A stretch of 42,359 nt of DNA from Gammaproteobacteria bacterium RIFCSPLOWO2_12_47_11 (GTDB lineage Bacteria > Pseudomonadota > Gammaproteobacteria > Eutrophobiales > Eutrophobiaceae), in NCBI GenBank assembly GCA_001801885.1, contig MGYU01000058.1:1-42359 (forward strand), read 5' to 3'. The translations under genes and the position numbers were made by a program. The notes under the pieces were generated by a model, which was not told the origin of the DNA, did no database searches, and was given only the letters and a program-made list of their open reading frames with translations. Positions 1 to 42,359 of this stretch are shown here, in pieces (position 1 is the stretch's first letter; each line of letters starts with the position of its first letter).

Positions 1-200
1 CTGCGCAGTCGCTCCCAGCATCCTGCTTCTCGCGACACTAATACATCCCTGTATGTCGTCCTGCGCCCGCGGCTACGACCGCCATGGATGGCGGAAGTGT
101 CGAAGTCGCTACTACGCGTCCTGCGTCCGCGACATACAGTACTTCCCTGTACATAAATGTAAGGAACAATTTTCGACCCGTACCTCCTGTACATAATCAC
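1..200. repeat. Intergenic repeat cluster with short hairpin
   Basis: No gene is supported here. The stretch contains repeated short words: TCCCTGTA at 46-53 and 144-151, a related CTCCTGTACATA near 184, and a 17-base word CGTCCTGCGYCCGCGRC at 57-73 and again at 117-133, a 60-base period. Between them lies a perfect hairpin, CCGCCA-TGGA-TGGCGG, at 79-94. The composition is more GC-rich than the neighbouring genes. It looks like a dispersed non-coding repeat of the REP/MITE sort. I cannot name the family, and the copy number elsewhere in the genome is unknown. Confidence 0.5.
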
Positions 201-213
201 CAATCACCAATTA

Positions 214-2127
214 TTACCATCCGCCACCTCCGCCTCCGCCACCTCCGCCTCCGGAAGATCCACCACCCCCACCGCCGGAGGATGAACCGGGCGCCGTGGA
301 GGATGAGGATATGGCATTGGTGAATGATGATCCCAGGGATGACGTAAAATTGCCTACGTTGACACTGTTCCAGCGTGAACCATGATACCACGATGGAGAG
401 TATGCAGTATCCCCGGTTTGGGCCGCAACCAATACATCAGCAAACTGCCCGGCCCATTGTTGTTCCAGCCCCAGCGCCAGGGCATAAGGTAAATAGGCTT
501 CAAACAGCTCCGGACAACGTCCTTTGGGATGCCGGTAATCCAGCTCATGTTTCTCGGCAAGTTCGATGTAATTCCTGAATCCTTCGACCTTGTCCAGCAA
601 ATCACGCCCGGCCAATGTGGGCGCCTTGAGCAATTCATAAAACAGCCAGTTGATGACAATGGCCAGCAGGATGATAAATACCATACTGTAAGAGGCAAGT
701 TCCGCCAGTTGATACGTTACAAAAATCTCGGCACCAATAAATGGTATGGAGAACAGAGTGATGAAGATGGCTGGAAAGATATATAAAACACTGTGTGTTA
801 CAGTCTGCCATGCACTCAATACCTGTTTCAACAGAACGATAACACCGAATGTCCATCCGGTAAGCCACACCACCAGAAACAGGGCTTGCGGATCAGTTGC
901 CGTGCCTTTCGACAGGAAGGCCGCCATGATAACAATGACCGTGATTGCGATACCTAAGATAAAATAAGCACTATTGCTCACGAAATAGAGTTTTTCATAA
1001 TTATTTTGCAGTGATTTTTTGTGTGCCTCGATGGCCTTGCCGATTTTTACATGGTTCGACTGGATCAGGTGGATTGATTTACTGCCGGAGAACAGTGATT
1101 TGGTCAAAGCTGATTCACCAGGTGACATCTCTACTTCAGTTTTGCCGGTTTTGGCCAGGGTATACTTCTTTTCATCATCTTCCGTGATCGTGAGATAACC
1201 TTTTACTGCAAGATTAATAAGCGCAGCGGCAAAGCAGGTGTTGTCATAGCCCATGTTTTCAATAAACCGCATGGAGGCCGGGGAATAACCCCTGGGTGGT
1301 TCGTAATGAGGAAAGATGACGCCTTTTTCAGGGTCCTTGCCTACCTTCGACCACATCACTGCATAGTAGGCCAGCAGTATCAGCAGGCCGGTGAGCGCGG
1401 TAAACAAATGACGATTGTCCCGCAGGGTGTATTCCAGCTTTTCCCTTGTTGTGGGTTCATGCACAAACCCTTTCGGCCAGCCAACCACAATAGTTATTCC
1501 CTGCTGTGGTGCCAGGGTTCGGGTTGTTTCAAAGTCAACCCGGGCATCATCATTGATCTGTGTTTCGTAATCTTGTGCCTTGCTGCCAAATGCACCTGTA
1601 TATGCTTCAGCCGTAATCCGGCTGTGTGGAATACCGTCTGGCAGCCTGACAGCGGCACTGGCCTTGTCGATAGGGAAAGCCCATTCATTACCAGTGACAT
1701 TCCAGTAGAGTTCATCGTGCTCCTTGAAAAATCCCAGTTGACGACTGGTCGTGTAGGTGATGCTGTAGGTATATTTTCCGGATCGCAGAAAAGTGTTTTT
1801 GTCCCCGATATAGATACGCACACCGTTGGACCGGTCTTCCGTATGATAGGGTTCGGGGTTGCCGTCCCGTAATATCTGCTTTATCCCGAAATCCACCTGA
1901 TACCTGTTGCCATAGTTGTCCTTGTATGTGGTGGGGAAGTCACGATAAATTCCGCGTTTGATGTTATTACCTTCAGCCCTGACAGTGATGTTTTCCGTGA
2001 CCTGCATACCGGCATTTTCAAACACCGTGATATCACTGTGAAAATTCAATATGCGTTCATCGGCGAACAGCGTACCGGAAAACACAATCAATAACAGTGT
2101 GTAAAGAATATGGAGGGGAGTTTTCAT
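214..2127 (-). CDS. DUF2207-family membrane protein with poly-glycine tail
   Basis: This is a predicted membrane protein of about 637 residues of the DUF2207 family, whose molecular role is not established. It begins with a signal peptide, followed by an extracytoplasmic region of about 200 residues. One membrane span comes next, then a cytoplasmic region and further hydrophobic segments. The C-terminus is a low-complexity tail of Gly and Ser ending in a run of 11 Gly and Trp, typical of many DUF2207 proteins. The ATG at 2127 is preferred because the hydrophobic leader starts there; a TTG at 2136 is in frame. It lies immediately downstream of the lemA gene, a pairing common in bacteria and probably one operon. 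The function is inferred only at family level. Confidence 0.85.
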
Positions 2128-2136
2128 CTCTGCCAA

Positions 2137-2661
2137 CTAACAGGTTGTTTCATCAAAATCGAAAAATTGCGCCGGTCTGAAACGAAACCAGCGTGCAATA
2201 AACATATCCGGGAAAGAATCGATACGTATATTCAGGTTGCGTACTGCACCATTGTAATAACGGCGTGCGAATTGAATGTGTTGTTCCACGTCGGTAAGGT
2301 TTTTTTGCAAATCGAGAAAGGATCGACTGGCCTTGAGATCAGGATAATCTTCTGCAATTGCAATCAGGTTATGCAGTTTATCGCCCAGTTGCGATTCAAC
2401 TTCACTTTTTTTGGCAATATCTGACAGGGAGAGGCTTTGGGTACGCAACTCGGTAAGGGCGTGTAATGTGGAGCTTTCAAACCTGGCATATTGTTTCACT
2501 GCATCCACCAGCTTGGGGATCAGATCATGACGGCGTTTGAGTTGGACATCGATATCGCTCCAGGCCGCCAGTACCCGGTTTTTGTCACGTACCAGCAGAT
2601 TGTAGATAATAATTGCCCACAAAACGCAGGCAAGTAAAATGACCAGTATGAAATCCATCAT
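2137..2661 (-). CDS. lemA: LemA family protein
   Basis: A 174-residue protein with the LemA signature: an N-terminal membrane anchor (about residues 3-22), then a helical domain containing the conserved stretches around 'DVQLKRRHDLIPKLV' and 'ARRYYNGAVRNLN'. LemA proteins are small membrane-anchored helical proteins of unclear function. The family is usually found next to DUF2207 or TPM-domain proteins, as here. The stop codon at 2137-2139 is followed within ten bases by the DUF2207 start, so the two are likely cotranscribed. ATG codons at 2661 and 2658 are both possible starts. Confidence 0.92.
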   Translation of the reverse strand: MMDFILVILLACVLWAIIIYNLLVRDKNRVLAAWSDIDVQLKRRHDLIPKLVDAVKQYARFESSTLHALTELRTQSLSLSDIAKKSEVESQLGDKLHNLIAIAEDYPDLKASRSFLDLQKNLTDVEQHIQFARRYYNGAVRNLNIRIDSFPDMFIARWFRFRPAQFFDFDETTC

Positions 2662-2813
2662 GGTTGCAGGCCCTTATTATTACTACTATTAATACACTAA
2701 ATGCTGATCGGCATTGCACAGGGATTATCAGCGTTTACAGACGGTCTGTCACTATTGTTATTAATGGGTTGATACAGTAGTTTAATCGCAGAGGTGCGTT
2801 GGTTAACGGGGTT

Positions 2814-4127
2814 ATGGTGAAAAAAAAGAATATCGCTAATTCAGAAGATATCACTGTGCTCAAGCAACGTGCCGAGCAGGGTATAATTGAGGCCCAGCTG
2901 ACACTGGCCGGAATCTATGAATCCGGCTTGGTTACAGAGCGGGACTATGGTCTGGCGATCCGCTGGTTTCTGGCCGCAGCCAGGCAGGGTTCAGCCAAAG
3001 CACAGTCTACACTCGCGGAAAAATACCTGCATGGCTACGGAGTTGATAAGGATTTTGAAAAGGCCATCTACTGGTATGACAAGGCGGCAAAACAGAATGA
3101 TGCAGATGCCATTGCCAGTCTCGGCTGGTGTCATCAGAACGGGTTATTTTTCAAACAGGATTATGCCGTTGCCTGTAATTGGTACAAGAAGGCTGCGGGC
3201 CTGGGTCATCTCAATGCCTGCTATAACCTGGCATATATGTTTGCCGAAGGATTGGGTACAAAAAAAAATGATAAAAAGGCATTGCATTGGTACATGAAAG
3301 CCGCCAGGCAGGGTCATCGCAAGGCCCAACTCAATGTTGGTACCATTTATGAGAAAGGCATCGGTGTTGCAATTAATAATATTGAAGCGGTTGAATGGTA
3401 TCGCCGGGCGGCGGAACAGGAATACAGCAAGGCAGAATATAATCTTGCATCCATGTATGGCCGTGGTCTCGGTGTTCCCAAAGATCATGCCCAGGCAGCA
3501 GTCTGGTATCTCAAGTCGGCCAAACAGGGTTACTTCCGTGCCCAATATATACTGGGTATTTATCACCTGCGCGGGATTGGTGTCGCGCAAAATTATGCCA
3601 AGGCTTTGGACTGGTTACTCAAGTCAGCAGAACAGGGTTATCACAAGGCGCAATATCAAGTGGGTAAAATGTATCTTGAAGGTTTGGGTATAACAGTTGA
3701 TCACGCTGAAGCGCTGATGTGGTTCCGGCATGCAGCCGCACAGGGGTATGACCGGGCACAGTTCCGGTTGGGTGAATTATATGCCGATGGAACTGCAGTA
3801 AAGCAGGACTACAAACGGGCGCTGGATTGTTTCAGGAATGCTGCCGAGCTGGGCTTTATACCGGCGCAATACCGTTTGTCATTGCTATATGCCAACGGCC
3901 AGGGTGTGGCACAGGACTACGCTCAGGCATACAGCTGGTGTTATGCGGCCGCCCGAACCAACCAGTCTTATGTGCTTAAGGCGTTGGAAAATATTGCAAT
4001 TAAAATCAATCCATTGGACCTTGCAGAGGCCAGCCGGCTGGGTGAGGAACTGGTTGCAAAATACACTGGCATACCTGCTACCGATGGCCTGTCCGATACA
4101 GTAGAAATAGACATTGAAGAATTTTGA
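2814..4127 (+). CDS. Sel1-like repeat protein
   Basis: A protein of about 437 residues built almost entirely from Sel1-like (SLR/TPR-type) repeats of about 36 residues. Around ten copies run from near residue 20 to 395, each with the pattern A-x2-G-x5-Y/L-G-x-M/L-Y-x2-G-x-G-V-x3-D-x2-A/K-A-x2-W-Y. There is no signal peptide or catalytic domain, so a soluble scaffold role is likely; no partner is evident. The in-frame TTG at 2799 was set aside in favour of the ATG at 2814, which has a CGGGG stretch just upstream. The gene stands alone, divergent from lemA/DUF2207 and convergent with the RRM gene. The repeats make internal expansion or contraction likely between strains. Confidence 0.92.
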   Translation: MVKKKNIANSEDITVLKQRAEQGIIEAQLTLAGIYESGLVTERDYGLAIRWFLAAARQGSAKAQSTLAEKYLHGYGVDKDFEKAIYWYDKAAKQNDADAIASLGWCHQNGLFFKQDYAVACNWYKKAAGLGHLNACYNLAYMFAEGLGTKKNDKKALHWYMKAARQGHRKAQLNVGTIYEKGIGVAINNIEAVEWYRRAAEQEYSKAEYNLASMYGRGLGVPKDHAQAAVWYLKSAKQGYFRAQYILGIYHLRGIGVAQNYAKALDWLLKSAEQGYHKAQYQVGKMYLEGLGITVDHAEALMWFRHAAAQGYDRAQFRLGELYADGTAVKQDYKRALDCFRNAAELGFIPAQYRLSLLYANGQGVAQDYAQAYSWCYAAARTNQSYVLKALENIAIKINPLDLAEASRLGEELVAKYTGIPATDGLSDTVEIDIEEF

Positions 4128-4152
4128 TCTGCTGTAGCTGACGGGTTTGCTA

Positions 4153-4425
4153 TCAATTGCGTTTGCGGCCGCCGCGTTGCTTGCTGCGCGGGTCATCAAA
4201 CCGGACGCGCAGGAATTTTCCGTTAAAGGATTTGCCATCAAGACCGCTTACGGCGGCCCGGGCTTCATGCCCTTCCATTTCTACAAATCCGAATCCCCGG
4301 CATTTGCGGGTAAAGATATCGGTGGCTATCTGTATAGAACGTACAGTGCCGTATTCAGAAAAGAGTTCACGTACATTTTCTTCTGAGGCCTCGAAGGGCA
4401 GGTTACTGACAAACATTTTTTTCAA
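4153..4425 (-). CDS. RRM-domain RNA-binding protein
   Basis: A 90-residue protein consisting of one RNA recognition motif. RNP2 is 'MFVSNLP' near residue 4 and RNP1 is 'CRGFGFVEM' near residue 43. A short Arg/Lys/Gly-rich tail follows. Such small bacterial RRM proteins bind single-stranded RNA and are frequently cold-induced. The adjacent cold-shock gene on the same strand fits that role. The start ATG at 4425 leads directly into the beta-1 strand, and no alternative start is plausible. Confidence 0.93.
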   Translation of the reverse strand: MKKMFVSNLPFEASEENVRELFSEYGTVRSIQIATDIFTRKCRGFGFVEMEGHEARAAVSGLDGKSFNGKFLRVRFDDPRSKQRGGRKRN

Positions 4426-4480
4426 AGAATTGTCCTCGCCGGATTGCGAATGTAAAAAATAGATCTAAAAAGCAAAATAT

Positions 4481-4506
4481 GAACCTCGTAGATGACTGCG
4501 AGGTTC
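4481..4506 (-). terminator. Rho-independent terminator after the cold-shock gene
   Basis: Perfect 8-bp inverted repeat GAACCTCG/CGAGGTTC with a 10-base loop. On the minus strand it is followed by a T-rich run. It lies 20 bases past the stop of the cold-shock gene and would separate it from the RRM gene downstream. Confidence 0.75.
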
Positions 4507-4526
4507 TCGTGACTGTAACCGGATTA

Positions 4527-4733
4527 TCAGACTTTGGTAGAGACGCGGGTAGCTTGTGGCCCCTTTTCGCTACGCTGCATTTCGAACTGGACAGTCTGGC
4601 CTTCAGTCAGGGTCTTGAAACCTTCCCCTTCGATAACGGAAAAATGTACGAACACATCAGGGCTACCATCAGACGGGGTAATAAAACCATAACCTTTGGA
4701 TTCGTTGAACCATTTTACGGTACCTGTATTCAT
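4527..4733 (-). CDS. Cold-shock protein (CspA family)
   Basis: A 68-residue single cold-shock domain protein that binds single-stranded RNA/DNA as a chaperone. It has the [12 protein letters not shown] motif (RNP1) near residue 7 and DVFVHFS (RNP2) near residue 26. The ATG at 4733 follows a GAGG ribosome-binding site and gives the standard family length. An upstream in-frame extension to 4781 was rejected. It is followed by a strong terminator. Which of the Csp paralogues it corresponds to cannot be decided. Confidence 0.96.
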
Positions 4734-4950
4734 GTAACTTACCTCACTAAGAATAAATAATATTTGTGTATTGTGTTGCAAATCAGATGAAGCAAATTAC
4801 AGTGAGATACCGTCTTGGAACTACTGAAATACCTTAAACTAACATGCAAACAAGGTTATATTAGCCGAGTATACGGAAAAATACGAGAAAATTTAGGGTC
4901 ATCACGCGGGCCACGACCGGTCAACTACCTTTGCTTCCACCGGTATTTAT

Positions 4951-5472
4951 TCAAAGTAAGTGTCTGGAAATGCCTGTCTCGGCACTGATCCATAGACGCA
5001 GAAAATTTGTCCCCTGTTTGGACCCGCAATCATCCGCGGAGACCAGCTGATGATCCGGGCCGTAGATTTCAACATGCGGTGTACCACAAACCCGGTAGGA
5101 CTCTATGCGTGACTGCAACTCATCGGCTTCCTGTTGTGAACTGATGGAGAAATTCATACCTGATTCAGGGAAGTGTACCCTTTTGATCATGACATCCTGG
5201 CGCTGCTTGAGGAAAGGTTCGAAGCCTTGCTCAAGACGTTTACAGATGGTACAGCTGTCAAGATAGACTTCCACTACGGTATAGTAATTATCAGCGGCGA
5301 TGGCGGAAAAAGGCCGCTTCTGATCAAACAGCGTCATGAATTCAACCCGATGGATGCCATTGCCGGAACGCTGCACCTGGGTATGCTGCGGTACAACAAA
5401 ATCCCTGTCGCTACCACTATAGAGGTAATAAAACAGGGCCCCGCCGGTGATAAACCAGAACAGGTTTTTCAT
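4951..5472 (-). CDS. Thioredoxin-fold protein, membrane-anchored
   Basis: A protein of about 173 residues with an N-terminal hydrophobic anchor (about residues 2-18) and a probable periplasmic thioredoxin-like domain. A C-x-x-C pair occurs in 'DSCTICKRLEQGF' at about residues 70-73. 'CGTPHVEIYG' near residue 130 matches the cis-Pro loop of the thioredoxin fold. A role as a thiol-disulfide or glutaredoxin-like oxidoreductase is inferred from the fold; the substrate is unknown. The ATG at 5472 is preferred over 5505 because it puts the hydrophobic anchor at the N-terminus. It stands alone, divergent from the methionine salvage operon. Confidence 0.6.
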   Translation of the reverse strand: MKNLFWFITGGALFYYLYSGSDRDFVVPQHTQVQRSGNGIHRVEFMTLFDQKRPFSAIAADNYYTVVEVYLDSCTICKRLEQGFEPFLKQRQDVMIKRVHFPESGMNFSISSQQEADELQSRIESYRVCGTPHVEIYGPDHQLVSADDCGSKQGTNFLRLWISAETGISRHLL

Positions 5473-5658
5473 GTGATTACCACATTCGTGAACAACTTGC
5501 CGCAATTATAGCGGTTAATAAATATAAGTCAGACATTTCCCTGAACTATTTAATCCCTTTTCCCGGCAAGCTGAATCTGGCCATAGTATCGTCACGATTC
5601 TATGCTTTAATCGTATGTTATATTGGGTATCAAGTCAGACACGAGGTAATAAATCAAT

Positions 5659-6831
5659 ATGGACCGGACGTACGAAGAGTGGGCGCGTGATCTGGTAACA
5701 GCGGGGCGCATACTCTATGAACAAGGGCTGGTGCCCGCCACCAGCGGCAATTTTTCCGCGCGCATCACGCCGGACCGTTTTGCCATTACCGTCTCCGGCA
5801 AACACAAAGGCCATATGACCATTGCCGATATCATGCAGGTGGATGCCTGGGGCCACTCCCTGGACGGGCAGCGGCCCTCCGCCGAGACCGCATTGCATAT
5901 ACAGATCTACCGGCGATTACCCGATGCATCTGCAATCTTGCATCATCATTCACCGTATGCCACCCTGTTATCACAGCTTGTTTCGGACGAGGTTGTCCTG
6001 GCTGATTATGAGTTGCTGAAGGCATTTCCGGATATTGATACTCATCAAACCCGATTGCGTGTACCGGTATTCAAGAATAACCAGAATATCCCGGAACTGG
6101 CCGAAGCAGTGGATGCGTACATGGAGGGAAATTCACCGGTACACGGATATCTGATTAAAGGACATGGTCTCTACACATGGGGTGAATCCATCGAAGCAGC
6201 AATGAAACATGTCGAGGCATTTGAATTTCTTTTCAAATGTGAATTGATGAAAAGGGGGGCAAGATTATTGATGACAACTTTGACAATATTTTCTGACAAT
6301 GGCACCCCGGCCAGTGAAGCACTGACAGACTTCCCTGACATCGCCCGGGAGTTAAACAGAATAGGTGTGGAATTTGAACGCTGGGAAGCCAGCCAGCCAT
6401 TAAATAAAGATGCCACACAGGGTGAAGTGTTGACGAGTTATAAATCATCCATAGACAAACTGAATGAAAAATACGGATTCAAATCTGTTGATGTCGTCGC
6501 ATTGAACCCGGATCATCCTGACAAGGCCGCCATGCGGCAGAAATTCCTCGCCGAACATACCCATGCTGATTTTGAGGTGCGCTTTTTTGTCGAGGGCAGT
6601 GGTTTGTTTTACCTGCATGCCGGCGACAAGGTATATACTGTCCTGTGCGGAAAAGGTGATTTGATCAGCATCCCGGCCAATACTACGCACTGGTTTGATA
6701 TGGGAACCAACCCTTATTTCAAGGCCATCCGCTTTTTTACTACGCCCGATGGCTGGGTCGGAAATTTTACCGGCAGCGAGATTGCAAAAAAGTTTCCTGA
6801 TTTTGATCAATATGTCGCTTCATTGTCTTGA
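5659..6831 (+). CDS. mtnBD: Fused methylthioribulose-1-phosphate dehydratase / acireductone dioxygenase (MtnB-MtnD)
   Basis: One 390-residue ORF carrying two enzymes of methionine salvage. Residues 1 to about 200 are MtnB, a class II aldolase-fold zinc dehydratase: 'TSGNFS' near residue 28, catalytic Glu in 'SAETALH', zinc His in 'ILHHHSPYA'. Residues from about 205 are MtnD, a cupin dioxygenase with metal ligands in 'EHTHADFEVRFF' and a later His in 'NTTHWFD'. The join falls exactly where separate genes would meet. A G6 run (6254-6259) precedes an ATG at 6271. With five Gs, MtnB would stop at TGA 6269-6271, overlapping that ATG as TGATG, and the G-run would act as its ribosome-binding site. 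The fusion may therefore be real, a homopolymer error, or slippage-controlled. GAGGT at 5643-5647 precedes the start. Confidence 0.9.
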   Translation: MDRTYEEWARDLVTAGRILYEQGLVPATSGNFSARITPDRFAITVSGKHKGHMTIADIMQVDAWGHSLDGQRPSAETALHIQIYRRLPDASAILHHHSPYATLLSQLVSDEVVLADYELLKAFPDIDTHQTRLRVPVFKNNQNIPELAEAVDAYMEGNSPVHGYLIKGHGLYTWGESIEAAMKHVEAFEFLFKCELMKRGARLLMTTLTIFSDNGTPASEALTDFPDIARELNRIGVEFERWEASQPLNKDATQGEVLTSYKSSIDKLNEKYGFKSVDVVALNPDHPDKAAMRQKFLAEHTHADFEVRFFVEGSGLFYLHAGDKVYTVLCGKGDLISIPANTTHWFDMGTNPYFKAIRFFTTPDGWVGNFTGSEIAKKFPDFDQYVASLS

Positions 6832-7505
6832 TTCGCGCTGTTCTTACTGACATTGAAGGCACAACTTCTTCAATAGCATTCGTCAAGGATGTATTGTTTC
6901 CCTATGCGCGCGAACACATGGCGGATTTCATACATTCACACGCTCTTGATCCGGAAGTCCACACTTTGCTGGATGATGTCTGCACGGAGACCGGACAGAT
7001 CCTGAACGGCGATGAAATCATCGCGCAACTGATTCAGTGGATCGACGAAGACAAAAAGATCACGTCATTGAAGACGCTGCAGGGCATGATCTGGGAACAG
7101 GGCTATTTAAAAGGTGATTACACTGGCCATGTTTACCGGGACGCCGCCGAGAAACTAAAAGACTGGCATTCCCGGGGAATAAGACTCTACGTATATTCAT
7201 CCGGTTCAATTACTGCACAGAAATTATTATTCGGGCATACTGATTTTGGTGATATGAACCCGTTATTTTCCGGTTACTTTGATATGCGTTCAGGTAATAA
7301 ACGTGAAGCAAACTCATATCGGACTATTGTCAAGGAAATCGCGTTGCCGGCAGCCGAAATCCTGTTCCTGTCCGATATCGCCGAAGAACTGGATGCTGCC
7401 AGAATTGCCGGAATGCAAACCATGCAACTGGTACGAGATGGAGACGGTACACAACCTTCGCCCGATTATTTACAGGTAAAGGTATTTACGGATGTCTCGT
7501 TATAG
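6828..7505 (+). CDS. mtnC: Enolase-phosphatase E1 (MtnC)
   Basis: A 225-residue bifunctional enolase-phosphatase of methionine salvage. It enolises diketo-methylthiopentyl phosphate and dephosphorylates it to the acireductone that MtnD then oxidises. It is a HAD-superfamily protein with nucleophile motif 'LTDIEGTTSS' at residues 6-15, motif II Ser in 'YVYSSGS' near 123, and a C-terminal acidic motif 'FLSDIAEELDAA'. The start is TTG at 6828, overlapping the TGA of the upstream gene by three bases, which implies translational coupling with mtnBD. Substrate flow B to C to D would all be encoded in this operon; mtnA and mtnN must be elsewhere. Confidence 0.94.
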   Translation: MIRAVLTDIEGTTSSIAFVKDVLFPYAREHMADFIHSHALDPEVHTLLDDVCTETGQILNGDEIIAQLIQWIDEDKKITSLKTLQGMIWEQGYLKGDYTGHVYRDAAEKLKDWHSRGIRLYVYSSGSITAQKLLFGHTDFGDMNPLFSGYFDMRSGNKREANSYRTIVKEIALPAAEILFLSDIAEELDAARIAGMQTMQLVRDGDGTQPSPDYLQVKVFTDVSL

Positions 7506-7540
7506 GAAATGACTATTGAATATGATCAATGGAGTAATTT

Positions 7541-8842
7541 GTGTTCATAAACGGCAATAGTGCATCATGTTTTTCAGCTGTTGTACTGTCAGTATCAGGT
7601 TTGTTGCTGGTATTCACAATCGCTGTGTTACCGGCCGTTGCTGATGAAATTGAAATCGATGAGATTGAGTACAGGGAGTTGCCGCAGGAAACAGAGATAC
7701 CGGAAACAGTGTCACCGGAAACAGTGCAACCTGATACATTAGTATCACCTGAACCTGATGAAACAACAGGTAGTGTTTATAATGAAGAACCGGTTGAGCC
7801 GGTCGAAATGCAGCCCTTCCGGTTGCTGGACAGTGAAGTACCTGCGGGGACCATGCAGCGTCTTTCATGGTATACCAGCGAGACCCTCACCGGGCTGGCC
7901 CAGGCGACTCCGGTATTGGTGTCCCATGGTGTTGGGCCCGGCCCCAGATTATGTATCATTGCAGCAGTACATGGGGATGAGCTGAACGGTATCGAGATCG
8001 TCCGCAGTCTTTTGTATGGACTCAACCCGGCCAAACTCAACGGCACCGTGATAGGCGTACCGATCGTCAATCTTCATGGATTCCGCCAAGGTTCACGCTA
8101 TCTGCCGGATCGCCGTGATTTGAACCGTTATTTCCCGGGTAATCCGGGAGGCAGTTCAGCTTCCCGTATTGCTTATTCCTTTTTCAATTCTGTTGTTATC
8201 CATTGCGATTATCTGGTGGATCTCCATACCGGTTCCTTTCACCGAACCAACCTGCCGCAAATCCGCGCCGATCTGAATAATGAAGATGTGCTGCATCTCA
8301 CCCGGGGTTTCGGTGCAACGGTGGTACTTCATGGTAAGGGGAGGACAGGTACCCTGCGCGGTGCTGCCACCCGGGCGGGTGTTCCGGCAATGACAGTGGA
8401 GGTTGGTGAACCAATGCGTTACCAGCCGGAAGAGGTCTCCCATGGTGTCAAGGCATTACGCAGTCTGCTTAACCATCTCAGGATGGTCTCGTCATTCAGG
8501 TTCTGGCGCGAACCACAACCCACCTATTACCGGTCCAACTGGGTACGGGCAAACAGTGAAGGTATACTCAAAAGCAAGGTCGAGCTTGGCCAGAGTATCA
8601 GTGAAGATGAATTGCTGGGAACAATCACTGACCCGATTACCAATGCCCGCAGTGAAATACGTTCCCCGCATAACGGCCGTATACTGGGAATGGCCCTGAA
8701 CCAGACGATGATGCCGGGTTATGCCGCATACCACATCGGCATTCGCAGGACCGAAGTGGAGTTGGCGGAGGAAACCTACCTGGACGATATCACCACAGAG
8801 GACGAGGAAGAATTTGCCGAGAGTGATGATGGTAGAGATTGA
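7541..8842 (+). CDS. Secreted AstE/AspA-like zinc carboxypeptidase/deacylase (M14 superfamily)
   Basis: A 433-residue protein of the succinylglutamate desuccinylase/aspartoacylase family. A signal-like hydrophobic segment (about residues 12-34) is followed by a Glu/Pro/Thr-rich linker (about 36-85). The hydrolase core begins near residue 110, with zinc ligands His and Glu in 'AVHGDELNGIE' and the third His in 'DLHTGS'; a catalytic Glu is likely in 'TVEVGEP'. A C-terminal lipoyl-like region and a strongly acidic tail close the protein. It probably removes an acyl or amino-acid group from a small molecule or peptide outside the cytoplasm; the substrate is unknown. The GTG start at 7541 follows GGAG at 7531. 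It lies 35 bases after mtnC but is not obviously part of that pathway. Confidence 0.8.
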   Translation: MFINGNSASCFSAVVLSVSGLLLVFTIAVLPAVADEIEIDEIEYRELPQETEIPETVSPETVQPDTLVSPEPDETTGSVYNEEPVEPVEMQPFRLLDSEVPAGTMQRLSWYTSETLTGLAQATPVLVSHGVGPGPRLCIIAAVHGDELNGIEIVRSLLYGLNPAKLNGTVIGVPIVNLHGFRQGSRYLPDRRDLNRYFPGNPGGSSASRIAYSFFNSVVIHCDYLVDLHTGSFHRTNLPQIRADLNNEDVLHLTRGFGATVVLHGKGRTGTLRGAATRAGVPAMTVEVGEPMRYQPEEVSHGVKALRSLLNHLRMVSSFRFWREPQPTYYRSNWVRANSEGILKSKVELGQSISEDELLGTITDPITNARSEIRSPHNGRILGMALNQTMMPGYAAYHIGIRRTEVELAEETYLDDITTEDEEEFAESDDGRD

Positions 8843-8894
8843 AGCGTGTTAATCATGGCTGTTTATCAACGCAGGACCATTATTTAAAATTGAT

Positions 8895-9383
8895 ATGAAT
8901 GATAAATTACACCAGATCAATGTGACGTATTATGGCAAGGAAGATCGCTTGTTACTGAAAGTCACAACACAGAAAGGTAATGAGTACCGAATCTGGCTGA
9001 CCCGAAGGTTTACCGGCCTCCTGTTCAATGTCCTTAACGCTGAAATGGATAAACAAGGCGGTATCTCTTCTATAAGAACCAGCCAACAAACCCGGCAAAT
9101 GTTCAAGTCGGGTGCTTTTGAAAAATCATTTGAAAAGGGAAAGACAGCAAGTTTTCCGCTGGGGGAACAGGGATTCCTGGCGTATGGCATAAAATCATCA
9201 AGTACACCGCAGGGTGAATTGTTACTTGAAATACTTCCGGAAAAAGGTGCAGGCGTTAACATAAACCTCAATAAATCACTCCTGTATATGTTTCATAATT
9301 TGTTAACACAAGGTTTGATCAAGGCAGAGTGGCATAAGCAGAGCATCAATCTGCAGGATGAAGCCTCAAGACACGTGCATTAA
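8895..9383 (+). CDS. Hypothetical protein
   Basis: A soluble protein of 162 residues that I do not recognise. It has no signal peptide, membrane span or cysteine-rich motif. The composition is mixed alpha/beta with a central basic stretch ('SGAFEKSFEKGKTASF'). It lies between the zinc hydrolase and the alcohol dehydrogenase with short intergenic gaps (52 and 17 bases) on the same strand, so it may be part of that transcription unit. Codon use resembles the neighbours, supporting a real gene. Confidence 0.7.
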   Translation: MNDKLHQINVTYYGKEDRLLLKVTTQKGNEYRIWLTRRFTGLLFNVLNAEMDKQGGISSIRTSQQTRQMFKSGAFEKSFEKGKTASFPLGEQGFLAYGIKSSSTPQGELLLEILPEKGAGVNINLNKSLLYMFHNLLTQGLIKAEWHKQSINLQDEASRHVH

Positions 9384-9400
9384 TCCACGTTGGAGTTGAT

Positions 9401-10387
9401 ATGCATGCAATGGTGCTGAAACAGCAAGGGACGCCACTCGTACATGAAGAAGTCAGTCTGCCTGTATGCAGCCCGGATGAAGTGTTGATACGTGTTCTTG
9501 CCTGCGGGGTGTGCAGAACTGATCTGCATATCTGTGATGGCGATCTGGTTGAACCGAAGCTGCCTCTGATCCCCGGCCATGAGATCGCTGGCGAGGTTGT
9601 TGAATGCGGCACCGCCGTTACTACTTTGAAAACTGGTCAACGTGTTGGTGTACCGTGGCTCGGTTATACCTGCGGCATATGCCAATATTGCAGAGAGGGT
9701 CATGAAAATCTCTGTGACAATGCACGCTTTACCGGTTATCACATGGATGGTGGCTATGCGGAATATACACTGGCCCATCAGCAATATGTGTTTCCCCTGC
9801 CGGATACGGTTTCTCCTGTGGCCACTGCTCCACTCCTGTGTGCCGGACTGATCGGTTATCGATCATTGAATATGGCCGGCGATGCCAGCAGACTGGGGAT
9901 CTATGGATTCGGTGCAGCCGCGCATATTATCACACAAGTTGCAGTTTACCAGGGACGCGAGGTGTATGCTTTTACACGCAAAGATGATGCCGTATCACAG
10001 GCCTTTGCCATGACTTTGGGAGCAGTCTGGGCGGGAGATTCTGCACAGAATCCACCGGGACGGCTGGATGCCGCAATCATCTTTGCTCCAGTGGGTGATC
10101 TTGTACCGCGTGCGTTAAGCGTGGTGAGAAAAGGAGGAATCATTGTGTGTGCCGGAATTCATATGACTGACATACCCGCCTTCCCTTATCTTCTGCTTTG
10201 GGGAGAGCGCAGCATCAAATCCGTAGCCAATCTTACCCGGCAGGATGGGGATGAATTTCTTGCACTGGCGGCCAGGATACCGGTGCGTACCGAGACTGAG
10301 AGTTTTCCATTGCAAGATGCCAACGAGGCACTGGACAAACTGAGAAATGGTGCAATCAAGGGTGCGGCAGTGCTCGTGATGAAATAA
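9401..10387 (+). CDS. Zinc-dependent alcohol dehydrogenase family protein
   Basis: A 328-residue medium-chain dehydrogenase/reductase. The catalytic zinc site is Cys in 'CGVCRTDLH' near residue 36 and His-Glu in 'PGHEIAGEV' near 60. The structural zinc site is the Cys cluster 'CGICQYCREGHENLC' near 90-104. The nucleotide-binding loop is 'GIYGFGAAAH' near 168. It oxidises alcohols or reduces aldehydes with NAD(P); the physiological substrate is not evident. The start ATG at 9401 follows 'GTTGGAGTTGAT', a usable ribosome-binding site. The kinase gene follows 14 bases downstream. Confidence 0.9.
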   Translation: MHAMVLKQQGTPLVHEEVSLPVCSPDEVLIRVLACGVCRTDLHICDGDLVEPKLPLIPGHEIAGEVVECGTAVTTLKTGQRVGVPWLGYTCGICQYCREGHENLCDNARFTGYHMDGGYAEYTLAHQQYVFPLPDTVSPVATAPLLCAGLIGYRSLNMAGDASRLGIYGFGAAAHIITQVAVYQGREVYAFTRKDDAVSQAFAMTLGAVWAGDSAQNPPGRLDAAIIFAPVGDLVPRALSVVRKGGIIVCAGIHMTDIPAFPYLLLWGERSIKSVANLTRQDGDEFLALAARIPVRTETESFPLQDANEALDKLRNGAIKGAAVLVMK

Positions 10388-10401
10388 ATGCAATATTGAT
10401 T

Positions 10402-12291
10402 ATGGAACACCGCAACTCACTACAATCCGGTTACCGTCTGCACTGGTATCTCATCGAGAAGATTCTGGGCCAGGGTGGGTTTGGAATTACCTATCTCGCA
10501 ACGGATACCAACCTGAACCGGCAGGTTGCCATCAAGGAATACCTGCCCGTTGAAATGGCGGTGCGGCAAAACAATACATCTGTTTATCCGGTTTCAGGCG
10601 AACACGGAGAACAGTTCAAATGGGGCCTGGAGCGTTTCATAAGCGAAGCCCGGACGCTGGCCCGCTTTAAACATCCGAATATCGTGCGTGTGCATGCGGT
10701 CTTCAGGGAAAATAATACGGCCTATATGATAATGGAGTATGAACATGGCCGCGGCCTGGACCGCATCCTCAAGGAAAAGAAAACCCTGGCCGAAGATGAA
10801 CTCATACAAATCATATCCCCGATCCTCAATGGCCTCGAAGCTGTACACACAACCGGCTTTATACACCGGGATATCAAACCACCCAATATCTATATCCGCG
10901 AAGATAACACTCCGGTATTACTGGACTTCGGATCTGCCCGCCAGTCACTCGGTGAACGCACACAGACATTAACGACAATGGTTTCCCCGGGTTATGCACC
11001 GTTTGAGCAATATGCAGGCAAGAGTATGAAGCAGGGGCCGTGGACGGACATCTATGGTATGGGCGCGACCTTGTACCGTGCCGTGACCGGCATCAGCCCG
11101 CCGGATTCCATGGACAGAAGCGAGGCCATTTTACATACCGGCAAGGACATCTATGTTACCGCCACCGAGATTGCTGCCGGAAATTACACTTCCCGGTTCC
11201 TGGCCGCCATCGATCATGCCATGGCCTTCAGGCCGGAGGACCGTCCACAGTCCATCAGTACATGGCAGGCCGGGATGGATGGCAATGCCTGTGTTCCTGA
11301 CAAAAAAATCCCGGAAACAAACTCCATCAGCGAAGCGACAACCGTAGCAATGACGCCAGAAGTGGTGCATGAACCTCAGGCCGGGTTGAAAGAGAAGACT
11401 TTTAAATTGATCAAATGGTTATTGAAATGGGGCACTATATTACTTGTCATCCTCATAGTGCTCTCGGTGATTTCCCAGCATAAAAGCAGGAACAAAGATG
11501 TCTTTGAAGAGAAAGGCACTGACCATGAACTTGCCGGGCCGGTGGTTGAGTATCCCCAAACGGCAGAATCAGTTGTTCAGCCGGAACCTGTCAGTGAAGA
11601 TACACAACAGGAGGCTATCCTGCAGGAAGACAACGCGGTAAAGATTCAGGAATTACTTGATGCGGCACAGGCAGATATTAACGCGCTGCGCCTGACATCA
11701 CCCGCGGGCAATAACGCGCAGGAAAAATACAATAGAATACTGGTGATGGAGCCCGGTCATGCGTATGCGTTAAAGGGGCTGGATGGCATAGTCAGTAAAT
11801 ATATCAGGCTGATGGACCAGGCTTTGGCCAAAAACAATATCCCACTGGCCGAAAAATATCTGGAAAAAGCAGCCGGGGTTAAGGCTGATCATCCTGACTT
11901 GCCTGCGGCAGCAGCAAGGCTGACACAGGCAAAAGATGCCATACAAAAACCGGTACCCGTTCCGGAACCAGTAATAGAACCGGTCATTGAACCGGAAGTT
12001 AAAGAACCAGAGAGTCTTGTACCTGAATCTGAGCGCAGGCGCTTGGCAATTCTCAAGGAGAGAGTCAGGTCCAATCCACAGGATATGCAGGCACGCCAGG
12101 AAGTAAAGAATCTTGCAGAGCAGTTCGAAACAAATATCCGGCAGGCAGTGGATGCCGGCAATTATGATCTTGCCAGGGAATATATCAACGAATTGAAATC
12201 GGTTTTTGGTGATAACATCAGAAGCAGAAAACGGCTGGATGAATTGTTGAAGAAAATCAAGGAAAAGGAAAGACAGGCTGTGAAGAGATAA
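10402..12291 (+). CDS. Membrane-anchored Ser/Thr protein kinase with helical C-terminal domain
   Basis: A 629-residue Hanks-type kinase. Kinase domain about residues 10-285: Gly loop GQGGFG at 23-28, catalytic Lys in 'VAIKEY' near 45, 'HRDIKPPN' catalytic loop near 155, and 'LDFGSA' magnesium motif near 175. A single transmembrane segment lies at about 337-357. The remaining extracytoplasmic part has a Pro/Glu linker and helical, TPR-like or coiled-coil repeats to the C-terminus. 'HRDIKP' rather than 'HRDLKP' is normal in this bacterial subgroup. It probably senses something through the outer domain; the targets are unknown. The ATG at 10402 is preferred over a TTG at 10396. Confidence 0.92.
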   Translation: MEHRNSLQSGYRLHWYLIEKILGQGGFGITYLATDTNLNRQVAIKEYLPVEMAVRQNNTSVYPVSGEHGEQFKWGLERFISEARTLARFKHPNIVRVHAVFRENNTAYMIMEYEHGRGLDRILKEKKTLAEDELIQIISPILNGLEAVHTTGFIHRDIKPPNIYIREDNTPVLLDFGSARQSLGERTQTLTTMVSPGYAPFEQYAGKSMKQGPWTDIYGMGATLYRAVTGISPPDSMDRSEAILHTGKDIYVTATEIAAGNYTSRFLAAIDHAMAFRPEDRPQSISTWQAGMDGNACVPDKKIPETNSISEATTVAMTPEVVHEPQAGLKEKTFKLIKWLLKWGTILLVILIVLSVISQHKSRNKDVFEEKGTDHELAGPVVEYPQTAESVVQPEPVSEDTQQEAILQEDNAVKIQELLDAAQADINALRLTSPAGNNAQEKYNRILVMEPGHAYALKGLDGIVSKYIRLMDQALAKNNIPLAEKYLEKAAGVKADHPDLPAAAARLTQAKDAIQKPVPVPEPVIEPVIEPEVKEPESLVPESERRRLAILKERVRSNPQDMQARQEVKNLAEQFETNIRQAVDAGNYDLAREYINELKSVFGDNIRSRKRLDELLKKIKEKERQAVKR

Positions 12292-12317
12292 AAGAACATA
12301 ATCTCCGGGGAAAAGTC

Positions 12318-12884
12318 ATGAGTACAAACCATCATAAAAAATCCGTAGAAGAGCTGATTAAAAGCCGACGCACTATTTATGATTTCAAATCGGACCAGGT
12401 CCCTGTGGAAAAAATCAGGCGGGCTATCGATGTTGCAAGATGGGCGCCCAATCATCATCTCACGGAGCCATGGCATTTTTATCTGCTGGGACCGGAAACA
12501 GTTACGGCGGTAATCGAACTGAATACCGGACTGACCAGAGAGAAGAGCGGCGATGGGGCAGTTGACGCAAAACAGAAGCGCTGGTCAAAAATTCCCGGCT
12601 GGCTGGTGGTGACTTGTGATAAATCCGCAGACAAGCACCAGATGCAGGAAGATTATGCCGCCTGCTGTTGCGCGATTCAGAACATGATGTTGTATCTCTG
12701 GAGTGAAAATATCGGGATGAAATGGTCTACCGGGAAGGTCACCCGCGATTCACGTTTTTATGATTTATTGTGGATCGACCAGAATGCTGAAACAGTGGTT
12801 GGATTGTTCTGGTATGGTTATGCCGAGGAAATTCCTCAGGCCGCACGTAAACAAGTTGAGCAAATTACTGTAATGTTGCCATGA
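12318..12884 (+). CDS. Nitroreductase family protein
   Basis: A 188-residue FMN-dependent nitroreductase-fold enzyme. N-terminal 'SRRTIYDFKSDQVP' provides the conserved Arg-Arg FMN-phosphate contact. 'ARWAPNHHLTEPWHF' matches the family's second motif, and 'DYAACCCAIQNMMLYLWSENIG' is the dimer helix region. The length fits the small YdjA/TdsD-like branch. These flavoproteins reduce nitro compounds, quinones or flavins with NAD(P)H; the natural substrate here is unknown. The start ATG follows GGGGAAAAG. It ends 75 bases before a different, AT-richer region. Confidence 0.88.
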   Translation: MSTNHHKKSVEELIKSRRTIYDFKSDQVPVEKIRRAIDVARWAPNHHLTEPWHFYLLGPETVTAVIELNTGLTREKSGDGAVDAKQKRWSKIPGWLVVTCDKSADKHQMQEDYAACCCAIQNMMLYLWSENIGMKWSTGKVTRDSRFYDLLWIDQNAETVVGLFWYGYAEEIPQAARKQVEQITVMLP

Positions 12885-12959
12885 GAGATAATGCTGGAGT
12901 CTTGAGTAATATGATTAGTGATATCAAGCGATAAAATATATACAAACGAGGAATTGGTT

Positions 12960-14176
12960 ATGAATAGGAAGAAAATTGTTATTACTAGTCTGGTCATTTT
13001 ATTTAGTCTATTAATTACAGTATCAATCTTTATCCTCACAAATAATTCATTTAGGGTTTTAGTATCAGAACCGGAGAAGAAAAAAACCTATGGAGAAAAG
13101 GCCGACACGGCCAGAAAAAAACACACAGAAAACAGGGAATATATTACAAATTTCGCAAGGCTAACCGCTGAATTTTACGACATAGGCATACATGAGCTTT
13201 GGAATATGACAGGCCCTTTCGAATTATTAAATGAAAATGAATTTCTGCTCATAGCAAAATGTGGAGAAGTTTTTTATTAAAACTTACTGGTAAAAATAAA
13301 TTACTCGAAAGCAAGAAAATAGGTCATGTCAAGAACGTAGCCTGTGTAGATAATTTTAAATGGGGTATTGTTAAAGATAGCCAGATGATTGGCAATTATC
13401 TATTGATAAGTTACCTGGAAAAAAATGACGATACATATGGTCTTGTCCTTGATAAGATTCCAAGACATGAAGACAGTTTCGATTTTAATAATCCCTCGCG
13501 AATCTTTGAATCAAAACCTAAAGTTCCTCTAAAGGATGGAATTCATAATCATACATATGGCAGGATTACTAAAAAAAATGAAAATGAAATATTCCTGGTA
13601 ATTGCAGATTTTGGTGCGCAACAATACCTGGATGATAATGATGCAACATTAGGAAAGTTGTTCCTTGTAAATATCCATACAGGAACTTCATCGCTCATTG
13701 CAAAAGGATTCAGGAGTCCAGGTGGCCTGTATTATGACCAGAACAATGATTTACTTTGGGAGTCCGATCATGGTCCAGTTGGTGGTGACGAAGTAAATCT
13801 TGTTAAGGAAGCAAATAATTATGGTTGGCCACATGTATCCTATGGAGGGAGTAAAGGGGAAGTATCATTGTTCGAATTTCATCATGAAGGTTATGCAAAT
13901 CCTGAATATGTATTTGTTCCCAGCGTAGCACCATCAAATATCATTCAATATCCGATTGATGGTGCAATAACACAATGGCAGGGCGATCTTATACTTGGAA
14001 CACTACGCGAAAGAACCCTGTTCAGATTAAAGGTTGAAGATCAAACAATTATATATGCTGAACCTATTGCCAAAATTGGTTCTCGTATAAGGGATATTAA
14101 AATTGATCATGCCGGGGGAATTTATTTAAAAACAGATAATAGTGAATTAATTATTATACGTATTGAATCATTATAA
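12960..14176 (+). pseudogene. PQQ-dependent sugar dehydrogenase, frameshifted
   Basis: Two overlapping reading frames together make one soluble PQQ glucose/aldose dehydrogenase-like protein. The first (12960-13280) has a membrane or signal segment and ends '...CGEVFY'. The second (in frame through 14176) continues as 'FLLKLTG...'. It contains the family block 'SPGGLYYDQNNDLLWESDHG', then 'GGDEVNLVKEANNYGWPHVSYGG'. Adding one T to the T6 run at 13270-13275 would join them without loss. This may be a homopolymer read error, a recent mutation, or expression by slippage. The intact enzyme would oxidise sugars in the periplasm, passing electrons to the respiratory chain. The region is visibly AT-richer than its neighbours, consistent with acquisition. 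Confidence 0.75.
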
Positions 14177-14268
14177 AATTGGCAGTAAACATTCATGATA
14201 ATAGTGAAATAATCACGAAAAATCAGAAATTAGCAACTATTTTTTAATATGCAATTTCAGACGCTGTA

Positions 14269-14721
14269 TTAAGGTCGTTGTTTCTGTTCCATTTTCTGCT
14301 CGCGTGATACCAGCGAGACAATATTCCCCAGTTCTTCGTGCAGTAGTTCTATCAGGTCATCCATAGTAAAAATCCCCACCAGCAGACCTTTGGTATCAAC
14401 AACCGGAATACGGCGTACTCCTTTTACACGCATTTTCCGGACTGTATCAAAAAGATCGTCATCTTCATTGGCAACCACCAGGGATTTCGTCATCAAGTCT
14501 TCTACTGCGATCTTGTCCAGGGGGACTTCTTCGGCAAGAACTTCCACCACAATGTCACGGTCAGTAATAATACCAACTGGCCGGTTTCCATCACTTTCTC
14601 TTGAAATGACCAGCAGGCTGCCAACATGATGCTGGCGCATGAGTTTTGCTGCTTCCAGTACATTACTACCTTTGTCGGTTACGATCACTTCCCGGTTACG
14701 TACTTTTCCTATTTTCATCAT
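14269..14721 (-). CDS. CBS-domain protein
   Basis: A 150-residue protein consisting of a tandem CBS pair (about residues 8-65 and 73-130). The typical ends are visible: 'GIITDRDIVVEVL' closes the first and 'GIFTMDDLIELL' closes the second. CBS pairs bind adenosyl compounds such as AMP, ATP or SAM and regulate partners; none is fused here. It is transcribed divergently from the phasin-like gene, sharing a roughly 195-base intergenic region that contains an FNR/DNR-type box. Confidence 0.92.
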   Translation of the reverse strand: MMKIGKVRNREVIVTDKGSNVLEAAKLMRQHHVGSLLVISRESDGNRPVGIITDRDIVVEVLAEEVPLDKIAVEDLMTKSLVVANEDDDLFDTVRKMRVKGVRRIPVVDTKGLLVGIFTMDDLIELLHEELGNIVSLVSREQKMEQKQRP

Positions 14722-14817
14722 ATAGCACCAATGATTTATTGCAGTGATACATCAATTGCCTGATGAATATTCATATCTTTATGTTATTAATAATGGCCGA
14801 AATATAATGAAATTTTA

Positions 14818-14831
14818 TTGATCTGGATCAG
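14818..14831 (+). promoter_or_regulatory. FNR/DNR-type box before the phasin-like gene
   Basis: TTGATCTGGATCAG matches TTGAT-N4-ATCAA at nine of ten defined positions. A TATGCT hexamer at 14853-14858 is centred about 31 bases downstream of the box centre, as expected for an FNR class II promoter (box at -41.5). The direction points to the gene at 14917. Confidence 0.6.
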
Positions 14832-14916
14832 TATTAAGCTTTTTTTATGTTCTATGCTTTTAAATCAAGCACTAAAAAATTCGCCGGGCATGTAAAAACT
14901 TAGGGAGAAAATAGAG

Positions 14917-15312
14917 ATGAAAAAAGGTAACGGTAAAGATAGTTTCAATAATGATACGTATAAAATTCTGGACAACTACTTCCAGATTCAATTCCAGGCA
15001 TGGAAAGAACTGGCTGAAATGCAAATGGATTTTAACCAGAAATGCGTTAGCGCATGCATGCAGCAGTTGTCTATACCAAATTATGCAAAGGATTTATTCA
15101 CTGTGGATTCAGGTATGACACAGGAATATTACAGGAACCTTTCTGAAAACACGCGCCAGGTTATGGAAAAACTGTTCAAGGTGGAATGTGAATTACTGGA
15201 GTGTTTCAAAAATTCCGGGGATCTCTACAAGGACATGCCGTTGTTAATGCCAGCAGTCACCGGGCAGGAAAAACCGGCAAAACAAACGGAGAGCATATCT
15301 GCACAGGCATGA
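14917..15312 (+). CDS. Phasin-like protein
   Basis: A 131-residue, largely helical, cysteine-poor protein without signal peptide. The central region ('YFQIQFQAWKELAEMQMDF...') and the following amphipathic helices resemble the phasin family, which coats polyhydroxyalkanoate granules. The identification rests on overall character rather than a strict motif. GGGAGAAAATAGAG precedes the ATG. An FNR/DNR-type box upstream suggests induction under low oxygen or with nitrogen oxides. Dodecin follows 67 bases downstream, probably on the same transcript. Confidence 0.6.
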   Translation: MKKGNGKDSFNNDTYKILDNYFQIQFQAWKELAEMQMDFNQKCVSACMQQLSIPNYAKDLFTVDSGMTQEYYRNLSENTRQVMEKLFKVECELLECFKNSGDLYKDMPLLMPAVTGQEKPAKQTESISAQA

Positions 15313-15379
15313 ATGCCGGGAGAGGATTTGTATTTTGAATTAATCAGTTGTAAATAATACTCACGGAGGTGAGAAGGAG

Positions 15380-15586
15380 ATGTCAAACATGTTAAAGGTA
15401 ATCGAGGTACTGGCGGAATCTGAAAAAAGCTGGGAGGATGCCACAAAAAATGCCGTTAAACAGGCGGGCAAATCAGTCCGGAATATAAAATCCATTTATA
15501 TCGAAAATTTCGAAGCCCAGGTTAAAGACGACAAGATAACCAACTACCGGATTAATGCCAAAATTTCGTTTTTGCTGGAAAAATAA
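15380..15586 (+). CDS. Dodecin
   Basis: A 68-residue dodecin, the small flavin-binding protein that assembles as a hollow dodecamer and stores or buffers flavin. Hallmarks: 'KVIEVLAESEKSWEDATKNAV' with the flavin-stacking Trp near residue 18, and the final strand 'YRINAKISFLLEK'. A strong AAGGAG ribosome-binding site lies upstream, close to the ATG. It follows the phasin-like gene on the same strand and is followed by a hairpin. Confidence 0.93.
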   Translation: MSNMLKVIEVLAESEKSWEDATKNAVKQAGKSVRNIKSIYIENFEAQVKDDKITNYRINAKISFLLEK

Positions 15587-15594
15587 TCAAGCCA

Positions 15595-15640
15595 TCTGCC
15601 ATGCTGGGATATGCCCGTATGGCAGACATGCTTTGTTTTA
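15595..15640 (+). terminator. Probable terminator after dodecin
   Basis: Inverted repeat TCTGCCA (15595-15601) / TGGCAGA (15620-15626), followed by a T-rich stretch ending in TTTGTTTTA. It lies eight bases after the dodecin stop. The loop is long and partly self-complementary, so strength is uncertain. Confidence 0.5.
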
Positions 15641-15738
15641 ATTACTTCATAATTCATCGAATTGTCACTTTAGGTCAATAATTCTGTAATAAAACCTGAT
15701 CAGACTGCGAGCCCAGTTAACAAACTGGCTGAGCACGT

Positions 15739-16243
15739 ATGTCAAATATCAGCACGATTGCACCAACGTATTACAGGGCCATTTTTATTTCTGATGTGCA
15801 TCTGGGCTTTCCCGGATGCAGTGCCGGATACCTTCTCAATTTTCTGCGTTCAACTCGTTGCTATTATCTGTTCCTGATCGGGGACATCATCGATGTATGG
15901 CAGATGAAAAAGAAATTTTACTGGCCGCAGGCGCACAACGATGTCATCAGGACCATTCTTGGCAAGGCAAAACACGGCACGAAAATAATCTATGTGCCCG
16001 GAAACCATGATGAACTGTTAAGGGATTTCGAAGATACCATATTGGGGAATCTTGAAATCCATAATGAATATATTCATGTTACCCGTGGATGAATTCAGTG
16101 ATGTTGTGGACGGGTTCATCATGGTCGATTCCAGAAAAACCAGCCGCAAGGTGCTGGACAAATACATGGGCAGTGAAAACGCGGCTGACTTTCTCCAATA
16201 TCACAGTGTTTCTGGTGATAATCCATCAGGAGAGGCTTCATAA
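15739..16243 (+). pseudogene. Truncated UDP-2,3-diacylglucosamine diphosphatase-like metallophosphoesterase
   Basis: The first 117 residues (15739-16092) match the N-terminal half of LpxH/COG2908-type calcineurin-like phosphoesterases. Visible motifs are 'FISDVHLG' (metal D-x-H), 'LIGDIIDVW' (GD), 'WPQAHNDV' and 'VPGNHDE' (GNHD). The frame ends at a TGA where the family normally continues with a roughly 12-residue strand leading to 'HGDEF'. 'DEFSDVV' appears in another frame immediately after, as if the linking segment had been deleted. The downstream half with the remaining metal ligands is not recognisable. The product is unlikely to be active. The sequence up to 16243 does not match the family. 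Confidence 0.65.
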
Positions 16244-16262
16244 TTTCAGCAGGCTGTGGTGG

Positions 16263-17240
16263 TTATCTCCACCCACGCCATATCTGATTGGCCGCCTTAC
16301 GTACCATTGGCCAATGTAGTAACGAATTGACGTCCTGCTTTCGAATTCTTTTCACAGGCGTCTTGCAGTCATCAATGGGGACGATTTCCTCAAGTAATCG
16401 ATTTAACAGGTCCCAATCAATCATCTCCTCAGCCGGTTCCTCAAGATCCATACGCCAGTTACTCCGGGGCAGTAGTTTATGCGGTTGTTTGCGGCCAGCT
16501 GTTCCAACACAGTAACGGCATGACATCAGCGGTTCGGTAGAAGTCAGGAAAGCAAATAATTCGTCCCGGAACGTTGCACTGTCGTTTACTGCAATGCCTT
16601 CTGTAACATCTATACCGGCGAGAGCTGGAACATACATGCTCTGTGGGCAACGATAAATCCGGCCTTTGTAAAGGGCATAACATCCCCAGACATTGGCTAT
16701 CTTGCAGGCGCGAAAGATTTTTCCAACAAGTTCGTCATTTTCTGTGCGGCGCACAGTGAACGTTCGTCTGAAATCGCTGAAATTGTTGAGTGTAAACGAC
16801 ACGCCATGCTCTTCTGCCCGTCGCATGGCACGCGACAATAAATCTTCACTTAATGCACTTGCTTCATATCCGGAGATCTCGATTTCGTCTATCAGGCTCC
16901 ATAGATCGTCTGATGCACGATCGAGAAGTATGCCATTGGTAACCAGCAAAAAGTGATTGGTAATACCACTGTTTCGAGCTGCACGGATCACTTCAGGCAG
17001 ATTCGGGTGAAGTAGAGGTTCGCCACCAATTAATTTAAGGAACGCAGGTTTGAAAACTTTAGAGAGAATACCAAGGTCTCGTGCAACGTCCGACGGGTCG
17101 GCGTTCCACTTTGGAATGACCGGTGAACCGTGGTTGCACTGGCGGCATGCAATGTTGCAATGATCGACAATGATTAATTCCATCCCGGCTGGCGGGATGA
17201 TGTGGTCACCCTCAATCCTGCATCTGACTTGTCTTGTCAT
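16263..17240 (-). CDS. Radical SAM protein
   Basis: A protein of about 325 residues with the radical SAM cluster motif C-x3-C-x2-C in 'DHCNIACRQCNHGSP' near residue 28. 'LIGGEPLLHP' is the GGE motif, and 'LVTNGILL' follows. Further Cys residues in 'CKIANVWGCYALYKGRIYRCPQ' and 'CRYCVGTAG' suggest a SPASM-like second cluster domain. It probably modifies a small molecule or peptide; the substrate is unknown. The ATG at 17240 follows a GGGG ribosome-binding site. An in-frame extension to 17375 overlaps the FNR/DNR-type box of the divergent hemN and was rejected. Confidence 0.8.
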   Translation of the reverse strand: MTRQVRCRIEGDHIIPPAGMELIIVDHCNIACRQCNHGSPVIPKWNADPSDVARDLGILSKVFKPAFLKLIGGEPLLHPNLPEVIRAARNSGITNHFLLVTNGILLDRASDDLWSLIDEIEISGYEASALSEDLLSRAMRRAEEHGVSFTLNNFSDFRRTFTVRRTENDELVGKIFRACKIANVWGCYALYKGRIYRCPQSMYVPALAGIDVTEGIAVNDSATFRDELFAFLTSTEPLMSCRYCVGTAGRKQPHKLLPRSNWRMDLEEPAEEMIDWDLLNRLLEEIVPIDDCKTPVKRIRKQDVNSLLHWPMVRKAANQIWRGWR

Positions 17241-17361
17241 TTCCAACCCCGGAAAAAGTCCATCGATCTTCTTTATAAGGATTATTTTGAGTACGCTGCC
17301 AGCTATACAACCGGGAGAAACAGGTTTTTTCTCATAATTCAGGATAAAATTCCAGAAAATA

Positions 17362-17375
17362 TTGATCTGGATCAT
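17362..17375 (+). promoter_or_regulatory. FNR/DNR-type box before hemN
   Basis: TTGATCTGGATCAT, nine of ten match to TTGAT-N4-ATCAA. An extended -10 element TGCTAAATA lies around 17395-17403, about 31 bases from the box centre, consistent with activation of hemN at 17432. Confidence 0.7.
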
Positions 17376-17431
17376 GATTTGATAACCCGATTTTTGCTAA
17401 ATAAGGGATTATTTGAGGGAAATTTTATTCA

Positions 17432-18823
17432 ATGTCCAGTCTTGTGTTATTTGATAAGGAACTCATCAACCGGTACGAACAGTCAGGGCCGCGTTATACA
17501 TCCTACCCGACCGCAGTTCAGTATCATGACGGGTTTAATTGGGAGCATTATGTTCATATTGCCAGGGAGACCAATGAAGATCTAATACCCGCATCATTAT
17601 CATTGTATTTTCACCTGCCATTTTGCAGCCGTGTTTGTTTCTACTGTGCCTGTAATAAAATTATCACAAAAAATCGCGAACATGCAGATCCTTATCTTGC
17701 TGATTTATCCCGGGAAATCAGGATGCAGGGAGAACTCTTTAACCGTGACAGACAGGTAGATCAGCTGCATTGGGGTGGCGGGACCCCCACATTTATAAAT
17801 CATGCACAAATGCGCCAGTTGATGGACACTACCCGCCAACATTTTACACTTCGTAATGATGATAGCGGTGACTATTCCATCGAGATTGATCCGCGCGAAG
17901 TTGAAGATGAAACCATATCCATATTGCGGGACATCGGATTCAATCGCATGAGTATCGGAGTACAGGATTTTGAACCTGAGGTACAAAATGCAGTAAACAG
18001 GATACAGACACCTGAACAGACCAGCAAAGTAATAGAGTCAGCACGAAAATCCGGATTCAAATCCATTAATCTGGATCTGATATACGGTTTGCCCAGACAG
18101 ACAGTTGGGAGTTTTCACGCTACATTAAAAAAGATCGCAGAATTACAGCCGGAACGTATAGCGGTATATAACTATGCACATTTGCCGCACATATTCAAAA
18201 CCCAGAAACAGATCAATGCAAATGAATTGCCGAGTCCTGATGAAAAACTTGAAATTATGCAGGATACTATTTCTTTCCTGCATGAGAAAGGCTATGTCTA
18301 TATCGGTATGGACCATTTTGCCAAACCGGACGACGAACTGGCCGTTGCACAAAGAAACAACACGTTACACAGGAATTTCCAGGGATATACAACGCATGCC
18401 AATTGCGATCTGATCGGTATGGGGATCACGGCCATCAGCAAGGTCGGCCAGTGTTATGCGCAAAATGTACGTACGCTTGAAGAGTATGAAAAATCAATCA
18501 GTCTCGGCAGAATCCCCGTTATGCGAGGTATCAAACTGGATGATGATGATCGGTTGCGCAGGGATGTCATTACCCGGTTAATCTGTCATTTTCACATCAA
18601 GTATTCGGAAATAGAGGAAGACCACTACATCGACTTCCAGGATTATTTCTACAATGAATTGATTTCGTTGCATGAAATGGAAAAACACGGATTGTTGAGC
18701 CTGGGAAAGGATGGTATTTCCATATTGCCGAGAGGGCGGTTGCTGATCCGGAATATTTGCATGGTTTTTGACAAGTATCTTCGCTCCGGCACGGCGAAAG
18801 GCACTTATTCAAAAGTTATCTGA
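17432..18823 (+). CDS. hemN: Oxygen-independent coproporphyrinogen III oxidase (HemN)
   Basis: A 463-residue radical SAM enzyme that decarboxylates coproporphyrinogen III to protoporphyrinogen IX without oxygen. 'RYTSYPTAVQY' at the N-terminus and 'HLPFCSRVCFYCACNK' (C-x3-C-x2-C) near residue 60 are diagnostic. 'HWGGGTPTF' and 'SIGVQDF' are further family motifs, and the length is that of true HemN rather than HemW. An FNR/DNR-type box upstream and the following nirS operon place it in anaerobic heme supply for cytochrome cd1 and c-type cytochromes. Confidence 0.97.
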   Translation: MSSLVLFDKELINRYEQSGPRYTSYPTAVQYHDGFNWEHYVHIARETNEDLIPASLSLYFHLPFCSRVCFYCACNKIITKNREHADPYLADLSREIRMQGELFNRDRQVDQLHWGGGTPTFINHAQMRQLMDTTRQHFTLRNDDSGDYSIEIDPREVEDETISILRDIGFNRMSIGVQDFEPEVQNAVNRIQTPEQTSKVIESARKSGFKSINLDLIYGLPRQTVGSFHATLKKIAELQPERIAVYNYAHLPHIFKTQKQINANELPSPDEKLEIMQDTISFLHEKGYVYIGMDHFAKPDDELAVAQRNNTLHRNFQGYTTHANCDLIGMGITAISKVGQCYAQNVRTLEEYEKSISLGRIPVMRGIKLDDDDRLRRDVITRLICHFHIKYSEIEEDHYIDFQDYFYNELISLHEMEKHGLLSLGKDGISILPRGRLLIRNICMVFDKYLRSGTAKGTYSKVI

Positions 18824-18957
18824 ACACGGCCTGAAAGGGATAACACAGAAAAGTCCTTTGACGGATTTACACTTCAACATGCTGTAAAAAAACTGTTGTC
18901 TCATTCCCGTTTATTATGAAGTTTGCAAGCTTGCGCCTGTTACCCGAGGAATATGTG

Positions 18958-18989
18958 ATGCCGTATCTCTGGTATGAGGATATCGGCAT
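18958..18989. other. Inverted repeat upstream of nirS
   Basis: ATGCCGTATC (18958-18967) pairs with GATATCGGCAT (18979-18989) with one unpaired base. It lies 18 bases before the nirS activator box. No T-run follows, so it is not an obvious hemN terminator. The remaining 18824-19006 region shows no gene I can support. Confidence 0.4.
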
Positions 18990-19006
18990 GAATATGGTCT
19001 ATTGAG

Positions 19007-19020
19007 TTGATCTAGATCAA
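19007..19020 (+). promoter_or_regulatory. FNR/DNR box of the nir operon
   Basis: Perfect palindrome TTGATCTAGATCAA. A TAGACT hexamer at 19043-19048 sits about 32 bases from the box centre, placing the box near -41.5. This is the canonical arrangement for DNR/FNR-activated nirS. Confidence 0.85.
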
Positions 19021-19029
19021 TGCGGGTAA

Positions 19030-21170
<2,141 letters not shown>

Positions 21171-21187
<17 letters not shown>

Positions 21188-22370
21188 CAGGTTGTCCCGC
21201 CACAGAACAGTTGTGCTTTCCCTGTATTTATTCTGCGGCATTTGTTATGCCATTGCGCAGGGTACAGACACACTCGGAATCGTCATCGAACGGGCAACGG
21301 GGAAGGTCTTGCTGGTCAATATTATTCAACGCGCGTCGATTGGTGAATTTGAGGGTCTGGGCGATCTTTCTCATGCTTCTGCTGTTTTCTCACGCGATGA
21401 ACGTTATGCCTATGTCTTCGGTCGTGATGGCGGATTGACAAAACTTGATTTGCTGTCAGGCGGCATTGCCAGCCGGGTTGTACAGGCCGGCAACAGTATT
21501 GGCGGCGCAATCTCCCAAAACGGCCGGTTTGTCGCAACTTCCAATTATGAGCCAGGTGGTATCAGGATATTCGATGCTGATACGCTGAAACTGGTAGCGG
21601 ACATCCCTGCCACTTACGGCAGCGAAACGGATCCACTGTTATCAAAGGTGGTGGGTCTGGTCGATGCACCCGGTCAGCGATTCATAGCCAGCCTGTATGA
21701 TGCGGGAGAAATCTGGGTTATAGATATCCAAAATCCTCTGCAACCTTCAATCCGGAAATATCACAATGTGGGCAAACAGCCTTATGATGCGTTAATCACG
21801 CCGGATGGCCGCTATTACATTGCCGGACTCTATGGCGAGAATGGACTTGCAGTGCTTGATCTTCTTAATCCTGATGCAGGTGTCAGGCGCATTCTCAACA
21901 GTTACGGACGTGGTGAAAAAGAGCTGCCGGTTTACAAAATGCCTCATCTTGAGGGTTGGGCCCTCGCAAGTAATTACCTGTTTGTCCCCGCAGTTGGACA
22001 TCATGCCGTACATGTCATTGATATCGGCCGCTGGGAGGAAAGCGCACGTATCAGAACACTTGGCCAGCCGGTGTTTGCCATTGCACGTCCGGATGGCCGG
22101 CAGGTGTGGGTCAATTACGCCATGCCTGATAACAACTACATTGAAGTTATCGATGTTGCGCAAATGAAGATTATCAAACAATTAAATCCCGGCAAGGTGG
22201 TACTACATATGGAATTTACTCCGGGTGGTGAGGAAGTATGGGTTTCCGTGCGGGATGATGATCGGGTTGATATTTATAATACTGGCACATTCGAAAAAGT
22301 TGCCAGTATTTTCGCCGATAAACCCAGCGGCATCTTCTTTACGGCAAGGGCACACAAGATTGGGCTATAG
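21171..22370 (+). CDS. nirF: Heme d1 biosynthesis protein NirF
   Basis: A 399-residue beta-propeller protein homologous to the d1 domain of NirS, required for a late step converting didecarboxysiroheme to heme d1. An N-terminal hydrophobic signal segment is followed by repeated blades such as 'RYAYVFGRDGGLTKLDLLSG'. Other recognisable blocks are 'ASLYDAGEIWVIDIQ' and 'FVPAVGHHAVHVIDIG'. It lacks any CxxCH. It overlaps the nirC end by 17 bases and precedes nirD by nine bases, as expected for the nirFDLGH order. Confidence 0.95.
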
Positions 22371-22379
22371 GGCCAGGCA

Positions 22380-22898
22380 ATGCAAAACCATAAATATAAA
22401 ATTGACGATACATTGCCGGGCAGTAATGACAATCATCAGGAACAGCAAAATTATTTTGAATACTGTTTGCTGAATAATTATCAGCACACTTTTCCCTTGA
22501 CGGACAAACCATTTGCGCACATCGCCGATGATCTGCATGCGGATACTGAAATTGTTATAAACAAGATGAAAGAACTGCAGGACAGGGGTCTGATCAGCCG
22601 TATTGGAGCGGTGTTCAGGCCAAACACCATAAACGCCAGCATGCTGGCAGCAATGGCCGTGCCTGAAGAAAGTATTGATGAAGTGGCGGATATAGTAAAC
22701 AGTTATGTTGAAGTCAATCACAATTATGAACGCGAACATTATTTTAATCTGTGGTTTGTTCTGCATGCGGTTGATGAAGAGCATATTCATGTCGCACTGG
22801 ACAGCATGGAATCCCGGACTGGTTTAAAGACACTGCGGCTTCCCATAATCGACGATTTTCATATTGATCTTGGCTTTGAACTGCAATGGAAACAATAA
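22380..22898 (+). CDS. nirD: Siroheme decarboxylase subunit NirD
   Basis: A 172-residue Lrp/AsnC-fold protein. It has a winged-helix-like N-terminal half and a C-terminal ligand domain with the conserved His segment 'NYEREHYFNLWFV'. With NirL it forms a unit that decarboxylates siroheme to didecarboxysiroheme on the heme d1 route. The assignment as NirD rather than NirG rests on its place after nirF and the longer N-terminus. It overlaps nirL by 13 bases. Confidence 0.9.
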   Translation: MQNHKYKIDDTLPGSNDNHQEQQNYFEYCLLNNYQHTFPLTDKPFAHIADDLHADTEIVINKMKELQDRGLISRIGAVFRPNTINASMLAAMAVPEESIDEVADIVNSYVEVNHNYEREHYFNLWFVLHAVDEEHIHVALDSMESRTGLKTLRLPIIDDFHIDLGFELQWKQ

Positions 22899-23476
22899 AA
22901 AACAGGCTGGGAGGTAATAGCGTTCCCGAAATCATAGATAAAGCAATCGATGGTTTATTGATTTCATTATTACAACAGGGTCTGCCACTGAACAGACAGC
23001 CATACAAAGTTATTGCGGCGCAAATCGGCATACCTGAAGTACAGGCAATCGCAAGGATCTCGGCCTTGAAGGACATGGGTCTGATCAAGCGCTTTGGTGT
23101 TATCGTCAGGCATCACGAACTTGGTTATCAGGACAATGCCATGATCGTATGGGATATACCTGATGAACAGGTGCCTGCGATTGCAGATCGCTTGAAACAG
23201 TATCCCTGTGTCACGCTTTGTTACCGCCGGCCAAGGAGATTGCCGTTGTGGATATATAACCTGTTTTGCATGATCCATGGCAGGGATCGCAATTCAGTGT
23301 TGCAATCTCTTGACTCGATGATTGTATCCAATGGCTGGCAGCACTTCCCCTATGATGTGTTGTTTACCCGGCGTCGTTTCAAACAAAGGGGCGCCTGTTC
23401 CCCTGTTAATACCGGGAAAATGAGCGCATCAATCAGGTCGTCAACAGAAAGTTGTGTGCAATCCCATGATGAATGA
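22886..23476 (+). CDS. nirL: Siroheme decarboxylase subunit NirL
   Basis: A 196-residue Lrp/AsnC-fold subunit. Diagnostic region: 'CYRRPRRLPLWIYNLFCMIHGRDR', close to that of NirH, with Arg-rich and His residues of the heme pocket. It pairs with NirD. The C-terminal about 25 residues extend beyond the family core and overlap the start of nirG, suggesting a read-through tail with little constraint. Confidence 0.9.
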   Translation: METIKNRLGGNSVPEIIDKAIDGLLISLLQQGLPLNRQPYKVIAAQIGIPEVQAIARISALKDMGLIKRFGVIVRHHELGYQDNAMIVWDIPDEQVPAIADRLKQYPCVTLCYRRPRRLPLWIYNLFCMIHGRDRNSVLQSLDSMIVSNGWQHFPYDVLFTRRRFKQRGACSPVNTGKMSASIRSSTESCVQSHDE

Positions 23477-23912
23477 TCTGGACCGCAGGATCATCAATCA
23501 TCTGCAGGACGGGATGCCTGTTTGTGAGCGTCCATTCGCGACGGTCGCGGAGCAATTAAACATTACAGAGGACAGGCTCATTGGACGTGTCCAGGCATTA
23601 CTCGATGATGGTACATTGAGCCGCTTTGGACCGCTTTATGACGTAGAGAAAATCGGCGGTATATACAGCCTGGTTGCAATGCAAGTATCCCGGGAAGATA
23701 TTGATAATGTAATCTCTGTTATCAACAGCTATCCTGAAGTGGCGCACAATTATGAGCGCGACCATGAGTTTAATCTCTGGTTTGTCGTGGCCCTTGATAC
23801 AACGGAACGATTGCCGTCCCTGCTTACGGACATCGAAGATCGGACCGGATATCGCGTGTATAACATGCCGAAACTTGATGAATACTACGTGGGGCTTAAA
23901 TTCCATGCCTGA
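23466..23912 (+). CDS. nirG: Siroheme decarboxylase subunit NirG
   Basis: A 148-residue Lrp/AsnC-fold subunit resembling NirD, with 'NYERDHEFNLWFVVALD' carrying the conserved His. It acts with NirH and NirDL in siroheme decarboxylation. ATG 23466 (or 23469) lies within the last codons of nirL; a GTG further upstream is less likely. It overlaps nirH by eight bases. Confidence 0.9.
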   Translation: MMNDLDRRIINHLQDGMPVCERPFATVAEQLNITEDRLIGRVQALLDDGTLSRFGPLYDVEKIGGIYSLVAMQVSREDIDNVISVINSYPEVAHNYERDHEFNLWFVVALDTTERLPSLLTDIEDRTGYRVYNMPKLDEYYVGLKFHA

Positions 23913-24387
23913 AACAACCGTGAATAATATTGACAGATTGATCATCCTGGCCACCCAGGCCGGGTTGCCTGTGACGCGTGAACCTTACCACGATATTGCC
24001 TTGCGGACCGGTCTTGATCAAGACACGGTAATGGAGCGCATGAAAATGATGCTTGAGCGTGGTGTTATCAGGCGCATTGGTGTGGTTCCCAATCATTACC
24101 GGCTGGGTTATCGCGCCAACGGCATGAGTGTCTGGGATGTACGGGACGACAGGATAGATGAATTGGGTAAAAAAATTGGCGCACTGGAATATGTCAGTCA
24201 TTGCTACCATCGGCCGCGTTATTTGCCGGAGTGGCCGTACAATCTGTTTGCCATGGTGCATGGACGGGACAGGGAATCCACTGAACAACATGTCAAACAG
24301 ATTGCCGGGCTATTGGGTGATGCCGCCCGGGGTTATGATATTCTTTACAGCACCCGGATACTGAAAAAAACAGGACTGAGAATATGA
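23905..24387 (+). CDS. nirH: Siroheme decarboxylase subunit NirH
   Basis: A 160-residue Lrp/AsnC-fold subunit. 'CYHRPRYLPEWPYNLFAMVHGRDR' parallels NirL and contains the conserved heme-pocket His. It is the fourth of the four-paralogue set nirDLGH, all present and intact here. ATG 23905 overlaps the nirG stop (ATGCCTGA); a longer in-frame extension into nirG was rejected. Confidence 0.92.
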   Translation: MPETTVNNIDRLIILATQAGLPVTREPYHDIALRTGLDQDTVMERMKMMLERGVIRRIGVVPNHYRLGYRANGMSVWDVRDDRIDELGKKIGALEYVSHCYHRPRYLPEWPYNLFAMVHGRDRESTEQHVKQIAGLLGDAARGYDILYSTRILKKTGLRI

Positions 24388-24417
24388 ATGGATTTACTGT
24401 AAATACATCAATGATGG

Positions 24418-25614
24418 ATGAGTGTGACTGAGATGTTCCGTATCTCACAATATATGCAGGAAATCGTGCGTCCTTCCGCGTTAATGCCTGCAAGAACACC
24501 CACAGGTCCCGTAGTTATCTGGAACCTGATTCGGCGTTGTAACCTCGCATGCAAGCATTGTTATTCGATTTCCGCGGATTACGATTTTCCGGGTGAACTG
24601 TCAACTACTGAAATCCTTCAAGTCATGGAAGATCTCAGGTCATATGGTGTCCCGGTGCTGATTCTGTCCGGGGGAGAGCCCCTGTTGCACCCGGATATTC
24701 TTGTAATATCTGAAACGGCAAAAGCCATGGGATTTTATGTCGGACTCTCAACCAACGGTACTTTGATTAATGAACAGAACATCAAAGCGCTTGCGAAGAT
24801 TAAATATAATTATGTAGGCATCAGTATCGATGGTATCAAGGAAACGCATGATCATTTTCGTCGAAAACAAGGAGCATTCGATGCATCCATGCGGGCTATA
24901 CACCTGTGCCGGGAGCACGGGATTAAAGTTGGCCTGAGATTTACCATCACCAAGGATAATGCCCATGAGTTGCCCCGGGTGCTTGACCTGATGGAATCCG
25001 AAGGGATCGATAAATTCTACCTTTCACACCTGAATTATGCCGGACGCGGTAACAGAAACCGTAAAGATGATGCTACCCACCGGATCACAAGAGCAGCTCT
25101 GGATCTGTTATTTGACAGATGCTGGAATGATCTCCGGAGAGGCATACATCATGAATATGTTACTGGCAATAATGATGCCGACGGTGTCTATTTTCTGCAC
25201 TGGGTGCAACGGAATTTTCCTGAAAAAGCTGGGCATATCCAGGCAAAGCTGGAACAATGGGGAGGTAACAGTTCCGGGGTTAACGTGGCCAATATAGATA
25301 ATCTGGGCAACGTCCATCCTGATACCTTCTGGTGGCATTACAACGTTGGTAATGTCCGTGACCGGTCTTTTTCCAGGATATGGAAGGATACGTCGGATCC
25401 AATCATGGCAGGCCTCAAGCAGAAGCCCAGGAACATCAGCGGTCGATGTGGAAAATGCCAATACTTCAATATTTGTGGCGGCAATACCAGAGTACGTGCA
25501 TTGCAGTTAACCGGGGACGCCTGGGCGGAGGACCCGGCGTGTTATCTGAGAGACAGGGAGATCGGCTTATATCATCAGGATATGGGCGAAGATGTTTACA
25601 GCACTGTCGCGTAA
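24418..25614 (+). CDS. nirJ: Heme d1 biosynthesis radical SAM protein NirJ
   Basis: A 398-residue radical SAM/SPASM enzyme that replaces propionate side chains during heme d1 formation. Radical SAM cluster: 'RRCNLACKHCYS' near residue 42. 'LILSGGEPLLHPD' and 'LSTNGTLI' follow. A C-terminal Cys cluster in 'RCGKCQYFNICGGNTR', with a later Cys in 'DPACYL', is the auxiliary Fe-S site. It overlaps nirN by 23 bases. The alternative start ATG 24433 is close by. Confidence 0.96.
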   Translation: MSVTEMFRISQYMQEIVRPSALMPARTPTGPVVIWNLIRRCNLACKHCYSISADYDFPGELSTTEILQVMEDLRSYGVPVLILSGGEPLLHPDILVISETAKAMGFYVGLSTNGTLINEQNIKALAKIKYNYVGISIDGIKETHDHFRRKQGAFDASMRAIHLCREHGIKVGLRFTITKDNAHELPRVLDLMESEGIDKFYLSHLNYAGRGNRNRKDDATHRITRAALDLLFDRCWNDLRRGIHHEYVTGNNDADGVYFLHWVQRNFPEKAGHIQAKLEQWGGNSSGVNVANIDNLGNVHPDTFWWHYNVGNVRDRSFSRIWKDTSDPIMAGLKQKPRNISGRCGKCQYFNICGGNTRVRALQLTGDAWAEDPACYLRDREIGLYHQDMGEDVYSTVA

Positions 25615-27169
25615 CACTTACCAACTGCTTTCCGTTGTCATCATTAGTTTTTCGATAAATCCGGACGTCTGTGCCGATGCAGACATGCATGCATTGAATT
25701 TATACAGTCAGCATTGCGCGAGTTGTCACGGCGCTGACCGTCTGGGTGGAACCGGGCCGGCACTGCTGCCGGAAAATCTCACCCGGGTAAAAAAAGATCA
25801 GGCTTACAAGGCAATACTTGAAGGACTGCCGGCTACCCAGATGCCGTCTTTTCAACAGACGCTTGATGATACTCAGATCAGGTCACTTGCTGATTATATT
25901 TATACGCCCTTGCCTGAGATGCCCGTCTGGACCCTAAAGGAAATCACACAGTCACATATTCTTTACCAGTTAAAAAATCCGCAAAATGATAAACCTGTTT
26001 TTGCCGCTGATCCGCTCAATTTGTTTCTGGTTATCGAAACAGGCGATCATCATGCCACTGTTCTGGATGGCGATCGTATGGAACCGCTGTTCCGGTTCAA
26101 AACCCGGTACGCACTTCATGGCGGCCCGAAATTTTCGCCGGATGGCCGTTATGTTTATCTATCCTCGAGGGATGGATGGGTATCAAAATTTGATCTTTAT
26201 AATCTCGAACTGGTCACGGAAATCAGGGCAGGCATCAATACCCGTAATATAGCGGTATCAAATGACGGGCGCTATGTGATTGCGGGAAATTATCTGCCTC
26301 ATACACTGGTTATCCTGGACGCCCGGGACTTGTCGCCGGTAAAAATAATCCCTGTTGAAGACAGTTCAGGAAAAAGCTCCCGCGTGAGTGCCGTCTACGA
26401 TGCACCGCCCAGGAACAGCTTTATCGTTGCATTAAAGGATATCCCGGAAATTTTTGAAATTATCTACGATCAGAATGCGGGCCCTGTCTATACAGGCATG
26501 GTGCATGATTACCGTTATCATGAAGGTATTCCGGCGGATTCACCGTTCCCCATACGCAGGATCCGGCTTGACGATTACCTGGACGACTTTTTTTTTGACA
26601 GGGAATACCATAACCTGATTGGTGCGGCACGCAATGCAAAGGATGGCCAGGTTGTGAGTCTGATTGTGGGCAAGAAGATTGCCGATATCGATCTGTCCGG
26701 ATTGCCCCATCTCGGTTCAGGTGTGACATGGGAATACCGGGGCAAACCTGTTCTGGCAACTCCCGATCTTGAAGAAGGACTGGTCAGCGTTATTGATGTG
26801 GTTGACTGGAAAGTTATCAAGAAAATCAAAACACTGGGCCCCGGCTTTTTTATGCGTACGCACGAAAATACACCTTATGCGTGGGTGGATGTTTTTTCCG
26901 GGCCACATAAGGATGCAGTTCATATTATTGATAAAGCAACGCTCGAAATCGTTAAAACACTGGTACCGTCTCCGGGTAAAACATCCGGCCATGTTGAATT
27001 TACAAGGGATGGCCGTTATGCCTTGCTCAGTATCTGGGAGAACGATGGTGCGCTGGTTGTTTACGATGCAAGTACCCTGGAGGAAGTGAAGCGCATCACA
27101 ATGAATAAACCATCAGGCAAATATAATGTATATAACAAGATTAAAGGATCGGGCGGGACCAGCCATTAG
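25592..27169 (+). CDS. nirN: NirN, c-type cytochrome / d1 propeller dehydrogenase
   Basis: A 525-residue periplasmic NirS paralogue. NirN performs the last oxidation in heme d1 synthesis. A signal peptide is followed by a heme c site CASCH near residue 42 and the d1-binding propeller ('LHGGPKFSPDGRYVYLSSRDGW'). The end 'KPSGKYNVYNK' matches the NirS/NirN terminus. It lacks the 'PHPGRGAN' active-site block of NirS, which supports NirN. It is the last gene of the nir operon; no nirE follows. Confidence 0.93.
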   Translation: MFTALSRNTYQLLSVVIISFSINPDVCADADMHALNLYSQHCASCHGADRLGGTGPALLPENLTRVKKDQAYKAILEGLPATQMPSFQQTLDDTQIRSLADYIYTPLPEMPVWTLKEITQSHILYQLKNPQNDKPVFAADPLNLFLVIETGDHHATVLDGDRMEPLFRFKTRYALHGGPKFSPDGRYVYLSSRDGWVSKFDLYNLELVTEIRAGINTRNIAVSNDGRYVIAGNYLPHTLVILDARDLSPVKIIPVEDSSGKSSRVSAVYDAPPRNSFIVALKDIPEIFEIIYDQNAGPVYTGMVHDYRYHEGIPADSPFPIRRIRLDDYLDDFFFDREYHNLIGAARNAKDGQVVSLIVGKKIADIDLSGLPHLGSGVTWEYRGKPVLATPDLEEGLVSVIDVVDWKVIKKIKTLGPGFFMRTHENTPYAWVDVFSGPHKDAVHIIDKATLEIVKTLVPSPGKTSGHVEFTRDGRYALLSIWENDGALVVYDASTLEEVKRITMNKPSGKYNVYNKIKGSGGTSH

Positions 27170-27201
27170 ACGTCCCTGTCTAACAAATTATGGCCACCCA
27201 G

Positions 27202-27481
27202 TCACAAACCACTGAAATAGGCAGCCAGATTGTTGATGTCCTCATCGCTCAGCCCGGCAGCCATGGGTGCCATCATCGGATCTTTACGTGTTCCGTCCCT
27301 TAAGGCCTTCAGTTGCTTTACCGGGTAAGCAAATTTCTGGCCGGCAAGGTTCGGCCATAGAACATTTGCTGATACCTTCAGCGCCGTGACAGGCGGCACA
27401 CATTGCAGACCTGGTTTTACCGCCCGCAGCATCACCCTCGGCATAGGCTGATGCAGCCAGTAAAAATGAAATAATCAGCAT
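27202..27481 (-). pseudogene. Cytochrome c gene, frameshifted copy
   Basis: The remnant of a small periplasmic monoheme cytochrome. The first frame (27481 leftwards) gives a signal peptide and 'CAACHGAEGIS'. The second frame continues 'NVLWPNLAGQKFAYPVKQL...AAYFSGL'. Losing one A from the AAA at the junction would restore one frame. The product is nearly identical in plan to the intact cytochrome at 29993-30298, and the DNA is similar too. Both genes are followed, 20-21 bases past the stop, by the same 12-mer CGTCCCTGTCTA (27171-27182 and 29961-29972). This copy is either dead or affected by a sequencing error. Confidence 0.8.
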
Positions 27482-27488
27482 TAATTAG

Positions 27489-27515
27489 TTGTCAATAGAC
27501 TTGAAAATATATAAT
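27489..27515 (+). promoter_or_regulatory. Candidate sigma-70 promoter before the lone oxidase-like gene
   Basis: TTGTCA (27489-27494) and a perfect TATAAT (27510-27515) separated by 15 bases, 46 bases before the start at 27561. Spacing is short of the 17-base optimum. No FNR/DNR box was seen here. Confidence 0.4.
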
Positions 27516-27560
27516 GGAATCACTCATTGAAGACACAGAATCGGAATATATAAAACAATA

Positions 27561-28928
27561 ATGCATTGTGAATACGTTCTTGATGTACCCACTGATTACA
27601 GACGGAACCTGGCTATTGTCTGGCTTTGGTTGGCTGTGTTGATGTTATTGGGTGCAGGGATATTCTCGGTATTGCTGGTACTGGCCAGGACACCAATGAT
27701 TGGAGAAATGATTCCTTTCGTCGATTTTTTTCACACGGCTCTGGTGATCCATGTCAATCTATCTTCGTTGGTATGGATATTGTCTTTTGCAAGTGTTTTA
27801 TGGAGTTTAAATAGCCGTTCGATTTTACCCTGGTTTGCGAAATTAATATTTGCTGTCGTGTTACTGGGAGCCTTAATAATTACATTTTCCCCTTTCCCTG
27901 GTAGTGCTAATGCAATTATGAGTAATTATATACCGGTCCTGGATAACCAATTGTTTTTAACCGGGTTAGCTATTTTTGGATTTGGCATCGGATTACAGGT
28001 TATTTTCAGCATGAGTGCGATGTTTAAAGTTGGTGAAGCAATTAGCGGGCAAGGTGTAATCCGATTTGGATTAAACTGTGCGGCTATAGGTGCCTTTATG
28101 TCACTGGCTGCTTTTGTCTGGTCATATATTGAATTACCGGTCCAGTTAACCGATGCAGTTTATTATGAACTTCTTTTCTGGAGTGGTGGACATGTGCTTC
28201 AGTTTACTTACACGTTATTGATGATGGTGGCGTGGTTATGGCTGTCATCAAGCGCAGGTATTTCTTTACCATTAAGTCCAAGGGTTGCTTTGTTTCTTTT
28301 TGGTGTAGGATTAATTTCTATTTTTATGACACCACTTGTTTACTATGCGTATGACGTCACTAATCCTTATCACCGCAAGATGTTTACCTGGTTAATGAGT
28401 TTTGGAGGTAGTCTGGCAATTTTCCCTTTAAGCGTGGCAGTTTTGTTTGCGCTGTTAAAGAAAAAACCGGATTTACCAGTTGAGGGATCTGCCTATACTG
28501 CATTGTTTACTTCATTATTATTATTTGGTGTTGGGGGTGTTATAGGTTTCATGATTGATGGCAATAATGTCAAAATTCCTGCACATTATCATGGTTGCAT
28601 TGTTGGGATCACTCTGGCTCTCATGGGATTATGTTATCAGCTATTGCCTCTACTGGGTTTTGATAAAGTTAATTTTACTCTCACCAGGTTACAGCTATGG
28701 ACCTACGCGACCGGACAGTTTCTGCACATTTTTGGCCTGGTCTGGTCAGGAGGGTATGGTGTAGAAAGAAAAGTAGCAGACGCTGCACAGGGACTGGACT
28801 CAATGGGTCGAGTTGCAGGGATGGGATTGATGGGACTTGGAGGATTATTGTCAGCTGCTGGCGGGTTTATATTTATTATCATCGTGATCAAAGCAATGAC
28901 AACGAAACTACACATTAAATACAATTAA
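27561..28928 (+). CDS. Divergent heme-copper oxidase-family subunit I (possible nitric oxide reductase)
   Basis: A very hydrophobic 455-residue protein with about 12 membrane spans. It aligns by motif with B-type (ba3-like) subunit I. Low-spin heme ligands are His64 ('LVIHVNLSSLVW') and His344, and high-spin heme ligand His342 ('PAHYHG'). The first CuB ligand is His211 ('FWSGGHVLQF'). The position of the cross-linked Tyr (+4) is Phe215, with Gln214 before it. The CuB His-His pair of helix VII is replaced by Tyr262-Ala263 ('TPLVYYAYDV'), with Asp265 nearby. Oxygen reduction as in a classical oxidase is therefore doubtful. The position after nirN suggests a nitric oxide reductase of a non-canonical type, but that is inference. 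No subunit II adjoins it. It converges with ctaA, overlapping by four bases. Confidence 0.75.
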   Translation: MHCEYVLDVPTDYRRNLAIVWLWLAVLMLLGAGIFSVLLVLARTPMIGEMIPFVDFFHTALVIHVNLSSLVWILSFASVLWSLNSRSILPWFAKLIFAVVLLGALIITFSPFPGSANAIMSNYIPVLDNQLFLTGLAIFGFGIGLQVIFSMSAMFKVGEAISGQGVIRFGLNCAAIGAFMSLAAFVWSYIELPVQLTDAVYYELLFWSGGHVLQFTYTLLMMVAWLWLSSSAGISLPLSPRVALFLFGVGLISIFMTPLVYYAYDVTNPYHRKMFTWLMSFGGSLAIFPLSVAVLFALLKKKPDLPVEGSAYTALFTSLLLFGVGGVIGFMIDGNNVKIPAHYHGCIVGITLALMGLCYQLLPLLGFDKVNFTLTRLQLWTYATGQFLHIFGLVWSGGYGVERKVADAAQGLDSMGRVAGMGLMGLGGLLSAAGGFIFIIIVIKAMTTKLHIKYN

Positions 28929-29896
28929 TTATATGTACGCTTTAGTTTAATCAACATCGTTAGATTAATCATAGCGAACAATAAACCCACAGCCAACAGG
29001 TTATGCAGCGTATTGGTCCACAATGGCATATTCGTTAATATGTTAACAACCCCTAAAATAAATTCAGCGCATAAAATGCATGTAAGAATCAACATGGGTT
29101 TAACCAATACTGGTTGGCGGTGCCTGATAATCTGTAACGCAGTAATTACCAATACCAACAACATTATCGCAATTACCCTGTGCGTTATTTGAATAATACT
29201 GGATGCTTCATCAATTATGAGATGATGATTATTGTCCAATTTCAATTCCCGGAAAATATTATAACTGTCGAGCAAATGACTTGACACATTATCCATGTAG
29301 GTACACGTCACCAATGCAGGGCAGGCAGAACCAGTGTAATTGGCACTGGCCCAGGCACCACTAATGAGTTGTAAAGTTACAGTTGCGGATAAAATTAGCA
29401 GAATAGGCGATCCGGGTTCGGTATTTCGAATCCGTGTTTGTAATATCTGTCGCCAGATCAGCCCGGCTAGGACTATACCTCCCAGTATATTACCCAGTGT
29501 AACAATAGGAACACTTCGTGCCGGAGTAACAATACCCAGTATGGAAAGAAATAACACGATAAAAAACATGAATACGGGTAAAACAGGCGAGATTGTCTTG
29601 CGATACCATAAAGTTATCAATAAGATGATTAAGATGTTAATTCCCAAAACACTAGCAATAAAGCGGTGCATCGCCCGAAAGTTCCTGAATTCAGTGTCAG
29701 GTATTTCTAGCCCCTTGATACCATCTACCATAGAAAGCTGTGCATAACATTCCGGCCAGGGACCACATCCCAAACCGGCCTCACCCAGTCTGATATGTGT
29801 ACTCAGGAAAACTATGAGCAGTGTAAGAATCAAAGCACTGCAATTCAGTAGAAAAAAAAACTTGTTTGAATATTGGTTGGATTTGTTATTCTGCAT
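28925..29896 (-). CDS. ctaA: Heme A synthase (CtaA/COX15 family)
   Basis: A membrane protein of about 323 residues with eight hydrophobic spans in two homologous halves. Conserved His residues occur in 'STHIRLGEAGLGCGPWPEC', 'RAMHRFIASVLG', 'ITHRVIAIML' and 'TLHNLLAVGLL'. The two Cys pairs, CGPWPEC and CPALVTC, are typical of bacterial types. The enzyme oxidises the methyl group of heme O to make heme A. Pairing with the lone oxidase-like gene suggests that protein may contain an A-type heme. ATG 29896 is chosen because it gives a normal leader; ATGs at 29917 and 29980 are in frame and none has a good ribosome-binding site. It lies downstream of the intact cytochrome c. Confidence 0.88.
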   Translation of the reverse strand: MQNNKSNQYSNKFFFLLNCSALILTLLIVFLSTHIRLGEAGLGCGPWPECYAQLSMVDGIKGLEIPDTEFRNFRAMHRFIASVLGINILIILLITLWYRKTISPVLPVFMFFIVLFLSILGIVTPARSVPIVTLGNILGGIVLAGLIWRQILQTRIRNTEPGSPILLILSATVTLQLISGAWASANYTGSACPALVTCTYMDNVSSHLLDSYNIFRELKLDNNHHLIIDEASSIIQITHRVIAIMLLVLVITALQIIRHRQPVLVKPMLILTCILCAEFILGVVNILTNMPLWTNTLHNLLAVGLLFAMINLTMLIKLKRTYN

Positions 29897-29992
29897 CGTT
29901 ATTTCAATCACGTTCATATGAAGTTGTTCATTTTTAAATGACAAGTGATTAAAATAAAGGCGTCCCTGTCTATTATCCATTTTAATTTGTTG

Positions 29993-30298
29993 TTACATAC
30001 TGCTGAAATAGGCGGCAAGATTATCAATATCTTCATCCGTCAGTGGGGCTGCCATGGGTGACATCATTGGATCTGTTCGTGACCCATCACGCAAGGCCTT
30101 CAGCTGTTTGACCATATAACCGAACTTCTGTCCCTTAAGGTTAGGCCAAAGATCATTTGGGCTGATGCCGTCAGCGCCGTGGCAGGCAGCACAGAGTGCG
30201 GCCTTTTCCTTGCCGGCGGCGGCATCTCCTGCTGCAGATACGATGCCAGCCAGACACATCAGTATCGATGTGGTAATCAATTTAGTGTATATATTCAT
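29993..30298 (-). CDS. Small periplasmic cytochrome c
   Basis: A 101-residue monoheme class I cytochrome, c553-like. A signal peptide ends at 'IVSAAGDAAAG', the heme site is CAACH, and distal Met candidates are in 'DPMMSPMAAPL'. The C-terminal helix is 'DEDIDNLAAYFSSM'. It probably donates electrons to a terminal reductase or oxidase; a neighbouring oxidase-like enzyme or NirS are candidates. It is the intact paralogue of the broken gene at 27202-27481. Confidence 0.92.
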   Translation of the reverse strand: MNIYTKLITTSILMCLAGIVSAAGDAAAGKEKAALCAACHGADGISPNDLWPNLKGQKFGYMVKQLKALRDGSRTDPMMSPMAAPLTDEDIDNLAAYFSSM

Positions 30299-30385
30299 TA
30301 ATATGTCCTCCGTTTATTTGTGTTGAAATTAACCTGATTTACCATCTGCCCGCGACTTTAAATAAATCGGCATGAAATGTGATGA

Positions 30386-30562
30386 TCATAAATAAGTGTA
30401 ACGTCCAGCAAGTTCTATTGACCAGAATAACTGCATTAATATTAATTGTACCGAACCGGCAAAAAACATGACCTGGTGTGGCGCAGAAAAAAATGCAGGT
30501 ATATTTTCAACATTCATAAAATCTGCTGAAAAATTTCCGGATTGTGATTTAAATTCACTCAT
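30386..30562 (-). pseudogene. 58-residue truncated ORF, NnrS-like N-terminus
   Basis: An ATG at 30562 opens a 58-residue frame. It includes 'AFFSAPHQVMFFAGSVQLIL' and continues as a hydrophobic helix ending 'ELAGRYTYL', then stops. The 'SAPHxxMFFAG...Q' pattern resembles the opening of some gammaproteobacterial NnrS-like heme/copper membrane proteins of roughly 400 residues. The remainder is absent, so this is probably a decayed remnant in the denitrification region. The recognition is from memory of the pattern and is tentative. The rest of the 305-base stretch 30299-30603 shows nothing else. Confidence 0.4.
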
Positions 30563-30603
30563 GCATTAAATCCAGTTATCATGTAATAAAAATCTGTGGG
30601 TAA

Positions 30604-30999
30604 CTATATTCCCAGATGTGTATGTAATCGTGCATCTTTTGTTTTGAAATGATTGGTAAACCAGTGAGTCAAACTGTCCCCGAGCTTTTGGCAGTCAACA
30701 ATGTCTTTCTCATCATATTCATCCATTATATCAAGAATATCGTCGAGTAACTGTTCGTGGTCCTGTTTGTGATCCTCATACTGATCATATTTCTTCTCAC
30801 GCATTATTTTCTCCTCGAGTGCAAAATGGGCTGATATCCTGGCATAAATTTCACCAAGATAATGTTGTATGACTAAATGTGAATCACTGCCAACAAGTTG
30901 ATCGAATGATTCATTGATTAAGTCGATCAATTCGCGGTGTTCATGATCAATGGACGGTACACCTAGATTGAATTCATCTTTCCATTCAATTAATGTCAT
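30604..30999 (-). CDS. Bacteriohemerythrin
   Basis: A 131-residue four-helix bundle with the hemerythrin di-iron ligand pattern: His in 'SIDHEHREL', His and Glu in 'AHFALEEKIM', 'DHKQDHEQLL', and His/Asp in 'HWFTNHFKTKDARL'. It binds oxygen, and family members can also bind nitric oxide. It ends an operon with the cytochrome b fusion and hypothetical protein (12-base gap upstream), which suggests an oxygen- or NO-handling role in that system. Confidence 0.93.
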   Translation of the reverse strand: MTLIEWKDEFNLGVPSIDHEHRELIDLINESFDQLVGSDSHLVIQHYLGEIYARISAHFALEEKIMREKKYDQYEDHKQDHEQLLDDILDIMDEYDEKDIVDCQKLGDSLTHWFTNHFKTKDARLHTHLGI

Positions 31000-31011
31000 A
31001 CTGTAATCGCC

Positions 31012-31509
31012 TCAATAAAACTGGAAACTACTGTTGCGAAAATCAATCACAAACTGCTGCAGGGGGACAAGATTGATATTGATACCATCTTCATAATCAA
31101 ATCCCTCATCTCTGTTACTGTCTCTCAAACGTACTGTTAATTTATGCTGTCCGGGTGTTACCGGAATTTTTTCATATGCCGAGGCGGCACCATCATGGGC
31201 CAGGCCGGTTGGCGCGTATGATTTTCTCAATAATGTATTGCCATCCATTGTCATTTCAACGAGGACCGGGACCCGTTCCCTCGGACAATCCATGGGGCGC
31301 CGCATATTGGGAGCCAGTGCGGCAATTTCCTCGGGAGACAAACGGCGGCATTCTTCTTTATGTTGACTGGCATGGCTGAAACTCAGTTTGATTAATGCCA
31401 TTTCGGGATCGTGGTGAGTATAAGTGGGAGAATTGGAAAAATAGCCAAGCCCGATTGCAAACAGTGTGAAGGCAATAACCTGTCCGACAATATAGCGCAG
31501 TTCAGGCAT
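31012..31509 (-). CDS. Membrane-anchored hypothetical protein of the cytochrome b operon
   Basis: A 165-residue protein with one N-terminal membrane span (about residues 6-23) and an extracytoplasmic beta-rich domain. Two Cys occur in 'KEECRRLSPEE' and 'RPMDCPRER'. The later part, 'VTPGQHKLTVRLRDSN', looks like an immunoglobulin-like or transthyretin-like beta domain. I do not recognise the family. The start overlaps the end of the cytochrome b fusion gene by eight bases, which indicates tight coupling and likely a subunit or assembly role. Confidence 0.7.
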   Translation of the reverse strand: MPELRYIVGQVIAFTLFAIGLGYFSNSPTYTHHDPEMALIKLSFSHASQHKEECRRLSPEEIAALAPNMRRPMDCPRERVPVLVEMTMDGNTLLRKSYAPTGLAHDGAASAYEKIPVTPGQHKLTVRLRDSNRDEGFDYEDGININLVPLQQFVIDFRNSSFQFY

Positions 31510-33076
31510 GGGTTATCTCTCGATCATTTTCTGATGCTGCAGGTGGCGGTTGTTTCTCTGGCTGTGAAGATGCAAGATTTTTCAGCCGCATACGAAATGC
31601 TGCCAGTTCCCTGAAAAAATCCTTGCGGCGGGTGAGACCAGCCCAGAAATTCCCGATCCGTTCCCGTCCCACCCTCTGACGCAGGCGGGGATCACGTTCA
31701 CCGGCAATACGTGCATCAGTCCATTTGATACCAAGCCGGAAATAACAATCACCTGCACGACAACCGGTGAGAAAGACGCCATCGGCAAGTTTCTTCGATA
31801 GTACAAAATCAATAAAGGACGGGGGCAGCATACCGATGCATGGCATGGTCACGACACCTGCCCCGGTGCCTGCCATTTCTTCAGGGTTGAGGCTGTTCTG
31901 GCAGCCATAAACAATAACCCTGTCATTACCGATCAGTCGTGCTGATGCAGTAATTGTTTTTTCCCGCAATTCCTTAATAGGTTGATCGGGTAGTTCGATC
32001 CCCGGTGATAAATCTGATCTGCGCCGGAACGGGGTTGCAGTAGGGCAGGCACCGGCGCAGATACCGCAACTGGTGCAGTGACTTGCGTCAACAACCGCTT
32101 CGTGCTCGTAGGCACTGCCATCACTACGTGGTTCCATGGTAATCGCACTGAAGGGACAATCGGTGGCACAGCGACTGCAACCATTACAGTTATCAAGATT
32201 GACCACCGCAACCGGATTGCGTTGCCCCGGTGGCAACCAGGGTACCAGCAGCAGGAGTGCAGTCGCAGTTACGAGTAAAATCCAGACTGTTAGTCCCGGT
32301 ACGTAATCAAGTAGCGGGTATATTGACATGTAAAACCAGTCCAGCCCGACTACTGCCGGTACGGTAGCCAGATCCGCGGGTGCATTACTGAGTGCCGGTT
32401 TGGCAATTGACAGCACCAGCAACATAATAAATGTCCCCGCAGCCAGTTCCAGGGGCGGATTGACCCGGGGTGAAGCGTGTCTCTGGATATGGATCCACAT
32501 GATAAATAACAGGAATAACGGCAGTGCAATATGGAGAAAGACCATCAAGGTAAAAAACCGGCCGCTTAATGTCGTGTCGCTGAGAAAGTTACGTGCGATC
32601 GCTTCCCCGAATAGCGGCAGCGTGTCCAGCCATTCAGTGGTGGCGATGGCGATATACTGGGCAAGCGTATCCCAGACCATCCAGTAGCCGGTAATACCGG
32701 CGGAAAAAACAAACCAGAGCATGGGGACGCCGGTAAACCAGGCAAACCAGCGTGAACTCCGGAACCGGTCCATGGCGAATTCACGCAGCAGGTGAATCAT
32801 CATCATGATGACCAGTGCATCCGAGGCATAACGATGCAGGCTGCGCATGATGCCCCCTGCATACCATTGTTCATACGTCAGGTAATCAAGGGATTGGTAG
32901 GCCTCAGTAATTCCGGTGTCGAAGAAGATATAAAGGTATATACCGCTGATGATGACGATCCAGTAATAGAACCAGCCGAGCGCACCGAGTTGATAAAAGG
33001 GATTCCATTTTGGTCCAAAGAGAACGTCGAACCCGTCCTCAATATGTTCGAATCCCGCTCGTAATAATTTTTTCAT
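31502..33076 (-). CDS. Cytochrome b / 2[4Fe-4S] ferredoxin / MvhD-like fusion
   Basis: A 524-residue three-part protein. Residues about 15-230 are a bc1-type cytochrome b N-terminal domain with two bis-His pairs: His81-His95 and His182-His196, each H-x13-H. Two more hydrophobic spans follow. Residues 297-344 bind two [4Fe-4S] clusters: CNGCSRCATDCP and CTSCGICAGACP. Residues about 385-460 match the MvhD/FrhD iron-sulfur subunit family, with Cys392, Cys413 and 'GCRAGDC' (439-444). It could move electrons between quinol and a cytoplasmic iron-sulfur partner. No hydrogenase, Hdr or Rieske protein is encoded nearby, so the partner is unknown. A 155-base gap separates it from the SCO gene. Confidence 0.88.
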   Translation of the reverse strand: MKKLLRAGFEHIEDGFDVLFGPKWNPFYQLGALGWFYYWIVIISGIYLYIFFDTGITEAYQSLDYLTYEQWYAGGIMRSLHRYASDALVIMMMIHLLREFAMDRFRSSRWFAWFTGVPMLWFVFSAGITGYWMVWDTLAQYIAIATTEWLDTLPLFGEAIARNFLSDTTLSGRFFTLMVFLHIALPLFLLFIMWIHIQRHASPRVNPPLELAAGTFIMLLVLSIAKPALSNAPADLATVPAVVGLDWFYMSIYPLLDYVPGLTVWILLVTATALLLLVPWLPPGQRNPVAVVNLDNCNGCSRCATDCPFSAITMEPRSDGSAYEHEAVVDASHCTSCGICAGACPTATPFRRRSDLSPGIELPDQPIKELREKTITASARLIGNDRVIVYGCQNSLNPEEMAGTGAGVVTMPCIGMLPPSFIDFVLSKKLADGVFLTGCRAGDCYFRLGIKWTDARIAGERDPRLRQRVGRERIGNFWAGLTRRKDFFRELAAFRMRLKNLASSQPEKQPPPAASENDREITHA

Positions 33077-33231
33077 GAAAAATACTGCACTATATTAATT
33101 TCAGCATGCAAGTTGAATGCAGGGAACAGGTGGACCTTGTTAACTTTATATATCATAGATTTAAAATGGACAGCATGGTTCATTTTCAAAGGTTACAGGC
33201 AATTAATTATTTTCTGAAATTACAGTTTTAA

Positions 33232-34116
33232 TTATGCCGTCGATTTATGCTGTCGCCAGGAACGCACCACAAAAATAGCAGTGGCACCGAGGGTGAGAAT
33301 ACCTATCCCGATAGCGATAAAGATTGAATAATCAAAACGGTAACGTTTCCTGGTTGGATCGTAGATTGTACAGAACAGACGAATGTTGTTTATCCAGCCG
33401 GTGAGAAGATCGGATTCCGTGTGCTTGCCGAACACCAGGTCCTTTAACGGTTCCACCAGGACGGGTGGTTCGAAATTATCACCATAGATCTGCCTGTAAA
33501 CACGTCCCCCGGCATCCAGTAGTGTTATCTGGGCAAGGTGATCAAATCCCTTTGGGGAGCGGAAATAGATAAAACCAAGTTCGCTACTGAGTGCATCAAT
33601 GGTGGATTGATCGGTGCTGAGAAATGACCAGATCGGCATATCAATACCGCGTTCTTTTGCGAATATACGCATTCGTTCCGGACTGTCTACCGCGGTATCA
33701 AACCCTACTGATATGACTGAAAAGCTGTCATCCCCCAATGCATCACGGGCAATCCTTACAACATCGGAGAGATGCTTGGTCAAAATCGGACAGGTATGGT
33801 AACAACTGGTATAGATGAGACTTACCAGCAGTGGCTTACCGAGAAATTGTGCCAGGTTTGTATCCTCTCCGTCACTGTTGGTAAAACGGTGATCTCCAAT
33901 ATTATTGCCCAGTGCCGACTGGCTGAATTTAAATGCCGCTGCTTCGTCCAGGGCAGGACCGCCGGAATGATGAGACTCCTCGTCATAGGAATAAGCAGGA
34001 TTGGTACCGGACAGTACCAGGAAAATAATAATTGACAGGAGGCAGCTGAAACGTATCAGACAATCAGGACGGATTATTTTTCCTCTGTCTGTTACTCCCC
34101 GCCATTTAACCGCCAT
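33232..34116 (-). CDS. SCO1/SenC family copper chaperone
   Basis: A 294-residue membrane-anchored thioredoxin-fold protein. N-terminal hydrophobic segment about residues 22-42; copper motif C-x3-C in 'TSCYHTCPILTKHL' near 110, with the distal His in 'GFDHLAQIT'. A C-terminal membrane span ('YSIFIAIGIGILTLGATAIFVV') is also present. SCO proteins deliver copper to the CuA site of subunit II; the adjacent subunit II with intact CuA fits. The start has AGGTGAT upstream, 20 bases after the subunit I stop. Confidence 0.9.
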   Translation of the reverse strand: MAVKWRGVTDRGKIIRPDCLIRFSCLLSIIIFLVLSGTNPAYSYDEESHHSGGPALDEAAAFKFSQSALGNNIGDHRFTNSDGEDTNLAQFLGKPLLVSLIYTSCYHTCPILTKHLSDVVRIARDALGDDSFSVISVGFDTAVDSPERMRIFAKERGIDMPIWSFLSTDQSTIDALSSELGFIYFRSPKGFDHLAQITLLDAGGRVYRQIYGDNFEPPVLVEPLKDLVFGKHTESDLLTGWINNIRLFCTIYDPTRKRYRFDYSIFIAIGIGILTLGATAIFVVRSWRQHKSTA

Positions 34117-34136
34117 TGATCACCTGATATCCGCAA

Positions 34137-35822
34137 TTATCTCAATGGCCATATTTCGGCCAGATATTTCCAGTTGACATAGTAATAGAGGACAAAGGTG
34201 GTAAAGAACACCGCTACCAGCACCATCGTACCGGGTACTGCGGGTGTTTCGGCACTGCCGTATTTCGCAACAACCGCGGCTTCCGGTTTATCCGGTTTTG
34301 CCTCTGCCAAGGTAATACGTTTGCCAAAGAAAACCGAGCCGACTGCAACAACGATAAAGATAATACCACCGAGACCGGCGAGTAGTGCGCTTATGCCATT
34401 CAATCCCATCATCAGGTTGGCGGCGCCCGGGAAATCGTAAGGCAGGACGGCATCCGCCAGTGAAATATCCCAGTGCCGTCGCGGTACACCAAGTGTACCC
34501 GCGCCCATCATAAACAGCGATATGCCGGTCACCCCCAGGCCGAACAGATACGGCTGCGCCCTGGCCCAGCCAGGCAGAATCAATTCGCGTTGAAAGATAA
34601 GCGGGATCAACAGGTAGGTCAATGCCATAAAGGCGAGTGTAGTCCCCGCTACAACGGTCGCATGAAAATGACCAACGACGTATATGGTGTTGTGAATAAT
34701 CAGGTTGATCTGCTCTACGCCCATGACAACCCCGGATATACCACCAAGGAAACCAAACAGGATCAACGAAATAAACATCCCTGAAAAAGCCGGGTTGCCC
34801 CACGGGGCCTTACGCAACCACTCAAACAGACCATTGGTGTAACCTTTCCTGCGTTGAGCCGCTTCGATGGAACCCGGAACTGTCAAGCCGTGGATCATGC
34901 TGCCGAGTACGGCCAGGTACATGGCATAACTGGTATTGAAGATCTTCCATTCTGAACTGATGCCCGGATCAACAAGTAAGTGATGAGCACTGGCCAGTTG
35001 CAGAAACAGGATGTACAGCAGGAATGCAAAACGGCTTACTTTTTCTGATAAGGGTTTCGCGCCCAGGGTAACTGCGGCAATGAGATACCAGACGGATATA
35101 TGGGCAGCCACATTGATCTGCTGCGAGGAGTGGCCAAACGCCCAGAAGACTGTCCGGTACATCAGGGTGTCTATGTGACTGACGAGTCCAATGGACCAGA
35201 GGAAAGTCGGGATAAGTATAATGGCACCGGATGCAATAGTGAATACCGCGATGATAGCAGCTGTTACGGCACCGAAAGTTACCAGTGGGACCGAACCTTC
35301 ATAAGTGCGCTCCTGTTTGGCAATGACCAGGGTTCCGAAAAATATAAAACAGCCAATCAGGGCGCCAACAGCGAAAAGTATATATCCGAGATAGAAATGA
35401 GGGGCCGCCTTTAACGGTACGTAGGCAGTGAACAACACGCTGGAATGGCCCTGCAAGACAGCAATATTAATCATGACTGCGCCAATCAACATCAGGGCAA
35501 AACCGGCCCAGGCTATCCGCGGTGTAGCCAGCCGGCAGCCCAGCAAGACTGCAGATGCAAAATAGAGTACCGCCACTTCGAAAAATATGATCCACACCAC
35601 AAGGACATTGAGACCATGTGCCGTGAGCACAAGATAAAACCACTCTGCGGGAAGCAGATGGACTGCTTTCCAGCGGGTCAGTGCCACCATCAGGCCAAAT
35701 AGCCCCCCGATTGCAAGAAAGATTATCGCAATTACAGCATTGGCCTTGATCAGATTTTCAGCTGATCGATAGACACGTAACCCGGTCGCAGGACAAATAC
35801 GGTATTGTTCATTTATTGCCAT
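34137..35822 (-). CDS. B-type heme-copper oxidase subunit I lacking the active-site Tyr (possible NO reductase)
   Basis: A 561-residue integral membrane subunit with about 13 spans, similar in layout to cytochrome ba3 subunit I. Ligands present: His69 ('LTAHGLNVL'), His231 ('FWAFGHSSQQ'), the His280-His281 pair ('ASAHHLLVDPG'), and His385 and His387 ('VVGHFHAT'). The residue at His231+4, where oxygen-reducing A- and B-type oxidases have a cross-linked Tyr, is Gln235. Helix VII also lacks the Tyr used by cbb3 oxidases. Loss of this Tyr is a hallmark of nitric oxide reductases within the superfamily. It follows the CuA subunit II gene by 11 bases. The NO reductase role is inferred; a true but unusual oxidase remains possible. 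Confidence 0.88.
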   Translation of the reverse strand: MAINEQYRICPATGLRVYRSAENLIKANAVIAIIFLAIGGLFGLMVALTRWKAVHLLPAEWFYLVLTAHGLNVLVVWIIFFEVAVLYFASAVLLGCRLATPRIAWAGFALMLIGAVMINIAVLQGHSSVLFTAYVPLKAAPHFYLGYILFAVGALIGCFIFFGTLVIAKQERTYEGSVPLVTFGAVTAAIIAVFTIASGAIILIPTFLWSIGLVSHIDTLMYRTVFWAFGHSSQQINVAAHISVWYLIAAVTLGAKPLSEKVSRFAFLLYILFLQLASAHHLLVDPGISSEWKIFNTSYAMYLAVLGSMIHGLTVPGSIEAAQRRKGYTNGLFEWLRKAPWGNPAFSGMFISLILFGFLGGISGVVMGVEQINLIIHNTIYVVGHFHATVVAGTTLAFMALTYLLIPLIFQRELILPGWARAQPYLFGLGVTGISLFMMGAGTLGVPRRHWDISLADAVLPYDFPGAANLMMGLNGISALLAGLGGIIFIVVAVGSVFFGKRITLAEAKPDKPEAAVVAKYGSAETPAVPGTMVLVAVFFTTFVLYYYVNWKYLAEIWPLR

Positions 35823-35833
35823 TTCTATGTCCC

Positions 35834-36370
35834 CTATTTTTCAATCACGTACATTCTGCCCACCATGGTGTGATGGCCTATACCGCAAAATTCGTTACAT
35901 ACTATTCCGTATTCACCGGCCTTATCGGGCTTGGCAGTCAGAACCATTTCATAGCCCGGGTGGATTTGCAGATTGATATTGACCGGTTGTAAAGAGAATC
36001 CGTGCAGCCAGTCCATGGATGAGATATGCAGACGGTAGCTCTGATCTTTTTCCAGTTCCAGAATAGGCCACCATTGCCAGAGACGGGCAATCAGATAGAC
36101 ATCACTTCCCGGTGGCGGATGCACAACCGGAAAACCGGCCTCATCACGTACCTTGTACTTTTCAATCATGGTGTTGGTCCTGGCGGCGAAATCCTCTGCA
36201 GTAATACGATAGGCCTCGTTTGACAGGTTCTGTTCTCCGACAGCATGCCAGTAGATCATCATGAAAAACATAATCAGGCCCCATATAAAGCCAACGATGA
36301 TCCATATCAATTCGGATTTGGGGATGGGTTCATTCCACCAGAGCTTTTCCTGCGGAGGGCTTATAGACAT
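35834..36370 (-). CDS. CuA-containing oxidase subunit II
   Basis: A 178-residue subunit with one N-terminal membrane helix (about 22-42) and a periplasmic cupredoxin domain. The CuA motif is complete: His in 'MDWLHGFSLQP' and CNEFCGIGHHTM (C-x-E-x-C-x3-H-x2-M) near the C-terminus. It therefore accepts electrons from a soluble cytochrome c. The short single-helix form is that of B-type enzymes. Confidence 0.93.
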   Translation of the reverse strand: MSISPPQEKLWWNEPIPKSELIWIIVGFIWGLIMFFMMIYWHAVGEQNLSNEAYRITAEDFAARTNTMIEKYKVRDEAGFPVVHPPPGSDVYLIARLWQWWPILELEKDQSYRLHISSMDWLHGFSLQPVNINLQIHPGYEMVLTAKPDKAGEYGIVCNEFCGIGHHTMVGRMYVIEK

Positions 36371-36390
36371 GATGAAATCTCCATATTTTA

Positions 36391-36567
36391 TTATTTAGCT
36401 ATAGGGATCTGGACAATTTCCATTACCCCCCAGATGATGTAAAAGACAGTCGGAATAGTAACCCCCAGGAACAGGAGTAAAAATGGATTGTCTATGATTT
36501 GCTGCATAACCGGGATGCGTTTATGCTCATTGTCCTCGCTTTCAGGTGGTGTCTGTTCATCTGACAT
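36391..36567 (-). CDS. Small single-span protein at the head of the oxidase operon
   Basis: A 58-residue protein: an acidic N-terminal tail ('MSDEQTPPESEDNEHK') then one membrane helix ('FLLLFLGVTIPTVFYIIWGVM'). It resembles the small helix subunits (subunit IIa type) that accompany ba3-like oxidases. The ATG at 36567 is supported by GGGAG eight bases upstream. The longer in-frame start at 36621 is rejected. The subunit II gene follows 20 bases downstream. Confidence 0.75.
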   Translation of the reverse strand: MSDEQTPPESEDNEHKRIPVMQQIIDNPFLLLFLGVTIPTVFYIIWGVMEIVQIPIAK

Positions 36568-36653
36568 GGTATTTCTCCCAGAAAAATTATGTCGCGCCGA
36601 TAGTACATTGATAGCTGACATTCTTAATTTGTTTAAGAGTAGTCAATGTATTT

Positions 36654-36715
36654 AATCTATTCCATCATTTCCTTGATTTATATCAATCTATTCCATTATT
36701 TCCTTTGATTTAGTC
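36654..36715. repeat. 31-base imperfect tandem duplication containing a regulatory box
   Basis: Two adjacent copies with a period of 31 bases, both opening AATCTATTCCATYATTTCC and followed by a TTGATTTA core. Only the first copy keeps a perfect FNR/DNR palindrome. The second reads TTGATTTAGTCAA, a degraded or half site. Confidence 0.7.
36673..36686 (-). promoter_or_regulatory. FNR/DNR box of the oxidase-like operon
   Basis: TTGATTTATATCAA, a perfect TTGAT-N4-ATCAA site. On the minus strand a TACATT hexamer (36645-36650) is centred about 32 bases away, placing the box near -41.5 for transcription into 36567. Confidence 0.7.
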
Positions 36716-36727
36716 AATTCTTGTAAC

Positions 36728-36916
36728 TTATTGATTATTAATAAAAATACGTATAGCAGTGAAGCTTAGAAGGGCGAGGAAGGCAAGGATGCAGAAAAAC
36801 ACCAGACTGCGATATTGGAAACGGTGTCCGGCAGCCACTTCCATGCGTTGTAACAACCAGTCAGAGATCAAATACAGGATAATGGCGGTCAGCGTGTATG
36901 ATAATGTCTGAAGCAT
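36728..36916 (-). CDS. Small membrane protein
   Basis: A 62-residue protein with two hydrophobic segments (about residues 5-22 and 38-58) joined by a basic loop with 'RMEVAAGHRFQYR'. Not recognised. It lies upstream of the duplicated regulatory box and so is probably transcribed separately from the oxidase-like operon. Its strand, length and membrane character suggest a real small gene. Confidence 0.5.
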   Translation of the reverse strand: MLQTLSYTLTAIILYLISDWLLQRMEVAAGHRFQYRSLVFFCILAFLALLSFTAIRIFINNQ

Positions 36917-36993
36917 ATTTTGTTACCCCACGGGGAAATTACAGGAAGATTATCTGCAAGGATCAGTGAAATAATCAACCATTGTCCGGAAAA

Positions 36994-37380
36994 ATGTTTG
37001 GCATTGCGGAATATACCAGGACCATTCATATTGCATTTGCAGTATTAACCATTATTTCATTCACCCTGCGCGGCATGTGGATGTTGATGGATTCTCCATT
37101 GCTGCTGTCGAAACCCGCACGTATTGTGCCGCATATCATTGATACCCTGTTGTTGTTTAGCGGGATAGTGCTGGTAATCAATTACACCAGCTACCACCAT
37201 GGATATGGCTGGCTGCTGGCCAAACTGGCTGCAATCATCCTTTATATCGGGACCGGTGCTATAGCATTGAAATATGGCAAAACCCGGATGATCAGGATTA
37301 TTGCTCTAATCATTTCATATTGTTTGCTGGTGATTATCGTCAGTTTGGCACTAACGCGTTCGATAACACTGGGCTATTAA
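36994..37380 (+). CDS. SirB-family membrane protein
   Basis: A protein of about 128 residues with four membrane spans. The opening ('EYTRTIHIAFAVLTIISFTLRG') and 'PHIIDTLLLFSGIVLVI' match the SirB/SirB2 family, whose biochemical role is unclear. His residues in helices 1 and 2 could bind heme; this is inference. ATG 36994 is preferred to TTG 36982. It is followed by the dnr gene on the same strand. Confidence 0.8.
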   Translation: MFGIAEYTRTIHIAFAVLTIISFTLRGMWMLMDSPLLLSKPARIVPHIIDTLLLFSGIVLVINYTSYHHGYGWLLAKLAAIILYIGTGAIALKYGKTRMIRIIALIISYCLLVIIVSLALTRSITLGY

Positions 37381-37550
37381 ATCATCCAGTCACGTACTTC
37401 AACCGGTATTTATCCCAACCGAACTATTGGCGGTCCTCATACGCGATTATGGGGCACCTTGCCAGACAGGTTTCTGTGTGCAGCATTAACAGATGACTCT
37501 CTCCATGGGGATATTTAATGAAAAACTGGACAGTTTTGGGTTATATTGCC

Positions 37551-37564
37551 TTGACCTTAATCAA
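37551..37564 (+). promoter_or_regulatory. FNR/DNR-type box at the 5' end of dnr
   Basis: TTGACCTTAATCAA, nine of ten match. It ends six bases before the ATG at 37571. In this position it would more likely block than activate dnr transcription, suggesting autorepression. Confidence 0.5.
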
Positions 37565-37570
37565 GTCATC

Positions 37571-38281
37571 ATGACTGCCATTAGAAATATGCTGCAGAAT
37601 AACGGGCAAATTGCCATAGAGTTCACCACAATTCCGATTTTTTCCGCCCTGAATAAGGCACAATTCCACACCGTATTGTCTACAGCAACCAAAATAGACC
37701 TTGTAGCCGGAGGTGTTCTTTTCCGGCAGGGACAACATGCCAATCATTTTTATTTTGTCCATGATGGCCAGATGCGATTGTCACGGCTTGCAGAAGATGG
37801 CAGTGAAAAGGTGATGGATATTGTTCACACCGGCCAGATGTTTGCTGAAGCCGTGATGTTCATGCCGAACCGGTGTTACCCGGTTAATGCAGCGGCCATC
37901 CAACCGAGTCATTTAGTTGCCTTTGATATGGAAACATTCAGAAATATATTAAAAGAATCCGTGGACACCTGTTTCCGGTTAATGTCCACCATGAGTCAGC
38001 GGTTGCATGTACAATTGAACGAGATCGACAGTCTGAGTCTGCATAATGCAACATACCGGCTGGCCCATTATCTGTTAAAATCGGTTCCGGAAAATTCAGC
38101 CGGGCAGACCGAATTCACCCTGGGTTATCCGAAAAACATACTGGCATCACGCCTGTCCATCCAACCGGAAACATTCTCGCGCATCATGGCACGCCTTAAG
38201 CGTGAAAACATAGTGGTTGTACAGGGTAACCAGATCGTTTTTCACGATATCCCCGCACTGCGGAAGTTGCTAAGCGAATAA
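37571..38281 (+). CDS. dnr: Crp/Fnr-family regulator, DNR type
   Basis: A protein of about 236 residues. The N-terminal cyclic-nucleotide-fold sensor carries 'GVLFRQGQHANHFYFVHDGQMRLSRL' features and 'FAEAVMFM'. A dimer helix with 'LNEIDSLSLHNATYRLAHYLL' follows, then a helix-turn-helix ('ASRLSIQPETFSRIMARL'). No N-terminal Cys cluster is present, so it is not FNR itself. The sequence resembles DNR, the heme-based NO sensor that activates nir and nor promoters. Its Glu/Ser/Arg recognition residues fit TTGAT half sites, which occur several times in the window. The frame is open to 37493 but a box lies inside that extension, so ATG 37571 (or 37589) is favoured. Confidence 0.87.
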   Translation: MTAIRNMLQNNGQIAIEFTTIPIFSALNKAQFHTVLSTATKIDLVAGGVLFRQGQHANHFYFVHDGQMRLSRLAEDGSEKVMDIVHTGQMFAEAVMFMPNRCYPVNAAAIQPSHLVAFDMETFRNILKESVDTCFRLMSTMSQRLHVQLNEIDSLSLHNATYRLAHYLLKSVPENSAGQTEFTLGYPKNILASRLSIQPETFSRIMARLKRENIVVVQGNQIVFHDIPALRKLLSE

Positions 38282-38419
38282 AAGCCCAGTTTTCAACGCC
38301 GAATCATCAAACGTAGCAATATTAAGACAGGTTCTGCTAGCTCAGTTTACCCGTATTTGCCACGACAGTTCCTGCCGCAGAGTAATAATCAATAGATAAC
38401 AATGCAGGGGCCGTTCAAG

Positions 38420-38584
38420 ATGTTTATACAAAAGATCCAGGAACTGCATGAAGACGTGATGAATCATTTCATGAACGTGCCGGCCATCGCGGTTAATCTA
38501 ATCGTTTATCATCCCGATATCTCCAGTGGCCAGAATAATACCTTCAATATCAATGCATTTGTAACCATACTGATGTCCCGATAA
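38420..38584 (+). CDS. Small hypothetical ORF
   Basis: A possible 54-residue protein (ATG 38420; alternative ATG 38402 gives 60 residues) of mixed composition, with no motif I recognise. It is the only open frame of note in the first half of the 545-base gap after dnr. No clear ribosome-binding site. It may be a remnant. Confidence 0.25.
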   Translation: MFIQKIQELHEDVMNHFMNVPAIAVNLIVYHPDISSGQNNTFNINAFVTILMSR

Positions 38585-38595
38585 AACCGGTTTAT

Positions 38596-38609
38596 TTGAT
38601 CAATATCAA
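38596..38609 (+). promoter_or_regulatory. FNR/DNR box before the radical SAM / UbiU-like genes
   Basis: TTGATCAATATCAA, a perfect TTGAT-N4-ATCAA site. A TAGCTT hexamer at 38632-38637 is centred about 32 bases from the box centre. Transcription would run into the PhyH-like remnant and then 38827. Confidence 0.65.
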
Positions 38610-38697
38610 ATACTCTTCACTTCGTTCAATGTAGCTTTATCCTGTCGATACCATCGGTGAATCGCGACAGATATGAAATCGGAGGAGTGTGCTTAAA

Positions 38698-38778
38698 ATG
38701 ATTCTAAGCGTAGCGCAGAAGAGAGAATTCCATGATAAGGGATTTATTGTGATTTCGGGTTTTCTAATGAAACCGTGA
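38698..38778 (+). pseudogene. PhyH-like N-terminal fragment
   Basis: A 26-residue ORF with a strong ribosome-binding site (GGAGGAG) whose residues read like the first strand-helix of phytanoyl-CoA dioxygenase family proteins ('QKREFHDKGFIVISGFL'). It ends at once, and no catalytic HxD or Arg follows in any frame. Most likely the stub of a deleted PhyH gene that still has its promoter and translation start. A functional leader peptide cannot be excluded. Confidence 0.4.
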
Positions 38779-38826
38779 TGAAAAAGCCTCCATCTGAATG
38801 TTTATATTATGTTTTGCCCTTAAAGT

Positions 38827-40773
38827 ATGACAAACGCCGTGCAAACCAGATTGCCACTCACGCCAACAAAGCAGAAATACCGCGTAATACTGATTAATCC
38901 GCGGTTCCCGGAGAGCTTCTGGAGTTTCCGCTGGGCGCTGGAGAAGGTGTTACCGGGCAAGCGCGCCCTCAATCCGCCCCTCGGCCTTGCCACGCTGGCG
39001 GCGTTATGTCCGCCCGGGTGGCAAGTGCAGATCATTGACGAGAATATCGATCCTGTTCCTGTTGCTCCGCAGGTAGACCTTGTTGGGGTATGTGGTATGG
39101 CCGTTCAGTACAAACGCCAGTGTGAGTTACTCGATTACTACCGTAAGCGTGGTTACCACGTTGTAGCAGGTGGAAGCTATGCATCATTATGCCCGGAGCG
39201 TTATGCGGGATTGGCGGATACAGTGATAACCGGTGAGGCTGAATACATCTGGCCTTTGTTCTGCCGCGATTTTGAGCAGGGCAAGGCAGGCAAGACTTAC
39301 CGGGAAACAGGAATGGTTGATCTGGCGGACTCGCCGCCGCCACGTTTTGATCTCTTGAAGCTGGATCGCTACGCATCGGTGAGCATGCAGTTTTCACGGG
39401 GCTGCCCATACCGTTGCGATTTTTGTGACATTATCGTCATGTTTGGCCGCAAGCCCCGCACCAAAAGCCTGGAGCAAATCGGCAAAGAGCTGGATCAGCT
39501 CCGTTCACTTGGCGTGCATAATGTCTTCTTTGTGGACGATAATTTCATTGGCAACAAACGGAAAGCGAAGGAACTGTTACGGTTCCTGGCGAACTATCAG
39601 CAACAACACGGGTATGAAATACAGTTCGGCACCCAGGCCTCGCTGAATCTGGCCGATGATACAGAGCTGTTGCAGTTGTTCCGGGAGGCCAGATTCAGCT
39701 GGGTATTTATCGGCATTGAGTCGCCTGATGAAGCAAGCCTGAGGGAGATCCACAAACCCCAAAATACCCGCCAGGATATCCTTTCCGCCGTGCGTAGAAT
39801 CTATGGTTACGGAATCGATGTGTTCGCAGGCTTCATTGTCGGTTTTGATAACGATACTTTGAATACTTTTGACCGGCAGTATCGTTTTATCATGGCCTCG
39901 GGCATCCAGGTAGCCATGATCGGATTGTTAACCGCCTTGCCCCGTACCCCGCTGTACGAACGCCTGAAACAGGAAGGGCGCCTTATTGCAGGCGCGGAAC
40001 ATGCCAACAATACGGGACCGGCAACAAACTACCTGCCTATGCGTATGAAATATACTACGCTGGTGGAGTCCTACAAGGAGCTTTACCGGCGCCTGGGAAG
40101 CGACTGTAACATCGCCCGCCGCATTCGTCTCAAGACCCGTTATCTCAAAAAACCTGTCTATCAAGGTGAATACCCGTTCGTGCAACGTCTGGTAATCATT
40201 ACAAAGCTGCTAACCCGGGGCATCATTCCCGGAGGTCCTGTACGCCTGTGGCACTTCCTGCGCACACTGATCGTTTGCCGGCCACGCAACTGGCCGCAGG
40301 TGGTTTCGGACTGGATCAGCGGACTGGCCATGCGCGATTACATCAAGCGTTACTTCAGTATTGACCCTGAACGTGAGTGGCGCACGGCACAGGCAACCAT
40401 TGCACTGATACGCCGCACCTGTAATGGCTATCTGGGCAGGGGTAATCTTGAGATTTCGATAAAAGATACGGGGGCAGCCACCCTTCTCGCGGTCACACTG
40501 CGAGGAACTGTCGACCAACGGTTCTTTACACACAGTGTCCGCAGAATTGAAAGGCTATTGCGTGAAACGGCAGTTACATTGTCACTCCGCATTGAGGAAT
40601 GTTCCGGAAAACAGTTGCAGCATCTTGATCGTGTTCTGCAGTTACTGTCATGTTACGGGGAGCGGATCTCACTCCGGTTAAACAACAAGATCCGGCCACT
40701 GCTGAAAACAGATTTAACCGTATTTCATATCATGGCGGATGATGGTTTCGCCACCCCGACTACTACAAAGTGA
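38827..40773 (+). CDS. B12-binding domain radical SAM protein (DUF4070 type)
   Basis: A 648-residue protein. Cobalamin-binding-like domain about residues 18-150 ('NPPLGLATLAAL', 'VVAGGSYASL'). The radical SAM domain follows with 'SRGCPYRCDFCDIIVMFGR' (C-x3-C-x2-C) near residue 197, and a DUF4070-like C-terminal part. A further region of about 150 residues has no motif I recognise. Family members act on lipids such as hopanoids or on other small molecules, often as methyltransferases; the substrate here is unknown. The following gene starts within its stop codon. An FNR/DNR box lies 218 bases upstream. Confidence 0.85.
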   Translation: MTNAVQTRLPLTPTKQKYRVILINPRFPESFWSFRWALEKVLPGKRALNPPLGLATLAALCPPGWQVQIIDENIDPVPVAPQVDLVGVCGMAVQYKRQCELLDYYRKRGYHVVAGGSYASLCPERYAGLADTVITGEAEYIWPLFCRDFEQGKAGKTYRETGMVDLADSPPPRFDLLKLDRYASVSMQFSRGCPYRCDFCDIIVMFGRKPRTKSLEQIGKELDQLRSLGVHNVFFVDDNFIGNKRKAKELLRFLANYQQQHGYEIQFGTQASLNLADDTELLQLFREARFSWVFIGIESPDEASLREIHKPQNTRQDILSAVRRIYGYGIDVFAGFIVGFDNDTLNTFDRQYRFIMASGIQVAMIGLLTALPRTPLYERLKQEGRLIAGAEHANNTGPATNYLPMRMKYTTLVESYKELYRRLGSDCNIARRIRLKTRYLKKPVYQGEYPFVQRLVIITKLLTRGIIPGGPVRLWHFLRTLIVCRPRNWPQVVSDWISGLAMRDYIKRYFSIDPEREWRTAQATIALIRRTCNGYLGRGNLEISIKDTGAATLLAVTLRGTVDQRFFTHSVRRIERLLRETAVTLSLRIEECSGKQLQHLDRVLQLLSCYGERISLRLNNKIRPLLKTDLTVFHIMADDGFATPTTTK

Positions 40774-41756
40774 AAAGTAATACGCAAACCGGAATACTTG
40801 CCATACCGGCAGTTACATCAACACTGGCGGATTATGTTCATACTTTCGGTCAGTATGTAAAAAAACGTTATCATGAACGCATTCATAAAATTGCGATCGA
40901 TGCAGCATTCACCTGTCCCAACCGTGACGGCACAAAGGGCCGCGGTGGTTGCAGTTTTTGCAATAATGCCTCGTTCAGTCCGAACGGATTGCGGCCGGCA
41001 CCAATAGCCATGCAGCTTGAGTCCGGCCGGCGGGTGATACGTAAACGCACCGGCGCCCGCCGTTATCTCGCGTATTTCCAGGCCTATTCCAACACCTATG
41101 CCGATATCGATAAACTGCGCTCTATTTATGATGAGGCATTGGAACAACCGGATGTTGCCGGTTTGTCGGTCGGCACGCGTCCTGACTGTGTTCCGGATAA
41201 AGTACTGGGACTGCTCGCAGACTATCAGTGCAGAGGTTATGAAGTGTGGCTGGAGCTTGGACTACAATCCAGTTTCGATACGACGCTTGCACGAGTCAAT
41301 CGCGGGCATGATTTTGCTGATTATTGCAGGGCGGTTCGTGCGGCACACCGTTACGGTTTGAAGGTATGTACGCACCTGATGGCCGGTTTGCCGGGCGAAG
41401 ACAAGTCGCATGTCATCACCACGTTACATTGCGTGCTCGACCGTGGCGTTGAAGGGCTTAAAATTCATCCGCTGCATGTCGTCAAAGGCACCCGTCTGGC
41501 AAACGAATGGCGCCGGGGAGATTACACGCCGCTGTTACTGGATGAATACGTTGATACGGTTTGCGATGTGATTGAGATGACATCTTCACATGTGGTTTTT
41601 CACCGCTTGACCGGAACCGCTCCAATTCATCTGTTGCTGGCCCCTTTGTGGTGTGCAAAAAAGTGGCTGGTGTTGAATGCCATCAGGGATGAACTCAAAC
41701 GACGTGGCGCCTGCCAGGGATCGCGCCTGTTTACTGATGCTGCTTGTACTGCATGA
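40770..41756 (+). CDS. TIGR01212-family radical SAM protein (YhcC-like)
   Basis: A 328-residue radical SAM protein of the YhcC family. 'KIAIDAAFTCPNRDGTKGRGGCSFCNN' carries the unusual spaced Cys motif near residue 50, and 'YLAYFQAYSNTYA' and 'WLELGLQSS' are family signatures. The function is not firmly established; related proteins belong to the ELP3-like radical SAM group. GTG start at 40770 overlaps the preceding stop (GTGA), and the next gene overlaps its stop (ATGA), so the three genes are coupled. Confidence 0.9.
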   Translation: MKSNTQTGILAIPAVTSTLADYVHTFGQYVKKRYHERIHKIAIDAAFTCPNRDGTKGRGGCSFCNNASFSPNGLRPAPIAMQLESGRRVIRKRTGARRYLAYFQAYSNTYADIDKLRSIYDEALEQPDVAGLSVGTRPDCVPDKVLGLLADYQCRGYEVWLELGLQSSFDTTLARVNRGHDFADYCRAVRAAHRYGLKVCTHLMAGLPGEDKSHVITTLHCVLDRGVEGLKIHPLHVVKGTRLANEWRRGDYTPLLLDEYVDTVCDVIEMTSSHVVFHRLTGTAPIHLLLAPLWCAKKWLVLNAIRDELKRRGACQGSRLFTDAACTA

Positions 41757-42359
41757 ATAACAAACTCGAACTCGTTTGTCCTGCAGGCAATCTTCCGGCA
41801 TTGCGCGCCGCAGTGGATAACGGCGCCGATGCGGTCTACATCGGATTCCGGGATGGAAGCAATGCGCGTAATTTTCCCGGTTTGAATTTTAGTGTTGAAG
41901 AAGCCCGCCAGGGCATCAATTATGCCAGTGCTCAAGGCGTTCGCGTTTTCCTTGCATTGAATATATATCCGCAGCCGCCGCAGTGGAAAACAGCGGTGCG
42001 GGCGATCGATGCCGCCGTCGATCTGGGGATAGATGCGTTGATCCTGGCTGACCCCGGTTTGATGCGTTATTGTGTACGAACATATCCTGAACTGCGGCTC
42101 CATCTGTCGGTACAAGCTTCGGCAACCAACCGCCAGGCCATCGATTTTTATCATGAACAGTTTGAAATCAAACGTGTCGTATTGCCACGGGTATTATCTC
42201 TGGCGCAAGTACAACAGCTGGTAAAAAAAGTCCCTGTTGATGTGGAAGTGTTTGGGTTCGGAAGTCTCTGTGTCATGGTGGAAGGCCGTTGCGCATTGTC
42301 ATCATACGTCACCGGTGACTCGCCCAATACTGCCGGAGTGTGTTCTCCCGCACGTGCCG
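41753..42359 (+). CDS. ubiU: U32 peptidase-family protein, UbiU-like (partial)
   Basis: The first about 202 residues of a U32-family protein, cut by the window end. 'LVCPAGNLPALRAAVDNGADAVYIGF', 'LHLSVQASATN' and 'EVFGFGSLCVMVEGRCALSSY' closely follow UbiU. The Cys in 'LCVMVEGRC' and 'GVCSPAR' are the expected [4Fe-4S] ligands. With UbiV it hydroxylates the ubiquinone ring without oxygen, which suits an anaerobic respirer. ubiV and ubiT, if present, should follow just outside the window. Confidence 0.85.
   Translation, partial: MNNKLELVCPAGNLPALRAAVDNGADAVYIGFRDGSNARNFPGLNFSVEEARQGINYASAQGVRVFLALNIYPQPPQWKTAVRAIDAAVDLGIDALILADPGLMRYCVRTYPELRLHLSVQASATNRQAIDFYHEQFEIKRVVLPRVLSLAQVQQLVKKVPVDVEVFGFGSLCVMVEGRCALSSYVTGDSPNTAGVCSPARA

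Follow-up and report, generated by a model that had tools for sequence, protein, structure and literature searches.

The window analysed here, a stretch of 42,359 nucleotides, encodes a membrane protein that belongs to the heme-copper oxidase (HCO) superfamily by its fold, its PF00115 profile and its heme-ligand histidine positions. As read from the sequence alignment, the heme-ligand positions are intact and the three-His metal site cannot form. It represents an unnamed family, widespread in bacteria, for which the fold, homology, monophyly, conserved heme-ligand positions and ancestral loss of the CuB His-His pair are established, together with recurrent adjacency to CtaA, CtaB, SCO, SURF1 and HCO operons and co-occurrence with CtaA. 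Our leading interpretation, held with slightly less than even confidence, is that a hemoprotein of the HCO fold has here been turned into an accessory of heme A synthesis, heme A hand-over or enzyme assembly. A published account describes the route of heme A from CtaA into subunit I as unknown and anticipates additional assembly proteins (PMC9145763). The family is common, has the oxidase fold and no CuB site, and is steadily linked to CtaA, which makes it a candidate for heme A transfer. It is also an annotation hazard: in metagenomes its genes can easily be tallied as subunits of cytochrome oxidase or NO reductase, although the three-His site cannot form in their products.

An oxidase fold without the CuB histidine pair

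In a Pfam profile search of the 455-aa protein, COX1 was the sole match (E 1e-15, 58 bits against a cut-off of 34.8), and an NCBIfam profile search gave no usable match. Neither single-sequence nor profile search found a PDB relative, which is why a fold search was used. The AlphaFold2 model, built on a 14-sequence alignment with one of five models good, is all-helical (pLDDT 70, pTM 0.78), and its top structural matches in the PDB were subunit I of the Thermus thermophilus ba3 oxidase (TMq ~0.75, 18–20% identity), followed by aa3, cbb3 and cNOR structures. Compared with ba3 subunit I, the protein is shorter and lacks the equivalents of the CuB His pair and the Tyr. Given the medium quality of this model, and with its coordinates absent, residue geometry was deduced from the alignment. 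Searches for plasmid and viral relatives found none, and kinship with NnrS (PF05940) was rejected at an hhalign profile probability of 0.2%. Against orthologues 76–85% identical, dN is 0.10–0.15 with saturated dS, which indicates that the protein is maintained and led us to reject a pseudogene.

Residues were counted in an alignment of 90 family members and 25 eNOR-type subunits I, the latter being relatives of the window's second HCO (Table 1). The first-pass annotation had reported His64, His211, His342 and His344 in this reading frame, with Phe at the position of the oxidase cross-linked Tyr, and all of these are present. It was also right that the helix VII HH pair is lost, although it had placed the lesion at Tyr262-Ala263; the alignment with the 25 eNORs moves the site two residues, to V260-Y261, and the window's own eNOR, with a His(VI)-to-HH spacing of +49, gives the same placement. 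This rules out a normal CuB, and the lesion is shared by the 90 members, none of which retains HH: position 260 is His in 0/90, while position 261 is Tyr in 42/90 and His in 21/90. For the members with His261, a two-His metal site at most appears possible from sequence. In the window protein, His211 is the sole CuB-type ligand remaining, and V260-Y261 stands where a functional heme-copper enzyme has the HH of its three-His CuB/FeB site. Chance, sequencing error and decay were rejected as causes of the loss, given 0/90 His260 against HH in all 25 eNORs. The eNOR K-path Tyr (column 226) is lost in the family too, and the loss of the CuB His-His pair, the cross-linked Tyr and the K-path Tyr is ancestral to the monophyletic family.

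The surroundings of the site were also reconsidered. An acidic, FeB-type metal ligand had been proposed from a Tyr-Ala-x-Asp segment. Asp265 is indeed present in the window protein, but D is found in just 25 of the 90 members and the segment is unconserved, so that an acidic NOR-like ligand is unsupported; eNORs, moreover, carry an aligned Asp/Glu besides their HH. The conserved pocket residues are instead H211, Q214, W207 and M279, with W207 invariant and Y343 invariant or nearly so across the 90 members.

Table 1. Genes of the window and residues of the CuB-less protein, with counts among 90 family members and 25 eNOR-type subunits I
Feature	Position	Strand	Remarks
nirN-like cytochrome c/d1 protein, upstream of the CuB-less protein	25592..27169	+	Cytochrom_D1 domain
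CuB-less HCO subunit-I-like protein	27561..28928	+	ORF exact; 455 aa, ~12 predicted TM helices
His64, helix II low-spin heme ligand position	27750..27752	+	90/90 family, 25/25 eNOR
His211-x-x-Gln214, helix VI	28191..28202	+	H211 and Q214 each 90/90
Phe215, oxidase cross-linked Tyr position (His211+4)	28203..28205	+	F 76/90; eNOR Gln 25/25
Val260-Tyr261, lost CuB His-His position, helix VII	28338..28343	+	eNOR HH 25/25
Asp265	28353..28355	+	D 25/90; aligns with D/E of eNOR HHLLVDP
Met279, helix VIII, near-invariant	28395..28397	+	88/90; Ala in eNOR
His342-Tyr-His344, helix X heme ligand positions	28584..28592	+	H342 89/90 (one X), H344 90/90
His389, helix XI	28725..28727	+	74/90, typical of CtaA-linked members; missing from 16 divergent members
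Arg403-Lys404, periplasmic heme-propionate loop position	28767..28772	+	90/90
CtaA (COX15-CtaA) paralogue, E57R + H123N	28925..29980	-	Pfam E 2e-25
Small c-type cytochrome	29993..30298	-	
eNOR-operon conserved protein	31012..31509	-	Cluster in 10 loci
Cytochrome b / 2x[4Fe-4S] / FlpD fusion, eNOR operon	31502..33076	-	
SCO1/SenC copper chaperone	33232..34116	-	
eNOR-type subunit I	34137..35822	-	Intact GH..QQIN and HH, Gln at Tyr position
eNOR subunit II	35834..36370	-	Complete CuA motif CNEFCGIGHHTM
Crp/DNR-type regulator gene	37493-38281		

In a tree of 82 HCOs, made by a quick method and with long branches, the 49 family rows form a single clade on a long stem (SH-aLRT 100), with eNOR as its sister (SH-aLRT 98). 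The two groups share 28–29% identity, the fold, the heme-ligand positions and often one operon. On the other hand, eNORs have the HH pair, Gln at H+4, the K-path Tyr and a CuA subunit II, whereas the window protein has Phe215, V260-Y261 and no adjacent cupredoxin or CuA subunit II. Published NOR signatures at the Tyr position are E, Q, N and D (PMC8756737), and Phe215 corresponds to none of them. The cNOR/qNOR, sNOR and gNOR types, for which NO reduction was shown or proposed, also belong to the HCO superfamily; they differ at the diagnostic position, which is occupied by Glu, Asn or Asp in them (PMC8756737, Table A4) and by Phe215 here, where HH is lost as well. It was stated in 2013 that copper is held by three His in all HCO family members (PMC3578206). 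A description of a CuB-less HCO family was not found in the open-access literature, a result that does not prove its absence.

Distribution and linkage to heme A synthase

Family profile matches (E < 1e-30) were obtained in 46/369 genomes of the class and 59/399 of the phylum, which amounts to ~13–15% of the sampled Pseudomonadota genomes. A locus survey, based on longest-ORF gene calls and HMM labels, covered 93 family genes in 80 genomes. In 31 of the 93 loci, no more than 500 bp separate the family gene from a CtaA match, and in 44 the distance is at most 11 kb, in four arrangements (divergent, convergent, family gene followed by CtaA in an operon, and CtaA followed by the family gene). The chance expectation is ~0.13% per gene, and the binomial figure is naive in that it ignores relatedness; nevertheless, the linkage is independent in several genera and family groups. 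Among 35 distinct adjacent pairs, distances between family proteins correlate with those between the CtaA proteins (r = 0.45, 0/2000 permutations, organism phylogeny ignored); in this set, CtaA position 123 (alignment column 238) is H in 25 and N in 10. Genome G585 holds two family copies (loci L221 and L222), each directly upstream of its own CtaA, one canonical and the other an H123N form ending an eNOR operon. Genome G521 apparently also has two copies, each before its own CtaA.

Presence of the two genes agrees with this linkage. Within the class, CtaA occurs in 16/16 family-positive and 106/169 family-negative genomes (Fisher p = 0.0015, kinship ignored), so that both recurrent linkage to and co-occurrence with CtaA, the pattern sought for an assembly factor, were found. 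Among the CtaA-bearing genomes of the class, 6 of the 16 positives lack SURF1, compared with 7 of the 106 negatives (p = 0.002, kinship ignored); SURF1 is also absent in 32/33 family-positive genomes of other classes, a contrast confounded by phylogeny. CtaA is absent in 5 of the 80 positive genomes, four of which carry divergent-type members beside ResB or CcsA, and the fifth is 93% complete.

These divergent members form a clade of 12 tree rows (SH-aLRT 96) without H389, which accompanies the cytochrome-c heme ligase CcsBA in place of CtaA. Many of the divergent members surveyed (L088-L098 and L102-L105) adjoin ResB (PF05140) and CcsA/Cytochrom_C_asm (PF01578), and a gene for a multiheme cytochrome c is frequently present as well; all three divergent members checked have C-terminal TPR repeats.

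The family gene also keeps company with terminal enzymes. With variations, it ends eNOR operons in L204, L219 and L221, in the order subunit II, eNOR, CtaB, SCO, cytochrome b-ferredoxin fusion, unknown and family gene, and it adjoins aa3 operons with SURF1 and/or CtaB in L214, L226-L230 and L232. The adjoining aa3 and eNOR operons are complete, each with its own CuB. In group f207, from another class of the same phylum (L106, L222 and L233), a CuA-type cupredoxin gene with the full CuA motif immediately precedes the family gene and a canonical CtaA. No recurring subunit-II neighbour was found outside this group in the loci inspected.

Possible roles: accessory of heme A assembly or heme-only enzyme

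In the reading that we prefer, the protein would be a diheme membrane protein that kept the HCO fold and gave up the heme-copper active site. As a partner of CtaA, it may take part in making heme A or in passing it to a real heme-copper enzyme, presumably the neighbouring eNOR here and the aa3 oxidase in other genomes. It would bind two hemes and no CuB-like metal and would contact CtaA, acting either as a heme holder, in a role like that of SURF1, or as an electron relay for CtaA; of these two, we lean moderately toward heme holding and hand-over. The main reason for an assembly role is that the CtaA-linked and the divergent groups both keep company with heme-modifying or heme-attaching machines, and it is further preferred because the host genomes have CuB enzymes of their own. 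The genomic company (CtaA, CtaB, SCO and an oxidase operon) and the role proposed here in heme A hand-over resemble those of SURF1 and CtaM, factors of heme A insertion and oxidase assembly, although SURF1 has two TM segments and CtaM/DUF420 four or five, folds unrelated to that of HCOs (PMC9145763). Several points argue against an accessory role. Adjacency to CtaA could be expected of a protein with a need of its own for heme A, which is the case for many HCOs, and the subunit II, subunit I and CtaA order of group f207 resembles the operon of an enzyme. Several clusters contain both SURF1 and the family, so the protein is no plain SURF1 substitute; strict SURF1 replacement was rejected on the finding of both genes in one cluster in five genomes.

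The most serious competitor, to which we give a clearly smaller but still appreciable probability, is a CuB-less redox enzyme with two hemes, which would be fed electrons by a CuA subunit II or a c-type cytochrome and let NO, O2 or another small ligand react at the high-spin heme near H211, with no three-His metal. The invariance of both heme-ligand sets and of the propionate Arg-Lys is consistent with it, as are the position of the gene in or beside eNOR operons in the window and several relatives, some with nir genes, and the His261 of 21 members, where a two-His site is possible. Against it, the CuB His260 is never present, the Tyr at H+4 and the eNOR K-path Tyr226 are lost, the proposed Asp ligand is unconserved, and most loci lack a subunit II and commonly have complete aa3 or eNOR operons alongside. 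It keeps its weight because of the subunit-II gene directly upstream in f207 and the possibility that the protein has heme A of its own. This alternative is nearest to the suggestion of the first-pass annotation, which suggested a second, distinct NO-reducing or NO-sensing enzyme. A specific role in NO reduction is unsupported: heme A synthase recurs most often as neighbour, aa3 operons in stretches without nir genes also adjoin the family, and the window already has a candidate eNOR, whose three-His site is intact and which comes with a CuA subunit. The evidence speaks neither for nor against NO sensing. The window's NO reductase is likely this neighbouring eNOR (34137-36370).

Membership in the published putative NOR family nNOR seems rather unlikely. 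nNOR was reported to be B-family-related (PMC11388526), which would suit a family that is sister to the B-side eNOR, but the genomic context favours assembly over NO reduction. We regard it as improbable that the protein is a membrane sensor which detects gas or redox state through heme and passes a signal to the genes for oxidases or denitrification. Such a role would fit the one free coordination site to be expected at the high-spin heme and the Crp/DNR-type regulator gene in the window, but the protein has no signalling domain and its most recurrent neighbour is CtaA rather than a regulator. Least credible by far is a degenerate eNOR duplicate retained by chance next to its parent. The sister relationship to eNOR and the frequent position beside it would fit such an origin, yet conservation contradicts it, with monophyly across many family groups, invariant heme-ligand positions and strong purifying selection, and much of the family's linkage is to CtaA.

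The window neighbourhood and its variant CtaA

The placement after nirN and beside CtaA, as first described, was borne out. CtaA lies tail to tail with the family gene, the two overlapping by 4 bp. This CtaA is a variant, and the window genome also encodes a canonical CtaA, next to its aa3 oxidase. In the divergent CtaA proteins of family-linked or eNOR-bearing loci, Glu57 is lost and H123N is found in 16/16, the window's included; all 16 keep the C-terminal heme ligands, and the canonical neighbours keep Glu57 and His123. Degli Esposti et al. (2021) list an "E57K and H123N" subtype of CtaA, with the family and eNOR context absent (PMC8239418). In yeast Cox15, the Glu equivalent to Glu57 is essential, and heme O is likely bound in the N-terminal half (PMC13213658).

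Also as first described, no subunit II adjoins the family gene in the window, the nearest being that of the eNOR. The eNOR label of this second HCO is provisional, assigned from the Gln at the Tyr position and from its best plasmid matches, which are from Thermus, Thermomicrobium and haloarchaea. Within the operon, the cytochrome b, ferredoxin and FlpD fusion, whose FlpD domain is MvhD-like, is conserved in eNOR operons (a cluster in 15 loci) and is possibly an electron route to the NO reductase. The conserved protein encoded next to it had no match in Pfam or NCBIfam. Between nirN and the family gene, a minus-strand reading of positions 27201-27368 is apparently a broken copy of a small cytochrome c gene, 74% identical to the intact gene at 29993-30298.
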